Below the pieces are notes generated by a model. That model worked only from the letters and a program-made list of their open reading frames with translations, did no database searches and was not told the DNA's origin. DNA of 64,000 nt, taken from NCBI GenBank assembly GCA_020161505.1, contig JAIUNY010000004.1, positions 62,001 through 126,000 of the forward strand, given 5' to 3'. A program made the translations under genes and the position numbers. Origin of the DNA: Armatimonadota bacterium. Lineage in GTDB: Bacteria; Armatimonadota; Fimbriimonadia; Fimbriimonadales; Fimbriimonadaceae. Positions 1 to 64,000 of the stretch are shown piece by piece; within the stretch, counting starts at the first letter, position 1, and the number at the start of each line of letters is the position of its first letter.

Positions 1-1
1 G

Positions 2-58
2 AAGTTGGAGCACACTCAGCTGATGAAGGCGATGCATGTTGCATATGACGCAAGCTAA
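2..58 (+). CDS. C-terminal end of an upstream gene (partial)
   Basis: An open frame enters from the left edge and stops at TAA 56-58, with 18 codons visible. It is short and no family can be recognised. It is listed because it is open to the edge and the next gene starts with its own ribosome binding site 55 bases later. Confidence 0.3.
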   Translation, partial: KLEHTQLMKAMHVAYDAS

Positions 59-112
59 GCCTGACTATGTTGCAAGAACTACAGGATTTCTTTTGCCGTT
101 AGGAGAAGCGTG

Positions 113-1477
113 ATGAACCATCGCCTGATGACCGTCTTAGGTGTGGCTGCCCTGGCTAGCCTCGCCGCCGCTGTTTCCACCGAATCGATCAAGATTCCGC
201 ACGGACAAGATACGCTTGTCGGCACCGTGTATCGGCCCAATGGGTTCGATGCCAAGAAGAAGTATCCCGCTGTCATCGTGACGGGCGCTTGGTTCACGAT
301 CAAGGAGCAAATGCCCTCGTTCTACGCCCGACGATTTGCCGAGCAAGGCTACGTGGCTTTGGTGTTTGATTTCCGCAACTTCGGGGAGAGCACAGGCAAG
401 GCCCGGAACTTCGAGGACACTGTTGGCAAAACCAAGGATATCGGCGCGGCGGCGCGGTTCTTCGCCCAGCAACCCTATGTAGATTCGTCTCGACTCGCCG
501 GGATGGCGATGTGCGCATCCACGGGCTACATGGCGAATGCGATCGTGGAAGGGGCACCGTTCAAGGCGTTCGCAGCGAGTGCCCTGTGGATTCAAGACAA
601 GGCCACCGTCGAGGCGGTCTATGGGGGCGCGGATGCCGTCGCTGGGCTCATCAAGCAAGGCGATGAGGCACGGGCTGAGTTTGACAAGTCGGGCCGCGTG
701 ATTGATGTCCCGGCGGCTGGTGCTCCGGGGAGCAACGCGATCATGCAACAAGCTCCTTACTATCAAGATCCGAACCGTGGTTTGATTGCCAAGTGGGATA
801 ACAAGTTCGCGATCATGAGCTGGGGAAGCTGGCTTCGGTTTGATTCCCTGGCCGCAGCGTCTCGCATCAAGATCCCGACGCTTGTGATGCACAGCGACAA
901 CGCCGCCCTCCCTGCCAAGGCGCGAGAGTTCCATGCCAATCTCGCCGGTCCGAAGGCGATCTTCTGGTCAGAAGAACCCCATATGGACTTCTACGACAAC
1001 GAAGTTGCGGTGAATCGATCTGTCGGCTTGGCGATCGACCACTTTGATCGCTATCTTGCGAAGGCTAGCGATGTCGAAATGATCGAGGAGACGGTGCGTC
1101 AAGTGGCCAATTCGGTGGACGCGAAGAGCTGGGCGGGGGTTCGGCAACTCTTCGCCGATCAGCTCCTGGTCGATTACTCCTCTCTGGGTGGCCCGAAAGG
1201 CACCGTCAATTCGGATCAAATTGTAAAGGATTGGGCGGAATTCCATAACCAATTCTTCGCCATGCGGCACACCTATACGAACTTCGCCACCTCCGTGACG
1301 GGGAACACCGCAACCACTCGATACCAAGGAATCGCCAGCCTTTCTCGCCCCATCGGGGAGACGATGAACCGCTGGATCGTGGCGGGAGACTACGTAACGA
1401 CCCTCGAAAAGAAGTGCGGCAAGTGGATCGTCACGGGCACGACGTTCCAGCTGGGTTACCAGGTCGGAACTCCGTAG
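113..1477 (+). CDS. Secreted alpha/beta hydrolase with C-terminal SnoaL-like domain
   Basis: Exported hydrolase of the dienelactone-hydrolase type; the substrate is unknown. ATG 113 is preferred because AGGAG at 101-105 sits 7 bases upstream; an in-frame GTG at 110 is too close to it. Residues 1-20 are a signal peptide (VLGVAALASLAAA). The hydrolase core spans about 25-315. The nucleophile elbow GMAMCASTGY places Cys134 where serine hydrolases carry Ser, as in dienelactone hydrolases, and Asp262 (MHSDN) and His290 (EEPHMDF) fit the acid and base. Residues about 330-450 look like an NTF2/SnoaL-type fold, possibly a second binding pocket. A terminator hairpin follows at once, so this is probably a single-gene unit. 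Family assignment is fairly sure; the catalytic residues are inferred from position. Confidence 0.8.
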   Translation: MNHRLMTVLGVAALASLAAAVSTESIKIPHGQDTLVGTVYRPNGFDAKKKYPAVIVTGAWFTIKEQMPSFYARRFAEQGYVALVFDFRNFGESTGKARNFEDTVGKTKDIGAAARFFAQQPYVDSSRLAGMAMCASTGYMANAIVEGAPFKAFAASALWIQDKATVEAVYGGADAVAGLIKQGDEARAEFDKSGRVIDVPAAGAPGSNAIMQQAPYYQDPNRGLIAKWDNKFAIMSWGSWLRFDSLAAASRIKIPTLVMHSDNAALPAKAREFHANLAGPKAIFWSEEPHMDFYDNEVAVNRSVGLAIDHFDRYLAKASDVEMIEETVRQVANSVDAKSWAGVRQLFADQLLVDYSSLGGPKGTVNSDQIVKDWAEFHNQFFAMRHTYTNFATSVTGNTATTRYQGIASLSRPIGETMNRWIVAGDYVTTLEKKCGKWIVTGTTFQLGYQVGTP

Positions 1478-1501
1478 TCATCTGGTCAATCGGGAAGCGT
1501 G

Positions 1502-1535
1502 CGGGCAGGTGGTTTCACCTGCCCGTATTCTTTCT
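1502..1535 (+). terminator. Rho-independent terminator after the hydrolase gene
   Basis: Perfect 10-bp stem CGGGCAGGTG / CACCTGCCCG with loop GTTT, followed by TATTCTTTCT. It lies 24 bases after the stop of the upstream gene on the plus strand. Confidence 0.85.
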
Positions 1536-1618
1536 AGATTCTGCCTAGGCACGTCCCGGATGTGCGTTGTGCGAGGGTTAAGGGGTGGTTTCGGTGTGTA
1601 TCCTCAACACTTCTTCTC

Positions 1619-1969
1619 ATGGAATCGTTGGATCAGAGAGTGGTCTCCGCGCAAGCTGTCGCGGAAGTCGCCGAGCGTGAGTCGGGCGGAGAGCGTCCGG
1701 GGCTGGCCCTGGTCGTGGCCCTTGCCGCGATCGGGCTGTTCATCGCAACCGTGATCCTCCAGCAGCCAGCGTTTCTGGTGGCGGCGCTTGTCTTGCTGGC
1801 TCTTTCGGTTTGGTGCAAGATTCAGTCGCGATTCCTCAGCACAGCCGGAATCGCGATCATCGCCCTTGCCGTCGTCTGGCTTCTGCTGAACCGGTACTGG
1901 CTCTATGCAGGCGTCACCGTGCTCTGCGGACTCCTCGGCGGGTTTGTCGGCGGGCGCAAGAGCGGCTAA
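1619..1969 (+). CDS. Small membrane protein, unknown function
   Basis: A 116-residue protein with a short charged N-terminus (MESLDQRVVSAQ) followed by four closely spaced hydrophobic segments that fill the rest of the chain, ending GGFVGGRKSG. ATG 1619 is chosen because the upstream in-frame stretch from 1562 is Arg/Cys-rich and unlike a membrane protein N-terminus. There is no clear ribosome binding site. Its stop overlaps the stop of the convergent aldehyde dehydrogenase gene by four bases. No family recognised. Confidence 0.6.
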   Translation: MESLDQRVVSAQAVAEVAERESGGERPGLALVVALAAIGLFIATVILQQPAFLVAALVLLALSVWCKIQSRFLSTAGIAIIALAVVWLLLNRYWLYAGVTVLCGLLGGFVGGRKSG

Positions 1970-3447
1970 CCGGGGAGATTGGCCGCGATGAAATCCGGGG
2001 CGTCCTGGAAGGCCACCGGTCGGAGCCAGCGCTGGATTCCGGCGGTGCCGACACTCGTGAACCGTGAATCGCTCGAAGCTGGATAGGGGCCGCCGTGCTG
2101 CATCGCCGGGGAGACCTCGACGCCCGTCGGGAATCCATTGAAGATCACTCTCCCCACCCGTAACGAGAGAATGTGCGCGAGTGATTGAGTGAGTGTTTCG
2201 TCGCCTGGTTCCCAGTGGATTGACGCGGTCAGTTCGCCCGTAAACCGATGGGCCACGGCATCGAGTTCAGCCTCAGAATCACACTCGATGAGCAGCGTGC
2301 TTGGGCCAAAGACTTCGTGGAGCGCCTCGGCTGGGAAGTCTGCGAAAGTGGAGAAGACCTTTCCGCCCGGATGGTCGGCAAGAACCTCCACCCCTGGCAA
2401 AGCAGAGAGCGCCTGGCACCCTTGGCTAAAGGAATCCGCGATCCCATCGGTCAGCATCACGCCTTGGGCGGCACTGGAAAGGGCCTCCACGAGAGCCGAT
2501 TTGAATCGACTCCAGCCTTCGGATTTGATGCCGACGACAACTCCCGGATTGGTGCAGAACTGCCCGACCCCCATTGTCACGGAAGCAGCCAGACCCGTGC
2601 CGATGGCCTCGGAGCGAGACTCGAGCGCGGAGCGGAGGAGGAAAACCGGATTCACGCTGCCCATTTCGGCGAAAACGGGGATCGGGGTGGGGCGAGCGGC
2701 GGCGAGATCCATGAGGGCACGACCGGCTCTCGCGGATCCCGTGAATCCGACCCCTCGGATCGCCGGATGTTGCACAAGGATCTGCCCCACTTCCGCTCCG
2801 CCGTGAACCATCGAAAAGAGCCCCGCGGGCAAATTCAGGGTTTGAATGGCATCGGTGATCGCCCGCCCCACCAGTTCGGAAGTCCCAGGATGGGCGGGGT
2901 GAGCCTTCACGATGACCGGGGATCCCGCGGCGAGAGCGGACGCGGTATCTCCACCCGCCACCGAGAAGGCGAGCGGGAAATTGCTCGCTCCGAACACCGC
3001 CACCGGTCCAAGCGGGAAGTGCATCCGCTTGAGATCTGGCTTGGGAAGCGGAGTGCGTGCAGGATCGGCAGGGTCATGGCGGAAGTCGAGATGCGATTTG
3101 GTGTGGATGAGGGCGGAAAATTGCCTTAATTGGCCACACGTTCGACCTCTCTCGCCGGTCAAGCGGGCCAGAGGAAGGGCGGTTTCGGCGTGGGCGCGTT
3201 CGAGCAGTTCCTCGCCGAGAGCCTCGATATTCGTCGCGATTTGGTCGAGCAGGTTCGCCAGGGCTTCGGCGGGGATCGTTCCGACTTCGGCCGCCGCCAT
3301 GCAAGCGGCATCGACTTCGTCGCGTGTCGCGATCCAGAAGAGCCCGGGAAGTTCCTCTCCCGTGAGGCGGTGGTGAACAGAAAAGGTTTGGTCAGAGCTC
3401 GTGCCCTCTGCTCCTGCAATCAAGTTTGACCCAGTGATTTGTAGCAT
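1966..3447 (-). CDS. Alpha-ketoglutarate semialdehyde dehydrogenase
   Basis: NAD(P)-dependent oxidation of alpha-ketoglutarate semialdehyde to alpha-ketoglutarate, the last step of hydroxyproline degradation. The 493-residue aldehyde dehydrogenase fold shows Asn156 (GASNFP), the cofactor-site Lys181 (VIVKAHPAHP), the general base Glu261 in FAEMGSVNPVFLL and the nucleophile Cys298 in GVGQFCTNPG. The last two motifs are typical of the 2,5-dioxovalerate dehydrogenase branch. ATG 3447 is chosen because it lies 7 bases after the stop of the upstream dehydrogenase gene; a longer frame reaching 3513 would run into that gene. It is the last gene of a four-gene minus-strand operon. Arabinose or glucarate catabolism could use the same enzyme, but the neighbours point to hydroxyproline. 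Confidence 0.9.
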   Translation of the reverse strand: MLQITGSNLIAGAEGTSSDQTFSVHHRLTGEELPGLFWIATRDEVDAACMAAAEVGTIPAEALANLLDQIATNIEALGEELLERAHAETALPLARLTGERGRTCGQLRQFSALIHTKSHLDFRHDPADPARTPLPKPDLKRMHFPLGPVAVFGASNFPLAFSVAGGDTASALAAGSPVIVKAHPAHPGTSELVGRAITDAIQTLNLPAGLFSMVHGGAEVGQILVQHPAIRGVGFTGSARAGRALMDLAAARPTPIPVFAEMGSVNPVFLLRSALESRSEAIGTGLAASVTMGVGQFCTNPGVVVGIKSEGWSRFKSALVEALSSAAQGVMLTDGIADSFSQGCQALSALPGVEVLADHPGGKVFSTFADFPAEALHEVFGPSTLLIECDSEAELDAVAHRFTGELTASIHWEPGDETLTQSLAHILSLRVGRVIFNGFPTGVEVSPAMQHGGPYPASSDSRFTSVGTAGIQRWLRPVAFQDAPDFIAANLPG

Positions 3448-3454
3448 TTCAGTT

Positions 3455-4684
3455 TTAGAACCTGTTTGGATCAAGTCGATCCATCTCAAACGGGGAGGCG
3501 TCCCCCTCGACAATTTGGCGCACGATTTCGCCGGTGACGGCGCCCAAACTCAGACCGAGCATGGCATGGCCTTGGGCGACAATGACGTGATTGTTCACGG
3601 GGAGTCGGCCGATGGCGGGCAGTCCATCCGGGAGGCAGGGTCGCAGACCCGTCCAGACCGCTTCTACTTGATTCAGGGCGTCCTTGGCGGTCGGGAAGAC
3701 GCGAGAAACCGACTTCTTGATGCCATTGAGCCGGGCTTGATTGACTCCTTCTTCCTTCGCGCCGAGCTCCATGGTGCCAGCGACTTTAGTAACCTCACCC
3801 ATCGGGGTGATGGCGACTCGGGCATCGACGAGCAGCGCAGGGACGCGGAGGGGGAGGGCTTCATGCGGGATCAGCATGGAGTAGCCTTTTCCCGAGATCA
3901 GCGGAAGGTCGAGGCCGAGGCTTTTCAGAAGGCCCTGCCCGAACGATCCTGTCGCTAAGACGACTTGATCGCAAGGATGATCGGTCGTTGTGGTGCGAAC
4001 AATTCCAGGCTCGATTGAGTGGACCTTGGAAGACGATTCATAGACACATCCTAGTTCCCGAAGTCTCTTCCGCAGGGCAGCGAGGAGATCGTACGGGCGC
4101 AAGTGGGAGTCGTCCGCCATGTGGGTCGCTCCGTGGAGCTTGGCACCTGCTTCGGGTTCGCGGGCGGCAAATCCCGCCGCATCGACCGAGTCACCTCGAA
4201 GGCCAAGCTGCTTGGCCCGGTTCAGCAGGGCGAGCTCGTGGGTGAAAGATTCCTCCGTCTCGCACAGCATCCACAGTCCGGAGTGGGTCAGTCCAAAATC
4301 ATCAAGTTCAGACGTCCAAGTGCTATAAATCTGCTTGCTGCGAAGGCTGAGATCGCGAATGAGGAGTTCGCTCTCCTTTTCGTGTCGCTTGTTGGCGAAG
4401 CTTGCGAATCGGGCCATCCACGCGAGCGTTTCTGGCTTCGGAGGCATCGCGATTCCGAAGGGGCTCTCGGGGCGCCACGCCATTTTCAGGCCGTTTTGTA
4501 TCATCCCGGCGGCAGCAAGTGGCACAAAGTGACTGGGCACCAAGTATCCAGCGTTCCCATCGGAGCAACGAGCGGCTTCGGGAGCGCGCTCGTCGAGCAC
4601 GGTGACTTTGTGGCCTGCCTTGGTGAGTTCGTAGGCGCAACTCAGGCCGATGATGCCAGCCCCCACGACAACAACTACGCTCAT
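3455..4684 (-). CDS. FAD-dependent D-hydroxyproline dehydrogenase (D-amino acid oxidase family)
   Basis: A 409-residue DAO-type flavoprotein expected to oxidise cis-4-hydroxy-D-proline to 1-pyrroline-4-hydroxy-2-carboxylate. The N-terminal FAD site VVVVGAGIIGLS (Gly8, Gly10, Gly13) is followed by an acidic residue ending strand two (VTVLDE). The C-terminal part has WTGLRPCLPDGLPAIGRL and GHAMLGLSLG, the second FAD-binding region typical of DadA-like enzymes. Its start overlaps the stop of the epimerase gene as ATGA, so translation is probably coupled. DadA-type D-alanine dehydrogenase would look similar; the specificity rests on the operon. Confidence 0.85.
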   Translation of the reverse strand: MSVVVVVGAGIIGLSCAYELTKAGHKVTVLDERAPEAARCSDGNAGYLVPSHFVPLAAAGMIQNGLKMAWRPESPFGIAMPPKPETLAWMARFASFANKRHEKESELLIRDLSLRSKQIYSTWTSELDDFGLTHSGLWMLCETEESFTHELALLNRAKQLGLRGDSVDAAGFAAREPEAGAKLHGATHMADDSHLRPYDLLAALRKRLRELGCVYESSSKVHSIEPGIVRTTTTDHPCDQVVLATGSFGQGLLKSLGLDLPLISGKGYSMLIPHEALPLRVPALLVDARVAITPMGEVTKVAGTMELGAKEEGVNQARLNGIKKSVSRVFPTAKDALNQVEAVWTGLRPCLPDGLPAIGRLPVNNHVIVAQGHAMLGLSLGAVTGEIVRQIVEGDASPFEMDRLDPNRF

Positions 4685-5622
4685 GGCAGCCCCTCGGCGT
4701 TCGGGATTCCACGGTGGAAAGGATCGGATGGGTCGAAGAAAAGCGTTGACTTCGCGGTCACGAATGCTCGGCCCGAAATGGTTGGGATCGCACCTCCTTC
4801 AACTACCTGATAGCTCCCGGTGAACTCACTCCCGGTGATGCTCTGCTGAGTCCAAATCTCACCCTCTGCGAGTTCTCCGTGGGCGGCGAGGCAGGCGAGC
4901 TTCGCAGAGGTTCCGGTGCCGCAGGGGCTTCGATCGTAAGCAAATCCAGGGCATAGCACGAAGTTGCGTCCCCGGTTCTGGCCCAGCGATGACGTGAGTT
5001 CGATATGATCAATTTCGTCGCCATTTGCTCCTGTTATCTGGTCGCGATCGAGCACTCTTCGAATCTCGCTGGAGAAGCTCATCAGCTCCGGAAGGTTCCG
5101 GTAGCTGAGGTCGAGCCCGTGGTCGGAACAGAGGAAAAACCAGTTGCCGCCCCAGGCGATGTCCCCGTGGATCGTTCTCCCCGAAGGAAGACTCACCGGC
5201 ACACCGGAGGCATGGAGGGAGGCGGTCACGTTCTGGAACGTCACCGCTCCCGAAGTGTCGCGTTCGGCGGTGACCACACCGACCCGAGTCTCGAATGTGA
5301 GCCTCGGCTTTTCGTTCGGGTTCAGCCAGTGGAGACTCTCCATGACCCCGATCAGCCCGTGCCCGCACATGCCGAGAAGTCCGACATTATTGAAGAAAAC
5401 AAGTCCATAGTCGGCGACCTGACTCTCCGTGATGATCGCACCGATGATGATGTCGGATCCATAAGGTTCGTTGCAGATCGCTCCGAGTACAGAGCCCAGA
5501 CCATCATACAAGCGGAGGGCCTTGTCGGCAACGGTATCTCCCCCCAACGCGATAGATCCCGGCAGGATCAATCGCGTGGGCTCGCCTCCGGTATGAGAGT
5601 CGATGACTTCCAGGGATTTCAT
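4681..5622 (-). CDS. 4-hydroxyproline 2-epimerase (proline racemase family)
   Basis: Converts trans-4-hydroxy-L-proline to cis-4-hydroxy-D-proline, a cofactor-free two-base reaction. It has 313 residues. Both catalytic cysteines are present: Cys86 in LGMCGHGL and Cys234 in RSPCGTGTSAK. The N-terminal DSHTGGEPTR is also characteristic of the family. True proline racemases share the Cys pair, but the adjacent deaminase and semialdehyde dehydrogenase favour the hydroxyproline epimerase. It is six bases downstream of the deaminase gene and overlaps the next gene by ATGA. Confidence 0.9.
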   Translation of the reverse strand: MKSLEVIDSHTGGEPTRLILPGSIALGGDTVADKALRLYDGLGSVLGAICNEPYGSDIIIGAIITESQVADYGLVFFNNVGLLGMCGHGLIGVMESLHWLNPNEKPRLTFETRVGVVTAERDTSGAVTFQNVTASLHASGVPVSLPSGRTIHGDIAWGGNWFFLCSDHGLDLSYRNLPELMSFSSEIRRVLDRDQITGANGDEIDHIELTSSLGQNRGRNFVLCPGFAYDRSPCGTGTSAKLACLAAHGELAEGEIWTQQSITGSEFTGSYQVVEGGAIPTISGRAFVTAKSTLFFDPSDPFHRGIPNAEGLP

Positions 5623-5628
5623 CGAGGC

Positions 5629-6540
5629 TTAATCCACAGTCGGCCGATGGGCCAAGGCGTGAGCAAGGACATCTAAAACATGTTGCCTTTCGGCTCCTTC
5701 CAGGCCCAGGCGAGGCAGACGAACGGTTTCAGATCCCATGCCCAACTCTTGAATGACCAGCTTGATGTTCTGGACAAACTTTGTTCCGACATCGAGGTGG
5801 AGGAGTGGGGTGTACCAGCGATAGAGTTCAAGCGCGGCATCCCACTGCTTGGCCATCATCAGATCCCAGAGCTTCTGATTCTCCTTGGGGAAGGCGAGAC
5901 CAATTCCCGCAATCCATCCCGTCGCGCCCAGCATTGCACATTCCAGTGCAAGGTCATCGACGCCTGCGAAGATGGTAAAGCGGTTCCCCGCGTGGTTAAA
6001 GATGTCGGTAATGCGGCGAACATCTCCGCTCGATTCCTTCACCGCCACCATCTGATCCAACTCCCCTAACTCAGCGAGCATATCCGGCGTGATATCTACA
6101 TGATAAGCTAAGGGGTTGTTGTAGATAATAAACGGCTTATCCGTCGCTCCGGCGACGGTTCGGTAATGAGCTAAGGTTTCGCCTCGATCGGCTCGGTATG
6201 CCATACAGGGGAGCAACATATATCCGTCTGCTCCTGCCGCCTCGGCGGCGCGGACATAGTCACACGCTGCCCCGGTATTCAGTTCGCTCACCCCGCTGAC
6301 GACCGGGATCTTGCCGTTCGCCACCGATTTCGCAACACGAATCACTTCGAGCTTTTCTTCCCGATTCAAGGCGTTGTTCTCCCCAAGAGAGCCCAGCATC
6401 ACGAACCCCGCGACCCCCGAATCAAGCAGGATCTGGAGGTGAGCCCCGGTGGCATCGAGGTTCAGCGATCCATCGGCGTGAAATTGGGTCGTGGCGGCGG
6501 GAAAGACATCTCTCCAATCAGAACCAGGCAGGGCAGGCAT
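5629..6540 (-). CDS. 1-pyrroline-4-hydroxy-2-carboxylate deaminase (DapA family)
   Basis: Schiff-base lyase of the dihydrodipicolinate synthase family. In this operon it should deaminate and dehydrate 1-pyrroline-4-hydroxy-2-carboxylate to alpha-ketoglutarate semialdehyde. The 303-residue TIM barrel has the lysine at 168 (MVAVKESSGD), the tyrosine at 140 (IIYNNPLAYHVD) and GSLGEN in place of the GTTGE of true DapA. It is the first gene of the operon; the intergenic stretch to the divergent small genes at 6751 should hold the promoter. The reaction is assigned from context and family, not from specificity residues. Confidence 0.85.
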   Translation of the reverse strand: MPALPGSDWRDVFPAATTQFHADGSLNLDATGAHLQILLDSGVAGFVMLGSLGENNALNREEKLEVIRVAKSVANGKIPVVSGVSELNTGAACDYVRAAEAAGADGYMLLPCMAYRADRGETLAHYRTVAGATDKPFIIYNNPLAYHVDITPDMLAELGELDQMVAVKESSGDVRRITDIFNHAGNRFTIFAGVDDLALECAMLGATGWIAGIGLAFPKENQKLWDLMMAKQWDAALELYRWYTPLLHLDVGTKFVQNIKLVIQELGMGSETVRLPRLGLEGAERQHVLDVLAHALAHRPTVD

Positions 6541-6750
6541 AGCGTTCTCACGTTACCTCTATGCCGATTCGCTGGGCAACCGGAACGGGATGCAACGGCG
6601 AAGTGCGCGGCGCGTACCGATGCTATGGAGCGCATTCAGCTCTGGATCCGGAATCATTCACCCAGGTCCTTCTTGAGACGATGCATGGTCTGGCCCTCGG
6701 AGTTCTCGAATTCCTTGCGTCACTCATCCTCGGAACCTGACAACTTGACC

Positions 6751-6903
6751 ATGAGCATTTGGAACGACGAGAATGAATCGTGGAGAGACCGGCTCGGACT
6801 CGACCAAGCAGTGGCTTTCCTCGGTGCCCTTTGGAAGATCGTGACCTGGCCGATTCGGGCTTTGGCGAATCTTCCGCACTGGCTCATCAACTTCTTCAAC
6901 TGA
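6751..6903 (+). CDS. Small Trp-rich protein, unknown (copy 1)
   Basis: A 50-residue reading frame: charged start MSIWNDENESWRDRLG, then an amphipathic to hydrophobic half with ALWKIVTWPIRALANLPHW and end LINFFN. No strong ribosome binding site is visible. Support comes from the neighbouring 53-residue frame at 6923, which has the same layout (charged N-terminus, then LW-x-hydrophobic-P-x-R, then a Trp/Phe end). A membrane-surface peptide or a small envelope-associated protein is possible; the function is unknown. Confidence 0.45.
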   Translation: MSIWNDENESWRDRLGLDQAVAFLGALWKIVTWPIRALANLPHWLINFFN

Positions 6904-6922
6904 GTGAATAGAGAGGTTCGCA

Positions 6923-7084
6923 ATGACCATGCGATTTTGGAAAGAAGACCGCGAGCGCACCCGGCGGCGGGAAGAGCAGAGGGAATGGCTGGGGATAGCC
7001 GAGGATCTCTCGCGCGGCCTTTGGCGGGCGATCGCGGCACCGGTGCGGTGGTGCAACGGTCTGTGGGAATTCCTGTCTCCCTAA
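6923..7084 (+). CDS. Small Trp-rich protein, unknown (copy 2)
   Basis: A 53-residue frame starting at ATG 6923 with GAGAGG at 6911-6916, six bases upstream. The first half is very basic and acidic (KEDRERTRRREEQREW). The second half GLWRAIAAPVRWCNGLW resembles the second half of the preceding 50-residue frame, and the chain ends WEFLSP. The two frames are 19 bases apart and end 36 bases before ribH, so they may share a transcript with it. Function unknown. Confidence 0.5.
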   Translation: MTMRFWKEDRERTRRREEQREWLGIAEDLSRGLWRAIAAPVRWCNGLWEFLSP

Positions 7085-7120
7085 CCGCGATCGGGGAATC
7101 CGCCATACTTTCCAGCAGAC

Positions 7121-7540
7121 ATGGCAAAAACGGTGGCGATTATTGCGGCTCAGTGGAACGAGCTAGTGGTCAATGCTCTGGTCGAAGGGGCGGTGGACAC
7201 GCTTCAATCCAGCGGCTACGAATCCGTGGTCATCCGTGTGCCGGGAACTTGGGAAATCCCGCTTGTCGCCCAAAAGGCACTCTCCAGCCATGTGGGAGTC
7301 GTGGCCCTCGGCTGCATTCTGCAAGGAGCCACCACCCACGCCGCTCTGCTCGCCGGAGATGTCAGCTCCGCGCTCATGAAGCTCCAACTGGAATCGGGCA
7401 AGCCGATTTCCTGGGGGATCCTCACGCCGGAAACTCAGGAGCAAGCATTCGAGCGAGCGGGAATGAAGCTCGGCAACAAAGGTCGAGAAGCCGCCGGGGC
7501 ACTCGTCGACAGTCTGCGCGTGCTCGATTCGCTCAGCTGA
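7121..7540 (+). CDS. ribH: 6,7-dimethyl-8-ribityllumazine synthase
   Basis: Condenses 5-amino-6-ribitylamino-uracil with 3,4-dihydroxy-2-butanone 4-phosphate, the penultimate step of riboflavin synthesis. The 139-residue length is normal. Motifs are AAQWNELV at 9-16, the substrate loop VPGTWEIPL at 40-48, LGCILQGATTH with the catalytic His at 73, and SWGILTPETQEQA followed by GNKGREAA. The usual RGET turn is QGAT here. No FMN riboswitch was recognised upstream, and other rib genes are not in the window. Confidence 0.92.
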   Translation: MAKTVAIIAAQWNELVVNALVEGAVDTLQSSGYESVVIRVPGTWEIPLVAQKALSSHVGVVALGCILQGATTHAALLAGDVSSALMKLQLESGKPISWGILTPETQEQAFERAGMKLGNKGREAAGALVDSLRVLDSLS

Positions 7541-7617
7541 GTCGGCGCATCTAGCCAAAAGGGCCGGATTTCCCTCGAACCGGGAGTGTCCAGCGGTCTG
7601 AAAACGTCTGGATCATC

Positions 7618-8337
7618 ATGACGACCGCACTTGTGCTGGCGAGCCTTGCCCAGACTCAACGCGATATTCCGACCCAAGTTGTGCCGAGCGTGCCGACCTT
7701 CGTCCACACGGTTCCCGCCGATGCCAACGCCAAGGACTTTCAGCCTGCAACGACCCAGCTCCACACGGTCACGGTCACGCTGAGCAAGGAAACGGCGACG
7801 ATCGAGACGGTGACGCTCTTCCGCAACCCCAATGCCACGGCGCTCATGGGCACGCTGCGCATGCCCTTCTTCAGCCACGGATTCAGCCCTCGGGCAACGG
7901 GCGAAATCACCGCGACCTGGAACAAAGGCCCGATGACAGGAGGGCGACGGGTGAACGACACGACCCTCGTGATGCCAGGGAAGACCGACGCGGTGGTGCC
8001 CACCCAGGGTGCAGTTTACGAGTGGCCGGGGGCGATCCCGGCAAAGGGCACAGGAACCCTGCGCACCAGTTTCCAGATCCCCCTCGCGAAGGTGGCGCTC
8101 GGGCAAACAGCGCGACAATTTGCCCTCCACATTCCCCCGATGTCGGCTCCGACCGAACAGCTCCAGGTGGCGATCAAGTTCTCCCCCGAGATCGTGTTTG
8201 GCGTGCTCAACAGCCAAGGCCCGTTCGGCACGTTCCAAACCGGCCCGAACGGATCCTTCGCCAAGTGGGATGGCAAAACCGCAACCAAGGAAGGCTATGT
8301 GCTCTTCCGGTTCTATCCCAACGAAGTCGGCGGCTAA
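7618..8337 (+). CDS. Secreted protein of unknown function
   Basis: A 239-residue protein with a short hydrophobic N-terminus (MTTALVLASLAQTQ) that could be a signal peptide with little n-region. The rest is rich in Thr, Pro and Val and appears all-beta, with phrases such as LHTVTVTLSKETATIETVTLFRNP cut by glycine turns. It contains no cysteine. It stands alone between ribH and the convergent cheW gene. No family recognised. Confidence 0.65.
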   Translation: MTTALVLASLAQTQRDIPTQVVPSVPTFVHTVPADANAKDFQPATTQLHTVTVTLSKETATIETVTLFRNPNATALMGTLRMPFFSHGFSPRATGEITATWNKGPMTGGRRVNDTTLVMPGKTDAVVPTQGAVYEWPGAIPAKGTGTLRTSFQIPLAKVALGQTARQFALHIPPMSAPTEQLQVAIKFSPEIVFGVLNSQGPFGTFQTGPNGSFAKWDGKTATKEGYVLFRFYPNEVGG

Positions 8338-8354
8338 CCCGGCCTCAACAAAAA

Positions 8355-8388
8355 ACGTCCCCCGAAACATCCGTGTCTCGGGGGACGT
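8355..8388 (-). terminator. Terminator of the cheW gene
   Basis: Perfect 11-bp inverted repeat ACGTCCCCCGA / TCGGGGGACGT. On the minus strand it is followed by TTTTTTGTTG (plus-strand A-run just before 8356), so it ends the cheW transcript. It lies between the convergent stops at 8337 and 8445 and may also stop the plus strand. Confidence 0.9.
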
Positions 8389-8444
8389 GGTGCAGAACGA
8401 GAGCGCGAATCCTTTGCGCTCGCTCAATTCGTGTGAATCCTGGC

Positions 8445-8924
8445 TCAGGCGGCTTTTTTGCCGCTGGTCGCCATCTGCTTGGAGACCTTTTCCGGGATCA
8501 GGTGGTCGATGTCCAGCATCACGATCAGCTTGTCGCCGCGCTTGCCGACTCCCGCGAGGAAGGCATCATCCTGGCCCTTCGTGAACGTCGGGCTTTCTTC
8601 GATCTGATCCTGGGCGAAGTCGTAGATTCCCTCGACGCCATCGACCCGCAGCGCGCATCGACCGGCGGAGCAATTCACGACGACCATGTTCGACTCACCC
8701 TTGCTCTCGGGAAACTCGAATCGAGCCCGGAGATCCAGAGCGCCGATCGTCTCGCCGCGCAGGTCAAACACCCCGAGCACCATCTTGGGTGTGCGGGGAA
8801 TCCTGACCGGATTTTGGTCTTCCAGAATCCGCTCGACCGAGTCGATCGGCAGACCATAGAGTTCATCAGCGAGTCGGAAAACGACGTATTTACCTTCAGC
8901 CATACCCATACTTGCTTCTTGCAT
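8445..8924 (-). CDS. cheW: CheW-like chemotaxis coupling protein
   Basis: Adaptor linking chemoreceptors to CheA. The single CheW domain runs through most of the 159 residues: KYVVFRLADELYGLPIDSVERIL, then the conserved VFDLRGETIGALDLRARF strand pair, and LIVMLDIDHLIP at the end. Possible starts are the ATGs at 8924, 8909 and 8903 (MAEGKYVVF); all keep the domain intact. No cheA or receptor gene is adjacent; the nearest receptor in the window is at 25.8 kb. Its upstream region is shared with the divergent gene at 8990. Confidence 0.88.
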   Translation of the reverse strand: MQEASMGMAEGKYVVFRLADELYGLPIDSVERILEDQNPVRIPRTPKMVLGVFDLRGETIGALDLRARFEFPESKGESNMVVVNCSAGRCALRVDGVEGIYDFAQDQIEESPTFTKGQDDAFLAGVGKRGDKLIVMLDIDHLIPEKVSKQMATSGKKAA

Positions 8925-8989
8925 TCCATGAAGAGAACGCCGGAAACCTGTTAGTTCAACCAGAAGATATGGCAAGATGAGAAAGCTTG

Positions 8990-10078
8990 ATGCTTTGCTG
9001 CGCGCTCGTTCTCGTGTCCGCGAGTCAGATGGATCCCCTGACTCGTTTGCAGGCCTTTCTCGCGCGGAGCGAGCAGTATGCCACCCGGTTTGAACTGCGA
9101 ACCGCGCCCGGTGCCGAACCTTGGCCGGGAAGCTACCGATTTGCCTTGCCGCGATTCCAGGAGTACATTCTGGAAACGCCCGGCGGAACGCAGCGAATGC
9201 GTCAGAACGAAGAGGGATTGATCGCTTACGAAGACTCAATCCGGAGTTACGTGCCGTACCGCGATTTCGGTCGGATGATGCCGATTCCTCCGGAGCTCCA
9301 GCCCGCCGGACAGTATGCGCTGAGTTGGCTCCCGGCTTGGCGAGAAAAGCTGCCGGAGGGCTTCAAGCTCCAAGGAGACGAGGTGGTTCGCGGTGAGAAA
9401 GTCGACCGACTTCAGTCGGTGCAAGAGGCCGAGGGCACCAAAGTTGTCTCCACGGTATGGGTGGATACGGTGGGCAAGCTTGCACGCATGCGCACCGTCA
9501 TCACGAACGCCGAGGGGATCAACGACTATCAGTTCGATTTCTTGAGTTGGGATACCTCCAACACCGGCTTGAAGCAGATGAAGCTGGATCTGCCCATCGG
9601 CTATTCGCCGAACAAGGTTCCGCAGCTCAGGCGTCCGCCCGAAGCGGGGGCACCGGTCAAGCTTGGGAACTGGAAGAATGCTCGTACCGGCGCCGGAGAT
9701 CCGATTGAGCCCAAGATCGGAAAAGGACTGGTGATCGTCTTCACCGATCCCAGTTGCCGACCCAGCGGGGAGATGGAATCCGCTCTCGTGAAACTGGCGG
9801 CGGCTCTCAAGCCGCTCGGTGGCACGGTCATTGAGGTTTCGCTTGGATCCCAGAAGCCGGATCTCACCAAGAAAGACAAGGGCCGCGCGATCTACACCGA
9901 TTTGGATGGAGCCATCGAGAAGCAGTTCCAACCCCCTGTGACTCCCTATGCCTTCCTCATCCATCCTGGCTCACGAGTACGACGAGCCTGGGCCAGTTAT
10001 GCTCCAGATCAGGAGGCGCGGTTCGTCGAGACGTTCGTCAACACGATCAAGGCACCGCGCGAAGAAGAATCGGAGTAG
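8990..10078 (+). CDS. Exported LolA-like protein with a degenerate thioredoxin-fold domain
   Basis: A 362-residue protein with a short N-terminal hydrophobic stretch (MLCCALVLVSASQ). Residues about 15-210 read like a LolA/RseB-type lipid-binding half (WPGSYRFALPRFQEYILETPGG). Residues about 235-350 read like an AhpC/TlpA-type thioredoxin fold, with LVIVFTDPSCRPSGEME at the active-site loop and the cis-Pro strand TPYAFLIHP. The loop keeps one Cys (PSCRPS) instead of CXXC, so a disulfide oxidoreductase role is doubtful. ATG 8990 is preferred to TTG 8987. Domain calls are from pattern only. Confidence 0.65.
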   Translation: MLCCALVLVSASQMDPLTRLQAFLARSEQYATRFELRTAPGAEPWPGSYRFALPRFQEYILETPGGTQRMRQNEEGLIAYEDSIRSYVPYRDFGRMMPIPPELQPAGQYALSWLPAWREKLPEGFKLQGDEVVRGEKVDRLQSVQEAEGTKVVSTVWVDTVGKLARMRTVITNAEGINDYQFDFLSWDTSNTGLKQMKLDLPIGYSPNKVPQLRRPPEAGAPVKLGNWKNARTGAGDPIEPKIGKGLVIVFTDPSCRPSGEMESALVKLAAALKPLGGTVIEVSLGSQKPDLTKKDKGRAIYTDLDGAIEKQFQPPVTPYAFLIHPGSRVRRAWASYAPDQEARFVETFVNTIKAPREEESE

Positions 10079-10082
10079 CGGC

Positions 10083-10499
10083 TTAGGTATTCAGCACGCG
10101 TTCGGCGAGGATCACGGCGGCCCAATCGTCAACCGGCTGCGGAGGCACCTGCATCGTGGCGGGCAGAATACGCCGCCAGCCTCGGCGAGGATTGTGCTCC
10201 CAGTACCGCTCGCGGGCTTGCATCGTGGTATCGCGCTCGTCCACCACGAGAATCCCGATGCTCGGCATCGCATCCCGCAGAGCTTCGACAACGGCACGAG
10301 ACTTCGTTCCCGATCCGACCACGATCATGCTGAAAGTGGAATCTTCGTGAGCCTCATGGGCGATTTCCGCGACTTGTTCCTGAGGGACAATCCATCGCGA
10401 CAGCACATGAATCACGTCCATGTCGTCACGACGCACCAGGGCTACCCCGCATTTGGAGTGGCCTGGATCAATGGCAAGTACAGTCTTGTCCCCCAACAT
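10083..10499 (-). CDS. RNase H-fold protein, YqgF/RuvX-like
   Basis: A 138-residue protein with the start VLAIDPGHSKCGVALV (first acidic residue of the RNase H fold), a middle VVDERDTTMQARERY that matches the DER-T motif of YqgF/RuvX, and PVDDWAAVILAE near the end for the last acidic residue. This is a variant of the pre-16S nuclease/Holliday-junction resolvase-like family. It closes a minus-strand run with DUF3084 and the Lpt genes, 19 bases after DUF3084. Nuclease activity is inferred. Confidence 0.75.
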   Translation of the reverse strand: MLGDKTVLAIDPGHSKCGVALVRRDDMDVIHVLSRWIVPQEQVAEIAHEAHEDSTFSMIVVGSGTKSRAVVEALRDAMPSIGILVVDERDTTMQARERYWEHNPRRGWRRILPATMQVPPQPVDDWAAVILAERVLNT

Positions 10500-10518
10500 C
10501 GTTGTTAGCTCAGCGACA

Positions 10519-12039
10519 TTATGGCCTGAGACGGAAGGAGAGTCTCAGGGGATCGCCGTTCATTGTATCGTCGGAAGCCAGTAGCTGCACCCTCACCTTT
10601 CGTCCGTAAGTCTTGATCCGCGAGACCATGTCGAAGAGCTGGAGCGTGGAGAGCTGCCCAATCACAGGGTCGCGACCAAGGGCCGGTACCATGCCATCGG
10701 TGATGGCCTTTTGGGTGAGGTTTTGTTGGACAAACTTGATGATTTCGTCGGCGATCGCCGCCTCGTCTTTACTCCCATCCGCCATCACGGTGAGGACAAC
10801 TTCCTCTTTGTCATAGACCTTCTCATAGGGGAAGATGTCGAGCCGGAGTGGGACAAATTCTTCTTCAAATGAGTTCACGTGGGCCCGTGCGACAAGGAGT
10901 CTCGGCTCCTTGCCGCCTACCAGGCGATTGATGACTGCGTTGAGCTGAGCCTCCGGAGAAACCCCGTTTTCTGGCACCAAGCCCGCGTATTCACCCTCGA
11001 ATGTCGAGGCGGCGCCGCGTTGCATGGCTTCGCGCCGGGCTTGCTGGATCAGAGTGTTCACCGCGTTGCGCGCCTCCGCCAGGTTCGGTTGATCGCGGAG
11101 CACGGTGCGCGAGAGCTCATCGCTGCGATTGTAGATCAGGCTGTTGAAGCGGGTTGCTCCGATTTTCCCTTCAAAGAACTCGGTGCTCGCCTGGGCCTGG
11201 CGGAGCCGTTCTCGCTGGGCTTCGAGTTCCCGCGTTGCCTTGGTCAGATCTTCGTTCACCCGGCGCAGATCGGCCTGGTTGCTCGCAATTTGAGAGTTGA
11301 ACCGCTCTTCCGCCGCCTTCGAAGCCTCGTTCAGACGCACATACTCCGCTTCCAATGACCCGAATTTTTTGGTGAGTTGATCAAGATCTCGGGTCAGAGC
11401 CGCCTCTTGAGCGGTCAGTTGGAGGTTCCGTTTCAGGAGTTCTTGGTTGTCGTTGGTGCGCGAACCGAGTACGGCCTCGGCGCGCTTGATCTCGGTTTGG
11501 AGCTTGTCGCGCTGGGTCGCAAACTCGCCCACCTGACCCTTGAGGTTGCCGACCTGACCTTGGAACGTGCGAACTTCTCCCAGGAGCCCGCGTGCCTCGG
11601 CGGTGAGCTTGGAGTTCTGCTCCTGGGCGTTTTTGAGGCTGACCACCCGGTCGGCAAGGCTCTTGGACGTCTGATTCAGAGTCTTCTCTTTGCCTTCTAA
11701 GTCGCCGCGCAGGGCTTCGGTTTGAGCTTGTGCGTCGGAAAGCTCCTTGTTTTTCGTCTCCAGATTCTTCTCGACCACCGCGAGCTGTTCTCGCGCTTTC
11801 GTGCCTTCCAGGATCCAGACTCGGACGGGCTCGGCGATTGCAAACAGGACGAGGATCGTGAGCAAGGTGCCGAGCATCCCGGCGAAGAAGGTGCCGAGCG
11901 CAGCGGTGTGCTTCGGGCGAAGGCGGCCCCATTTCAGCTTCTTCTTTCCGATGCTCCGACCGATGTGGTCGCCGGCGTACGCGACGCCGCCTCCCACCAG
12001 GATCATCACAAGCAGAAAGAGCAAGCTGACCGGGCTCAC
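10519..12039 (-). CDS. DUF3084 membrane-anchored coiled-coil protein
   Basis: A 506-residue protein with two N-terminal membrane segments (about 3-23 and 46-72), then a long coiled coil (about 75-310, heptad-rich with many Glu, Gln, Lys and Leu). A globular C-terminal part of about 190 residues starts near FFEGKIGATRFNSLIYN. This is the architecture of DUF3084 proteins known from cyanobacteria. Its start overlaps the end of the LptF/G gene by four bases, so it is co-translated with the Lpt genes. The coiled coil facing the periplasm may have a structural role in the envelope; this is inference. Confidence 0.8.
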   Translation of the reverse strand: MSPVSLLFLLVMILVGGGVAYAGDHIGRSIGKKKLKWGRLRPKHTAALGTFFAGMLGTLLTILVLFAIAEPVRVWILEGTKAREQLAVVEKNLETKNKELSDAQAQTEALRGDLEGKEKTLNQTSKSLADRVVSLKNAQEQNSKLTAEARGLLGEVRTFQGQVGNLKGQVGEFATQRDKLQTEIKRAEAVLGSRTNDNQELLKRNLQLTAQEAALTRDLDQLTKKFGSLEAEYVRLNEASKAAEERFNSQIASNQADLRRVNEDLTKATRELEAQRERLRQAQASTEFFEGKIGATRFNSLIYNRSDELSRTVLRDQPNLAEARNAVNTLIQQARREAMQRGAASTFEGEYAGLVPENGVSPEAQLNAVINRLVGGKEPRLLVARAHVNSFEEEFVPLRLDIFPYEKVYDKEEVVLTVMADGSKDEAAIADEIIKFVQQNLTQKAITDGMVPALGRDPVIGQLSTLQLFDMVSRIKTYGRKVRVQLLASDDTMNGDPLRLSFRLRP

Positions 12040-13145
12040 TGAGAGTTCTTCCTCCGGATTTGATCAACCGCCACGACGAGCCCGACCAAGATCGGGCCAA
12101 AGCTCGCGACCCAGGCGGGAATTGCGCCGCCCTGAGCCATGATCGAGAGCACGTTGGTCACGAGCATGTAGCCGAAAATGATGATCACGCTCAGCCAGAA
12201 TCCCGTCGCGTTTCCGGCCCGGTGGCTGCGGATTCCCAGGGGTGCTCCCACAAGTCCAAAGACGAGCGCGGCGAGAGGAAGGGCGAACTTGTTCCAATAG
12301 CCGAACTCAAGGTTAACAATCTCCTTCTTCGGCGCATTGGGATTGCGGCGCATCTTGGCCGCTTGCTCCTTGAGCTCGCGGGAGCTGAAGGAATCGAGAT
12401 CGCGAAGGCCCTGGACGAGCAGATCCTCCGGCTTGATGTTCATCTCGGGAACGCCGTCCGGCCAGATCCCTTCTTCGAATTTGAGCGTGCTCTTGCTCGC
12501 GAGGTGGTGGAGAGTCGAGCCCCCATAAGCGCGCCACTTGTCGATGCTTTCGAACTCCAGGCGAGGAACCTCAAAGAGCGCTTCCACTTGGCCTTGCTTG
12601 TCGAAAATCTGGATCGAAACCCCGCTGAGAGTTCGATCAGCAAGGCTGAATCGGCGGGCAATGAGATAGCCTACGAGTTTCCCCTCATCGTAAAGGGGTT
12701 GGGCGGTGGCCTGGGTTTTGTCCTCGATCTTCTCGGCGAGCTCTTTTTGCATCGCCGTGGCTTGAATCGCTGCTCCGGGAACCACGAAGTCGGTGAAGAA
12801 GTAGGTGACCAGACTCACCAGCAGCCCAAAAGCCGCCACAGGAGCCATGATCCTCGGGATGCTGACGCCCCCCGCGCGGAGGGCAACGATCTCGCTATCC
12901 CCGCTCAATCGCCCAAAGGCGAGGAGTGTGCCGAGGAGCATCGCCATCGAGAAGGTCTTCGCGAGAATTCCGGGCAGGAGCAGCGCGGTGAGTTGCAGAA
13001 CGATCCCAAACGGAACGCCCTGACTCAGAAGCCTGGTGAACTGGAACAGAAACGACCCGGCCATGATGAGCACGGTGAAGATCATCACCCCGAACACCCA
13101 GGGGCCGAAGATCTCGCCGAGAACCAGCCGGTCGACGCGTTTCAT
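12036..13145 (-). CDS. LptF/LptG-family permease
   Basis: Inner-membrane permease half of the lipopolysaccharide export machine. The 369 residues begin MKRVDRLVLGEIFGPWVFGV, a typical YjgP/YjgQ start. Three membrane segments precede a periplasmic beta-rich domain (about 130-270), and three more follow in the last 100 residues (PLAALVFGLVGAPLGIRSHR). Only one permease gene is present here, whereas E. coli uses an F/G pair; a second copy may lie elsewhere or the protein may act as a homodimer. Its start overlaps the lptB stop by one base. Confidence 0.88.
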   Translation of the reverse strand: MKRVDRLVLGEIFGPWVFGVMIFTVLIMAGSFLFQFTRLLSQGVPFGIVLQLTALLLPGILAKTFSMAMLLGTLLAFGRLSGDSEIVALRAGGVSIPRIMAPVAAFGLLVSLVTYFFTDFVVPGAAIQATAMQKELAEKIEDKTQATAQPLYDEGKLVGYLIARRFSLADRTLSGVSIQIFDKQGQVEALFEVPRLEFESIDKWRAYGGSTLHHLASKSTLKFEEGIWPDGVPEMNIKPEDLLVQGLRDLDSFSSRELKEQAAKMRRNPNAPKKEIVNLEFGYWNKFALPLAALVFGLVGAPLGIRSHRAGNATGFWLSVIIIFGYMLVTNVLSIMAQGGAIPAWVASFGPILVGLVVAVDQIRRKNSQ

Positions 13146-13978
13146 CAGCTCTTCTCGCCGTCTCCCGAATGCTTGTCGAAGTCTTCCGGATCGTCCGGAA
13201 TCGCTTCCTCTCCGAGGGGCAGATCCGAGGCATCGCGCATCTTGCGAATCTGGTCGTACCCCTGACCGAGATAATGCTTGCGCACCGTCTCGTTGCTCCG
13301 AATCTCTTCTGCTCCGCCTCGCGCGATGATCTGCCCGTCCACCAGGATGTAGTTGCGATCGGTGATGTTCAGCGTCGCGTCCACGTTGTGGTCGGTGATG
13401 AGGATCCCGATGCCCGTGTTGCGCAGCCGGTGGATGATGTGCTGAAGCTCCTCAATCGTCACGGGGTCGATGCCGGTGAAGGGTTCGTCGAGGAGGATGA
13501 AATTGGGTTCCGTGGCAAGCGCCCGGGCGATTTCGACGCGCCTTCTCTCACCGCCAGAAAGCACGCCACCGGCGCTCTTCATGATCCTGCCGATATGGAG
13601 CTCTTCGCTCAATCGGTCGATGATCTCGTTTTGCTTCGCCCGGCTGACTCGTCGCTGCTCCAGCACCAAGCGGATGTTGTCTTCCACGGTGAGACGGCGA
13701 AAAACGCTGCTCTCTTGAGCCAAGTATCCGACCCCGGCGCGCGCGCGCTGATGCATGGGCCACTTCGTGATCTCCTTGCCATCGAGTTTCACGACTCCGC
13801 TCTTCGGCTTCACCAGGCCGGTGATCATGTAGAACGTGGTCGTTTTCCCCGCACCGTTCGGCCCGAGAAGCCCGACAACCTCGCCTTGGGTGAATTCGAT
13901 GCTGACATCATTCACCACGCGGCGACGCCGGTATTCCTTGATGAGATTGGTCGCGGTGATTGTGAGAGGTGCGCTCAT
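13145..13978 (-). CDS. lptB: LPS export ABC transporter ATPase LptB
   Basis: ATPase that powers lipopolysaccharide extraction. It has 277 residues; Walker A is GPNGAGKTT (about 38-46), the Q-loop is YLAQESSVFRRLTVEDN, the signature is LSGGERRRVEIARALA, Walker B is FILLDEPFTGIDP and the H-loop is ITDHNV. The match to LptB is close, including the SVFRRLTV stretch. The C-terminus is extended by about 35 acidic residues (GEEAIPDDPEDFDKHSGDGE) not found in E. coli LptB. It overlaps the lptA-like gene upstream by four bases and the permease by one. Confidence 0.93.
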   Translation of the reverse strand: MSAPLTITATNLIKEYRRRRVVNDVSIEFTQGEVVGLLGPNGAGKTTTFYMITGLVKPKSGVVKLDGKEITKWPMHQRARAGVGYLAQESSVFRRLTVEDNIRLVLEQRRVSRAKQNEIIDRLSEELHIGRIMKSAGGVLSGGERRRVEIARALATEPNFILLDEPFTGIDPVTIEELQHIIHRLRNTGIGILITDHNVDATLNITDRNYILVDGQIIARGGAEEIRSNETVRKHYLGQGYDQIRKMRDASDLPLGEEAIPDDPEDFDKHSGDGEKS

Positions 13979-15084
13979 CCGCCATCCTCCTTCTTCTCGA
14001 TCTCAACCTTGCTCGGGTTGCCCTTCGAGCCGTACTTCACGACTTCCATGAGATCGTTGAACTGGATGTAGAGCACTTCGCTGGAGCCGGTTCGGCGGTA
14101 GCTCAGAGTGTCGGATTCCAGACGAATGTTGCCGACGAGCCGCATTTCGCCGGCTTCATCCATCGTCAGGCGGTCGCCTTCGGCGGTGATTTCCAGCGGC
14201 TCATCTTGGCCAGGAGCGACACTCTTGATCGTGATTTTCACCCGGCCCTCCACCGTCGCCGAACGGATCGGACGCACCGTTCCGGTGGTCTCGTTGGGGA
14301 TCTTGAATTCGCCCTTCGTTCCTGAGAACGTGATGGTTCGCGTCTCGCTGCCATTCGGTCCGGAAATCGTCGCTACTTGACCGAATGTGAATGCGCTGGG
14401 GAAGACGAAATCGAAGGTTGCCTCGGCAGGAATCAGTTGCAGGGCACCGGTGTCAATCGTGTTGATCGCATTGGTCTTCCCTCCGAACGTCTTCACAGAC
14501 CCCTTGACGCCCCCCTTCAGCTCGCCGCCTGCAAAGCCCTTGGGTTGGTTTGGCTTGCCGACGAAGACGAACGTGCCGCTTCCCGCACGCAGATTCTGAT
14601 CGTCCTGTCCGGCAAAGGTGACGGCTCCCGGGAAGGTCAGCACCAACCGGTCTCGATTCGCCAGCTCCTCGACCCGAATGACCTCGGACGTCAAGAGACT
14701 TTGGCTCTTCTGACCCTTCTCGAGCCAAATCTTGACGCTTCCGCTCAGGGTGCCTTTCTGGATGTACAGACCCCCGCCGCTGATACGCCTGAGCTCGCCC
14801 TCTGCTTTCGCCGCTTCAAAATCGAGCCTCTGCGACTTGCTGTATCCCTTGAGCGGCTTGCCCGCGAAATCGAACGTGATCTGTCCGCTCTCGTTGACGC
14901 CTTGGAAGATCCAAGAGCTGATGTTGAGAATGCCGAAATCCAACGCTCGACTCACAAACGAATTCTCATCATCTGCAGGGGCGCGTTGGGATTGGGCGGT
15001 CGCACTGGGGGACTGGGACAACAGAACCCCTCCCGCCACCATCGCGGCGAGAATCCCTGCGCGTCCATTCGTCAACTTCATCAT
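13975..15084 (-). CDS. LptA/OstA-like periplasmic protein
   Basis: A 369-residue exported protein with a signal peptide (GILAAMVAGGVLLSQSPSATAQ). The mature part is beta-rich with two OstA-like stretches, about 55-170 (GQITFDFAGKPLKGYSKSQ) and about 270-345 (EITAEGDRLTMDEAGEM...LVGNIRLESDTL). It is roughly twice the length of E. coli LptA. It should form part of the periplasmic lipopolysaccharide bridge. ATG 15084 is chosen because CAGGAAGTA lies just before it. The gene sits between the lptC-like gene and lptB, as in proteobacterial lpt clusters. Confidence 0.8.
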   Translation of the reverse strand: MMKLTNGRAGILAAMVAGGVLLSQSPSATAQSQRAPADDENSFVSRALDFGILNISSWIFQGVNESGQITFDFAGKPLKGYSKSQRLDFEAAKAEGELRRISGGGLYIQKGTLSGSVKIWLEKGQKSQSLLTSEVIRVEELANRDRLVLTFPGAVTFAGQDDQNLRAGSGTFVFVGKPNQPKGFAGGELKGGVKGSVKTFGGKTNAINTIDTGALQLIPAEATFDFVFPSAFTFGQVATISGPNGSETRTITFSGTKGEFKIPNETTGTVRPIRSATVEGRVKITIKSVAPGQDEPLEITAEGDRLTMDEAGEMRLVGNIRLESDTLSYRRTGSSEVLYIQFNDLMEVVKYGSKGNPSKVEIEKKEDGG

Positions 15085-15138
15085 TACTTCCTGTTTCAAA
15101 CCTCTTGTCGGGGGCTCACTTACTGAGAACGCCCCGGT

Positions 15139-15675
15139 CTACTTAAAACGCTCCGGAGACCCAACCTTGCTCAGATCGGAGGTCGCCCAGACCTCCTTCA
15201 TCCTGCCGAGCCGCCAATCCTTGCTCTCCACCAACACATCGCCCGAGCTTTTGGCGATCCGCTGCTTGTCCTCCCACTCCAGACGAGTCGAGCGCATGGT
15301 CACGCCGCGCGATTCTGAGGTCAGCACCACTTTGCCGGTCAAAACAACGCGTTTGGTGACGTTATCCACCTTCGCTTCCGTCGCTGTGAACCGACTGGCG
15401 ATTTTGCCGTTGTCGTAAAACTCGCCTTTGATCCCCTGGGCGAAAAGCTGATTCTTGCCTCCCTCGCTGATCGACGCCCGCGAAGATTGGCTGCGAATCA
15501 CAAAGGCGAGCGAGCCATCCGCTCGACGCGTTTCGAGTTCAGAAGGGCCGCTTTGAAGAACACGAGTGGTTTCCGGGTCGGTGGATTCTTGGGTTGGGGT
15601 GGTAGCGGGCTCGGCCGCTTTGGGCTTGCTCGCTCCGCCCGAACATCCGACCAACGCCGTGCCTAAAACCGCCAT
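15139..15675 (-). CDS. lptC: LptC-like lipoprotein
   Basis: Probable LptC equivalent, here with a lipobox (GTALVGCSGG) rather than a plain membrane anchor. A Pro/Thr linker is followed by a beta-jellyroll-like part (QGIKGEFYDNGKIASRFTATEAKVDN...VVLTGKVVLTSE), the LptC/LptA signature order. ATG 15675 overlaps the rlmN stop as TGATG, but it leaves only ten residues before the Cys and no positive charge. A perfect AAGGAGG at 15711-15717 lies 8 bases before an in-frame ATC at 15702, which would give a normal signal peptide with an Arg; a TTG at 15756 is a further option. The start is therefore open. Confidence 0.75.
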   Translation of the reverse strand: MAVLGTALVGCSGGASKPKAAEPATTPTQESTDPETTRVLQSGPSELETRRADGSLAFVIRSQSSRASISEGGKNQLFAQGIKGEFYDNGKIASRFTATEAKVDNVTKRVVLTGKVVLTSESRGVTMRSTRLEWEDKQRIAKSSGDVLVESKDWRLGRMKEVWATSDLSKVGSPERFK

Positions 15676-16748
15676 CACGAAGGCACAACGGGCAGGGTGG
15701 ATGCGCGTTCCCTCCTTGCAAAGCGTCCGGCGTGTTGTCCGGCAAGTTGGCCGCAAGCTGCGGCGATATCGTGACCGCGTTCGACCCGCTCCGTGACATT
15801 GACGCCCTTGGATTCCAGATGGCGGCGAAAGGCTCTCACTCTCTCGCGGCTCGGTCGGGCGAATCCGTTGCCGGTATCGACCCAGTTGAAGGGGATCAGG
15901 TTGACGACGTGAGGCATCCGCATGATCTTCGTCGCGAGGGCCTCGGCTTGCTCGATCGTGTCGTTGAGTTCGTTGATGAGCAGGTATTCAATCGTCACCT
16001 TGCGACCCGTGGCCTTGTGATAATCGTGCATCGCGCGCAGGGCCTCGGCGACATCCCACTTGTGATTCACCGGCATCAGCTTGCTGCGGATTTCATCGAA
16101 CGGAGAGTGCAGCGAGAGCGCCAGGTGGATCGGCAACCCGAGCTTCGCGAGCTCGCGGATTTGCGGCACGAGGCCGACCGTGCTGATTGTCAGATGACGA
16201 TAGCTCAGTCCGATTTCTTCATGGAACAGGTTCAACGCCTTGGTCACATTCGCAAAATTGAGCAGGGGTTCGCCCATGCCCATAAATACAACGTGGCTGA
16301 TCCGCCGGGGTGACAAAGATTGAAGCCAAAGGTACTGGGCGACGATCTCTCCTGCGGTGAGATTTCGGTCGAATCCGCCGAGCCCGGTCGCGCAGAAGGT
16401 GCATCCCATCGGGCACCCGACCTGCGAGCTGATGCAGCAACTGACGCGGTCCTCGTACGGGAGCAATACGCACTCGTACACCTGGGTGTCGCCGTTGTGG
16501 ACAAGGAGCTTGTCCACGCCGTCTGTGCTCTTCTTGTGGGTCGTGAGGTGGAGAGGCGAGATGTCGTGGGTTTCCGCAAGCTTCGCGCGGAACGCTGCCG
16601 GCAAATCCTTCATCTCGTCGTACTCGCGCACCGCCTTCGCGTAGATCCAATTCGCGATCTGCTTGCCGCGAAACGGCTTCTCCCCGAGTTGCTCGGCAAG
16701 CGCTTGGAGCTCGGGTGTGGAAAGGCCGATCAGGGACGGTCGTGACAC
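15675..16748 (-). CDS. rlmN: Dual-specificity 23S rRNA/tRNA A2503/A37 methyltransferase RlmN
   Basis: Radical-SAM enzyme that makes 2-methyladenosine in 23S rRNA and tRNA. The 357 residues carry the radical-SAM triad Cys112, Cys116, Cys119 in QVGCPMGCTFCATG, the SAM-binding VFMGMGEPLLN, and the C-terminal Cys332 in DIAAACGQLA that forms the protein-RNA intermediate. It is the first gene of the run leading into the Lpt cluster and overlaps the next start by one base. Confidence 0.95.
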   Translation of the reverse strand: MSRPSLIGLSTPELQALAEQLGEKPFRGKQIANWIYAKAVREYDEMKDLPAAFRAKLAETHDISPLHLTTHKKSTDGVDKLLVHNGDTQVYECVLLPYEDRVSCCISSQVGCPMGCTFCATGLGGFDRNLTAGEIVAQYLWLQSLSPRRISHVVFMGMGEPLLNFANVTKALNLFHEEIGLSYRHLTISTVGLVPQIRELAKLGLPIHLALSLHSPFDEIRSKLMPVNHKWDVAEALRAMHDYHKATGRKVTIEYLLINELNDTIEQAEALATKIMRMPHVVNLIPFNWVDTGNGFARPSRERVRAFRRHLESKGVNVTERVERGHDIAAACGQLAGQHAGRFARRERASTLPVVPS

Positions 16749-16787
16749 GTTCCCGCTATTGTACCGGGAGGGTCGATTTTGGGCTCG

Positions 16788-17921
16788 TCATGCGGGCAGA
16801 ACCCGCTCGACAATCAAGGCGCGGAGGGCTTTCCCGTGGGAATACACGACCACTTGAACCGGTGATCCGCTGCTCTGCCGGAGCGCTTTGAATGTCTTCT
16901 CCGGGTTGACTTCGACGTACTTCGTCTTCACGGCAGTCGGTTTCCATTGGTTTCTTCTCAGCTCGGTTGAAATCACCTTCTCCCGAAACGCGCCTTGCCA
17001 AAGCACTCGATACCCCGTGATCCACGGCGAGTCGGGCGGGGAATCGCTGGTGAGGTAGCCGATCGCATCGGCGAGTTGGGGCACCCGGAATGCCCCTTGG
17101 GCATGGGCGCGAACCGCCGCAGGATCAAGTTCCCAGAGGAAACCGCGAGGCTCCTCAGTGCGAGGAGCGGAAGTTTCGCCCAGCAGTTCCTCACCGCTCT
17201 CGATGTGAATCGCCTTGGTCACGGGGTTCTCACTCGGGCCGACGAGCAGCGCCTCCTTGCATTCCCCCTCGTGGCTGACGAAGATCAGGTCGGCGGAAAT
17301 GCTGCCGAGAAAGTCGTCGGGGAGCATCGGGGAGAGCTTCATCACCCATCGGTTCGCTCGATCGAGAATGGGACGCAGCGCACTCAGGCTCGGTGAAAAA
17401 CTCTCGGGATTCAGCGTTCGCTGACTCCCTTTGCGCCGCGCAGGATCGACGAACACGTACTTGGGCTTTTCATGCGCCGCCCAGACCAGGGAGTCGGCCA
17501 CATAGACAAGACCCCCGAGATCATGAGCCCGCAAGTTCCAAAGCGCGGCATTGGCATGATCGGGGATCTGATCGAGTCCGACGACCATCCCTCGCTCCGC
17601 CAAAGCGATCAAATCGGCACCGATGCCGCAGGTGAGATCAGCAACCTCGACGCCCTCCGGAAACAGCCCAGCATGGAACCTTGCCACTGCTTCCGAGCTT
17701 GCCATGGCGAGACCGTCGGTGGTGAAGAGCATCTCACTCGCTCGGGCGAACTTCACCGCCCCTCGTCGCCGGAGTTCCCATTGGGTAAAGGCCCATGTGG
17801 CGGCTTCGGTGGAGGTTGCTTTTCCCACGCGCTGGATCGCGCTCGGTGTGGGCTGGAGTCCCTCCGAGAGGTGAAGGGCTTCGACAAACAGGGGATGAAG
17901 CTCAGGATTCACGCCGGACAC
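16788..17921 (-). CDS. Class I SAM-dependent methyltransferase with THUMP-like C-terminal domain
   Basis: A 377-residue protein. An N-terminal helical part is followed by the SAM-binding loop VADLTCGIGADLIALAERG (about 92-110) and the acidic strand VVGLDQIP, then FVDPARRKGSQR, the DPARR signature of this methyltransferase family. The C-terminal 80 residues (YRVLWQGAFREKVISTELRR) match the THUMP-like domain seen in it. An RNA or small-molecule substrate is possible; none is known to me. It overlaps the upstream membrane protein gene by 20 bases. Confidence 0.8.
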   Translation of the reverse strand: MSGVNPELHPLFVEALHLSEGLQPTPSAIQRVGKATSTEAATWAFTQWELRRRGAVKFARASEMLFTTDGLAMASSEAVARFHAGLFPEGVEVADLTCGIGADLIALAERGMVVGLDQIPDHANAALWNLRAHDLGGLVYVADSLVWAAHEKPKYVFVDPARRKGSQRTLNPESFSPSLSALRPILDRANRWVMKLSPMLPDDFLGSISADLIFVSHEGECKEALLVGPSENPVTKAIHIESGEELLGETSAPRTEEPRGFLWELDPAAVRAHAQGAFRVPQLADAIGYLTSDSPPDSPWITGYRVLWQGAFREKVISTELRRNQWKPTAVKTKYVEVNPEKTFKALRQSSGSPVQVVVYSHGKALRALIVERVLPA

Positions 17922-18276
17922 CCTCGCTCGTCTGTGCGAAATTGCGCACGGTCACCCCGAGTCCGAGGAGGGTCGCGGGGATCAGCAAGAGCGCAAAAAT
18001 CGGCTGCTGCTCGGGCGCGATGTGGACGAATCCGTGGAGCACCACCGCCCAGACAAACAGGTTCAGAACCGCATTCACCGGGTGCCCCCAGTGCGAACCT
18101 TTCATGGCGAGGAATCCGATTCGGCTCCCGAGAATCCCCGCGCAGACCACCGGGAGCACACTCGCAGGGCCATGAGGATCCAGAATCGCGGCGAGAAAAA
18201 CCCCCAGTGCCATCACCACGACATGCAGGAATTGATCCCATACCCGCACGAGCATCGAAGGCGATTTCTGCGGCAC
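17902..18276 (-). CDS. Small membrane protein, unknown
   Basis: A 124-residue protein with four hydrophobic segments (FLHVVVMALGVFLAAIL; VLPVVCAGILGSRIGFLAM; VNAVLNLFVWAVVLHGFV; PIFALLLIPATLLGLGV). No charged catalytic motif is visible. It shares 20 bases with the methyltransferase gene downstream, which suggests one transcript. No family recognised. Confidence 0.6.
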   Translation of the reverse strand: MPQKSPSMLVRVWDQFLHVVVMALGVFLAAILDPHGPASVLPVVCAGILGSRIGFLAMKGSHWGHPVNAVLNLFVWAVVLHGFVHIAPEQQPIFALLLIPATLLGLGVTVRNFAQTSEGVRRES

Positions 18277-18347
18277 GACTCCATTATCCCGAACGAGCGG
18301 GCGCGAACACTCGTTCTAGAGAGGAAAGACTCTTCGGAGCGTGAACG

Positions 18348-18809
18348 ATGGGAAAGAAGATTGCGATTGTTGTGGGATTGCTTGGGCTCGTGCTGTTTTT
18401 CGCGAGTGGCTACCTCTTCGCCCCGCCCGACCGCGTACTCATCCAGCAGAGCTTGAATCGGGCAGTTGATGCCGCTCGGGCAGGTCAGCCAAGCCCCGTG
18501 CTGGACAAGCTCAGTGCGAAGTTTTCGTATGGCGGGGAGTGGACGAATCGAGGAGAAATCGCGAAAGTGATTCGCCAAGCGCGCCCCGAAATCTCGATTC
18601 TCAAAACCGAGCCGGTGGTGGCAGGGAACACCGCCACGATCGTCTCCCCCGTTTCTCTGAGAGTCAACTACATGGGAATCGGCGTCGATTCAACCTTGCC
18701 TGAGGTGACGATTCGTTTTGAGAAGGAGACCGGCACGAAGTGGATCCTCGTCCCCGAGCCGAGGTGGCGGATCACTGCGGTGGAAGCGGAAGCTCTGCCG
18801 GACTATTGA
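18348..18809 (+). CDS. Membrane-anchored NTF2-like protein, unknown
   Basis: A 153-residue protein with one N-terminal membrane segment (IAIVVGLLGLVLFFASGYLF), then a compact domain of about 110 residues with alternating helix and strand (INRAVDAARAG-like start, ATIVSPVSLRVNYMG middle, WRITAVEAEALPDY end) that looks like an NTF2/Cif-like fold. It is likely anchored in the inner membrane with the domain outside. Function unknown. Confidence 0.6.
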   Translation: MGKKIAIVVGLLGLVLFFASGYLFAPPDRVLIQQSLNRAVDAARAGQPSPVLDKLSAKFSYGGEWTNRGEIAKVIRQARPEISILKTEPVVAGNTATIVSPVSLRVNYMGIGVDSTLPEVTIRFEKETGTKWILVPEPRWRITAVEAEALPDY

Positions 18810-19066
18810 GCCCTCGGGGCCCGGTTGAGTTGCGGGCATCGTGAGGTTTCGGGGCTGGAGTGAGTTTCAATTCCCCCAATGGCCATGCGCCGCGAGCCCT
18901 TCTGGGTCACCCCCCGCCACCCACTCAGTCACCCTCCCACCAGGAAGTGAATCAGCCACTCATCTTTCCCGATGAAATCCCTCATCCACCCTCTGAGGAT
19001 TCACCAGAACAGTTGCCGATAATTCGACCTGGACTCTGCGTTGCGGAGCGGGGAATCGGGCGAATC

Positions 19067-20386
19067 ATGTTCAAGTCGCGTCAAGCTTTGATGGTGACCC
19101 TCTACACGGGGATGGCACTGCCGACCCTGTTTGTGTTTGGGTCGGGCGCGTGGTTGTACAACGACCTCTACGCCGTCTCCGCGAATATCGAATCCCTCCG
19201 TTCTCAGGCGGAAGACGAGGAAATCGCGACCGAACCAGCGGCCTTCGGCCGACTGTCCTCCGGATCACCGGAGAGCGATGGCTCCCGCCAGTTTGTTGCC
19301 CTCCACTCGGCATGGGTTGCCATCCCGGAATCCACGAGAAAGGCGTGGCAGCAAAAGACGCGCGATCTCGTGACCGGGGCAGGCCAAGAAGAAACCGCGG
19401 TTCTCAACGACATCGAGCCTTTCCGAGCAAGGTTCATGCAAGTGGCCCAATCACCCGATTGCAACCTGGTGCGAGATTGGGAAAACGCCGAGGGAATTGT
19501 GGATCCTTACTATGGATCCGCGATTGAGCTCAGCCGACTCATGATCAACTATGCCGGCTACCTCGGTCGTCGAGGGAAGGCCTCCGAGGCCTTTCGAACC
19601 CTAGGCAAGGTGCGTAGGTTCGCTCAGCTCTACGCACGCGATGGCGGCATGGATGCCATTTCGGCCCACCTTTTCATCGAATCCATCACCCTTTCGATGG
19701 GTCAAGAGCTGGTGCTGATCTCGAACTTCAACCCGACCGTGATTGGGGAGTTCAAGAAGTTTGCTACGGATCGGAGCTCATCGCCGAATCTGATGCGCGC
19801 CACCGAGGGCGAAGCGATGCGCACGATCTTCACACTCTCGCAGGAAGAGAGCTACGACGAGCGCGTTTTCGCAGGTGCCAAACTCACTCTCAAGGGCAAG
19901 GTCTTCCAGCAGGCCGCCGAAGCCCGGATGATTGAATTCTGGGTCGATGCGATCCCGGCTCTGCGAGCGGCCAATCCGGATCCTTTTGAGATGAAGGCGG
20001 CGTACCGCGAGGCTCTCACTCGGCTTGACAGCAAGCGTACCCCCAGCCATTTGATCCCCGCCGCGATTGCTCATTGGTACGAGCACAAGTTCTCTGCCTC
20101 CGTCGCGCTGGATGTTCGGTATCAACTGGCCTTGATCAGTGCCGAGCTGTTCCGGTACCGCGGCGAGCACGGAGCCTTTCCGGACGGCTTGAACGCGGTC
20201 CAGGCTCCCACGAGCGACCCTCTTGGAGACGGCTCCTTTGGCTACCGAAAAACGGAAGAGGGCTTCGTGCTCTATTCCGTGGGGAACGATGGGGTGGACG
20301 ACGACGGAACAAGCCGATCGGATACTGGCGAGCGCGATATTGTGCTCGAAGTCACGAAAACGCGGGTTCTGAACGAAGGCTCCTAG
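19067..20386 (+). CDS. N-terminally anchored secreted protein with pseudopilin-like tail
   Basis: A 439-residue protein. ATG 19067 gives a short basic start (MFKSRQA) and one membrane segment (LYTGMALPTLFVFGSGAWLY). An in-frame GTG at 18860 would add 69 Pro-rich residues and is less likely. The middle is helical (SRLMINYAGYLGRRGKASEAFRTL) and resembles a stretch of the protein encoded at 42643-43833. The C-terminal 85 residues (YQLALISAELFRYRGEHGAFPD...DPLGDGSFGYRKTEEGFVLYSVGNDGVDDDG) match the soluble tail of type II secretion major pseudopilins, including the LYSVGNDG turn. Its stop overlaps that of the convergent Imm5-like gene. Confidence 0.65.
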   Translation: MFKSRQALMVTLYTGMALPTLFVFGSGAWLYNDLYAVSANIESLRSQAEDEEIATEPAAFGRLSSGSPESDGSRQFVALHSAWVAIPESTRKAWQQKTRDLVTGAGQEETAVLNDIEPFRARFMQVAQSPDCNLVRDWENAEGIVDPYYGSAIELSRLMINYAGYLGRRGKASEAFRTLGKVRRFAQLYARDGGMDAISAHLFIESITLSMGQELVLISNFNPTVIGEFKKFATDRSSSPNLMRATEGEAMRTIFTLSQEESYDERVFAGAKLTLKGKVFQQAAEARMIEFWVDAIPALRAANPDPFEMKAAYREALTRLDSKRTPSHLIPAAIAHWYEHKFSASVALDVRYQLALISAELFRYRGEHGAFPDGLNAVQAPTSDPLGDGSFGYRKTEEGFVLYSVGNDGVDDDGTSRSDTGERDIVLEVTKTRVLNEGS

Positions 20387-20817
20387 CGCTTCGTCCAAGC
20401 CGTGAGGTGCTCGGGAGCCGTGCGCTTTTGCTCGGCGATCTCATCCTCCAACCATTCCGGCCCTTCTCCCAGCGTGCCCGCGCTCACCGCTTTCCGCGCG
20501 TAGTTGGCTGCGATGGCGGCGTGGATCGGGTCGCGAGCGGTGTCGGCAGCATGAGCAGCGGTTCGAGCCGCCTGGCGCGCTTCCTCCGAGTCGGCTTCGC
20601 GCGCTGCGTTGTGGGCACCAAAGCTTGCGGCATGAACATCGGTCGCCTCGACCGAGCCGTCGATCCAGCCGTGCAACGATTGGAGGGCTTCGGTCAAGCG
20701 CGTGTCCTCGGGGCGTTCGGCGGTGAAGTCGGGCAGAACCCGGATGGCGCAGCCGTGCGCCCAGAGAGCGAGGGCTTTCTGGTCAGCCTCATTCAACCGA
20801 ATCGTGGATTCGTCCAT
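20383..20817 (-). CDS. Putative immunity protein, Imm5-like
   Basis: A 144-residue soluble helical protein very rich in Ala and His (DVHAASFGAHNAAREADSEEARQAARTAAHAADTARDPIHAAIAANYARKA, in pieces). This Ala/His repeat pattern with a VHA..A..A.YA.KA core is that of the putative immunity protein family (Imm5-like) found in polymorphic-toxin loci. No toxin gene, Rhs repeat or secretion gene is adjacent. It may be a stand-alone defence gene or a family member with another role. The family call is by pattern only. Confidence 0.6.
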   Translation of the reverse strand: MDESTIRLNEADQKALALWAHGCAIRVLPDFTAERPEDTRLTEALQSLHGWIDGSVEATDVHAASFGAHNAAREADSEEARQAARTAAHAADTARDPIHAAIAANYARKAVSAGTLGEGPEWLEDEIAEQKRTAPEHLTAWTKR

Positions 20818-20845
20818 GCGGGTTCATGGTACCGCTGGACGCGTT

Positions 20846-21289
20846 TCACCACTGGTTATAGGGAATCCCGTTGGAGCCCACTTCCGTGCTGTTGATGTGG
20901 ATCGCGCTCTTGCCGTTGTTTCCCGAGTTGTAACCGTAGGCGTTCTGAAAAATGGGGTCGGTCTTCAGGGGGCGGCGCAAGTATGGCCCTCTCCACTTGG
21001 TGGGGTCGAGCGGCACGGAGGGCCAGTTCAATCCCATTCGATAGCGAATCTTGCCTTGAGCGGGGGGTGTGGTACTGGAGAGATCGCTCAGGCTGTGCAT
21101 GACCAATCCCGTGTCGAGATACATCATCTCCATGGCCAGCCGCATGGCTTCCAGCTCTTCACGAGCGACCGCTTCTCGGGCCCTGAGCTGCGAGCGATCC
21201 CAGCTCAAGATCGCGCTTCCGGTGAGGGTGAACACGATGGACATCGTGATCATGGTTTCAACCAAGGTGGCTCCGCGACGCTTCTTCAT
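20846..21289 (-). CDS. Type II secretion/type IV pseudopilin-like protein
   Basis: A 147-residue prepilin with a basic leader KKRRGA and processed helix TLVETMITMSIVFTLTGSAILSW, including the Glu at +5. The soluble part ends GNNGKSAIHINSTEVGSNGIPYNQW. It starts 5 bases after the stop of the upstream pseudopilin gene, and both proteins end in G-[IT]-PYN-x-W, so they are tandem relatives. ATG 21289 is preferred over TTG 21301. Confidence 0.82.
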   Translation of the reverse strand: MKKRRGATLVETMITMSIVFTLTGSAILSWDRSQLRAREAVAREELEAMRLAMEMMYLDTGLVMHSLSDLSSTTPPAQGKIRYRMGLNWPSVPLDPTKWRGPYLRRPLKTDPIFQNAYGYNSGNNGKSAIHINSTEVGSNGIPYNQW

Positions 21290-21294
21290 GCTTA

Positions 21295-21747
21295 TCACCA
21301 AGTGTTGTAGGGTGTGCCGTCAATGGAAACTGATCCGCTGCTCAGCCAGATCGGGCTCTGGTTCGTTTCTCGCCCGATATTGGAGTTGTAGACAAAACTG
21401 ACTCCGGGAACCCTGCTCACCGGCATCTGGCGGATGTAGGGGCCATTCCAGTGCCCCGCCTCGATGGGTCGCTGAACCCAACCCCGACCGGTTCCGAGAT
21501 CCATCCAGCCCCAACTGGGGGGATTCGCGCTCGCCAGAGCTTCGATGGAGGGCGGTCCGATGCCAAGGGTGTCGACTTTGCAGGCTTCGTATGCCCGACG
21601 CAAGGCCTCCAGATCGCCCCGGAGTTTCGTCTCACTCGCTCGTTGGCGGGCCTTGGTCAGGGAAGGCATGACGACCGCCATGAGCGCGCCCGTGATGAGC
21701 ACGACAATCATGACCTCGACCAATGTGAACGCCCGACCCTTTCGCAT
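21295..21747 (-). CDS. Type II secretion/type IV pseudopilin-like protein
   Basis: A 150-residue prepilin: leader MRKGRA, cleavage before FTLVEVMIVVLITGALMAVV with Glu at +5, then the usual amphipathic helix KARQRASETKLRGDLEALRRAYEAC. The head has the repeated WMDLGTGRGWVQRP and GPYIRQMPVSR phrases and ends DGTPYNTW. The first ORF of a two-gene pseudopilin pair; no secretin or ATPase is nearby, so they likely serve a system encoded elsewhere. Confidence 0.85.
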   Translation of the reverse strand: MRKGRAFTLVEVMIVVLITGALMAVVMPSLTKARQRASETKLRGDLEALRRAYEACKVDTLGIGPPSIEALASANPPSWGWMDLGTGRGWVQRPIEAGHWNGPYIRQMPVSRVPGVSFVYNSNIGRETNQSPIWLSSGSVSIDGTPYNTW

Positions 21748-21885
21748 CCCTGATAGGTTTTCCAGGTTCCGCCTGAAATCCGCCCGGTAGGATTACTGGT
21801 TCCCGCCTCGCGCGGACTTCCGCTGACTCCAAATGGCCCGGTGTGAGCCACCCTCAACCCACGAGACTGGTACATTTTCTTCGCC

Positions 21886-23007
21886 ATGTTTGGTGTTTTT
21901 TGGAGAGTTGGCTTTGCCAGCGTTTGTGTGATTTCCCTTGCTTCGGTCGCCTCGGCGCAGAGACTGCGCGTGGCGTCTTGGAACATTTCTGACTACGACG
22001 GCACCGACCGCGCTTCCGCGATTCAGACCTCGGTCTTTGGGAGTTTCCAGGGTCGATCGATGTCCCCGGATGTGCTTTTCGCGCAAGAGATTCAGTCGAC
22101 CAGCGCCGCAAACACGCTGAAGAACCTTCTCAATTCAGCTTCTGGCTCCACGGGAGATTGGGCGGTGACCTGGGGCAATATCACGGGCACGAACGCCAGC
22201 GCCAATGCCTCCGACACCGCGATGTTCTATCGCACGAGCAAAGTGACGGCTCTGAGCCCGGTCAAGGTCTCCAACGATGGCGGCACCAGCGGCCCGCCGC
22301 GCGAAACCTGGCGATTCGATTTCCGCATCAACGACAACGCGGTGATCGGCGAAACCTTCTCGGTTTACAATGTCCACATGAAGTCGGGCAGCAGCACCGA
22401 CGACCAGAATCGACGAAACCTCGAAGCCCAAGCCATCCGCAACAACGCGAACATCGTGGGGGCGACCAACCAGATCATGGTTCTCGGCGATTTCAACTGG
22501 CAGACGTCAAGCCAAGCCGCCTTCCAAACCCTTGCTGGATCCGCCGCGAACAACAACGGCCGCTTCTTCGATCCGATCAACACTCTTGGCTCGTGGAACA
22601 ACAACAGCAACTTCCGATTCGTCCACACCCAAGATCCGACCGGCAACGGCGGAATGGATGATCGTCTCGACGCGATCATGATGGGGGGCAAGTTCGGTGA
22701 CGGTGTCGGCACCGAATACGACGGTGCTTTTGGCGTCGCCTACAGCACCACCACCTGGAACGACAGCAATCACAGCTACCGCGCATGGGGCAACGACGGC
22801 ACCAGCTTCGACGACGAACTGACGACCACCGGCAACACGATGGTCGGCTCCACGATCGCTCAGGCCCTGAAAAACACGGCGGGAGTCAACGGTGGCCACC
22901 TTCCCGTGTTCCTGGATGTGCGCTACGACGTCGTTCCGGAGCCCGCGACGATGGCCTTGCTCGGCCTTGGCCTGGCAGCTGCCGCGCGCAAACGTCGCAA
23001 GAACTGA
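21886..23007 (+). CDS. PEP-CTERM endonuclease/exonuclease/phosphatase-fold protein
   Basis: A 373-residue exported protein. A signal peptide (GFASVCVISLASVASAQ) is followed by an endonuclease/exonuclease/phosphatase domain: LRVASWNISDYDG, LFAQEIQ (Glu metal ligand), FSVYNVHMKSGSS (His), VLGDFNW (Asp and Asn) and GGHLPVFLDV near the end (His). The C-terminus VVPEPATMALLGLGLAAAARKRRKN carries a PEP-CTERM sorting signal: PEP motif, membrane helix, basic tail. The protein is therefore expected to be handled by an exosortase and displayed or released. An extracellular nuclease is likely; a phosphodiesterase of other type is possible. Confidence 0.85.
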   Translation: MFGVFWRVGFASVCVISLASVASAQRLRVASWNISDYDGTDRASAIQTSVFGSFQGRSMSPDVLFAQEIQSTSAANTLKNLLNSASGSTGDWAVTWGNITGTNASANASDTAMFYRTSKVTALSPVKVSNDGGTSGPPRETWRFDFRINDNAVIGETFSVYNVHMKSGSSTDDQNRRNLEAQAIRNNANIVGATNQIMVLGDFNWQTSSQAAFQTLAGSAANNNGRFFDPINTLGSWNNNSNFRFVHTQDPTGNGGMDDRLDAIMMGGKFGDGVGTEYDGAFGVAYSTTTWNDSNHSYRAWGNDGTSFDDELTTTGNTMVGSTIAQALKNTAGVNGGHLPVFLDVRYDVVPEPATMALLGLGLAAAARKRRKN

Positions 23008-23032
23008 TCGAGGTTCGCTCGATCTCCCAAGC

Positions 23033-23070
23033 TTGGGCAGAGAGCACGCGCTCTCTGCCCAACTTCTTTC
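23033..23070 (+). terminator. Rho-independent terminator
   Basis: Perfect 13-bp stem TTGGGCAGAGAGC / GCTCTCTGCCCAA with loop ACGC, followed by CTTCTTTC. It lies 25 bases after the PEP-CTERM nuclease gene and before lipA. Confidence 0.9.
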
Positions 23071-23156
23071 ATGGTTTGCCCATTTGGCCGCTGGGAGTCT
23101 GCCAGGACCCCTAAGCCGACCTCCCGTTCAACCCGGCGTAGGATAGAATAAAACCC

Positions 23157-24071
23157 ATGGCCCAGCGCCTGCCCGAGTGGCTGACAATCCGACTCCCCCG
23201 ACCTGACACGATCAAGCAGGTCGAGCAGATGATGCGAGGCAAGAACCTCCACACTGTCTGCGAAAGTGCTCGCTGCCCCAACCTGCCGGAGTGCTGGAGC
23301 AAGAAAACCGCCACCTTCATGATCCTGGGTGACACCTGCACGCGAAGCTGCGGGTTTTGCGCGATCAAAGTCGGCAAAGGTCTGGAAGTCGATCCATTCG
23401 AGCCGCTCAACGTCGCCAAAACCACCAAGGAACTCGGCCTGAAGCACGTGGTCGTCACCAGCGTGGCCCGCGACGACCTGAAGGACGAGGGTGCCGGACA
23501 GTTTGCCCGCACCATCAATGCCTTGCACAAAGAGCTGCCCCATGTGATTGTCGAGGTTCTCACGCCGGACTTCAAGGGCAAGGAAGAGTGCATCCGCACG
23601 GTCTGCGAAGCTCACCCGGAAATTTACAACCACAACATCGAAACCGTCGAGCGGCTCCACACCATTGTGCGACCGCAAGCCAAATACAGCCGCACGATGC
23701 GTCTGTTGGAAATGGTCAAGGAGATCGACCCCACCATCTACACCAAGTCCGGCCTCATGCTTGGCTTGGGCGAGACGAAGGACGAAGTCATCAAGACTCT
23801 CCAAGACCTGCGCAACCTCGGCGTCGATGCGATCACGATTGGCCAGTATCTGCGCCCCACGATGAAGCACCTTCCCGTCGTGGAATACATCCACCCCGAC
23901 GTTTTCGCGGAATACGAGACGATCGGTGGGGAAATGGGCTTCGCCTTCGTCGCCAGCGGCCCGTTCATCCGGTCGAGCTACAACGCGATTGCCTTCAGCG
24001 AAAAGGTCATGGCCGAGCGTCTCGAGCGAGCCAACGATGATCGTCCGGCTGAGCAGCTGCGCGTGCTGTGA
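23157..24071 (+). CDS. lipA: Lipoyl synthase
   Basis: Radical-SAM enzyme inserting two sulfurs into octanoyl groups on carrier proteins. The 304 residues carry the auxiliary cluster motif CESARCPNLPEC (Cys35, Cys40, Cys46), the radical-SAM triad CTRSCGFC (Cys61, Cys65, Cys68), and the C-terminal RSSYNA with the serine that binds the auxiliary cluster. The chain ends RPAEQLRVL. The last codons are echoed in frame about 1.5 kb downstream (see 25529-25558). Confidence 0.96.
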   Translation: MAQRLPEWLTIRLPRPDTIKQVEQMMRGKNLHTVCESARCPNLPECWSKKTATFMILGDTCTRSCGFCAIKVGKGLEVDPFEPLNVAKTTKELGLKHVVVTSVARDDLKDEGAGQFARTINALHKELPHVIVEVLTPDFKGKEECIRTVCEAHPEIYNHNIETVERLHTIVRPQAKYSRTMRLLEMVKEIDPTIYTKSGLMLGLGETKDEVIKTLQDLRNLGVDAITIGQYLRPTMKHLPVVEYIHPDVFAEYETIGGEMGFAFVASGPFIRSSYNAIAFSEKVMAERLERANDDRPAEQLRVL

Positions 24072-24153
24072 CGGCTTTCCGAACCTAACGGGCGAAATTC
24101 CCTGATTCCCGTCAGAGGATTCCAGGCACGCCTTGGGTATAAAGACCCCCCCG

Positions 24154-24181
24154 TTTCAGGTCAGTCGCCGACTCCTATAAT
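24154..24181 (+). promoter_or_regulatory. Promoter of the orphan gene after lipA
   Basis: A perfect -10 box TATAAT at 24176-24181, with TTTCAG at 24154-24159 as a poor -35 box and 16-base spacing. It lies about 50 bases before the TTG start of the next gene, so that gene has its own promoter rather than reading through from lipA. Confidence 0.55.
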
Positions 24182-24229
24182 CATTACTATGCGGAGAGCC
24201 TTACGTTCAATTCCCAGTGGAGAAAGACC

Positions 24230-25399
24230 TTGAAAAGCAACAAGTTAGTCGTTTGGTTGGCACTGAGCCTTCCTTTTGCCGGGATCGGACTGGCGACACT
24301 GATGTCGCCCCTCGTAAGGGCAGTTCCGATGCCGGTCGCCAGTCCGGTGCTTCCTGCGTGTTGTTCTGCGCTACCCGACGACGAGCCGGGTGATCTGCTC
24401 GAAGGAACAAAGATTAAAGCGGGAAGCCAGTATCAAATGGTCATTGGTATAGCTGGAACAAGCCCAGCCGGCACCTGGACAGCTCGATATGGCACGGTGT
24501 CTTCAACCGGCATGTATACCGCGCCAAGCTTCATGCCGCCCTATGCTGAAGACATGGTGATGTTCGAGTCAGCTACGGGTTGGATCAGTGAGACTCGTAT
24601 TCTGGTCGAGGCCAATCCAGCTATTCCGGGAACCGATGGTCCCCGATACGTTCAAGTTGAGTTTGGAGTTGGTCAGCCTGGCTTTAGCCTGATGCAACAA
24701 GCCGTTGTCGTGCAGGGATCGAGCAAGTCGGTCATCGCCGGGGGAACCCTCGAGTCGATTGTTGATGACTATCCGGATCTGCCGCTGGTTACGCCAGGTC
24801 AAGATGTTCAAGGGATGCCTGAGCTTTTCGACTGCGTCGATGCTCCTGTTGTGAATGACAATCCACTGACAGATATCGTCGATACGGCGGAGGCTGACCT
24901 TGTGGTGCAGGAAAGCCGGGACATTTACGCACTTGTACCTGCAAATACTCCGACTGCCAGTAAGCCGAAAATCTGCAAGATCGGCGTGACGACTGGCCCG
25001 GGCAAAGAACTCCAAGGCAAACGTTGCTCTGGCGGGCAGAAGATTGTGGAAGAAACGACAACGTATGGGCCCGTGGCCGAGGGAGTAGAGACTGGTCAAA
25101 TCCAGTTCACGGCCGCTGCTCAAGCTGCACTCGGCGCGAAAGGTGCGGCAGAACTTGGCTTTGGATTCGAGGTTGGCGTCTCGTATCCACTAACACGGAA
25201 GCTCTACCGGTACGGTCAACGCCATATTACGGAGGTGTTTAAGTGCATCAACGGTGTATGGACATACTCGCATTCGAGAGTTTGCCGTCGTACTGGCCAC
25301 GGTCAAGTGACATCTCCGAAATGGGCTGGATTTATCGATGGTTACCCCATTAACGGGGATCCCGCCCCAGATTTGTGGACCACTTGGATTTGTAACTAG
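24230..25399 (+). CDS. Orphan secreted protein with Ig-like N-terminal part
   Basis: A 389-residue protein. TTG 24230 has GGAGAAAG from 24219 at good distance. A signal sequence (LVVWLALSLPFAGIGLATLMS) is followed by PACCSALP. Residues about 65-130 resemble the bacterial Ig-like motif GTVSSTGMYTAPSFMPP. The middle is acidic and Pro-rich. The last 100 residues contain CKIG, KRCSGGQK, FKCINGVW, SRVCRR and end WICN, an even number of cysteines suited to disulfides. Base composition is lower in GC than the flanks. No family recognised; the gene is bounded by lipA and a lipA-like relic. Confidence 0.65.
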   Translation: MKSNKLVVWLALSLPFAGIGLATLMSPLVRAVPMPVASPVLPACCSALPDDEPGDLLEGTKIKAGSQYQMVIGIAGTSPAGTWTARYGTVSSTGMYTAPSFMPPYAEDMVMFESATGWISETRILVEANPAIPGTDGPRYVQVEFGVGQPGFSLMQQAVVVQGSSKSVIAGGTLESIVDDYPDLPLVTPGQDVQGMPELFDCVDAPVVNDNPLTDIVDTAEADLVVQESRDIYALVPANTPTASKPKICKIGVTTGPGKELQGKRCSGGQKIVEETTTYGPVAEGVETGQIQFTAAAQAALGAKGAAELGFGFEVGVSYPLTRKLYRYGQRHITEVFKCINGVWTYSHSRVCRRTGHGQVTSPKWAGFIDGYPINGDPAPDLWTTWICN

Positions 25400-25420
25400 C
25401 TAGACTGCCAATAGAATAAT

Positions 25421-25454
25421 AAGGTTCGCCTTTCAAGCCTGAGAGGCGAACCTT
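25421..25454 (+). terminator. Hairpin terminator after the orphan gene
   Basis: Perfect 11-bp inverted repeat AAGGTTCGCCT / AGGCGAACCTT with a 12-base loop, 22 bases after the stop codon. There is no T-run on the plus strand; the minus strand shows ATTATTCTAT after the stem. It probably ends the transcript of the orphan gene. Confidence 0.65.
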
Positions 25455-25528
25455 ATGGTTCGTTTCGTGGAGCTCAAATCGAATGCTCCATCCGAACACC
25501 ACCGTAACCCTCACTTTTCTGCGAACTA

Positions 25529-25558
25529 CGCCCTGTCGAGCAACTGCGCGTGCTTTAA
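25529..25558 (+). pseudogene. Relic of a lipA 3' end
   Basis: The stretch reads in frame RPVEQLRVL then TAA, against RPAEQLRVL then TGA at the true lipA end. Bases 25538-25554 match lipA 24051-24067 at 16 of 17 positions, and most of the other differences are at third codon positions. The frame is closed by TAA at 25505, so only about 16 codons survive. Best explained as a leftover second lipA end that marks the boundary of an inserted or exchanged block; chance similarity is unlikely but was not calculated. Confidence 0.5.
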
Positions 25559-25704
25559 AGTTCAGCCTGCGACTTTACCGTCGCGTACGAGCTCAGCTTT
25601 GCCTTGGTCTTCGAGAGCCTCGTGTTCCTCGGACGTACTTTCGTGCGCGCGGCCCTTGATGTTTTTCTTATCTCTTAGCGCAATCTATCGATACTGTTGC
25701 CGTT

Positions 25705-25720
25705 ACTTGCATGTGCAAGT
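25705..25720. promoter_or_regulatory. 16-bp palindrome upstream of the chemoreceptor gene
   Basis: ACTTGCA-TG-TGCAAGT, a perfect 7-bp inverted repeat with a 2-base centre, in the AT-richer 400-base gap before the chemoreceptor gene. It has the size of a dimeric repressor or activator site. No promoter boxes could be placed with confidence. The rest of the gap 25455-25798 holds no supported gene. Confidence 0.35.
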
Positions 25721-25798
25721 TCAATATGCACCAAAATCGACCCAGAATCATCCATGTCGCTATAGAGCGATCTTGTGGTCATACCGACAATTTTGCCT

Positions 25799-28072
25799 AT
25801 GTTTGGCAGGAGCTTGTCTAAGAGGTTTTCTGGATATGCAACTATTGTCGGTGCAACACTGCTCGTCAGTGTCTGTTTCCTCTCCTATCGGTTCGCCGCA
25901 GAGGCCCTTCAGGAGCGAGTCGTGGAGCAGGCGATCACGGTGGCCCAGAAGAACGCGCAGTACGTCGATACCGTCTTCACGGGAGCCAAATCGACCGCTG
26001 ATGCCATTGCGGTGAGGCAAGGAACTCGGGATCAGAAGCGTCAGCCGGACGATCCGCCGTTCTTTGCGCAACTCCTGGAAGAGTCCCCGAAAGAGGTCTT
26101 CGGCGTCTATTTCGTCCCGGAGAATGTGCCCTGGAATCACCCACAGTGCGGCACGTACATCACTCGGTCGACAACCCCGAAAATTGCCCCCTCAACCTAC
26201 GACCACCAGAGCGAAGACCAAGACTGGTATTGGATACCAAAAACGGAAAAACATTCCTTTATCACAGGGGCTTATTACGATTCTGATGCCTCTATTACCA
26301 TGGTTTCTTACACGAGACCAGTGTTCAATACTCGCAAGGAATTGATGGGCGTCGCTGGTGTTGATCTCTCCCTGGACACGATCCAGAGCATGACCAACGC
26401 GATGAAGATTTCCTTAGACGGGCAAGATCCGGCGGAACAAACGGCGATCCTTGTGGATGCGGCAGGCATGGTCATCTCGCACCCCGATAAATCGCTTCTG
26501 GCCGGGGAAGAGAAGGAGCCTCAGAGCTTTTCCGAGCTCCCGATTGCGTCCAACGTGGATCTCAAGCAAGCCAAGGGATTCACCTGGGCGGATAATCATC
26601 TCGTCGTTTGGTCGACCTCCGAGTTCACCGGCTGGACGACCGTGCTCAAGGTGCCGTCGCACCACATCATGAGTCAGCTTGTCCCACTGCGGAACATGAC
26701 TGTAGGTGTCTCACTGGCCGGGATTGTTCTCCTCTGGATCATCACCGCCTCGCTTGCTCGTCGAGTGGCCGGTCCGCTGGTGGGCATCACCCAATCCGTT
26801 GAAAGACTGGCCCTGGGCGATTGCACCATGGAGTTTTCCGTCACCTCTCGTGACGAAGTGGGGGCACTGGCCAGTGCCTTGAACAAAGCCACCGATCACC
26901 TGCGGTCAGTCGCCAAAGTCGCCACCAATCTGGCCGAGGGCGATCTTCAACAGGAAGTCGCGGTTCGTGACCAAACCGACCTCGTCTCGCACAGCATCCG
27001 AGATGTCATCGGAAGTTGGCGTACCAACATGTCGGTGCTCCAGCGAAACTGCTCATTCCTCGATGAGTCCGGCAAGGAGCTCTCGGAGTCCTCGGAGGAG
27101 TGCCACCAAGTCGCCGAGCATGTCGAGCACGCGATCGTTCAGGCCTCGGGCGCGATGGTGAATGTGACTGAAGGCAGCTACCACATTGTCACTTCAACCT
27201 CAGAACTCGAGCAACGGCTCGCCGCGCTCTCCGATCATTTCCGGGTGATTCAGGAGTCGAGCGAAATCGCCGCAGGAGAAGTAGGAGATCAGCTCAACAA
27301 GACGCGTGAATCGGAGTTGCTCATCAGTGAAGCCGTCTTGATCATTGATCAACTGCGTAGCGAGCTGACGGAGTGCGTGCGCTTCGCGGAAATGGCCGTC
27401 GCCGAAGTGAGGGCACTGAGCGAGAGCGAGTCGTCGATTCGTGCAATCACAGAAACCCTGGCGGAGATCAGCTCGAAGGTAAGGCTCCTCGCTCTCAATG
27501 CATCGATTGAGGCCGCGCGGGCTGGCGATGCGGGCAAGGGCTTCGCTGTCGTGGCGGCGGAAGTCGGGAATCTCGCGGAACAGTCGGCGAGCTCAACAAG
27601 TCTCGTTGATTCGGTTCTCAAAGGCGTTCGGGAACGGATTCTTTCGGTGGAGTCTGGCGTTGTGCAAACTCAAGAGGCCATCCAGCTTGGTCAGCAGACC
27701 TCGGAGCGAAGCCAGGAGACCATGCGAGAAGTCACGCGGATCCTCAGTTTGGTCCAAGTGGGTGCCGTGCGTGTGCAGTCGGCTACCGATCAGCAGCTCC
27801 AGGTGGTTCAGGAAGGCAAGGCCTCTCTCGATGAAATGAAGGCGCACTGCCAACAGAACACCGAGACGGCGGAACGAATGAGCGATGCTGTTGTCGAGGT
27901 TCACTCCGACCTCCAGCAAGTTCAGGAAACCTGTACGAGGCTCTCGGATACTTCCCAGAATCTGCTCCGCCTTGCCCAAGCGGTGACGCAGTCTTCAGAA
28001 GACCTCACCGAAGTGGTCAGCCACTTCAAGCTCCCCCACTCGGGCGGAGACTCCGCCTCTCAGGCTGCTTAG
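25799..28072 (+). CDS. Methyl-accepting chemotaxis protein with Cache sensor domain
   Basis: A 757-residue transmembrane receptor. Order: first membrane segment about 9-33 ([18 protein letters not shown]), a periplasmic double-Cache sensor about 35-300 ([29 protein letters not shown]), second membrane segment about 308-328, a HAMP domain ([20 protein letters not shown]), then a long signalling coiled coil with the hairpin tip region near [36 protein letters not shown] (given in pieces: [19 protein letters not shown]). The ligand is unknown; Cache domains usually bind small organic molecules. ATG 25799 is preferred over GTG 25775. No other chemotaxis gene is adjacent; cheW is at 8.4 kb. Confidence 0.93.
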
Positions 28073-28078
28073 TCTGGG

Positions 28079-28117
28079 CCTGGAGAATCGGGGAGCGCAC
28101 GCCCCCGATTCTCCAGG
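28079..28117 (+). terminator. Terminator hairpin after the chemoreceptor gene
   Basis: Perfect 15-bp stem CCTGGAGAATCGGGG / CCCCGATTCTCCAGG with a 9-base loop, followed by TTTG. It starts 6 bases after the stop codon. Confidence 0.8.
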
Positions 28118-28378
28118 TTTGAAAGCCTGATCGCGGGTCCTTCGGCTGGATTCCCCGCACGATGGCCCAGAGAGGAAATCCGGGACCGTGCACAATGCCC
28201 GAGTTCCCGGATGGTCATGCCAGGAACACATAGGCAAAGGATCGCTCTTCATTCGCGCTATCTTTTGCGCCCGGCTCCCGGAACATCACCGGTCGAAGCC
28301 CTTCGATCCTTGTGACCCCACGATCGGTTCGTGCGCCCATCTGTGCGCCCGACCACCCCTGCATGCGACTGAGCCCTT
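28118..28378 (+). other. Long leader of the DEAD-box helicase gene
   Basis: A 261-base stretch without a supported gene. It holds an 8-bp inverted repeat ATCCGGGA / TCCCGGAT at 28178-28185 and 28205-28212. No good -10 box was seen. Long structured leaders are common for cold-induced RNA helicase genes, so post-transcriptional control is possible; this is inference. Confidence 0.3.
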
Positions 28379-30109
28379 ATGAGCACCCTTACATTTTCAC
28401 AACTCCCGATTTCCGCTGATCTTGTCCAGAAACTGGAAAAGATGGGCATCACCGAGCCGACCCCGATCCAAGCCGCCGCGATTCCGGTGGCCTGCGAAGG
28501 GAAGGATCTCATCGGTCTGGCCCAAACCGGAACGGGCAAAACCCTCGCCTTCTCCCTCCCCATGCTGTCTCGCCTGCAAGAGGGCGAAGTCGGCCTGATC
28601 CTCGCTCCGACTCGCGAACTTGCGCAGCAGATCGAAGAGACCCTCTTCAAACTGGGAGTCAGCAGCGCGCTCATCGTGGGCGGCGCGGCCATGAGCAACC
28701 AGCTCCGCGCCCTCAAGCGACGACCGCAAGTTCTCGTCGCCACCCCAGGCCGACTGATCGACCACCTCGAGCAACGCACCATCCGACTCAATCGCATCAG
28801 CGTGGTCATCCTCGACGAGGCTGACCGGATGCTCGACATGGGATTCGCCCCCGCGATCAAGCGCATCCTGGCGCAGGTTACCGGCGATCACCAAACGATG
28901 CTCTTCAGCGCAACCATGCCGCAGGAGATCGAGGACATCGCGCAGAACTTCCTCAACAATCCCGAGCGGATTGAAGTTGACCGACCGGGCAATGCTCCGG
29001 ATCTGGTCGAGCAAGAGCTGATCATTGTTCACTTTGAAGAAAAGCACAGCATTCTGGAGATGCTCCTTGATGAGAACCGAGGCACGGTGCTCGTGTTCGC
29101 GCGAACCCGCCACGGAGCCCGCAAGCTCGCCAAGGCAATCCGCGACATGGGGCACACGGCGGCGGAAATCCACGCTGACCGCACCCTTGCCCAACGCCGT
29201 GAAGCCATGCACGGATTCAAGACCGGAGTCTTCCGCGTCCTCGTTGCCACCGATATCGCCGCACGCGGTATCGACGTGAAGGACATCTCCCTGGTCGTCA
29301 ACTTTGACCTGCCCGAGAACAGTGAGGACTACCTCCACCGCATTGGTCGAACCGGCCGCGCCGGAGCATCCGGTGTCGCGATCACTCTGGCCCTTGCCAA
29401 CCAAACGAAGCAGATTCGGCAAATCGAACGACTTCTCGGTCGCCGCATGGATATCTCGCCGCGAAGCACGGCTGCCGGAGCCGCTGTCGCCGACGGTCGC
29501 AAGCCTCGCACCGGATCCTTTGGCAACTTGCCAGGCCGATCCGAGCGCAAACCGCGACAGGATCGTCCGTCGCGCCAAGACTTCGCCCCGCGCGCCGAGC
29601 GCCCGGCTCGCGAAGAGTGGGCGCCTCGTCCCGAGCGGCAAGAGCGTCAGGAATGGGCACCGCGACCAGAACGGCAAGAGCGTCAGGAATGGGCGCCTCG
29701 TCCGGAACGACAACCCCGCCAAGACTGGGCCCCGCGCGAAGATCGCCCCGCCGCATTCGATCGCTCCGACCGCCCCGCGCGACAACCGCGACCGGAACCG
29801 ACCTACGAAGTCTCCCGCGAACCGCGTGGCCCACGATGGGACAAGAAGCCGGGAGGTCGCTACCAAGGCGATCCTTCGCACCGAATGGGTCACGTCTCCG
29901 GACAGAATTCGGGCCATGGCCCCCGGAACGACGAGCGCGGAGGGGCCGATACTCCGTTCCTCGCCGGTGCGCCGATTCATCGACCGCCGACCACGGTGAC
30001 GGGCCGACCTCACCCGAAGGCAGGCGGGCCTCGCCACAAGGGCAAGCACAAGCCGGCCGCCGCGCCCTGGCACAAGGGTAAGCCCAAGGCCAAGAAGCGC
30101 GTCCGCTAA
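28379..30109 (+). CDS. DEAD-box RNA helicase with Arg-rich repeat tail
   Basis: ATP-dependent RNA unwinding, probably in ribosome assembly or mRNA decay. The helicase core is about 1-360: Q motif (GITEPTPIQ), motif I AQTGTGKT at 48-55, PTRELAQQ, DEADRMLDMGF, SATMPQ, and HRIGRTGRAG. Residues about 365-576 form a disordered tail rich in Arg, Pro, Glu and Gly. A tandem unit of 12 residues (36 bases, first at 29636, again at 29672) gives repeats of ERQEWAPRP type. The end is Lys-rich (HKGKPKAKKRVR). The tail likely binds RNA or helps condensate formation, as in other RhlE-type proteins. Confidence 0.93.
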   Translation: MSTLTFSQLPISADLVQKLEKMGITEPTPIQAAAIPVACEGKDLIGLAQTGTGKTLAFSLPMLSRLQEGEVGLILAPTRELAQQIEETLFKLGVSSALIVGGAAMSNQLRALKRRPQVLVATPGRLIDHLEQRTIRLNRISVVILDEADRMLDMGFAPAIKRILAQVTGDHQTMLFSATMPQEIEDIAQNFLNNPERIEVDRPGNAPDLVEQELIIVHFEEKHSILEMLLDENRGTVLVFARTRHGARKLAKAIRDMGHTAAEIHADRTLAQRREAMHGFKTGVFRVLVATDIAARGIDVKDISLVVNFDLPENSEDYLHRIGRTGRAGASGVAITLALANQTKQIRQIERLLGRRMDISPRSTAAGAAVADGRKPRTGSFGNLPGRSERKPRQDRPSRQDFAPRAERPAREEWAPRPERQERQEWAPRPERQERQEWAPRPERQPRQDWAPREDRPAAFDRSDRPARQPRPEPTYEVSREPRGPRWDKKPGGRYQGDPSHRMGHVSGQNSGHGPRNDERGGADTPFLAGAPIHRPPTTVTGRPHPKAGGPRHKGKHKPAAAPWHKGKPKAKKRVR

Positions 30110-30132
30110 AGCCTGACACCATCCCGGATCTC

Positions 30133-30181
30133 ACTTCCTGCGTACGATTCTTGACGGAATCGCGCAGGAAGTTACTATAAT
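30133..30181 (+). promoter_or_regulatory. Promoter and long hairpin before the winged-helix regulator gene
   Basis: -35 box TTGACG (30151-30156) and perfect -10 box TATAAT (30176-30181), spacing 19. The -35 box sits in the loop of an extended inverted repeat: outer arms ACTTCCTGCG (30133-30142) and CGCAGGAAGT (30163-30172), inner arms CGATTC and GAATCG around TTGACG. The repeat may be an operator for the regulator itself, and as RNA it may also stop transcripts of the helicase gene. Confidence 0.65.
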
Positions 30182-30205
30182 AGGATCGCGAGAAGTATTC
30201 CGCAC

Positions 30206-30832
30206 ATGAGTTCCACGATCCCCGGTCAGGTTTCCGTTCACTTTCTTACCCACGAGCAAATTCGCATCCTCGCCTCTGTGGCCTGCAACGAGGTCTTTAG
30301 CGCGCTCAGCGGAAAAGAGCCGCGATCCGCACGGCAGGTCGCCGATGAAATCGATCGAAGCCCCGCCTCGGTGAGCGAGCAAATCGCCAAACTCCTTGAT
30401 TGCGGACTCGTCATTCCAGCCGGAACGCGCAAGCGGCGCTCCCGAACAGAGGCCCTCTATGTGCATGCTGGTTTGGTCACTCGGATGAATCTGCAGGGCC
30501 AGTCGGCCGAGGTGCTGGCCGACTATCATCGCCGATTTTCAGGCCAAATGAGAGAGGCGGAGCGCCAGCACGAGGCCTTCCAAGCCGCGTTCCTGCAGGA
30601 TCCAACCTTCCAAGATTTCATCGTGTACAAAACCTACACGGCGTACCTCGATCGCGCGAGCGCGCTCCGGCTGCAGCTGGCGGTCACCGAGGTTCTCGAA
30701 CTGATCAAGTCAATGGACGAAACCGATCCCGAGGTACGCGCCCAGGGTGAATATGTGCGGGTTCGACTGACCAACATCCTCCTCCCCTCGATCCAAGAAA
30801 GCAGGCGGCGCACGAAGACCCAAGAGAAATAG
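30206..30832 (+). CDS. Winged helix-turn-helix transcriptional regulator
   Basis: A 208-residue protein. Residues about 10-90 form an ArsR-like winged helix: IRILASVACNEVFSAL, then SARQVADEIDRSPASVSEQIAKLLDCGLV as the helix-turn-helix, and the wing AGTRKRRSRTEALYV. Residues 95-208 are helical (MREAERQHEAFQAAFLQ; RLQLAVTEVLELIKSMDE) and probably mediate dimerisation or ligand binding. No Cys metal site is seen, so metal sensing is unlikely. It has its own promoter with an inverted repeat and is followed by a gene whose promoter also has one; both may be its targets. Confidence 0.8.
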   Translation: MSSTIPGQVSVHFLTHEQIRILASVACNEVFSALSGKEPRSARQVADEIDRSPASVSEQIAKLLDCGLVIPAGTRKRRSRTEALYVHAGLVTRMNLQGQSAEVLADYHRRFSGQMREAERQHEAFQAAFLQDPTFQDFIVYKTYTAYLDRASALRLQLAVTEVLELIKSMDETDPEVRAQGEYVRVRLTNILLPSIQESRRRTKTQEK

Positions 30833-30845
30833 TCGGGATTTTCCT

Positions 30846-30880
30846 GTATACGCGGAATATCTACAGTTTCCGTGTATACT
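30846..30880 (+). promoter_or_regulatory. Inverted-repeat operator and -10 box before the PEP-CTERM HAF gene
   Basis: Arms GTATACGCGGAA (30846-30857) and TTCCGTGTATAC (30868-30879), 11 of 12 bases complementary, 10-base spacer. The right arm contains the -10 box TATACT (30875-30880) with an upstream TG. There is no good -35 box. The ATG follows 14 bases later, so the leader is very short. The repeat covers the whole promoter, which fits a repressor, or an activator that replaces the -35 contact. Confidence 0.6.
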
Positions 30881-30894
30881 AAGAAGCAGAGATC

Positions 30895-32001
30895 ATGAAA
30901 ATCTGCTCCTTCTTTCCTGCTTTCCGCGTTGGCACGCTCGTCGCTGTGGCCCTGGTGGCGACGCAAGTTGCCTTGGCCACACCGCACTACGAGGTCGTCC
31001 AGATCGGAAACCTTCCCGGCACCTCCAAAGGAAATGTTGTGGCGATCAACAACAATAACGTCGTCGCTGGCAACTCCTTTGCTGGTAACGAGATCCAGAT
31101 GTTTCGCTGGAGCGAGGCCAATGGAATGTCCAGTTCCGGATTCCCGCACCACGATCGAATCATCGCCAACGACATCAACGATGCCGGGCAGATTGTCGGC
31201 CTCTCCTATCTCGGCGGGATGCAGGGAATGCGCCATGAGCCTGGCTTGATGATTGGCTTTGCCCCTGCGCCAGGCCATGTGTATTCCCGAGGACTCGGGA
31301 TCAACAACTTGGGGCAGATGGTGGGTACGAGCGTAACCAACCAGGGCGTCGAGATGGCCGCCAGATTCCCGGGTGGTTGGGGTGAATTGCTCCCGAACTA
31401 CGGCCCGCAGGAGAACTCCGCGGCCCGTCGGATCAATGACGCGGGCGATGCCGTCGGCCACACGGATTTGGCGGGCACCAACCGGGCCGCTCTGTTCCGA
31501 TCCAACAACACGCTCGTCGATCTCCACGCCATGCTCGCCGGCTCCATCTACAGCCGAGCAATGGACATCAACGACTCGGGCAGAATCATTGGCTTTACCA
31601 CCAACAATGCCTCCTTCACTCAGGGGTTTCTCATCAACTTTGAATCTGGAGTGACCACGATTGATCCCCTGAGCGGACATGACTTCCTGTACCTGGACGC
31701 GATCAACGCGACAGGACAGATCGTGGGAACCTCGAAGCGAAGCAGCGGATCGGCGAGCGACGCCGTGATCTGGGACAGCACGCTGGGGCTCACCCCACTC
31801 AACACCCTCATCGACCCGAACAGTGGCTGGGAGCTGAGGCAAGCGACTGGCATCAACAACAATGGCTACATCGTGGGGATGGGCACCTTTCAAGGAGTCG
31901 AAACCAACTTCCTTCTGAAGCCGGTTCCCGAACCCGGCACAATGCTCGCCCTCGGGCTCGGACTCGTCGCCCTGGCTCGTCGCAAAAAGACTCGCGTCTG
32001 A
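30895..32001 (+). CDS. PEP-CTERM protein with HAF repeats
   Basis: A 368-residue exported protein. A signal peptide (VGTLVAVALVATQVALA) is followed by at least five repeats of the type AINNNNVVAGNS, DINDAGQIVGLS, GINNLGQMVGTS, RINDAGDAVGHT, INATGQIVGTS, GINNNGYIVGMG, the HAF-repeat pattern (ND-x-G-x-(IV)-x-G). These likely form a beta-propeller-like surface domain. The C-terminus PVPEPGTMLALGLGLVALARRKK is a PEP-CTERM signal. A cell-surface or matrix protein is likely. It may be controlled by the regulator gene just upstream. Confidence 0.87.
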   Translation: MKICSFFPAFRVGTLVAVALVATQVALATPHYEVVQIGNLPGTSKGNVVAINNNNVVAGNSFAGNEIQMFRWSEANGMSSSGFPHHDRIIANDINDAGQIVGLSYLGGMQGMRHEPGLMIGFAPAPGHVYSRGLGINNLGQMVGTSVTNQGVEMAARFPGGWGELLPNYGPQENSAARRINDAGDAVGHTDLAGTNRAALFRSNNTLVDLHAMLAGSIYSRAMDINDSGRIIGFTTNNASFTQGFLINFESGVTTIDPLSGHDFLYLDAINATGQIVGTSKRSSGSASDAVIWDSTLGLTPLNTLIDPNSGWELRQATGINNNGYIVGMGTFQGVETNFLLKPVPEPGTMLALGLGLVALARRKKTRV

Positions 32002-32011
32002 GAGAGTGAAA

Positions 32012-32042
32012 ACGGCCCTGGAGAAAAGTCCTCCAGGGCCGT
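32012..32042 (-). terminator. Bidirectional terminator between convergent genes
   Basis: Perfect 12-bp stem ACGGCCCTGGAG / CTCCAGGGCCGT, loop AAAAGTC. On the minus strand it is followed by TTTTC, suiting the folE2 transcript, which ends 23 bases before it. It can also end the plus-strand PEP-CTERM gene. Confidence 0.85.
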
Positions 32043-32064
32043 GTTGGTAGGCAGATCCCCGGGC

Positions 32065-32853
32065 TTACTTCGTGCGAGCGAGATATGCGTAGGCGTTGTG
32101 GGCGTGGATCGATTCTTCGTTCTCGACCTCCACCTCGTAGCTCACGATTCGATCTTCGCCATCGAACTTCATCGCCACTTCGCGCACCAAATCCTCGACA
32201 AATCGCGGATTCTCGTAGGCTTTCTCCGTCACAAACTTCTCATCCGGACGCTTGAGCACGGGGTAGAGAGCGCAGGATGCCGAGCTCTCGATCATCTCGA
32301 TCAGCTCTTCCAGCCACACGTGGTCATTCGTTTTCACCCGAACCGAAACCCATCCGCGCTGATTGTGGGCGCCGTACTTGCTGATCTCCTTGCTGCAAGG
32401 GCAAAGAGTCGCTACCGGCACCTTGAGGAACATCGTCACATCGTACTTGCCGTTGATTTGCGCATCAAAACCGCAGTCGAACTGCATCATGCCAGTCTTG
32501 CCCGTCACCGGGGCGACCTTGGTCATGAAGAACGGGAATTGCACAACAACGTGAGCTTTCTCCGCTTTGAGCTTGTTGCGCATGTTGTCGAGCAGTCGCG
32601 GAAGAGCTTGCACACTGATCTCCTTGCCATGCTCGTTCAGCACTTCCAGGAATCGACTCATGTGGGTGCCCTTGAATTCGCTCGGCAGATCCACCGTTAG
32701 GGTGAAATCGCCAATCGTGTGCTGGCGTTCGTCGGCCCGATCGAGCACCTCAATCGGGAACTTCACATCCCGAACTCCCACCTTGTCGATGGAGATATTG
32801 CGCTGATCCGGAGTCTTTTGGATATCGGGAAGGTTGTGGTCGTTCGTGGCCAT
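32065..32853 (-). CDS. folE2: GTP cyclohydrolase IB (FolE2)
   Basis: Converts GTP to 7,8-dihydroneopterin triphosphate for folate and queuosine synthesis, using Mn or Fe rather than the Zn of FolE. The 262 residues show the FolE2 signatures DKVGVRDVKFPI near the start, LPSEFKGTHMSRFLE, VPVATLCPCSKEISKYGAHNQRG with the metal-binding Cys, and the C-terminal SIHAHNAYA. ATG 32853 is chosen; the longer frame to 32991 has no FolE2 character. On the minus strand the 280-base gap upstream contains a T6 run at about 33027 and a TGCC..AGCC / GGCT..GGCA nested stem next to the start; no known riboswitch was recognised. Confidence 0.92.
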   Translation of the reverse strand: MATNDHNLPDIQKTPDQRNISIDKVGVRDVKFPIEVLDRADERQHTIGDFTLTVDLPSEFKGTHMSRFLEVLNEHGKEISVQALPRLLDNMRNKLKAEKAHVVVQFPFFMTKVAPVTGKTGMMQFDCGFDAQINGKYDVTMFLKVPVATLCPCSKEISKYGAHNQRGWVSVRVKTNDHVWLEELIEMIESSASCALYPVLKRPDEKFVTEKAYENPRFVEDLVREVAMKFDGEDRIVSYEVEVENEESIHAHNAYAYLARTK

Positions 32854-33137
32854 GGGATTTAGGGGCATTTCCAACATATCAGTGCCATTAGCCAATTCAT
32901 CGTCGGCTACAAGGCATAGGTACGCGCTTGATTTCGTCGATGTTCGCGAGCAGCAGGACACTGATTTGCGATTCTTCTCCTTTCTTAACACGCTGATTTG
33001 TTCAATGCGTTACAGAGATAGGTTCAAAAAAGCCCCGCGTTTCACCCAAATCCGGCTAAGAGCTTTTTGTGCGCAAGGTCCCGGATGTGGACGGGATTTG
33101 GCCCTCCGGTGGCCTGCTCCGACCTAGCTTTGGGATT

Positions 33138-34247
33138 TCAGAGCTCGCGAAGGCGACCGATGATCCGCTGCGTGGAATCGGGAATCGCCTGGGCGAGAGC
33201 GCACCGACGCATTTCCGACCGGGTTTCTGGCTGGTCAACCAACCGACGCGCCATGTACCGAAGATCAGCAACATTCCGCGCGATCATTCCCGCCCCTTGC
33301 TCCTCCAGGAACTCCGCATTGCCCTCCTCTTGGCCGGGGATCAGGAACGGCCAGAACACCAAGAAGGGAAGTCCGCTCGCCAGGGCCTCAAAGGTCGTGA
33401 GTCCGCCGGGCTTGCTCACCAAAAACTCGCTCGACTGCATCCATGCCGCCATATCGGCTTGCGGAATCGAGCCGAGTACGGTCACGCCAGAGTTACCGCC
33501 GTATCTTTGGGTCATGGCTCGCGTCGCCGCTTCGTGGCGGCCGGTGATCAAAACCGCATGACCACCTGCATTCAAAACGGCGTCGGTGGCATCCGCCATC
33601 GGTCCGCCGCCGATCCCTCCGGAACTGATCAACGCCACCGTGGCGGAATCCGGGATTCCATGCGCGGCTCGGAACGCCGCCCGATCAATGGGCTGCGTGA
33701 ACAACGGGTGGATCGGGATTCCCGTGACATCGGTGATCGCCCGAGAGCCGGGGATTCGCTTCTCCAGCACATCGGCGGACCACTCCTGAGGAACAAAGAA
33801 GTGATCCGGCTTCCCGCGCAGCCACATCCGGTGGACGTAGAGATCGGTGACCACAATCGCCATCCGAAATCCGTAAAGCTTCCGCGCGACGGCAAGCCTG
33901 GGCTGGGGAAGAGAGTGGGTGCACACCACCCAGTCCGGTTTCGTCTCTGCGATCAAATGGTGGATGCGCCGGGTGAACTGCCGATCCATGACAGTTTGCA
34001 CCTGATAGTTAAACAAAGGCCGGTCTGAGGTCTTGTAAAGATGCCCCCATGTGCGAGGATTCTTTCGGACAAGTTGTTCATATCCGCCGCGATACCACGC
34101 CCGGAATCCTTTGGGGACGTGGTCGAGGACATCGACAGCTTGTGCCCACAAACCTTGACTTTTCGCTTCGGCCTCCAAGGCTCCCGCTGCCGACATGTGC
34201 CCGTTTCCTGTGCTCGCGCTCAGGATGAGCAGACGCGGCTCCTTCAC
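33138..34247 (-). CDS. MGDG synthase-like glycosyltransferase
   Basis: A 369-residue GT28-type enzyme that probably transfers a sugar to diacylglycerol or another lipid. The start LLILSASTGNGHMSAAGALE is the MGDG-synthase N-terminal motif with His; the C-terminal half has ISSGGIGGGP, VLITGRHEA and SKPGGLTTFEALASGLP, the UDP-sugar site. GTG 34247 is chosen because it overlaps the stop of the preceding gene as GTGTGA and brings the protein to the family start; the longer frame to 34376 would overlap that gene. The MurG-like processive diacylglycerol glucosyltransferase family is the nearest alternative. Part of a four-gene envelope set. Confidence 0.85.
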   Translation of the reverse strand: MKEPRLLILSASTGNGHMSAAGALEAEAKSQGLWAQAVDVLDHVPKGFRAWYRGGYEQLVRKNPRTWGHLYKTSDRPLFNYQVQTVMDRQFTRRIHHLIAETKPDWVVCTHSLPQPRLAVARKLYGFRMAIVVTDLYVHRMWLRGKPDHFFVPQEWSADVLEKRIPGSRAITDVTGIPIHPLFTQPIDRAAFRAAHGIPDSATVALISSGGIGGGPMADATDAVLNAGGHAVLITGRHEAATRAMTQRYGGNSGVTVLGSIPQADMAAWMQSSEFLVSKPGGLTTFEALASGLPFLVFWPFLIPGQEEGNAEFLEEQGAGMIARNVADLRYMARRLVDQPETRSEMRRCALAQAIPDSTQRIIGRLREL

Positions 34248-35068
34248 ACCGAAACCTCTTCCTTGGTTTTTGCTTCCTCCGCTTTGGCGTGCTTGGCGCG
34301 CATCCGTTCCACCAATTTCCAGACGCGGAGTCGGTGGGATCGCTGCAAAATCGCGAGGCCAAAGTCGCCGTAGCAAATCCAGAGTACATAGGGAAGCATG
34401 AGCCAGATCTCATGCTGGATCACAAAGATCACCGGCAGAATGTCGATCGCCCCCATGCCCAGATGAACGACCTCTGCAATCCGGGTGCTGGACTCAAACC
34501 GGAGAACCTCCGCACGACCACCGCCCCCGACATATTCCGCCTTCAGGCCGCTTTTGCGCTGCTCCTTGGTCAGCATCGCGCGCTCCATGAAGTACGTCAC
34601 CTGCCATCGGAAGAACTTGATCCCCATCCGGGCATAGGCTTTCTCGGACTCCCACGGTTTCGGCGAGAAATACCAATCCCCCCAGGAAACAGGCTTCTGA
34701 TCGGCGAATTTCGGGCGCTCGCCCCCTGCGCCTGGCCTCAGGTTCCGGATCACCGAGGCCTTGTAGAGCTCAATCAGGATGAGAAAGCTATGGAAGACGA
34801 CCATCGTGACAAACAAGAACGTGAAGCGCCACGCCTCGCTGTTTGCGAACATCAGAATGATCGGCAGATGCAAAACCGCCCGCCAGAAGTTGGCTTTGCC
34901 GAAGTACCGCGTCTGAATCTGGAGCTCGGCGATGTCTTCGGCGCTGTAGGCCGTGCTGGTTTTGGCGTCTTCGATCGTGGGAAGAGGTCGTTCGCCGACC
35001 CGAGCCGAGACGAAAACGTGAAGGGCTCTGATCCCACACGTTTCGAGAACTCGACCCCATTCCGCCAT
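34244..35068 (-). CDS. Membrane protein in glycolipid cluster, unknown
   Basis: A 274-residue protein with hydrophobic segments near residues 63-80, 82-105, 205-222 and 225-243. A conserved-looking middle stretch WGDWYFSPKPWESEKAYARMG then FFRWQVTYFMERAM recalls the W-E/FFR pattern of small membrane acyltransferases (CrtO-like), but the match is weak. The C-terminus is Lys/Glu-rich. Its gene is coupled by overlap to the glycosyltransferase gene downstream and is 11 bases after the phosphatase gene, so a role in lipid or glycolipid modification is plausible. Confidence 0.55.
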   Translation of the reverse strand: MAEWGRVLETCGIRALHVFVSARVGERPLPTIEDAKTSTAYSAEDIAELQIQTRYFGKANFWRAVLHLPIILMFANSEAWRFTFLFVTMVVFHSFLILIELYKASVIRNLRPGAGGERPKFADQKPVSWGDWYFSPKPWESEKAYARMGIKFFRWQVTYFMERAMLTKEQRKSGLKAEYVGGGGRAEVLRFESSTRIAEVVHLGMGAIDILPVIFVIQHEIWLMLPYVLWICYGDFGLAILQRSHRLRVWKLVERMRAKHAKAEEAKTKEEVSV

Positions 35069-35079
35069 GCTGACCTGCC

Positions 35080-35907
35080 TTACTCGGGATCGTTCCGGCT
35101 TTCGGTGCCGACCAAGCTCCGGATCGCTTCCCAGGCTCCGCGCTTCTCATGCTCGTTCACCTCGCGGCCAAAGTTGAGGAGTTCCAAGGTGCCGTTGTCG
35201 TGCTCCACCACCGCCGTGCAGTTCTCCACCCAGTCGCCGGTATTGATGTAGAGAAATCCATCGGCTTCTGGCGTGATCTGGGGCCGGTGAACGTGCCCGC
35301 ACACCACCCCCTCGAAGCCATCTTCCCGCGCAGATTCAATGACATCAGCTTCGTAATTCGTGCTCTTGCCGATGAACTTCTTGATGCCCCGCTTCATCGG
35401 GGAGGTGAAGTCGACCGTCCGCGCGCCGCGCTCGATCTGCTTCTTGTTCAGAGTCGCGTTCGCCATGCCGAGATACTCGTACATCCACGCTCCGACAAAG
35501 GCGACTGGTTGATACTTCGTACAGGTTCGGTCGAAGAGATCTCCGTGGACGACGAGCAGATCCTTTCCATCGACCGTGGTGTGGAGGAAGCTGTGCTCGA
35601 TTTCAATGTTGCCGAGCCGAACGCCGTGCATCCTGCGCATAAAGGCATCGTGGTTGCCGGGGGTGTAGCGCACGGTGCACCCCGCGTTGCCCATCTCGAG
35701 CAGGATGCGGATGACTTCGGTGTGGGCCGAAGTCCACTTGCGGTCTTTGCGGCCGACCCAGCCATCAATGACATCTCCGACAAGATAGAGGTAGTCGCAC
35801 GTGACCGACTGCAAGAAGGCCTGCGCCGCTTCTGTTTTAGCCCCGACCGCCCCCAAATGGAGATCGGAGACGAACACCGACCGGTAGCGTGTCTTTTCCT
35901 GCGTCAT
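35080..35907 (-). CDS. LpxH-like metallophosphoesterase (UDP-2,3-diacylglucosamine diphosphatase family)
   Basis: A 275-residue calcineurin-like phosphoesterase with the metal motifs SDLHLG, YLVGDVIDGW, TPGNHD, VVHGDLFD and CGHVHRP in order. The DVIDGW and VHGDLFD forms are typical of the UDP-2,3-diacylglucosamine pyrophosphatase-like group (lipid A step four). The C-terminal part contains INTGDWVENCTAVVEHDNG, also seen in this group. Neighbours are glycosyltransferases. A true LpxH role would need the other lpx genes, which are not here. Confidence 0.82.
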   Translation of the reverse strand: MTQEKTRYRSVFVSDLHLGAVGAKTEAAQAFLQSVTCDYLYLVGDVIDGWVGRKDRKWTSAHTEVIRILLEMGNAGCTVRYTPGNHDAFMRRMHGVRLGNIEIEHSFLHTTVDGKDLLVVHGDLFDRTCTKYQPVAFVGAWMYEYLGMANATLNKKQIERGARTVDFTSPMKRGIKKFIGKSTNYEADVIESAREDGFEGVVCGHVHRPQITPEADGFLYINTGDWVENCTAVVEHDNGTLELLNFGREVNEHEKRGAWEAIRSLVGTESRNDPE

Positions 35908-36159
35908 GGATGGTTATCGTGCGGCGGTCGCGCCGCCCCTGGCTATTGTACGCGAGAAGCCAGTTTTGGTTCGGGCGTTCGCGTGTCCCGCTGGGCGCAG
36001 GGGAAGGTATGGCATATTTCCGGGCAGGCACATGATCTCTGCGGAAGCAAGCACCGGCGCGGTTTCTGCTGCGGAAAGTTCGGGAAGCCCCGTGTCTGCT
36101 CGTCGGTGCCTCGGTTCTTCTCAGCTTCGGAGTGAATTCCCCCTCTCGGCCTCTGGCCA

Positions 36160-36187
36160 CCCTCCCCCGACGGGAGTCGGTGGAGGG
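36160..36187. repeat. Intergenic hairpin, REP-like
   Basis: Arms CCCTCCCCCGAC and GTCGGTGGAGGG, one mismatch in 12, loop GGGA. It lies in a 423-base gap between the divergent phosphatase and glycosyltransferase genes, within a sequence (CTCTCGGCCTCTGGCC) that resembles dispersed intergenic repeats of other bacteria. The remaining part of the gap 35908-36330 shows no supported gene. A relation to other copies cannot be tested in this window. Confidence 0.45.
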
Positions 36188-36330
36188 CGAAGTTTGCAGG
36201 TTGGTTCCCGTAATCCCGACTCCGCCGAGCCCAAAGTGCTTCCCCAACTCGGGTGCCCCGATCCCTTCAGGGTCGGGAAACCGCCTATTGCTGAAGCCAC
36301 CATTTCCCGATTCCCCACGGAGGCCAGCCA

Positions 36331-37833
36331 TTGAACCAAATCCACTGGCGGCCCCTCCTCATCATCGCCGCGGTCTGCGGGCTGATGCACCTGGCTCTCA
36401 TCACGCGCTATGGATTCTTCCGGGATGAGCTTTACTATCTTGCCTGCGCCCACCACCTGGACTGGGGGTATGTCGATCACCCGCCGCTGAGTGTCTTTGT
36501 CGCCAAGCTCTTCACCGGCCTCCTCGGAGAGCATCTCTGGGCACTCCGACTCCCGGGAACGCTAGCCGCGATGACCATCGCGACGCTCTACGGAGTCATC
36601 GCCAGCCGATTTGGCGGTGATAAAACCGCTCAATCTCTTGCCGCGATTTTCGGCGGATTTGCCCCCGTCATCGCCGTCGTCACTCATCTCTATTCGATGA
36701 ATGGCCTCGACATCATGCTCTGGGCTATTGCCGCGCTGCTTTGGATCGATGCCCAAGCCCCGGAGAAGCGATCTCGCTGGCTGTGGCTGGGATTCGTCTG
36801 CGGACTCGCGTTGCTCAACAAGCTCAGCGGAGCCTGGCTGCTCACGGGGATTGCCCTCGCGACGCTTTTGACTCCGCGCCGCTCTGAGCTCAAGTCGTGG
36901 CAGCCGTGGGTGGGCGTGGTGATCGCCCTAGTGATGTTCACTCCGCACATCCTGTGGCAGATCGACCACGGATTCCCGACGCGCGAATTCATCCGTAACG
37001 CCACCCTCCACAAGATGGTGCCGACTCCGCCCTGGACGTTCCTGGGAGTGCAATTCATTGTCACTAATCCGGTGCTTGCCGTCATGTGGATTCTCGGCGG
37101 CTACGCAGTGCTCCGGCGCAAGGAATGGCGCACCATGGCGGCGCCGTTCTTCCTTGTCCTACTCATCCTGCTCGTGACGCAGCGGAGTCGGGAGAACTAC
37201 CTGAGTCCGACGTTTGCGTTCGTCGTCCCCCTCGGCGCGATTGTCCTCGCGGAATGGCTGAGTCAATCGCGCAAGCGTCTGATTGGGTACGCGACGCTCC
37301 TCATCCCGTCTGCACTCTTCACTCTGAGCATGGCGCTCCCCGTGTGGTATCCGACCACGTTTATCCGCATCGCCAGCTTCAGCCCGATTGAGCCCCCGGT
37401 GGCCGAGAAGGGCGCGAAGAGCCCGATGCAGGGCCACGCCGACATGTTTGGCTGGCCCGAAATGGCCGCGCGCGTCCGCGCCCAGTGGCTCGCTCTGCCC
37501 GAAGAAGAGCGCCTTCGCACCCCCGTGATGGGGATGAACTACGGCGAATCCAGTGCCATCTGGTTCTACAACCGCGATCTCCCGGAGATGCGCGTGATTG
37601 GACGGCACAACAACTTCTGGCTCTGGGGGCCGGGGGATTGGGATGGTCGATCGCTCATCGTGGTCGGGGAACTGAGCGAGGAGCAGCGCGAGCTGTTCGA
37701 GTCCATCGAGGTCATCGGCCGCATGGATCACCCCTACGCCGTCCCCGAAGAAGCGACCGCCCCGATCTCAATCGCCCGAGGCCTCAAGATTCCGGTAGAG
37801 GAGTTCTGGGCGAAGATTCGGCACATTCAGTGA
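36331..37833 (+). CDS. Polytopic glycosyltransferase, GT39/ArnT-like
   Basis: A 500-residue membrane glycosyltransferase. It starts at TTG 36331 with a perfect GGAGG at 36319-36323, 7 bases upstream. The first loop has FRDELYYLACAHHLDWGYVDHPPL, with the acidic pair typical of the PMT/ArnT fold (FRDELYY and DHPPL), then about nine to ten membrane segments and a C-terminal soluble part of about 150 residues (GMNYGESSAIWFYNRDLPEM). It likely moves a sugar from a polyprenyl phosphate to an envelope lipid or protein. It is divergent from the lipid-cluster genes. Confidence 0.85.
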   Translation: MNQIHWRPLLIIAAVCGLMHLALITRYGFFRDELYYLACAHHLDWGYVDHPPLSVFVAKLFTGLLGEHLWALRLPGTLAAMTIATLYGVIASRFGGDKTAQSLAAIFGGFAPVIAVVTHLYSMNGLDIMLWAIAALLWIDAQAPEKRSRWLWLGFVCGLALLNKLSGAWLLTGIALATLLTPRRSELKSWQPWVGVVIALVMFTPHILWQIDHGFPTREFIRNATLHKMVPTPPWTFLGVQFIVTNPVLAVMWILGGYAVLRRKEWRTMAAPFFLVLLILLVTQRSRENYLSPTFAFVVPLGAIVLAEWLSQSRKRLIGYATLLIPSALFTLSMALPVWYPTTFIRIASFSPIEPPVAEKGAKSPMQGHADMFGWPEMAARVRAQWLALPEEERLRTPVMGMNYGESSAIWFYNRDLPEMRVIGRHNNFWLWGPGDWDGRSLIVVGELSEEQRELFESIEVIGRMDHPYAVPEEATAPISIARGLKIPVEEFWAKIRHIQ

Positions 37834-37862
37834 GGCATCTCGAACGATCCATGGAACACTAC

Positions 37863-37891
37863 TTGTGTTTATGGCGTTTATTGTCTATACT
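37863..37891 (+). promoter_or_regulatory. Promoter of the antitoxin-toxin pair
   Basis: -35 box TTGTGT (37863-37868) and -10 box TATACT (37886-37891), spacing exactly 17. The ATG of the antitoxin gene is at 37900, only 8 bases after the -10 box, so the transcript should be leaderless or nearly so. Confidence 0.65.
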
Positions 37892-37899
37892 GAACTGAG

Positions 37900-38364
37900 A
37901 TGAGCACGATCCACTCTCAAGAAATTGGCCCGGGAGATCTCTCGCCGACGACCGAAGAGGCGTTGGAGAAACTCCTGGCCCGTCAGGTGCGCCCCGTGCT
38001 GATTTCCCCGAGTGGCGATGTGCTCGAACTGGATAAGACACTGAACGATCTCCTCGTCCTGGTGGCGGAGACGGTGGCCAACCGCCGCACGAGCGTGACG
38101 ATCATTCCCGGCGACGAGACTTTCACCACTCAAGCAGCCGCGCAGTTTCTCGGCGTCTCTCGCCAGTTTGTGGTGCTCGAACTCGAAGCCGGAAAGATCC
38201 CGTTCCACAAGGTCGGTACTCACCGCCGGATCCGCTTTTCTGATCTGGTGGCCTACCAGCAAGCCCACAAACGACGAGCCCGGAAAGCCCTTGACGCCAT
38301 GACAAAAGAGGTTGTCGAAGCTGACTACGATTCTCGCCTACTGCCCGAGGTCACCAGCGCATGA
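37900..38364 (+). CDS. Excisionase-type antitoxin of a PIN toxin pair
   Basis: A 154-residue protein. Residues about 80-130 form an excisionase/MerR-like DNA-binding domain: ETFTTQAAAQFLGVSRQFVVLELEAGKIPFHKVGTHRRI (in pieces: TTQAAAQFLGVSRQFVV; HKVGTHRRIRFSDL). The N-terminal part (VLISPSGDVLELDKTLNDLLVLV) should bind the promoter region cooperatively or form dimers, and the last 25 residues may be the toxin-binding end. Its stop overlaps the toxin start as ATGA. Together they form a type II toxin-antitoxin pair. Confidence 0.82.
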   Translation: MSTIHSQEIGPGDLSPTTEEALEKLLARQVRPVLISPSGDVLELDKTLNDLLVLVAETVANRRTSVTIIPGDETFTTQAAAQFLGVSRQFVVLELEAGKIPFHKVGTHRRIRFSDLVAYQQAHKRRARKALDAMTKEVVEADYDSRLLPEVTSA

Positions 38365-38911
38365 TCGCCCCGCATCCGGTTCTGCTGGATGCGGATGTTT
38401 TGGCGCAGTCACTGATCGGGGATTTCCTTATTTGGACTGCTCATAACACGAATCTCCTCCGACCACGCTGGACAGAGCAGATCTGGGAAGAAGTCCTTCG
38501 TACTCAGGTGGATCGGCTCGGTTGGGATCGCGGAATTGCCGAGCGCCGAATGCGAACCGCTTTTGAAGCGTTTCCGGAGGCCGACATTGTGGGTTATGAA
38601 GCTGCAATCGTCCTTTGCTCAAACCACCCGAAGGATCGGCATGTCTTGGCGGCAGCGATCTCAAGCGGCACGGATACGATTCTCACTTTCAACCTGCCGA
38701 CTTTCCGGCCGAGAGCACAACCCCTCACCGAATTGAGGCCAGGCATCCCGGTCTCTATCTTGTGACCCTTCTTGAGATTGCGCCGCAAGAGATGACTCAA
38801 ATGGTGGATTTCATGGCTCAGCGGCGCGGGAAGAGTCGAGACGAGTACCTCGACTCCCTGGCCCGCGTTGCTCAAACGTTTGCTTCACTGGTACGTGGTC
38901 AGGCTGAGTGA
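38361..38911 (+). pseudogene. PIN-domain toxin gene with a single-base frameshift
   Basis: The first frame encodes a PIN RNase: Asp10 and Asp12 (VLLDADVLAQS), Asp92 (PKDRHVLAAAI) and TILTFNLPTF, ending prematurely at 38765. In the +2 frame the expected family continuation appears: ADFPAESTTPHRIEARHPG, then YLVTLLEIAPQEMTQMVDF and SRDEYLDSLARVAQTFASLV, up to the stop at 38911. Restoring one G at about 38696 (CTGCC to CTGGCC) gives the family motif NLADFP and one 183-residue protein. Either the toxin has been inactivated, the sequence has an error, or decoding slips here. The truncated form of 134 residues keeps the PIN active site. Confidence 0.8.
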
Positions 38912-38943
38912 AGGAGTGCCTGCCCGCGTACGAGCGCATCCAT

Positions 38944-40452
38944 TCACACGTCGAAGGTGATGCCCTGAGCCAGAGCCGGGCGTTCGTGGCCGAAGTAGGT
39001 CGTGCTCGTCTGGCGGCGCATGTACGCCCGCCAGCTATCCGAACCCGATTCGCGACCTCCGCCCGTCTCCTTCTCCCCACCGAACGCGCCGCCGATCTCC
39101 GCGCCGCTCGTGCCGATGTTCACGTTGGCAATTCCGCAATCGCTGTATCGCTTAAAGAACTCGGCATCCCGAACATCGGTGGTCATCACCGCGCTGCTCA
39201 ACCCTTGGGGAACATCGTTGTGGATCTCCAACGCTTCTTCCAGGGAATCGTAGGGAATCACGTAGGTCAGAGGCGCAAAGGTTTCTTCCTTGACCGCCTC
39301 CACCTGATGAGGCAACTTCACAAGCGCCGGGTGCACATAGTACGCATCCGCCCCGCGATCTTCCTGGACTCGTTGCCCGCCGAAAACCTCCAAGGCCTCG
39401 CCTCGAACTTCGGCCAGCTTTGCTTGCATCGCATCGAAGGCCAGCTTATCAATCAGCGGCCCGACCAAGGTGCTCGCCGACAGGGGATCACCGATCTTGC
39501 TTTCGCCGATCTGCGCGTATGCCTTCTTCAAGGTCTCAAAAACCTGATCGAACAGGCTTCGATGAACCAAAACCCGACGCGTGCTCGTGCATCGCTGACC
39601 TGCCGTGCCGACGGAGCCGAACAGAATCGACGGAATCGCGATCGCCAGATCCGCGCTCGGCGTGATGATCATCGCGTTGTTTCCACCGAGTTCCAGCAGG
39701 GTGCGACCAAATCGCGCGGCGACTTTCGGCCCGACAATGCGACCCATCCGGCTGCTGCCGGTGGCGCTGATCAGAGGAACCCGAGCGTCTTCCACCATCT
39801 GATTCCCCTGCTCGTAGGTGCCGAGGATCACTTGGCTCAGATTCGCCGGGGCTTCGGGGAAGTCTTTGCAGACCTCATCCAGCATGTTCTGCACGGCCAG
39901 AGCGGTGAGAGGAGTCTTTTCGCTCGGCTTCCACAGGCAGCTATCGCCGCACACCAGGGCGAGAGCCGAGTTCCAGCTCCACACCGCAACCGGGAAGTTG
40001 AACGCACTGATGATCCCGACCGGGCCAAGCGGGAGCCAGTTCTCTTGCATCACGTGGTTCGGCCTTTCGCTCTGGATCGTGAGGCCATAAAGCTGCCGAC
40101 TGAGTCCGACCGCGAAGTCGCAGATGTCGATCATCTCTTGCACTTCGCCGCGCCCTTCTTCCAGGATCTTCCCGCACTCCAGAGTCACGAGTTGCGCCAG
40201 ATCCTCCTTGTGCGCGCGCAGCTTGTCGCCCAACTGGCGGATCAGCTCACCCCGGCGAGGAGCCGGAATATCGCGCCACGCCCGGAAAGCGACCACGCTC
40301 GCGGCGATCTTCGCATCCACCTCGGCCGCCGTATCCAGACGCAGGGTTGCGAGGACCGCTCCATCCCGGGGGGAGGTCACCACAAGGTCATTCCCGGCGA
40401 ATTGGGCAAGGTTCGGGATCAGCTTCTCGACAACACTGGCGCTGGCAATCAT
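38944..40452 (-). CDS. Aldehyde dehydrogenase, ALDH7 (alpha-aminoadipic semialdehyde) type
   Basis: A 502-residue NAD-dependent dehydrogenase. Motifs are IISAFNFPVAVWSWNSALALVCG for the cofactor pocket, LLELGGNNAMII with the general-base Glu, and GTAGQRCTSTRRVLVH with the nucleophile Cys. The end GGGRESGSDSWRAYMRRQTST is diagnostic for the ALDH7 (antiquitin/AmaB) group, which oxidises alpha-aminoadipic semialdehyde in lysine degradation. ATG 40452 is chosen as the family start. No lysine-degradation neighbours are present, so the substrate is an inference. It stands alone on the minus strand. Confidence 0.87.
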   Translation of the reverse strand: MIASASVVEKLIPNLAQFAGNDLVVTSPRDGAVLATLRLDTAAEVDAKIAASVVAFRAWRDIPAPRRGELIRQLGDKLRAHKEDLAQLVTLECGKILEEGRGEVQEMIDICDFAVGLSRQLYGLTIQSERPNHVMQENWLPLGPVGIISAFNFPVAVWSWNSALALVCGDSCLWKPSEKTPLTALAVQNMLDEVCKDFPEAPANLSQVILGTYEQGNQMVEDARVPLISATGSSRMGRIVGPKVAARFGRTLLELGGNNAMIITPSADLAIAIPSILFGSVGTAGQRCTSTRRVLVHRSLFDQVFETLKKAYAQIGESKIGDPLSASTLVGPLIDKLAFDAMQAKLAEVRGEALEVFGGQRVQEDRGADAYYVHPALVKLPHQVEAVKEETFAPLTYVIPYDSLEEALEIHNDVPQGLSSAVMTTDVRDAEFFKRYSDCGIANVNIGTSGAEIGGAFGGEKETGGGRESGSDSWRAYMRRQTSTTYFGHERPALAQGITFDV

Positions 40453-40550
40453 GACAAACAGTTTACAGGAGAGCGCGCCTATGCCCTTGGTCGCACGACG
40501 CCCGCCTGGTGCTGAGTCCCAGCGCCATGATCCCGTATCCTGGAGCAATC

Positions 40551-40943
40551 ATGTCGAAACCCGCCAAGGTACTCGCGATTCTCGGCGTCTTTCTTCTCAT
40601 CGCTGGTCTCCTCGGATGGGCAGCAACTGGATTCACTGACAAGGGCAAAACCGCGATCATGAGCGGAGCCGCCAGCGGCTCGATCCTGCTGATCTCTGCC
40701 TGGCTCAGCGGGCGACCTGGGGGCATCGGCTTTGTCGCATGGATCGCCGGGATCGGCTTCGCCGCGCTCTTTGGATCCACCTTTATCTGGCGCGCCAGCA
40801 TCGCCTGGACGGATGTGTTCAATGGCGGCGACAAGCTCCCGATTGCCATCCTCCTGAGCAAGATGGCGCTTGCCACGGCGGTTGCCTTGTTCATTGCCCT
40901 CCGCATGAAAAAGGCCGAGAATGAGGCCGCCGCTCTCCCGTAA
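40551..40943 (+). CDS. Small four-helix membrane protein, unknown
   Basis: A 130-residue protein with GGAG at 40541-40544 before ATG 40551. Four hydrophobic segments alternate with glycine-rich turns (VLAILGVFLLIAGLLGWAA; IMSGAASGSILLISAWLSGR; GGIGFVAWIAGIGFAALFGS; LPIAILLSKMALATAVALFI). The Gly spacing is reminiscent of TMEM14-like proteins but the assignment is weak. It is 11 bases upstream of the HD-domain gene and likely in one transcript with it. Confidence 0.6.
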   Translation: MSKPAKVLAILGVFLLIAGLLGWAATGFTDKGKTAIMSGAASGSILLISAWLSGRPGGIGFVAWIAGIGFAALFGSTFIWRASIAWTDVFNGGDKLPIAILLSKMALATAVALFIALRMKKAENEAAALP

Positions 40944-40954
40944 ACTGCGCGGGA

Positions 40955-41557
40955 ATGCCAAACTTCGACGCCTTGCCGCCGCGCCTCGCTCACCAAGCAC
41001 GTTTCTTGGTCGAGATGGACAAGCTTAAGGGCGTCCTCCGGCGCACCTCGCCCATCGGCCAAGATCGCCGCGAGAATTCGGCGGAGCACAGTTGGCAAGT
41101 TGTTCTCCTGGCGATCACCCTCGCCGAACACTCCGCCGAGCCCATCGACCTGCTCCGCGTCCTCAAGATGCTCGCCATCCACGATGCGGTTGAGATTGAT
41201 GTCGGCGACACGTTTCACTACGACAAAGCCGCTGATCCCGATCTGGGGGCGAAAGAGCATGCCGCCGCCGTGCGCGTCTTTGGCCTTCTGCCCGATGACC
41301 AAGCGGCAGAGTTTCTCGCTCTCTGGGAAGAGTTTGAGTCCAAGCAGACTCCTGAAGGCCGATTCGCCGCCGCCGTCGATCGTGTGGTGGCCTTCGTGAT
41401 GAACTCCCACAACCACGGCGGAACCTGGGCGGAATACCGCCTCTCCGCCGAACAAGTGCGCGCCAAGAATCAAGACATCCCGCGCGGTGCCCCCGCGATC
41501 TGGGATCTCGCCGAAGTGCTGGTTCAGTTCGGGGTGGAAAAGGGTTATCTCCGATAG
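40955..41557 (+). CDS. HD-domain metal-dependent hydrolase, YfbR/HDDC2-like
   Basis: A 200-residue HD-domain protein, probably a 5'-deoxynucleotidase or related phosphohydrolase. Metal ligands follow the family order: RRENSAEHSWQV with His, LKMLAIHDAVEIDVGDT with the HD pair and the following acidic residues, and AAVDRVVAFVMNSHNHGG with the last Asp. The EID-GDT stretch is typical of the HDDC2/YfbR subgroup. The nucleotide substrate cannot be read from the sequence. Confidence 0.82.
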   Translation: MPNFDALPPRLAHQARFLVEMDKLKGVLRRTSPIGQDRRENSAEHSWQVVLLAITLAEHSAEPIDLLRVLKMLAIHDAVEIDVGDTFHYDKAADPDLGAKEHAAAVRVFGLLPDDQAAEFLALWEEFESKQTPEGRFAAAVDRVVAFVMNSHNHGGTWAEYRLSAEQVRAKNQDIPRGAPAIWDLAEVLVQFGVEKGYLR

Positions 41558-41847
41558 CGCGTGTCCCGCGCTCCTATCGGTTGCTCGCTGAGCGCTTGCT
41601 GAGTAAATGTCGTGATATCGAACCACGATGGCGCGATGAAATGCATTATCGACTGACCAGGTTTTCCCACGCGCAACTTCTTATGAAATTCTTACCTATT
41701 CGACATCCGCGATGTCCGATTGGAGTCCGGTCAGACTCTAAAGGGTTGAGTGAGCTGAGAGAAGGTGACCCCAAGAACATCGTCCGAGCCAGTTTGGCCT
41801 TTTGGTTCCTTGGACCCCCTGCACACGCCCCGGGTAAAGTGCTCCAC

Positions 41848-42465
41848 ATGAAAAGGAAGTTGCTTTTCGCTACGTTTGTGATCACTGTCGCGCTTGCCCT
41901 CGCTGGATTTTCTCAATCTCCTAAGTTGATGAAGGTTTTCCTCGGCGAAAAACTCGTAAGCGAAAGGGCGCGAGTGATCGACGGGGTGACCTATGCACCG
42001 GTCGATGATTTGTTGAAGCCCTTTGACTACAAGAGTGCGAGCAAGGGAGAGCGAGTCGACCTTGTTCCGATTTCAGGCATTGCCCAGCGCGACGGTGCCT
42101 CAGGATCCCTTGGAGTTCTTGTCAAAGGGAAAACCTGCAGCATTAAGGTTCTAGGTGTGCGACCAGTTGCTGGATACGAAGAAGAATGGGTGGAAGTCTA
42201 TGGTCAGCTATTCTCGCCCGCAACAATGACATATAACTTAGCTTCGGCCGTGGCCGTCTTCGCCAATGGAATGCAGGTGCCGTATAGTCTGTCCTCTGCG
42301 GAAATGGGTGGTCAAGCCTATGCCCCCTTAAACTCAGGTGAATCAGTTCAGTTTGTGGTTCAGTTTAAGAAGGAAGGCGGTTCGGAAATGGAAAGGGTCG
42401 TCCTGACCTTCGCCAATAACAAGAACGACACAAGCGACGTGTTTCGCATTCGCGTCAAGGACTGA
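41848..42465 (+). CDS. Secreted protein with copper-amine-oxidase-N-like stalk domain
   Basis: A 205-residue exported protein. A signal peptide (KLLFATFVITVALALAGFSQ) is followed by KVFLGEKLVSERARVIDGVTYAPVDDLLKPF, which resembles the stalk (copper amine oxidase N-terminal-like) domain, then a beta-rich part of about 110 residues. ATG 41848 is chosen because the open frame upstream has no membrane or family character. The gap 41558-41847 shows no other gene. Function unknown. Confidence 0.65.
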   Translation: MKRKLLFATFVITVALALAGFSQSPKLMKVFLGEKLVSERARVIDGVTYAPVDDLLKPFDYKSASKGERVDLVPISGIAQRDGASGSLGVLVKGKTCSIKVLGVRPVAGYEEEWVEVYGQLFSPATMTYNLASAVAVFANGMQVPYSLSSAEMGGQAYAPLNSGESVQFVVQFKKEGGSEMERVVLTFANNKNDTSDVFRIRVKD

Positions 42466-42478
42466 GGGAGTGGAGCCG

Positions 42479-42524
42479 AGCCTCTTCGTTTCATTCGGGC
42501 ATGATTTGATGAGACGAGGAGGCT
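42479..42524 (+). terminator. Terminator-like hairpin after the stalk-domain gene
   Basis: 16-base arms AGCCTCTTCGTTTCAT and ATGAGACGAGGAGGCT pair fully in RNA if two G-U pairs are allowed; the loop is 14 bases. It starts 14 bases after the stop codon. No T-run follows, so it may act as an RNA 3'-end stabiliser or a weak terminator. Confidence 0.55.
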
Positions 42525-42642
42525 GCTCTCTGTACAGGAAGAGTTGCTCGCCTTCCACGAGAAAGATCACTCCTTTCTCACGAGAGATCTCAGTTCGCCT
42601 TCAATAAGAAGTTGTTCTGCGAATGCAAGTCATCGCCGAGTG

Positions 42643-43833
42643 CTACTCCGCATACAGCACCCGAGGGCGCGGCCGGAATTCGAATTTCACGGGCGGAAGC
42701 ACATCCTCTACCGACCCGTAAGAAAGCCCCGAGGAACCCTCCGCCTTTGGCGTTGACCCATCCAGCGACCCGACCGGCCCGGCGTTCCTGACCTGAGAAC
42801 GAGCCAAGCGCGAAGCCTGCTCCGTGATGCCAAAGCTCTGCACCAAAGGGAACCAGAATGGCTGCAGCACCCGACGATATCCATCCAGAGGATCCGCCGA
42901 TCCTCCTCGTGCGGAATCCAATCGCCTCGCCACGCGGAGCACTTCTAGACCCGCATCCTTTTTCTCGTAAGCCGCCGACAGCTCCTCAATCTGATCGTTG
43001 ATCGCTCGCACCACCCGCAGACGCATCGCGGCATGGATCAACGCTTGTCCATTCTCCACCTTCACCCCGAGCCGATCCGCAATTTGCGCCACAACCTCCG
43101 GATCTTCGGAAGCGAGCACCGCGACTCCCGCCTCCCGTTTGAGAAGCTCCAGGCTCGGAGGGAAGCTGGGGAACCCATCGGGCCGGACTTCGGACTCGAA
43201 ATTGGCCTCCAGATAGTCGCGCCACAGGGTGCTGGCGGCGAGAGCCGTCGGGGTGAAGTTTTCGTTCTGCAAGTGCCGCGCAAGCCCGGCGATGATCCCA
43301 GCTCCGCGCTCGGCTTCCGCCGATTTCCCGGCGTTCCTTGCCCGAATGCTCGCCGCCGCCAAAATCTGACCCATCTTCGCATAAGAAGTGATGTCCTCAT
43401 AATCGGCCAAAGGCACTTGATCCCACTCTCGCGGGAAGCTGCACCCCGCGCGCTTCGAGGCTTCCTCGGCGAGCCGAATGGCTGGCCCATAAACCGCCAG
43501 CACAAGATCCGCATCATCGGCGGTTGCCGATCCCGCCAAAAAGGCCCTCATCTGATCAGGGGTCACCTCGCGCTCTGCCTCGATCATCGCTTCGTGCATC
43601 CGCATGAGAGGAATCGCCGCGTTCTCATCGGGCGACAGCGCGCGAACCGAAGCGAACGCCTCCGCGGTCGTGGGAATGCCGAGCTTGGCAGACCTCTCCA
43701 ACTCCTTCGCGAGATCCCCCTCTGCTTCGGGAAGACCACGGAACAACAAGAACCCCCCGCCACAGCAACCCAGCGACATCACCCCCACCAGCACCGCGAC
43801 GCCTATCAAGGTCTTCTTTGTTCCCAGCTTCAT
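42643..43833 (-). CDS. N-terminally anchored protein related to the 19-kb protein
   Basis: A 396-residue protein with one N-terminal membrane segment (TLIGVAVLVGVMSLGCCGGGFLLF), then an all-helical region. The stretch RAGCSFPREWDQ...YAKMGQILAAASIRARNAGKSAEAERGAGIIAGLARHLQ parallels SPDCNLVRDWEN...SRLMINYAGYLGRRGKASEAFRTLGKVRRFAQLY in the protein encoded at 19067. It lacks the pseudopilin-like tail and ends in a Pro/Arg-rich segment (VKFEFRPRPRVLYAE). ATG 43833 is preferred over GTG 43860. Function unknown. Confidence 0.6.
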   Translation of the reverse strand: MKLGTKKTLIGVAVLVGVMSLGCCGGGFLLFRGLPEAEGDLAKELERSAKLGIPTTAEAFASVRALSPDENAAIPLMRMHEAMIEAEREVTPDQMRAFLAGSATADDADLVLAVYGPAIRLAEEASKRAGCSFPREWDQVPLADYEDITSYAKMGQILAAASIRARNAGKSAEAERGAGIIAGLARHLQNENFTPTALAASTLWRDYLEANFESEVRPDGFPSFPPSLELLKREAGVAVLASEDPEVVAQIADRLGVKVENGQALIHAAMRLRVVRAINDQIEELSAAYEKKDAGLEVLRVARRLDSARGGSADPLDGYRRVLQPFWFPLVQSFGITEQASRLARSQVRNAGPVGSLDGSTPKAEGSSGLSYGSVEDVLPPVKFEFRPRPRVLYAE

Positions 43834-43904
43834 TTCCCACAATCTCCGTCCGATTTTCACAAAATGGTAGACACATAGATACTATAGTGAAGTACCATCA
43901 AACC

Positions 43905-44306
43905 ATGGTTGCGAAGTTGGACGCACTTGGAATTGTAACGTCGGACATGGCTCGTTCGCTGGCCTTTTATCGCCTGCTTGGGGTGGAAACGCCACTGGAA
44001 CTGGATGACCACGTGGAAGCGGAGCTTCCGAATGGGCTGCGCCTCATGTGGGACTCACTGGACTTAGTGAGGCAGATCAACCCGAACTGGCAAACTCCGA
44101 TCGGCCACCGAATGGGGCTTGCCTTCTTGGCTGATTCGCCTGCCGGAGTGGACGTGATCTACCGCAAGATCGTCGGCTCAGGGCACGAAGGTGTGAAGGA
44201 GCCCTGGAATGCCTTCTGGGGCCAGCGCTACGCCCAGGTCGCCGATCCTGATGGCAACGTGATTGATCTCTTCGCCCCGCTGGAATCGGGGGGTGAACCG
44301 GGCTGA
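43905..44306 (+). CDS. VOC (glyoxalase-like) family protein
   Basis: A 133-residue vicinal-oxygen-chelate fold protein: two beta-alpha-beta-beta-beta units, MVAKLDALGIVTSDMARSLAFYRLLGV at the start and GHRMGLAFLADSPAGVDVIYRKI in the second half, ending QVADPDGNVIDLFAPL. Candidate metal or substrate ligands are the Glu and His near VEAELPNG, GHRMGLAF and DLFA. A -10-like TATAGT lies at 43883-43888. VOC proteins cover many activities (glyoxalase, fosfomycin or bleomycin resistance, dioxygenase), and nothing here picks one. Confidence 0.82.
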   Translation: MVAKLDALGIVTSDMARSLAFYRLLGVETPLELDDHVEAELPNGLRLMWDSLDLVRQINPNWQTPIGHRMGLAFLADSPAGVDVIYRKIVGSGHEGVKEPWNAFWGQRYAQVADPDGNVIDLFAPLESGGEPG

Positions 44307-44355
44307 GGGTCCGGGGTTCGGCAGGGGCCAGGGCTCGGTAGGTACGCTTCGGGGC

Positions 44356-45897
44356 GTGACTGAACGAGTGTGCGACGTCCTGATCGTCGGCGGCGGAACC
44401 GGGGGCACGGCCGCCGCACTGGCCCTTGCCGACTCCGGCCTCAAAGTGATCCTCACCGAGGAGACCGACTGGATCGGCGGGCAACTCACCGCGCAAGCTG
44501 TCCCGCCCGACGAGCATCCATGGATCGAGTCGATGGGATGCACCGCGCGCTACCGCGAGTACCGCGAGCGCGTGCGACTGCGCTACCGACTCGCCCGCAA
44601 TCTTCGACCAGAAGCATTCTCAAACAAGCGACTGAACCCCGGTGGAGGATGGGTCAGCCACCTCTGCCACGATCCCGCCCTCGGCCACGAAATCCTGCGC
44701 GAAATGATCGAGCCGGCCCGCGCGCGCGGTCTTCTGCTCCTCCTCAACACCAAGCCGATTTCCGCGACCACGAGCAACGACCAAGTTGATTCCGTCATCG
44801 TCCGCAGCTCCGAAACCGGCGAGGACACAATCATCCGCGCCCGATACGTGCTCGATGCCACCGAAACCGGCGATCTGCTCCCCCTCACCGGCACCGAATA
44901 CCGGCTTGGCGCCGAATCGAAGAGCGAAACCGATGAGCCAAACGCGCTCGATGGCCCGGCGGAAACCGACAATGTTCAAGGCATCACCTGGTGCGCCGCC
45001 ATTGGCTGGGATCCGGAAGGGGATCACACGATCGAAAAGCCCCGCGAGTACGATTTCTGGCTCAACCATCAACCCAAGGGCTGGCCGGTGAAGTTGCTCA
45101 GCTTCCAAATGCTGCATGTTCAACGCGGTGAACTTGTCGATTTCCCCCTCTTTAGCGACAACTGGTTCAGCCTGTTCACCTATCGGCAAATCGTCGATCC
45201 GGCCGTGCACACGGTTCCCACCGAAGCCGCCACGATCATGAACTGGCCGATGAACGACTACTATGAAGGCACGGTGATTGACGTCGATGAAGCCACAACC
45301 GCCGCACGATACGAATCCTCCAAGCAGCTCACCCTCAGCATGATCTACTGGATGCAGACCGAGCACGGCTACAAGGGTCTCCGCCTCCGGCCCGATCTCA
45401 CCGGAACCAAGGATGGACTGGCCAAATCAGCTTATATCCGAGAATCGAGAAGGATCGTGGCCCGGCACACCATCCGTGAGCAAGATGTCGCCAGCTACAC
45501 CAACCCCGGCATGATCCTCCCGCCGAAGGTGGAGCGCAGTGTCGGAATCGGTGCCTACCGAATCGATCTCCACCCGAGCACCAATGGTCGTCCGACGATT
45601 GACACCAGCACTTTGCCCTTCCAAATCCCCCTCGGATCACTGATTCCCGTACGCGTGCGCAACCTGCTGCCCGCTTGCAAGAACTTGGGCGTCACCCATA
45701 TCACCAATGGGTGCTACCGGCTCCATCCGGTCGAGTGGAACATCGGAGAGGCAGCGGGATTGCTTGCTGCTTTCTGCCTCAAAAACAACCTCGAACCCAC
45801 CCAGGTGGACGAAAATCCCGAGGCTTGGGGCAACTTTGAGGCCCTCCTCCATCGCCACGGAATCGACACCGATTGGCCGAGGTTCCGCGCGTTGTAA
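44356..45897 (+). CDS. FAD-dependent oxidoreductase
   Basis: A 513-residue flavoprotein of the FAD_oxidored type (thiamine-biosynthesis/xanthan-lyase-associated group). The N-terminal dinucleotide site is CDVLIVGGGTGGTAAALALADSG, followed by LTEETDWIGGQLTAQ; the second FAD region contains RYVLDATETGDLLPL. The end SLIPVRVRNLLPACKNLGVTHITNGCYRLHPVEWNIGEAAG is typical. GTG 44356 is chosen. The substrate is unknown; related enzymes sit in polysaccharide or sugar-degradation loci. Confidence 0.85.
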   Translation: MTERVCDVLIVGGGTGGTAAALALADSGLKVILTEETDWIGGQLTAQAVPPDEHPWIESMGCTARYREYRERVRLRYRLARNLRPEAFSNKRLNPGGGWVSHLCHDPALGHEILREMIEPARARGLLLLLNTKPISATTSNDQVDSVIVRSSETGEDTIIRARYVLDATETGDLLPLTGTEYRLGAESKSETDEPNALDGPAETDNVQGITWCAAIGWDPEGDHTIEKPREYDFWLNHQPKGWPVKLLSFQMLHVQRGELVDFPLFSDNWFSLFTYRQIVDPAVHTVPTEAATIMNWPMNDYYEGTVIDVDEATTAARYESSKQLTLSMIYWMQTEHGYKGLRLRPDLTGTKDGLAKSAYIRESRRIVARHTIREQDVASYTNPGMILPPKVERSVGIGAYRIDLHPSTNGRPTIDTSTLPFQIPLGSLIPVRVRNLLPACKNLGVTHITNGCYRLHPVEWNIGEAAGLLAAFCLKNNLEPTQVDENPEAWGNFEALLHRHGIDTDWPRFRAL

Positions 45898-45959
45898 CCG
45901 CCCTGTAAGACGATTGGTCAACGCCAAACCCCCTCCTCCGGCTAAAATACGGGTGGATT

Positions 45960-46343
45960 ATGAAGAAGCTCGTCGTGCGCTGGATCATCATGGTGGTGGC
46001 GATGGTCATTGCGGCGACGATCGTCGGGCTGATCCCCGGAACGAGATTCCGGGTTGATCTCACCCCAACGGGTGTCTTGTCCCTCTTTCTCGGGACAGCG
46101 GTGCTCGCGTTGGTGAACGCAACGCTCGGCAAGCTGATCAAAATCCTTACTCTGCCGCTCACGTGTCTCACCCTCGGACTGTTCTCGTTGGTCATCAACG
46201 CCGCGCTCTTTTGGGCGGTCGGAACCCTGGGGCTCGGATTCACGGTCGGCGGGCCGCTCGATGCCTTCCTCGGATCAATCCTGGTCTCGGCATGCGCGGC
46301 GGTGCTAGGAGTCTTTGTCTCCGATGAAAAGAAAGACGAGTAA
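45960..46343 (+). CDS. Phage-holin-4-like (YvlD-type) membrane protein
   Basis: A 127-residue protein with four membrane segments, as in the DUF/holin family PF04020: KKLVVRWIIMVVAMVIAATIVGLI, LSLFLGTAVLALVNATLGKLIKILTLPLTCLTLGLFSLVINA (in pieces: LGKLIKILTLPLTCLTLG) and LDAFLGSILVSACAAVLGVFVS. The LTLPLT-LGLF phrase is diagnostic. It overlaps the YvcK gene and is probably co-transcribed with it. Function unknown; holin activity is not implied. Confidence 0.82.
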   Translation: MKKLVVRWIIMVVAMVIAATIVGLIPGTRFRVDLTPTGVLSLFLGTAVLALVNATLGKLIKILTLPLTCLTLGLFSLVINAALFWAVGTLGLGFTVGGPLDAFLGSILVSACAAVLGVFVSDEKKDE

Positions 46344-47646
46344 GCCTCGTCGCCTCCGAAACTGGATCGCCCCCACCGCCGAGCTGTTCCGCTACGTGGC
46401 CCTCGCATTTATCGGGGCGCTGATTGCTGTGCTCGGCTTCGTGATGAGTTTTCAGCATGTTTTCCGGCCCGGACTTGACCAAATGGCTCTCTGGTGGGGC
46501 GGTTTTGCCGAGTCTCTGAGCGCCGGAAAAGATCCCCGTCAGATCACCCACCTCTTCGGAGGCGTCCTCATGCTCGCCGGTGGATACTCGGTTTATCGAG
46601 GGCTGCGCGGGTTCTTTCGACGCCTCGGCAGCGTCTCGGCAACGCCAGGGAAGAACACTCTGGTCGGGGGCTACTTGCGTAAACAGCAGCTCGCGCGCGG
46701 TCCCCGGATTGTGGCTCTGGGCGGAGGAACCGGTCTCTCCACCCTGCTCCGCGGTCTCAAACAGTACAGCAGCAACATTACGGCCATCGTCACGGTGACC
46801 GATGATGGAGGCTCCAGCGGTCGGCTTTCGGCGGATCTCGGCATCATCCCGCCGGGAGACATGCGCAACTGCCTCGTGGCCCTTGCTGATGCGGAAAAGA
46901 GGATGACCGATCTCTTCCAGTATCGGTTTGCTGCGGGAAGCGGGGCGCTCAGCGGACATTCGCTCGGGAATCTTCTTCTCGCAGGATTTGTGGAACAAGC
47001 GGGCGGAGACTTCGATAAAGCCCTCACGCTTGCTTCCGAAACGCTTGCCATTCGTGGGCGTGTGATCCCCTCAACAACCGACCACGTCACCCTCCGCGCG
47101 GTGATGGAAGACGGCTCAGAGCTCCTCGGCGAAACGAGCATTGTCGAGTCCGATTTGCTCATCCGCCGCATCCATCTGGAGCCTTCGACCTCGGTTGCCC
47201 ACGCCGCCGCCCTGGAGGCGATCGCAGAGGCCGATCTGATTTGTATCGGCCCGGGGAGTGTTTACACCAGCGTCGTCCCCAACCTTCTTGTGCCGGGAAT
47301 TGCTGAGGCGATTCAGCAGTCCAGCGCGCTCAAGGCGTATATCTGCAACGTGATGACGCAGCACGGAGAGAGCGACCACTTCACCGCCGCCGAGCACGTG
47401 CTCGCAATTCACGCCAATGTTCCATCCCGGGTGTTCGACTATGTGCTCGTCAACACCGGAACACCCACTCTCGGACTGCTTCAGCGCTACCAAGAATCAG
47501 GACAGGAACTCGTGATTCCCGACTTCGAGAGGATCAAGCAGATGGGATACAAGCCAGTTACCGGCAATTTTATGAATGAAACCGATTACGTGCGTCACGA
47601 TCCGATGAGGATCGCGGCGCGCCTCATCGACCTCCTGACCAAGTGA
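46324..47646 (+). CDS. yvcK: YvcK/CofD-like gluconeogenesis factor with N-terminal membrane segments
   Basis: A 440-residue protein. Two membrane segments occupy the first 110 residues (LFRYVALAFIGALIAVLGFVMS; LFGGVLMLAGGYSVYRGL). The YvcK domain then starts PRIVALGGGTGLSTLLRGLKQ, with VTVTDDGGSSGRL, LPPGDMRNCL-like IPPGDMRNCLVALA and GPGSVYTSVVPNLLV, the nucleotide-sugar binding motifs (UDP-GlcNAc in B. subtilis). The membrane-anchored form is known in several phyla. It affects cell shape and carbon use in B. subtilis. Start at ATG 46324 or TTG 46315 cannot be separated; AGGAG is at 46307-46311. Confidence 0.9.
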   Translation: MKRKTSKPRRLRNWIAPTAELFRYVALAFIGALIAVLGFVMSFQHVFRPGLDQMALWWGGFAESLSAGKDPRQITHLFGGVLMLAGGYSVYRGLRGFFRRLGSVSATPGKNTLVGGYLRKQQLARGPRIVALGGGTGLSTLLRGLKQYSSNITAIVTVTDDGGSSGRLSADLGIIPPGDMRNCLVALADAEKRMTDLFQYRFAAGSGALSGHSLGNLLLAGFVEQAGGDFDKALTLASETLAIRGRVIPSTTDHVTLRAVMEDGSELLGETSIVESDLLIRRIHLEPSTSVAHAAALEAIAEADLICIGPGSVYTSVVPNLLVPGIAEAIQQSSALKAYICNVMTQHGESDHFTAAEHVLAIHANVPSRVFDYVLVNTGTPTLGLLQRYQESGQELVIPDFERIKQMGYKPVTGNFMNETDYVRHDPMRIAARLIDLLTK

Positions 47647-48212
47647 TGGCTATGCGTGGCGTCTTGATGATCCTGAGTGGCCCGAGCGGTGTGGGCAAAG
47701 ACACTGTCATCGAAGCCTGGCGCGCCATTGATCCGACGGTGCAACGCGTCGTCGCTTACGCCACCCGCGATCCTCGCCCGGGTGAGGTGGATGGGTACGA
47801 CTATCACTTCATTTCGAGAGAAACATTTTTGGCGAAAGCCGAAAAGGGCGACTTCCTTGAGTACAAAAAAGTGCATGGAAACTTCTATGCAACCCCTCTC
47901 ACCGACATGGAGCAGATGCTGGCGGAAGGGAAGGTTGCGATTCTCAAAATTGATGTGCAAGGTGCGCTTGAGGCGATGAAGTTGCGCCCGGATGCGGTCA
48001 GCGTCTTCCTGCTGCCCCCCAGCGAACAGGAGCTGGAGCGCCGGCTCCGTGGAAGAGGGACGGAGGACGAAGAAAAACTCCAGATCCGCCTCGCCAATGC
48101 GCTCGGAGAACTCGCCTTGGCGACCCACTACCAACACCAAGTGAGGAACGACAGCGTAGAAGAAGTTGTGGCAGAACTTGCCGAAATCGTGCGAAAGGAG
48201 CGAGGCGTATGA
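47646..48212 (+). CDS. gmk: Guanylate kinase
   Basis: Phosphorylates GMP to GDP. The 188 residues show the P-loop ILSGPSGVGKDT, RDPRPGEVDGYDYHF for the GMP-binding site, and the DVQGALE strand. Start ATG 47646 overlaps the YvcK stop as TGATG; a GTG at 47643 and ATG at 47652 are alternatives. The gene is followed by coaBC after a four-base overlap, as in many bacteria, but the usual small rpoZ gene is missing between them. Confidence 0.95.
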   Translation: MAMRGVLMILSGPSGVGKDTVIEAWRAIDPTVQRVVAYATRDPRPGEVDGYDYHFISRETFLAKAEKGDFLEYKKVHGNFYATPLTDMEQMLAEGKVAILKIDVQGALEAMKLRPDAVSVFLLPPSEQELERRLRGRGTEDEEKLQIRLANALGELALATHYQHQVRNDSVEEVVAELAEIVRKERGV

Positions 48213-49387
48213 AGCGCGTGGTACTGGGGGTCAGCGGAAGCGTCGCAGCTTATCGGGCGGCTGACCTCGCCCGCGACCTCATGCGGGCCGGATGCGAAGT
48301 ACGCGTGTGCCTCACCGATGCCGCGCAGAATTTCGTGCAGCCCGCTCTCTTCGAAGCGCTGACGGGCCAACCTTGCCTGCAGGATGTGTTCGAGGAACCT
48401 GTGCGAGGTCGCATGGCTCACATCGACTGGGCGCGGCAGGCGGATCTGATTCTCATCGCACCGGCGACGGCCAACACGCTCGCCAAACTCGCCCACGGCG
48501 ACGGGGAAGACATGCTGACGACTCTCGCGCTGGCTGCCACCGGCCCGATAGTCGTGGCCCCCGCGATGAATCCCGCCATGTACACCCACCCTGCCACCCA
48601 GGCCTCGATGGAGTCGCTCAAAGCGCGGGGAGTTCACTTTTTGGAACCAGTTGAAGGGGATGTTGCTTGCGGCGAAAACGGGCAAGGGAAGCTCGCCGCG
48701 AACTCCCAAATAGTGCAAGAAACCCTGCTTATCCTCCATAGAGCAGAGAAGCTGAAGGGTCAAACCGTTCTCATCACCAGCGGCCCGACCGAGGAGCCGA
48801 TTGACGATGTTCGATTCCTGACGAACCGGTCAAGCGGGAAAATGGGCATGGCGGTTGCCCGCGCTGCCAAACTCATGGGCGCCGAGGTCATCCTCATCTC
48901 AGGCCCGACCAGCCTGCCAACACCGACAGATTTCCGAGTGATCCCGGTACGCACCGCCGAAGAGATGCGATCGGCAGCCCTCGGTGAAATTCGCCACGCC
49001 CATCTGGTCATAGGAGTGGCGGCCGTGGCCGACTACCGCCCCGCCGAGCGGGTTCAGGGCAAAATTCGTCGATCAGAAGAGGAAATGGTACTTAAACTTG
49101 TGCTTAACCCCGACATCATTGCGGAATTGGCGCAGGCTCATCCAGAGAAAAAGGTGGTGGCCTTTGCGGCCGAACCGACTTCGGATCCGGAGGTGGCACG
49201 GGCAAAAATGCTCCGGAAAGGCGTTCACGCCATTGCGATGAATGATGTTTCGCGCCCGGATATCGGCTTCGGAGCCGACGAAAATGAACTGAAACTGCTG
49301 TTTACCGATGGAAAATCGGCGGAATCAGGCAAGCAGAGCAAGCTCGGATGCGCGCTCTGGCTCCTTGAAAAACTGACGGAAGCGTAG
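48209..49387 (+). CDS. coaBC: Bifunctional phosphopantothenoylcysteine decarboxylase/phosphopantothenate-cysteine ligase
   Basis: Two consecutive steps of coenzyme A synthesis. The 392 residues begin with the flavoprotein decarboxylase half (VVLGVSGSVAAYRAADL; APATANTLAKLAHG; VAPAMNPAMYTHPATQ; EGDVACGENGQGKL with the active-site Cys). From about 190 comes the CoaB ligase half (TVLITSGPTEEPIDDVRFLTNRSSGKMG; GVAAVADYRPAE; KLVLNPDIIAEL). The second half ends in NDVSRPDIGFGADENE. It is the last gene of the yvcK-gmk-coaBC run, and its end is seven bases from the convergent gene's stop. Confidence 0.95.
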   Translation: MKRVVLGVSGSVAAYRAADLARDLMRAGCEVRVCLTDAAQNFVQPALFEALTGQPCLQDVFEEPVRGRMAHIDWARQADLILIAPATANTLAKLAHGDGEDMLTTLALAATGPIVVAPAMNPAMYTHPATQASMESLKARGVHFLEPVEGDVACGENGQGKLAANSQIVQETLLILHRAEKLKGQTVLITSGPTEEPIDDVRFLTNRSSGKMGMAVARAAKLMGAEVILISGPTSLPTPTDFRVIPVRTAEEMRSAALGEIRHAHLVIGVAAVADYRPAERVQGKIRRSEEEMVLKLVLNPDIIAELAQAHPEKKVVAFAAEPTSDPEVARAKMLRKGVHAIAMNDVSRPDIGFGADENELKLLFTDGKSAESGKQSKLGCALWLLEKLTEA

Positions 49388-49393
49388 TCCTGC

Positions 49394-50089
49394 TCAGCGT
49401 TTCGTCAAAGAGATTGTGCCGCTGGCGGTGCCGCCGCTCATCCAGTTTTCGACCGTCGCTTTCATACGTAGGGGCTGTCCGGTGTTGGCATCGACCCACC
49501 ACGTTCCTGTGCCCTTGTAGGGGCGTTCGCGACCATCCTCACCGAAGGAAAACTCGATCTCTGCCACAGCAAACTTATTCAATTCCACGAGTCCGCGGTA
49601 GCGGTAGGTGATTCTGGCCCCCGGGAATTCCTTGTCTGGTTCGTAGCGATGCTGCCATCCTCCACCCACGTTCACCGGGGCAGGGGGGGCCACGAAGCGG
49701 GTGACCACGGCCAGCCGTCGAGTTTCGGCAGAGTTCTGGGCTTTTTCAATGCTGAGCACCGCGCCATTCCCCGCATGGCGCACCACACTCTCGTTGGTGC
49801 GTTCGTCACGGATTTCTTCAGTTCCGACCCGCATCATCGTTCCCTTGTTGACGGATCGAACCGTATAGCCTTCGGAGCTCACCTTGCTGATTGTTTGCAC
49901 AATGAGAGCCTCGGCGGAAAAAGGTTGGCTCTTGTCCAGGCTGTTGATGACCATTTCGTATTCCGTCACCGCGCCGCTCACGGGTTTCCAGCGCAGATCC
50001 AACGCTTTGTTCTGCAAAGTATTTTGTCCGGACGACATTGCGAAGAAAAGAACCGCTAAACTCGTCATAGCTGTAAGAAAGACGTGCAT
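49394..50089 (-). CDS. Exported protein, unknown (DUF6263-like pattern)
   Basis: A 231-residue protein with a hydrophobic N-terminus (VFLTAMTSLAVLFFAMSSG). The mature part is beta-rich (KPVSGAVTEYEMVINSLDKSQ; YRYRGLVELNKFAVAEIEFSFGEDG; WWVDANTGQPLRMKATVE). The pattern is like secreted proteins annotated DUF6263, as is the longer protein at 55674. ATG 50089 is the best start. Divergent from the gene at 50121. Confidence 0.6.
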   Translation of the reverse strand: MHVFLTAMTSLAVLFFAMSSGQNTLQNKALDLRWKPVSGAVTEYEMVINSLDKSQPFSAEALIVQTISKVSSEGYTVRSVNKGTMMRVGTEEIRDERTNESVVRHAGNGAVLSIEKAQNSAETRRLAVVTRFVAPPAPVNVGGGWQHRYEPDKEFPGARITYRYRGLVELNKFAVAEIEFSFGEDGRERPYKGTGTWWVDANTGQPLRMKATVENWMSGGTASGTISLTKR

Positions 50090-50120
50090 TGCGCGGCTTC
50101 GGCACATCGCGGGGAAGAAA

Positions 50121-51521
50121 ATGAGGATCACGCAGACAAGGGTTGGGTCGTTTTGGGGAATGGTGCTCGCTTGCGCGGCAGCGATGAGCGCTGCGGCGCA
50201 AACCCCATCGATTGAGATGATGGATCGCGTCTTACTGCTTCCGGGGACATCGTACGTGGTGATGCCTCAGAAGCAGATTGGCTACGGCATGATCCCGCCC
50301 CAAACGGTGACTCCGTCGACGAATGGCCGGTCGATTGCCTTCGTGGCGACGGCTCCCGAAGCCTTGCTGAATCCCAAGGCGCCTCTGATCCGGGGGATCT
50401 ATGCTCATCGGGTCGGATCGGGCCGCACTTCCATGATGCTCCGACTGAATCCCAATCAAGAGGTAGGCGCGATGCACTGGTTGGGGGATCGCTTGGTGGC
50501 GAAGATCAATCGGGAAGGCGTCTCAGAGCTTGTTCTCCTGGGGCCAGGAGACAACCAGTTCCGCAACATCACGAGTTGGTCGGAGATGAGTATAGTTGCC
50601 CCGGCAGAAGAGGATCCGAATCCGAACCAGCCGGCCTGGCCTGCGGGCATGGTTCTCACGCGGTGGCTCGGTGGAACGGAGAGCGTTTGCTATTTGATGG
50701 CGCAAACAAGCGCCACAACGACTGAGCTCTGGGCGGTGAATGCGGGGGGCCAGTTGCAGCGTCAGCCCGTCGATCTTAGTCAGATTCAGCCGGAGTTTGC
50801 CATCGTCCTTCCCAATGGCCTGATCGCCCTGCGACGCCAGAAGGGAGAGCGCGAGATCTTCACCTGTCTGAACCCCGTCACGGGAACCTTGGTTCAGTAT
50901 GAAGAGCTTCCGCCCAAGAATGAGGTGCGCCTGGAAGTAGATCGGCCTTGGTACATGAATGCCAGACAGACAAAAAGGGGATTTGGACGGAATGCCCTCG
51001 TGCTCGGTGCGTTTGAGTTGGAGGATCCCCCAACCCCGGCAGTCGTGACGGAGAATGCGGTGAAGGGCGGCGTGATGCCGGAAAAGAAGGCCGTGTGGTT
51101 TGTGGATTCCTTTGGCCTTTATCTGTGCGATCTGATGCCGGTTGATTCCGAACAACTGGAGGCCCTGATGAAGGAAGCGGTGAAGGCTGACGCCATTTCC
51201 CGGGCGAAGCAGGTGGGCACCGGAATGATGATCTACGGGGCCGACTACGACGACTATTTGCCTCGCTCGGGCGATTGGCAAAGCGCGGTGTTGCCGTATC
51301 TCAGGGACAGCGATGTGATGGAGGGATTTATCTACATGGGCAACGGGGAGAATCTCAGCAACATCAAGGATCCTGGCAATGAGGTTCTTGGTTACATCGA
51401 GACTCCCTACGGCCGCGCGATTGTCCGCATGGACAGCAGTGTGAAATGGGAAGACAAACCCAAAGCCCTCGCCCTCGACAGACGCTGGTGGGATCATCGG
51501 TACCAGGTGGCGCGGCGTTAG
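50121..51521 (+). CDS. Secreted protein ending in a pilin-head-like domain
   Basis: A 466-residue protein with GGGGAAG at 50110-50116 and ATG 50121. A signal peptide (VGSFWGMVLACAAAMSAAAQ) is followed by about 330 residues of beta-repeat character that may form a propeller (phrases like GVSELVLLGPGDNQFRNI, AIVLPNGLIALRRQKG). Residues about 370-466, ADAISRAKQVGTGMMIYGADYDDYLPRSGDWQSAVLPYL (in pieces), look like the soluble head of H-X9-DG pseudopilins, including IVRMDSSVKW near the end, yet the pilin N-terminal helix is absent. Confidence 0.65.
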   Translation: MRITQTRVGSFWGMVLACAAAMSAAAQTPSIEMMDRVLLLPGTSYVVMPQKQIGYGMIPPQTVTPSTNGRSIAFVATAPEALLNPKAPLIRGIYAHRVGSGRTSMMLRLNPNQEVGAMHWLGDRLVAKINREGVSELVLLGPGDNQFRNITSWSEMSIVAPAEEDPNPNQPAWPAGMVLTRWLGGTESVCYLMAQTSATTTELWAVNAGGQLQRQPVDLSQIQPEFAIVLPNGLIALRRQKGEREIFTCLNPVTGTLVQYEELPPKNEVRLEVDRPWYMNARQTKRGFGRNALVLGAFELEDPPTPAVVTENAVKGGVMPEKKAVWFVDSFGLYLCDLMPVDSEQLEALMKEAVKADAISRAKQVGTGMMIYGADYDDYLPRSGDWQSAVLPYLRDSDVMEGFIYMGNGENLSNIKDPGNEVLGYIETPYGRAIVRMDSSVKWEDKPKALALDRRWWDHRYQVARR

Positions 51522-52546
51522 ATCTTGCGGCCGACGTAGCCGCTGAGAACCTTGAGCTCGGTCATCAGGGTCGCGAATTGGTCGGGATCGAGGGCTTGGG
51601 AGCCGTCGCTGAGAGCCTCGCGCGGGTCGGGGTGCATCTCGATCATCAGGCCATCCGCCCCCGCGACAAGGGCCGCCTTCGCAAGTGGCGCGACATAGCG
51701 CGCATGACCGGTGCCGTGGCTCGGATCGACCACGACAGGAAGGTGAGAAAGCTCCTTCAGCACGGGAACCGCATTGAGGTCGAGCGTGTTGCGGGTGTAG
51801 GTTTTGTCGAGGGCAATCACGCCGCGCTCGCACAGAATCACGTTCGGATTCCCCTGATTGAGCACATATTCGCTGGCGAGCAGAAACTCGTCAATCGTGG
51901 CACTGGGCCCGCGCTTCAGAAACACCGGGCGACCGCTTTTGCCGGCTTCGATGAGCAGAGGGAAGTTCTGCATGGACCGCGCGCCGATTTGCAGGATGTC
52001 GGCGTGTTCGGCGACCGTTTCCACCATGTCGGCGGCCATGACTTCGGTGATCGTCACGAGGCCAGTCTCTTCGCCCACTTGCTTGATGATCTTGAGGCCT
52101 TCGAGTTGCAAGCCCTGAAAGGCATAGGGTGAGGTGCGCGGCTTAAAGGCCCCGCCGCGCAGAACCGTGGCTCCCGAGGCCAGCATCAGGTCGGCGGAGG
52201 CGCGGAACTGCTCGTAGCTCTCGACCGAGCAGGGGCCACCGAGGATCACGAAATCATCTGCGCCGAAGGTGACGTTCTTCACCGTCACATGGGTCGGAGT
52301 CGGGTGGAACTCGCGGCTTGCGAGCTTGAACGGGCTGGAGGTCTGGGTGACTTTGCTGACCGAGTCGAGTCGGCCGAGCGCGCTTTCCAGGTCGATGCGT
52401 TGATCTTGGCTCAGGCTGCTGGGGATCCCCACGGCCTGACGCGGCTCGCCGGGGAGCACCAAGGGCTCCACGCCGCGCGCGCGAATGATGGAGCAGACTT
52501 CATCAATCTGCGCCGCCGTGGCCCCAATCTTCATCAAAATCAGCAT
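51518..52546 (-). CDS. aroF: 3-deoxy-7-phosphoheptulonate synthase (DAHP synthase, type I-beta)
   Basis: First step of the shikimate pathway, condensing PEP and erythrose 4-phosphate. The 342 residues have an N-terminal ferredoxin-like regulatory domain (about 1-75, MLILMKIGATAAQIDEVC) and the TIM barrel with GGPCSVES, LRGGAFKPRTSPYAF, QIGARSMQNF, KRGPSATIDEFLLASEYVL and VDPSHGTGH. The last supplies metal ligands. Type I-beta enzymes with this N-terminal domain are often feedback-controlled by Tyr. The gene is alone on the minus strand between a convergent gene and the helicase gene. Confidence 0.94.
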   Translation of the reverse strand: MLILMKIGATAAQIDEVCSIIRARGVEPLVLPGEPRQAVGIPSSLSQDQRIDLESALGRLDSVSKVTQTSSPFKLASREFHPTPTHVTVKNVTFGADDFVILGGPCSVESYEQFRASADLMLASGATVLRGGAFKPRTSPYAFQGLQLEGLKIIKQVGEETGLVTITEVMAADMVETVAEHADILQIGARSMQNFPLLIEAGKSGRPVFLKRGPSATIDEFLLASEYVLNQGNPNVILCERGVIALDKTYTRNTLDLNAVPVLKELSHLPVVVDPSHGTGHARYVAPLAKAALVAGADGLMIEMHPDPREALSDGSQALDPDQFATLMTELKVLSGYVGRKI

Positions 52547-52574
52547 CGGAATCCGGCAGTGTACCGCTGGACAC

Positions 52575-54818
52575 CTACGGCCCCAGGCTGGCGAGGATGC
52601 GGGAAATGAGGGTCAAACCGGCCTTTTTGCTGATATGTTCGTTCCGGCTCTCGCAGGATGGGCTGAGGCAGCAGAGAGGACAGCCATCTTCGCAGCCGCA
52701 GTTTTGCAGCATGGTTTCGCCCTTGAGGAGCATCGCGTGGAGACGCGGGAAGATCTCCTCGCAGAATCCCAGGCCGCCGGGGGCGACATCGTAGAGGTAG
52801 ATGCTCGCGCTGAAGTCGTCCGGGGAAACCAGGTACCAGGCACTGCCGATATCGTTGCGATCACACCCGGCGACGAGCGGGGCGAGGGATCGCATGACGT
52901 GTTCGAGCGTGTGAAGCCCCTTGATTTGGTCGGGGTTGGTGGCGTCGAAGTCGTTCATCGGAAGGCTGAGGCGCAGGGCGATGGTTTGGGTGGTCATCGC
53001 GGGAAGATCCAGTTCGTGCTCTTCCAAGATTCCGCCTCCGTCAAGAGTCCGGGCTTCGTAGCCGGTGACCTGGGTGGTGACCGTGGCCCCGCAGAGGGTG
53101 ATCGTTGCCGGGCCAAGGGTGTCTTGCTGAATCGTGACTCCTGGCTCGATTGCCGCTTGGACGGTGGCGGAGGTCGAGTAGTTGACCTCCCGAGGCACAA
53201 GGAGAGCTTCGCCGATCTCGTGGCGGAGTTCGGTGATGACGTAGCTCTCGCCCCGATGGAGATAAACCGCCCCCGGGAACGCCTCGCGGTAGGCGCGCCA
53301 GAGTTCCATCTCGCCGAGCTCGTCTCCGTTCGGGAGCAGGAGCCGGACGTGGCTGGAGCTGGCGGTGCGGATATTCACCTTACGAGCAGGAGGATCGTGC
53401 GAGGGGTAGAAGTGCTGGTCGTAGGCGCGCTGGAACTCACCGCCTTCGACGAGCCCAGAGACGACGTCTTGCGCGGTTTCGCCCCAGTTATCGAGCTCGC
53501 TCGTAAGGAGCGCTCGTTCATAGGCGGCGCATTTCAACTGGGCGGCGATGATGACGGGGTTCTCACGGCTAGCCCGGGCGGGCTCGACGCCTTGGTCGAA
53601 CAACAATTCAGGTTGCGAGGCGAGAAACTGTTGAAGTGGATCGGAGTGGGCGATCATCAGGGCGATCCCCTCGCGGCCCGATCTTCCGGCGCGGCCAATT
53701 TGCTGCCAAAAACTCGCGATGGATCCGGGGTAGCCGTTCAGGATCACGAGATCAAGGCCACCGACATCGACGCCCAGTTCCATGGCATTGGTCGTCGCAA
53801 GGCCACGGAGCTTGCCGGAGAACAGGTCTTTCTCGATCTGTCGGCGTTCTTTGACGGTGTAGCCGCCGCGATAACTCTCGACCATTTGCGGGTCGAGGTC
53901 GCGCTTGACCAGCTCCTTTCGCGCGGCTCGCAGAACTTGCTCGACGCTGCTTCGGGCGCGGCAGAACACCATGGATCTCACGGAGTGAGCAACGGCCTCG
54001 GCAAGAAGTCTCCCGGCATCGGCATTGGGGCTGGGGTGGCTGGACTCATCCTCGCTGGTGGCTTCGATGATGAGCACTTCTTTGTTGCCGCGCGGGGCTC
54101 CGTCGGTGTGGATCCAGATCGGGTTGCGCCGGGTGAGAGTTTGGAAGTGCGTGACTGGTTCGGCAATCGTGGCGCTGCAGCCGATGATTTGGGGTCGGTT
54201 GCCGTGCCATTCGCAGAGTCTGAGCAGCCGTTCGATGACCCAAGAGACGTGACCGCCGAAGGCTCCTCTGTATACGTGGGCTTCGTCGATGACCAGCACG
54301 CGGAGGTTGCGGAGGAACTTGGTCCAGGCCTCGTGACCGGGGAGGATCCCGACGTGGAGCATGTCGGGGTTGGTGAGGATGATGTTCGCCGACTTGCGAA
54401 TGGCGGATCGCTGGGATTTGGGCGTGTCGCCATCGTACGTGGCCACGGTGAGCTCATCGCCGGAGATCAACTTCTCCAGCTTCTGCATCTGATCCTGAGC
54501 CAGGGCTTTGGTGGGGAAGATCATCAGCGCGCGGCCCATCGGCTCTTCGAGGCAGGCTTGGAGCGTCGGGAGGAGATAGCAGAGCGACTTCCCGGAACTG
54601 GTGCCGGTGGTGACGAGGATATCGTCGCCGTGGCTCGCTGCGGCGTAGCTTTCGGCTTGATGAGAGTAGAGCCGCGAGATACCCGACTCGGTGAACCAGT
54701 GGCGGAGGGTTGGATGGAGTTTCTCGGGGAGGGGTGCGTAGGTGCCTGGTTGTCCGGGCAGGACATGGAGCGAGACTCCCCGCTGGCCCATGAGTTCTTG
54801 AAGCACGCGCGGTTCCAT
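52575..54818 (-). CDS. MrfA/YprA-like DEAD-box helicase with C-terminal DUF1998
   Basis: A 747-residue superfamily 2 helicase, of the MrfA group that repairs crosslink-type DNA damage in B. subtilis. Motif I is TGTSSGKSLCYLLP, motif II VIDEAHVYRGAFGG, then SATIAEP and the C-terminal RecA-like domain (ATTNAMELGVDVGGLDLVILNG, GRAGRSGREG). The last 110 residues are DUF1998 with the Cys cluster NCGCEDGCPLCCLSPSC, a probable Zn site. It is 11 bases downstream of tatC in reading direction, and both may share a promoter. Confidence 0.9.
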   Translation of the reverse strand: MEPRVLQELMGQRGVSLHVLPGQPGTYAPLPEKLHPTLRHWFTESGISRLYSHQAESYAAASHGDDILVTTGTSSGKSLCYLLPTLQACLEEPMGRALMIFPTKALAQDQMQKLEKLISGDELTVATYDGDTPKSQRSAIRKSANIILTNPDMLHVGILPGHEAWTKFLRNLRVLVIDEAHVYRGAFGGHVSWVIERLLRLCEWHGNRPQIIGCSATIAEPVTHFQTLTRRNPIWIHTDGAPRGNKEVLIIEATSEDESSHPSPNADAGRLLAEAVAHSVRSMVFCRARSSVEQVLRAARKELVKRDLDPQMVESYRGGYTVKERRQIEKDLFSGKLRGLATTNAMELGVDVGGLDLVILNGYPGSIASFWQQIGRAGRSGREGIALMIAHSDPLQQFLASQPELLFDQGVEPARASRENPVIIAAQLKCAAYERALLTSELDNWGETAQDVVSGLVEGGEFQRAYDQHFYPSHDPPARKVNIRTASSSHVRLLLPNGDELGEMELWRAYREAFPGAVYLHRGESYVITELRHEIGEALLVPREVNYSTSATVQAAIEPGVTIQQDTLGPATITLCGATVTTQVTGYEARTLDGGGILEEHELDLPAMTTQTIALRLSLPMNDFDATNPDQIKGLHTLEHVMRSLAPLVAGCDRNDIGSAWYLVSPDDFSASIYLYDVAPGGLGFCEEIFPRLHAMLLKGETMLQNCGCEDGCPLCCLSPSCESRNEHISKKAGLTLISRILASLGP

Positions 54819-54829
54819 CGCGGCTCCGG

Positions 54830-55642
54830 TTAGTCGAGATTGTTCAGTACGTCGAGGGAATCATCTCGCTTGCCTCGGTTCGTCCACTGAGCGGCATAGA
54901 CGCTGGCAAAGAAGAGCACAGTGAGAGGAATCGCCATCACCATCATGCTCAAGGGGTCTCCGCTGGGGGTGACGACGGCGGTGAAGGTGAAGATTCCAAC
55001 CAAAGCTTGTCGCCAGTACCGTGAGATCATGGTGCTGGAGATCAGACCGATTTTCGTCAGGAAGAAAACAAGGATCGGGAGCTGGAAGCCAACGCCGAAC
55101 GCCAGGATCATTTTCGCGGAGAATGTAATGATCTCGGCAGGGTCTTGGAGAATCTTTGTTGTCGGGAAGACCGATGCCATGGAGGCAAACCATCCCATGG
55201 TCGGAGGCAGAATCCAGTAGCCAAGAAACGCGCCGAGCCCAAAGAGCAAGCTGCTGATGGGGACAACGATCCGGATGGGTCGGCGCTCTTGATCCCGAAG
55301 ACCGGGGGCAATGAAAGCCCAGAGCTGAAAAACAGTGAGAGGCAGGGTGAAGATGAGCCCCAGGATGAACGCCATCTTCAGCTGGAACATGAACGGGGTG
55401 GTCAGGCTCTTCCAGACGACTTCGTACTGGATGTTCTCGGGCATGCCGAGTTCGACCTGCCGCAGGAGGATCACATAGACTTCATCGACGAGAAACCAGC
55501 CGGCAACCATCCCGACGCCGATGAGCAGGATGATGCGGAAGAGTCGGACGCGGAGCTCTTCGAGGTGCTCGCCCAAAGTAAGACGCAGTTCCTCAGATGG
55601 ATCTGAGGAACTGCGATTCGTGGGTCGCTCGAGGAGTGCCAT
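54830..55642 (-). CDS. tatC: Sec-independent protein translocase TatC
   Basis: Core of the twin-arginine translocase. The 270 residues have a cytoplasmic start (LRLTLGEHLEELRVRLFRII), six membrane segments, and the conserved FQLWAFIAPGLRDQERR in the loop and FTAVVTPSGDPLSMMVMAIP in the penultimate helix region. The E-LEELR motif binds twin-arginine signal peptides. tatA/tatB are not in the window. Confidence 0.94.
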   Translation of the reverse strand: MALLERPTNRSSSDPSEELRLTLGEHLEELRVRLFRIILLIGVGMVAGWFLVDEVYVILLRQVELGMPENIQYEVVWKSLTTPFMFQLKMAFILGLIFTLPLTVFQLWAFIAPGLRDQERRPIRIVVPISSLLFGLGAFLGYWILPPTMGWFASMASVFPTTKILQDPAEIITFSAKMILAFGVGFQLPILVFFLTKIGLISSTMISRYWRQALVGIFTFTAVVTPSGDPLSMMVMAIPLTVLFFASVYAAQWTNRGKRDDSLDVLNNLD

Positions 55643-55673
55643 GTTCTCCGAGGGGAGACGGATCTCCTCGCGA

Positions 55674-57164
55674 TTAGTTCTCGAGGACTCGGGTCTCGGT
55701 TTCCTGGACGCGGAGGATCATCTTGACGCCCACGCTTCCGCCACCAGCGGCTGGGCCGCCACCGAATCCGCCACCAGGGCCGCCTCGACCGTCACCGCCA
55801 CCCGGAGCTCCCGGAGGGGCGAATCCAGACGGGGCTCGCTGCATGAATCGCTCGACCGGCTTCCACTCGGAGAGGAAGTCGCCGATGAATCGGATGGGGA
55901 TGTTTCGCTTGTCGGCTCCTGCGGAAGCTCCGCCGCCACCGCCGCCGCCCGCACCTTGGAATCCAGTGGGGCCACCGAGCGGAGGTCCGCCGGCATTGCC
56001 GCCACCACCGCCGCCGCCGGATCCGGCCATTTCAACAATGGACTCTTGGATCGTCGTGCGCTCTTCCCGAACGAGAATGCCTCGGTCGAGAGCAATCCAC
56101 ATCACGGAGCTGATCTTGATGGACTGGGCTTCGCCTTGCTGTCCGCCGAGGTTTTGAACACCTCGCAGCTCGTTCGCACCGACGGAGATTTCAGATCGGA
56201 TCTTGGCGCAGGGGATTCCTCGCTCCCATTCGACACTTTCCAGAGTTGCGCGACCCGGGAGGTTGCGCACCATGGTGTTGACCTCGTTGATCTTGCTCAT
56301 GTCCAGAATGCCTTCTGGCATTGCTGCGGCCCAGCTATCCGAAACCTGAACGGTTCGGCTCGGGAGCACCGGGAGGGGGAACAGAGCATAGAGATCCATC
56401 CGGAAGGATTCACCGGACGTGCCCTCAAGCGGAACATAGATCGGAGCGGAGCTGAAGACTTCGCGACCGGTGCTCGAGACCCGCATGAAGATCGGGTGCA
56501 TCTCGTAGTCCATGTACTTCTTGGGCTCCGTCTCGCCAGCCACGACGAGCATGGCGTAATCCTTACCCTTGTCGGGGAGTGCTTGCAGGCGGATGAGTCC
56601 GTCGCCGTTGGGATACACGTTCTCCATGGCGACGAGGTAGCGGAACTTCATCTCATCGACCGGGATCAGCGGCATGCGGCTTCCGAGCTGCGCTTGACCT
56701 TGGGTGATGAGACCGACTTCGGCACCGAGGCGGACGTTGTAAATCAACTCGCGGCCTGGAGTGAATCGGTAGCGGATGTTGAACCCGTCCGGCTTCGTGA
56801 TGCTGGTGGAGTTGTCCAGCGTCACATTCACCGAGGATCGATCCATAATTTGCGGAGCAGATTCGCTGGCTTGGTACAGCACCACTTCGATTTTCATCGG
56901 GCCATCGGGCAGAAGGCGCTTCTTGGTATCAAGCTTGTAAACGTAGTCGTTCCCTTCAATGTCGGGGACAACCGCTTCCAGGAACTTGCCATTCACGAGG
57001 ACGGCCAGGTACTGCCCCTCGCCCATGGAGTTCTTCGGAATGCGGACACTCACGACCTCGCGAACGCGAGCCCCATCTTGAGGTCGGCGGATCGTGAACG
57101 TACCCTGGGCAAAAGCACTGCCCATCAGGATGGTCGCCATGGCAACGGCCAAAATTTTCTTCAT
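55674..57164 (-). CDS. Gly-rich exported protein, unknown
   Basis: A 496-residue protein. ATG 57164 gives a clean signal peptide (KKILAVAMATILMGSAFAQ). Residues about 20-370 are beta-rich (RYRFTPGRELIYNVRLGAEVG; FRYLVAMENVYPNGDGLIRL; TLESVEWERGIPCAKIRSE) and resemble DUF6263-type secreted proteins. Residues about 380-425 and 455-485 are Gly-rich linkers (SGGGGGGGNAGGPPLGG; GGDGRGGPGGGFGGGPA), separated by NIPIRFIGDFLSEWKPV. Gly-rich tails may anchor the protein in the matrix. The gene is divergent from pcrA. Confidence 0.7.
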   Translation of the reverse strand: MKKILAVAMATILMGSAFAQGTFTIRRPQDGARVREVVSVRIPKNSMGEGQYLAVLVNGKFLEAVVPDIEGNDYVYKLDTKKRLLPDGPMKIEVVLYQASESAPQIMDRSSVNVTLDNSTSITKPDGFNIRYRFTPGRELIYNVRLGAEVGLITQGQAQLGSRMPLIPVDEMKFRYLVAMENVYPNGDGLIRLQALPDKGKDYAMLVVAGETEPKKYMDYEMHPIFMRVSSTGREVFSSAPIYVPLEGTSGESFRMDLYALFPLPVLPSRTVQVSDSWAAAMPEGILDMSKINEVNTMVRNLPGRATLESVEWERGIPCAKIRSEISVGANELRGVQNLGGQQGEAQSIKISSVMWIALDRGILVREERTTIQESIVEMAGSGGGGGGGNAGGPPLGGPTGFQGAGGGGGGGASAGADKRNIPIRFIGDFLSEWKPVERFMQRAPSGFAPPGAPGGGDGRGGPGGGFGGGPAAGGGSVGVKMILRVQETETRVLEN

Positions 57165-57341
57165 ACGGTTCACCTGCGCCGAACCGGAAGTCCGTTCGAG
57201 CGCAATCTGGTCTCTTCTACGTGTGTGACGCGCCCAACGAGCCCGAAAGTTACAGATTTCAGGGTCCCTGGTCACGAGATCACAAGAAGTGGAAATGTTA
57301 CCCGCCGGACCACCGAAAAATCGCTCAGAATATCAAGACAG

Positions 57342-59564
57342 ATGTCTGTAGTTCCCCTGGATGTTTCCACCCTCAATCCCCGGCAATCCGAAGCCGTCCT
57401 TCACCCTGGCGGCCCCTTGATGATCGTTGCCGGAGCAGGGTCGGGCAAAACCAAGGTGATTACCACGCGCATCGCCCGGCTCATCAACGAAGGATGCCCC
57501 CCCTACCGCATCCTCGCCGTTACATTCACGAACAAAGCCGCCAAGGAAATGCGCGAGCGGATTGAGCACCTGGTTGGCGATCGGGCGAAGGATATCTGGA
57601 TGGGAACCTTCCACTCCGTGTGCGCCAGGCTCTTGCGGATGGACGGAGCGGCGATCGGAATTGACCGGAATTTCGTGGTTTATGATGACGGCGATCAGCT
57701 CACCCTGGTCCGCGATCTGCTGAAGGCGAAGGGGATGGACGACAAGTCACTCCAACCAAGAGGAGTCCTGGCAGAAATCAGTCGAGCCAAGGAGAAACTG
57801 ATGGGGCCGGAGAAGTATTCGGAGAACGCCAGCGGGTTCTTCGAGCGCGCCGTGGCTTCGATCTACAAAGATTACCAAGCGCGGCTCAATGCAGCCAACG
57901 CCCTGGATTTCGATGACCTTCTGTTCAAGAGCGTTCGCCTGCTGGAGCAAGCCGATGCTGTCCGCGAGAAACTGCAGGAGAAGTTCCTTCATGTGCTGGT
58001 GGACGAATATCAGGACGTGAACTTTAGCCAGTATCGACTGGCTGACCTGATTGCGGCCAAGCACCGGAACCTCACGGTCGTGGGCGATGACGATCAGTCG
58101 ATTTACGGCTGGCGTGGCGCCGATGTTGGCCTGATGATGCGATTCAGCATTGACCACCCTGATGCCACGCTCATCACACTGGATCAGAACTACCGGTCCA
58201 CCGAACGCATTCTGAACGCCGCGCATGCGGTGGTTCGCCACAATCGAAGCCGCAACGACAAGCAACTCTGGACCGACAAAGGGGCGGGCGCGCTCATCAG
58301 CATCGGGGAAGTCGGAACTGAAAATGAGGAAGCGATCGTCGTGGTCAACACCATCCAGCGCGAGGTGCGCACCGGGCGACGGAACTACGGCGACTTTTCC
58401 GTCCTCTATCGCACCAATGCCCAGTCTCGCGCGGTGGAAGAAGCCTTCCTCACCCGCTCCGTGCCGCATATTCTGCTCGGGGGGCAACGGTTCTACGATC
58501 GCAAAGAAATTAAGGACATGATCGCCTACCTGCGGCTTGTCTGGAATCCGCTTGACGAGGTCTCACTGCGGCGTATCATCAACGTTCCCGCCCGAGCGAT
58601 TGGGCCAGGGGCGATCACCAAAATCGAAGAGCACGCGAACAAAAATGCCATCAGCCTGCTCCGGGCGATGCAGGATTCCGCATTCCAACAGGAGTTCAAC
58701 AAAAAGACTCAGTCTGGTTTGAAGGGGCTGACCGCGTTGATCGAAGATGCTCAGATGATGGTCGCAGCGGAAGTTCCTGTCACCAAGATCCTCAGGGAAA
58801 TCATGCAACGCTCGGGCTACCTCGATGAGCTTCGGGCGGATCGCACAGAGGAAGCGCAGAGCCGCCTGGAAAACCTGCAAGAACTCGTCAATGTGACCGC
58901 GCAGTTCGATGCTCGACAAGAAGAAGACAAGTCTCTTGGGGCGTTCCTTGAAGGAGTTGCGCTCATCAGCGACATTGATGGTCTGAAGGACGATGCCGAC
59001 GGCGTGAAGCTCATGACTCTGCACTCCAGCAAGGGTCTGGAGTTTCCGGTTGTTTTCCTGCTCGGGTTGGAGGAAGGGGTTTTCCCGCACTCCCGCGCGC
59101 TCGGCTCCGATTCGGAACTGGAGGAAGAACGCCGCCTGTGCTACGTGGGAATGACGCGCGCCCAGGAGGAGCTGTATCTCACCTACGCCCGCCGGCGATC
59201 TCAGTATGGTCAGGCTAATTTCAATGCGCGGTCTCGGTTCATTGATGACATTCCTCGGGAGTACATTGACCAGATGGTCGGCACCACCATGGAAACGCCG
59301 CCGATCAATCGCACCGGCATGAGACTGGAGCAAATGCGCACGGGCGAGTACGCCATCACCGACACCACCAGCGCGGAAAAGCCGAAGCCCAGTTGGACAC
59401 CCCCGTTCAACGTCGGACAGAAGGTGACCCACAAGAAATTCGGCATCGGCATTGTGGTTGCCTGCAACCCGGTGAAAGGCGATGCCGAGGTGACGGTGGC
59501 GTTCCCCGGAGCCGTCGGAATCAAGAAACTGATGCAGAGTTTTGCGAAGTTGGAGGCAGTGTGA
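57342..59564 (+). CDS. pcrA: UvrD/PcrA-like 3'-5' DNA helicase
   Basis: Superfamily 1A helicase for replication-fork clearance and nucleotide-excision repair. The 740 residues carry Walker A VAGAGSGKTK, motif Ia TFTNKAAKEMRERI, motif II VDEYQDVN, motif III GDDDQSIYGWRGA, motif IV LDQNYRST, motif V HSSKGLEFPVVFL and motif VI RRLCYVGMTRAQEE. The C-terminus has a small SH3-like element (VGQKVTHKKFGIGIVV) used by PcrA to contact RNA polymerase. ATG 57342 is the family start; the open frame upstream is a shadow of the Gly-rich gene. Confidence 0.95.
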   Translation: MSVVPLDVSTLNPRQSEAVLHPGGPLMIVAGAGSGKTKVITTRIARLINEGCPPYRILAVTFTNKAAKEMRERIEHLVGDRAKDIWMGTFHSVCARLLRMDGAAIGIDRNFVVYDDGDQLTLVRDLLKAKGMDDKSLQPRGVLAEISRAKEKLMGPEKYSENASGFFERAVASIYKDYQARLNAANALDFDDLLFKSVRLLEQADAVREKLQEKFLHVLVDEYQDVNFSQYRLADLIAAKHRNLTVVGDDDQSIYGWRGADVGLMMRFSIDHPDATLITLDQNYRSTERILNAAHAVVRHNRSRNDKQLWTDKGAGALISIGEVGTENEEAIVVVNTIQREVRTGRRNYGDFSVLYRTNAQSRAVEEAFLTRSVPHILLGGQRFYDRKEIKDMIAYLRLVWNPLDEVSLRRIINVPARAIGPGAITKIEEHANKNAISLLRAMQDSAFQQEFNKKTQSGLKGLTALIEDAQMMVAAEVPVTKILREIMQRSGYLDELRADRTEEAQSRLENLQELVNVTAQFDARQEEDKSLGAFLEGVALISDIDGLKDDADGVKLMTLHSSKGLEFPVVFLLGLEEGVFPHSRALGSDSELEEERRLCYVGMTRAQEELYLTYARRRSQYGQANFNARSRFIDDIPREYIDQMVGTTMETPPINRTGMRLEQMRTGEYAITDTTSAEKPKPSWTPPFNVGQKVTHKKFGIGIVVACNPVKGDAEVTVAFPGAVGIKKLMQSFAKLEAV

Positions 59565-60127
59565 GGTCTCTCGGGTTCGTGATTCTTGCCTGCGCGGTGG
59601 GCTTGGCGGGGTGCGATCGCCACTCCAAAATGATGCCTCTCGCCAAGGGGGCCGAATGGGAATATCAGGCAACCATCGGGCTACTGACCCGAGTGACCAC
59701 GATCAAAGTCGATTCCCCGGTGGCGGTTGGATCAAGCTCGGGATTCCTTCTGACGAGTCGTCAGGGAAATTCGCGCTTGGCGTGGAGTGGGTCGCAGCTG
59801 ATTGCTTCGCAGCTTGCCGGCTCCCAATTTCGCCCTCCGGTTCCGTTGTATGCGGACCTGGCGGAGGGAGCAAAGCTGGCCTGGAAGGGAGAAATCCGCA
59901 CTGCAGAAGGCACGCGACCGGCAAGCGGTCAGTTGGTGTCGGCAAAGACGAAAGAAAAGCTCGGCACCCAAGAGGTCGCGGCTACCTTGACGACACTCAC
60001 GTTCACCGAAGCAGGCAGGAAGCACGAGATTCAGACCTGGTTTGCTGCTGGCACGGGCATCATCCGGCAGGAGCATCGCAGCGATGGCCAACTGATGACC
60101 CGGCTGATATACCTCAGCGGACCCTGA
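59561..60127 (+). CDS. Lipoprotein, unknown
   Basis: A 188-residue lipoprotein: signal peptide RSLGFVILACAVGLAG then Cys in the lipobox AVGLAGCDR. GTG 59561 overlaps the pcrA stop as GTGTGA, with GGAGG at 59552-59556 within the pcrA end. The mature part is beta-rich (WEYQATIGLLTRVTTIKVDS; GRKHEIQTWFAAGTGIIRQE). It is translationally coupled to the helicase, though a functional link is not evident. Confidence 0.75.
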   Translation: MRSLGFVILACAVGLAGCDRHSKMMPLAKGAEWEYQATIGLLTRVTTIKVDSPVAVGSSSGFLLTSRQGNSRLAWSGSQLIASQLAGSQFRPPVPLYADLAEGAKLAWKGEIRTAEGTRPASGQLVSAKTKEKLGTQEVAATLTTLTFTEAGRKHEIQTWFAAGTGIIRQEHRSDGQLMTRLIYLSGP

Positions 60128-60159
60128 TCGTTGGGTTCGGTCGAGACCGACAAAGAAAG

Positions 60160-60192
60160 CCCCGGTTGAGCGAACTCAACCGGGGTCTTTTG
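60160..60192. terminator. Bidirectional rho-independent terminator
   Basis: Perfect 11-bp stem CCCCGGTTGAG / CTCAACCGGGG with tetraloop CGAA, followed by TCTTTTG on the plus strand and by CTTTCTTTG on the minus strand. It serves both the lipoprotein gene and the convergent Wza-like gene. Confidence 0.93.
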
Positions 60193-60210
60193 TTGCGACT
60201 CGATGAAGAA

Positions 60211-61146
60211 CTATCGAGCGCGGAGCGGGCTGAAGCCGAATCGGTCGAACACGAACACGATGTTGGCAATCGAGTTGATGACGTCGAAGTCGATGTTGCC
60301 GGAATCGGGCACGTAGATCATGTCGCCGGGGCGGAGCACGATGTTTTGTCGAGCGTCTTTGCCGGTTTGGTAGGCGACCAGGTCGGCCTGGATGGCCAGG
60401 AGGTCACCGCGGCGACCGGGGAGAGGTCGGAAAACTTGCACGCGGCTGAGGCGCGAGCGGCGCTCGATCTTGCCTGCCTGCTCGACCACTTCCATCAGGG
60501 TCAGATTCTCTCGGTAAGGCACCGGCCCAGCTCGTTGAACGCGACCAGCGATGATGACGCGGTTGTCCAGCTCTTCCGGAACGATGAGGGTGTCACCATC
60601 TTCGACCACGTAGTTTTGCGTGCGGTCACCATTCAGGAGAGCGCGGAGGTCGATGGGGATGTGCTCGCCACTGTTTTTGCGGACGAGGAAGGCCTTTTTG
60701 AGATTCGCGCGGCCATCGGTGCTGGTTCCACCGCCAAAGGCGATGAGGTCCAGGAGTCGGTCGCCAGGGCGCATGTCGTACACACCTGGTCGGCCAACAA
60801 AGCCGTTCACGCCGGCACGAATTCGGCGGTACTCGCGGATGGTGACGCTGACGATGGGATCCTTGAGCTTCAGCTTGTCGACGTAGGCCACCGTGAGGTC
60901 TCGTTCGAGTTCGGTGATCGTTTTGCCAGCTGCTTTGATCGACCCAACAAACGGCGCGCTGATATTGCCGTCGGGGCCAATCGGGAGAATCGCATTGATT
61001 TCAGCGATCCGGTAGACCTGAATGACAAGAACATCTTCCGCCTGAAGGCGATAGGTGCCATCGGCTACTGTCTGCGCGTGCGCAAAGCCCGTGATCATCA
61101 GCATCAGGGCCAGGATCGTGTGTTGCAACGCCCGTCTCATAGTCAT
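60211..61146 (-). CDS. Wza-like polysaccharide export protein
   Basis: A 311-residue periplasmic/outer-membrane protein. A signal peptide (HTILALMLMITGFAHA) is followed by the Poly_export domain (GTYRLQAEDVLVIQVYRI; ISAPFVGSIKAAGKTITELERDL) and two SLBB-type segments (GFVGRPGVYDMRPGDRLLDLIAFGGG; VIIAGRVQRAGPVPYRENLTLMEV). There is no lipobox Cys, so unlike E. coli Wza it may not be a lipoprotein. Its partner inner-membrane kinase is not in the window. Confidence 0.87.
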   Translation of the reverse strand: MTMRRALQHTILALMLMITGFAHAQTVADGTYRLQAEDVLVIQVYRIAEINAILPIGPDGNISAPFVGSIKAAGKTITELERDLTVAYVDKLKLKDPIVSVTIREYRRIRAGVNGFVGRPGVYDMRPGDRLLDLIAFGGGTSTDGRANLKKAFLVRKNSGEHIPIDLRALLNGDRTQNYVVEDGDTLIVPEELDNRVIIAGRVQRAGPVPYRENLTLMEVVEQAGKIERRSRLSRVQVFRPLPGRRGDLLAIQADLVAYQTGKDARQNIVLRPGDMIYVPDSGNIDFDVINSIANIVFVFDRFGFSPLRAR

Positions 61147-61193
61147 TCAGTTGCTCGCACTGCAGATGCGATTCATCGCAGTATAGCTTATTA

Positions 61194-61880
61194 TCAGTCG
61201 TTTGCGCGTCTTCTGGAGCCTTCGACCACAATCGTAAACTCACCCTTTGCCGGTACAACCTTTTCGGAAGGCAAACTATTCAGAGAACCGCGCCAAATCT
61301 GCTCGTGCAGCTTTGTCAGCTCCCGGCAAATCGCCACTCGGCGATCCCCCAGAACATCATTGCATGCACTCAGGGTTTTCAAGAATCGATGGGGAGATTC
61401 GAAGAACACCAGGGTCATGGTGGAGTCCGCAAAGGGCTCCAAGATCTCTCGAATTGCTCCTGGTTTGCGGGGAAGGAATCCCAGAAAGGCGAAGCGCTGA
61501 GCAAAAAAGCCGCAAGCACTGAGTGCGGTCGTCACGGCACTCGCGCCAGGGATCGGTTCAACTTTGCCGCCTAGACTCCAAATTTCATCGGCGAGGAGGG
61601 CACCGGGATCGCTGATCCCCGGCGTACCGGCATCGGTCAGGAGGGCAAAGTCAGTCTCGCTCTCCACGACCCGCTCTGCGTACTCTCGGATCTTGGCCGG
61701 ATTTGTGTGCTCGTTCAGGATCAGAAACGGAACCTTGAGCTCCATCGCGGTGAGGAGTCGAGCCGAGACGCGGGTGTCCTCGACAAAGACGGCTTCAGAA
61801 TCGGCGAGGGCCGATTGAGCTCTTGGAGAGAAGTCCCCAAGATTCCCAATCGGCCCTGCAACGACCCGGAGGATTCCCAT
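61194..61880 (-). CDS. rsmI: 16S rRNA 2'-O-methyltransferase RsmI
   Basis: Methylates C1402 of 16S rRNA. The 228 residues begin ILRVVAGPIGNLGDFSPRA, then EDTRVSARLL (variant of the usual DTR-T-LL), LTDAGTPGISDPGALLADEI, IPGASAVTTALSACG and FESPHRFLKTL. These are the tetrapyrrole-methylase-fold motifs of the group. The C-terminal small domain of some RsmI proteins is short here. ATG 61880 is the family start. Confidence 0.93.
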   Translation of the reverse strand: MGILRVVAGPIGNLGDFSPRAQSALADSEAVFVEDTRVSARLLTAMELKVPFLILNEHTNPAKIREYAERVVESETDFALLTDAGTPGISDPGALLADEIWSLGGKVEPIPGASAVTTALSACGFFAQRFAFLGFLPRKPGAIREILEPFADSTMTLVFFESPHRFLKTLSACNDVLGDRRVAICRELTKLHEQIWRGSLNSLPSEKVVPAKGEFTIVVEGSRRRAND

Positions 61881-61887
61881 CCAGTTC

Positions 61888-63717
61888 TCAGTTGCCGGAT
61901 TGCGGCAGAACGCTCGGCGGAGGAATCGGAAGGTCTTCTTGCTTGTTGCCGCCGGTGGCGAGATCGGTGGCATCGCCGGTCTTGGGCGCGCCTCCGGTGC
62001 TCGGTGCTGTGCTCGTCGCTCCGGTCTTGTCAGCCTCTTCGGCCTTCTTCAGCTCAGCTTCTTCCTTCTTCAGACGCTCAGCTTCTTCCTTCGCGGCGGC
62101 ATCGGCAGCCGCCTTGGCTTCGGCTTCCTGCTTTTGATATTCGGCCTTCTCCGTCAACCAGCGATCGAGCTCGGCCTTCACCAGGTCATGCTGCTCTTGC
62201 GTGTAGTGCTTTTCCTTCAGCCCGGCCCCGTTGATCTGACTGATTTGGGAATAGAGCGACTCGCCCATCTGGTCGTAATCCGAGTTGAACTGGGCAACCT
62301 GGAGCAAGAAGTCGTGGCTGTCTTGATACCGCTTTTGCTCGTACAGGAACTGCGCGGCACTTAGTCGCAACGTGGGATCTTCGTACTCTTCCAGCACCCC
62401 ACTGATGGCTTCGAGGCGGGCATCCACCATCTCGATACGTTCGGCTGTGGTGGAAATGGAGTAAAGCTCCTCGGTCAATTTGTAGCGCGTGAGCTTGTTG
62501 AACCGAGCATCAATACTCGCGTCTGTAGTGTTGACCTTGTCCAGAAGCTCCGTCACCTTCGTCTTGAAGTCGGCTTGGTTGCTCCGAACTTCCTGGTCGT
62601 TGAGCAACCGGGTGGAAGCATAAAGATTCTCAAGGCCAGCATCGGCAAACTTGAGAGCCGCGCTATCAATGGCGGCTTCAATCGCTTCTTGGAGCTTCTG
62701 CTGAGCTCGGCCTTGCTGAGCGTTCTTCAGAAGTTCTGCCTTGTTCTTCTCAAAATCCTTCGGGAGATTCGGTGCGGCCTTGGTGAGCTTGAACAGAGCG
62801 GGGGAGCCGTTCTGGTTGATGACCTCAGAAACCTCACCCGGCTTCAGGGACAGCAGAGCCTTGAGGTCAGACTGCGATTCCACGGTAGCGCGGGGCAGGG
62901 TGACCTGTCGATCTTGCTCGGTCGATTTGGGCCAATACTTCTTTTGGGTGGCACCAAAGTCGGCACCGCCCTTGATCTCATCGAGAGCCTTGATGGCATC
63001 GTCTTCGCGCACCGAGATGTCCTTGGCAAGATCATTGAACCGGATGATCTGGAAGGTGAGATCGGTGTAGGAATTCTTGAGATCTTCTTCGGTGTACTTC
63101 TCTGCGGCTTGGAACTTCTCCAGGGCACCGTACATCAACAGCTGTGGCTCCACGCTTGGGCGCTTGGCGGCATCGTTGTAAGCCTCGACAAACTGGGTGA
63201 CGAGTTCGCCCTTCCACTCTGCCAGAGTCTTTCCACCCAGCATCGGCTTCAAAAGCTCGTCGATCTTCTGGGGCGTGGCGTCCAGCGGGATCATGCCAGA
63301 CATTTGCATCTGCGCAACCTGTCCGCGTGAGAACTCTTCGGCCATCTTTTCCGCGATGGGTTTCACGGTCTCGGCAGTCAGAACAACGCCCTTCTCTTTC
63401 GCGATCTGGCGCATCGCGCTCTCTTGCACCATTTGCACGAGCGTGGAACCGGTGATGGTGTATTCGCCATCCGGAGTTCCGCGCCCGCTGGTGCCTTGCA
63501 TGCGGTCGTGGTTGGTATTCACGCGGTCGTTGAACTCTTCAACTCCCACCTTGCGCCCGTTGATGGTGACCAGCGCGACAACGTCTTGCTTTTCCTGCCC
63601 GGGAGTGAAGAAAGGCATCGAGAAGACCATGCCCAGGATCATGAGAAGCGCGATGACGCCAAGGAAGACTTGGCATCCTTTCTTCTCCATCAATTTACGA
63701 ATACTGACAATATCCAC
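61888..63717 (-). CDS. Membrane-anchored SurA/PpiD-like peptidylprolyl isomerase
   Basis: A 609-residue periplasmic chaperone. GTG 63717 is preferred with AAGGA at 63727-63731. One membrane segment (VFLGVIALLMILGMVFSMPFF) is followed by a SurA-type N-terminal helical domain (GRKVGVEEFNDRVN; IAKEKGVVLTAETVKPIAEKM), then a PpiC-like parvulin core about 210-300 (FNDLAKDISVREDDAIKAL; GGADFGATQKKYWPKS; LSLKPGEVSEVINQNGSPALFKL). A helical region and a Lys/Glu/Ala-rich coiled coil (AEAKAAADAAAKEEAERLKK) end in a Pro/Gly tail. Outer-membrane protein folding is likely. It is 8 bases from rsmI. Confidence 0.83.
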   Translation of the reverse strand: MDIVSIRKLMEKKGCQVFLGVIALLMILGMVFSMPFFTPGQEKQDVVALVTINGRKVGVEEFNDRVNTNHDRMQGTSGRGTPDGEYTITGSTLVQMVQESAMRQIAKEKGVVLTAETVKPIAEKMAEEFSRGQVAQMQMSGMIPLDATPQKIDELLKPMLGGKTLAEWKGELVTQFVEAYNDAAKRPSVEPQLLMYGALEKFQAAEKYTEEDLKNSYTDLTFQIIRFNDLAKDISVREDDAIKALDEIKGGADFGATQKKYWPKSTEQDRQVTLPRATVESQSDLKALLSLKPGEVSEVINQNGSPALFKLTKAAPNLPKDFEKNKAELLKNAQQGRAQQKLQEAIEAAIDSAALKFADAGLENLYASTRLLNDQEVRSNQADFKTKVTELLDKVNTTDASIDARFNKLTRYKLTEELYSISTTAERIEMVDARLEAISGVLEEYEDPTLRLSAAQFLYEQKRYQDSHDFLLQVAQFNSDYDQMGESLYSQISQINGAGLKEKHYTQEQHDLVKAELDRWLTEKAEYQKQEAEAKAAADAAAKEEAERLKKEEAELKKAEEADKTGATSTAPSTGGAPKTGDATDLATGGNKQEDLPIPPPSVLPQSGN

Positions 63718-63818
63718 CGGTGTTGTCCTTGTAGGTTGGTGAACGATTGTGGCACTAACTCGGTTCCACCGGATTTCTCGTCGGGTCTGTTGATCCTGGC
63801 AAAAGCCGCACGAGACCC

Positions 63819-63886
63819 TTGACTGGTAGACAGAAGATGTGGTAATTGTGTTGAAAGATAGACGGAAAGGTGATGAACATCTGTCC
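63819..63886 (+). promoter_or_regulatory. Candidate promoter and LexA-type site upstream of lexA
   Basis: TTGACT at 63819-63824 could serve as -35, with GTAATT at 63842-63847 as a weak -10. The sequence GAAC-ATCT-GTCC at 63875-63886 differs by one base from the GAAC-N4-GTTC LexA box of Gram-positive bacteria and sits 18 bases before the lexA ATG. Autoregulation by LexA is expected in general; this particular site is only a candidate. Confidence 0.35.
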
Positions 63887-63904
63887 GGCTGTCGAGGCTC
63901 CGCT

Positions 63905-64000
63905 ATGGCAAAAGGACTGACGACTCGGCAAGAGGCCATTCTCCGATTTGTGGCAGATTATCAGCAAGAAGCTGGCTATCCGCCTTCGATCCGCGAGATC
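63905..64000 (+). CDS. lexA: LexA repressor (N-terminal part, cut by window edge)
   Basis: The first 32 codons are visible. They begin MAKGLTTRQEAILRFVADYQ and continue EAGYPPSIREI, the start of the winged helix-turn-helix of LexA, matching the family consensus T-x-RQ-x-x-IL and GYPPS-REI. The autoproteolytic C-terminal domain lies beyond the window. It controls the SOS response; pcrA in this window could be a target, but no site was seen there. Confidence 0.88.
   Translation, partial: MAKGLTTRQEAILRFVADYQQEAGYPPSIREI

Follow-up and report, generated by a model that had tools for sequence, protein, structure and literature searches.

The window analysed here is a stretch of 64,000 nucleotides (positions 62001–126000 of contig C22) from an Armatimonadota genome of 3.14 Mb in 38 contigs. 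Its main features, all on the plus strand, are as follows.

23157..24071, plus strand: lipA, encoding lipoyl synthase (Radical_SAM and LIAS_N in Pfam; tail ...ERANDDRPAEQLRVL-stop; single copy)
24042..24071, plus strand: copy 1 of the repeat (repeat family D4), the final nine codons and stop codon of lipA
24176..24181, plus strand: TATAAT, a lone candidate −10 box read by eye, no −35 element being found
24230..25399, plus strand: gene for a predicted secreted protein of 389 amino acids (TTG start; GGAG at 24219–24222)
25419..25456, plus strand: hairpin resembling an intrinsic terminator (17 pairs)
25529..25558, plus strand: copy 2 of the repeat, intergenic, a coincidence or a remnant of the lipA tail
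25775..28072, plus strand: right-hand neighbour, a gene for a methyl-accepting chemotaxis protein (MCP; dCache, HAMP and MCPsignal in Pfam)

Both LipA domains scored above their Pfam cut-offs, and lipA counts as single copy because a search of the whole genome at E 0.001 matched nothing else. The gene was found in 57 of 61 genomes, none of which (0/57) carried a second match. Immediately upstream of lipA lies a gene encoding a PEP-CTERM-bearing protein of the endonuclease/exonuclease/phosphatase family (21886–23007).

As the initial annotation had read, lipA ends in RPAEQLRVL-stop (stop codon at 24069–24071), positions 25529–25558 read RPVEQLRVL-stop, and 16 of 17 nucleotides match in the core of the repeat (24051–24067 versus 25538–25554). 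Over their full length the two copies share 23 of 30 nucleotides, with a longest identical run of 11 nt. The claimed excess of differences at third codon positions was also confirmed (5 of 7 mismatches; the binomial probability of at least 5 is arithmetically ~0.045), while the remaining two fall at codon position 2, one of them in the stop codon, which is kept. Outside these 30 nt, in the same register, each 20-nt step on both flanks gave only 2–9 matches, i.e. background. Allowing up to three mismatches, a 26-nt pattern combined from both copies fitted no other place in the 3.14-Mb genome; RPxEQLRVL-stop, present in both copies, was absent from 84 other genomes of the family with up to one mismatch allowed, and no lipA-tail pattern was detected in viral contigs. 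The two copies make a candidate direct repeat at the edges of the block between (23/30 nt with an 11-nt identical core), one that chance could also produce.

The gene at 24230–25399 had been credited with its own promoter, a hairpin terminator and no known family, and had been called an orphan. A promoter scan found nothing upstream of the gene, leaving TATAAT as the lone candidate. The hairpin terminator was confirmed, with a 17-bp stem in a segment (25405–25475) that folds at −34.6 kcal/mol (z −6.2). The protein had no hit in Pfam, NCBIfam or PADLOC and no significant one in PHROGs, but orphan status did not hold: single-sequence search retrieved relatives from 4 of 60 other genomes, and a six-row profile did so in 16 of the 112 others examined within the order, several of these being weak or partial. 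At single-sequence sensitivity six of the seven congeners gave no match, and the seventh encodes a 28%-identical homologue on a contig other than that of its lipA. Homologues in genomes G008 (two places), G035 and G007 are surrounded by other genes, and lipA was not seen in the stretches inspected. The second G008 copy (C166:6989–7888; L047 ~5990–6890) is interrupted by a stop codon and is apparently a decaying paralogue.

An alignment of eight family members conserves W83, C266, G280, C339, G342, C352, P363 and C388. While a first structure model was poor (mean pLDDT 53.5), a better one (mean pLDDT 67.8) predicts an N-terminal hydrophobic helix, an Ig-like domain at residues ~57–130 and long strands at 270–362, the C-terminal part being beta-rich and containing cysteines. 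The predicted fold of residues ~57–130 resembles Ig-like domains of the BIG_2 type, e.g. PDB 7r3t (Z 5.1 over 67 residues at 2.3 Å) and 4hu8 (Z 5.7 over 70 residues at 2.2 Å, the best match to this model of mean pLDDT 67.8), with the differences that a Pfam match is lacking and that the comparison touched mainly the N-terminal half. Foldseek with the better model returned nothing at E ≤ 0.001 (best 2.7e-3, probability 0.15), no solved structure matched the protein by sequence, and no homologue was confirmed in viral contigs. The gene is a member of an unnamed family of putatively secreted proteins with a predicted Ig-like domain and a patchy distribution across the order; its product would be exported and may act at the cell surface.

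The block is indeed AT-richer than its neighbour, as had been proposed: the gene at 24230–25399 has a G+C content of 0.546 and a GC3 of 0.541, versus 0.595 and 0.793 in lipA. The repeats do not, however, bound this compositional block. Low G+C begins at 24072, shows no edge at 25558 and still prevails in the first kilobase of the MCP gene; the composition falls after lipA and recovers ~1 kb past 25558, inside that gene, so that a shift is seen at one end of the repeat-flanked segment and not at both. A start-less 38-codon frame on the minus strand (25568–25681), which by eye resembled a fragment of the stress protein CsbD, was rejected: Pfam gave no match, the genome yielded no CsbD match, and 0 of 60 other genomes matched. 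The main points of the initial annotation stand, its 'promoter', 'orphan' and 'bounds' not being established.

The 1.77-kb block (taken with ~240 bases of right flank) had a full match in 0 of 84 other family genomes, and when block and flank were compared with 85 family genomes the only matches were to itself and to one stretch of 37 bases. The nearest lipA among the relatives compared is ~82% identical in DNA sequence. In all seven congeners lipA ends in LRVL plus one or two residues and is followed by DNA unlike that of the window and partly unlike that of the other congeners; in none of the seven does it run into sequence like that from 25559 onward. Copy 2 scored 14–15 against the congener lipA tails (shuffle mean 21–23), i.e. 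no match. The MCP gene (25775) had no match in the seven congeners at 1e-60, its closest relative (44% identity) belonging to a different genus. The next landmark, a DEAD-box helicase gene (28379), is present in all eight genomes of the genus including that of the window, and in the other seven none of its neighbours matches those found here. The C-terminal tail of this helicase (29500–30000) contains repeated RQEWAPRPERQ-like units. Homologues of genes upstream of lipA in the window (16788, 18348, 18860 and 20846–21747) flank lipA on both sides in several congeners.

Because the MCP gene, too, is missing from the congeners, the downstream side of lipA is rearranged, and the occurrence of homologues of the upstream genes on either side of lipA shows the same for the region. 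No congener has a comparable flank or site, so comparison with an empty site cannot decide between the readings considered below. The proposal that cargo had been inserted at the 3′ end of lipA is upheld as far as the DNA after lipA is accessory, and is not upheld for 25529–25558 as a target end carried or left behind. Two outcomes had been named beforehand as counting against the proposal, a block shared by relatives without a lipA-like end and a high match rate in shuffled sequence; neither was seen.

A match of 23/30 was obtained in none of 3000 dinucleotide shuffles of the 2 kb following lipA, and the local alignment score was reached in one of the 3000. Among the 54 gene ends of the window only lipA attained 23/30, as did 0 of 8100 shuffles (54 × 150). 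In real sequence the rate was 1 in 3936 disjoint 30-mers of the window, rising to 5 in 4762 overlapping 30-mers when the repeat-rich segment 29300–30300 was included, this segment being excluded from both the 3936-30-mer scan and the 2948-position scan described below. By arithmetic ~0.01–0.02 such matches are expected per window (0.014 from the 1/3936 rate) for this single pattern. Per gene end, the 23/30 match is rarer than chance (~1 in 4,000 real 30-mers; 0 of 8100 shuffles). In the scan of window 30-mers made with the 2948-position analysis, the sole place with a 23–24/30 match within 2 kb was 55950–55999, seen from both strands.

No other lipA end (0/83; best 21) reached 23/30; these ends, 84 with that of the window, came from 92 sources, seven being too short and the others unrecognised, and some loci represent one genome drawn from two collections. 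Among 787 control gene ends (duplicates and the window removed) none scored 22 or 23 and five scored at least 24. An earlier control of 743 ends had lacked the lipA of the window, since the greedy gene picker took an antisense frame, and had counted one locus twice (L040, L064). The distinct control hits of that size that were examined, five in number, comprise two gene pairs (one of paralogues, one of tandem pseudopilins), one long and one short-spaced repeat, and a CRISPR-like array. In the paralogue pair and the long repeat similarity runs well past the gene end, and in the pseudopilin pair the match lies mainly at the gene end. The pseudopilin (L040) and paralogue (L119) pairs resemble the window in that a gene end recurs within 2 kb, stop codon included; they differ in being tandem paralogues, whereas copy 2 has no lipA-like sequence on either side. 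Repeats seen near lipA in other genomes include, in Hyphomicrobium sulfonivorans, a downstream CRISPR-like array whose units are ~30 nt long (L108 ~7390–7650) and a ~150-nt direct repeat of ~94% identity in genome G006 (L040 ~10176–10325 and 11034–11183).

The rarity depends on how the question is put. With a 75-nt query from the end of lipA, 2 of 300 shuffles contained an equally good local match, and of 2948 positions drawn at random from the window 91 gave one; judged by these rates against those for the exact end, the match is unusual for the stated gene end and not for a free search. Coincidence also remains a live explanation because the repeat was singled out only once it had been seen, among many patterns that could have been noticed.

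We favour the reading that the repeat is a chance resemblance in a rearranged region, next to an accessory gene of an ordinary kind, at a probability only slightly above one half (~0.52), over the reading of copy 2 as a true scar of the lipA tail. Several observations lead to this preference: the similarity ends abruptly at 30 nt, unlike that in the paralogue pair and the long repeat; the congener tails miss copy 2 and G+C stays low past it; no tyrosine integrase (PF00589 profile) is encoded on contig C22, such genes being present only on C14, C19 and C25; the MCP gene is equally accessory; the inspected homologues of the secreted protein sit away from lipA; and matches to the 75-nt query are common. 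Against it stands the match at the exact gene end, an outlier by the 8100 shuffles and the 83 other lipA ends alike, together with the third-position bias, the retained stop codon, and the fact that the five controls scoring at least 24 are of the size of real repeats. Should copy 2 instead be a true relic, which we regard as a serious though lesser prospect, a diverged tail and the secreted-protein gene would have joined the chromosome at lipA, either by the action of an integrase that was later lost, or with homologous recombination inside lipA at the left end and an illegitimate junction at the right end. Copy 1 would then have arrived with the new DNA, and copy 2 would be the original tail that it displaced. 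The in-frame match with its stop codon, its codon-position bias and its rarity at gene ends speak for such a relic, as do the restriction of the pattern to two places in the genome, the lack of RPxEQLRVL-stop within one mismatch in the 84 family genomes and the AT-richer, accessory nature of the gene between. Identity of 77% over 30 nt with no longer homology, no integrase nearby, no empty site found and no compositional edge at 25558 speak against it; moreover, a mosaic test of lipA against nine relatives showed identity running along the gene without a step, bar the usual tail decay, and viral contigs lack the pattern. A more specific version is doubtful: that a 1.5-kb insertion lacking an integrase brought in the secreted-protein gene and a diverged lipA end, so that the host tail was replaced and survives as a 30-nt scar. 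It is likewise doubtful that lipA is an unreported target in Armatimonadota, whether for site-specific or for one-sided homologous recombination.

Islands of the SGI1 type integrate in the 3′ end of a conserved gene, trmE, and related ones in that of dusA, according to PMC8409611. The likeness to such islands is a conserved gene 3′ end at the left edge and a tail-like stretch beyond accessory DNA; the present locus differs in its 1.5-kb length, single gene, absent integrase, 77% tail identity and lack of a known empty site. A literature search found no paper tying lipoyl synthase to an integrase, attachment site and genomic island, and none with a title on integration at lipA or on elements of Fimbriimonadales. 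A reading of both 26-nt stretches as a short DNA motif, dispersed or functional, and not as a lipA tail is improbable: the GC-rich core partly recurs in the weak nearby repeats D12 and I2, but the genome has only two copies at up to three mismatches, too few for a dispersed repeat. Decay of a tandem lipA duplicate down to its final 30 nt would yield an in-frame tail with its stop codon, and is the least probable reading of all, since no lipA-like identity precedes copy 2, the place of the duplicate is occupied by the secreted-protein gene and its terminator, and a second lipA is found neither here nor in any of the 57 lipA-bearing genomes.

Under the favoured chance resemblance, lipA would have a tail ordinary for the genus, followed by a variable, rearranged stretch of chromosome in which an accessory gene for a secreted Ig-like protein is probably expressed independently from its own ribosome-binding site and ends at its own terminator, and copy 2 would be a functionless, coincidental likeness of 26–30 nt in the DNA that separates that terminator from the next gene. 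As the evidence stands, the locus offers a 30-nt in-frame echo, rare per gene end and too little to go on without an empty site. Were the relic real, it would name the 3′ end of lipA as an insertion target and would show single accessory genes entering gene-dense chromosomes without a resident integrase. The unnamed family of putatively secreted proteins in this order can be studied for its own sake.
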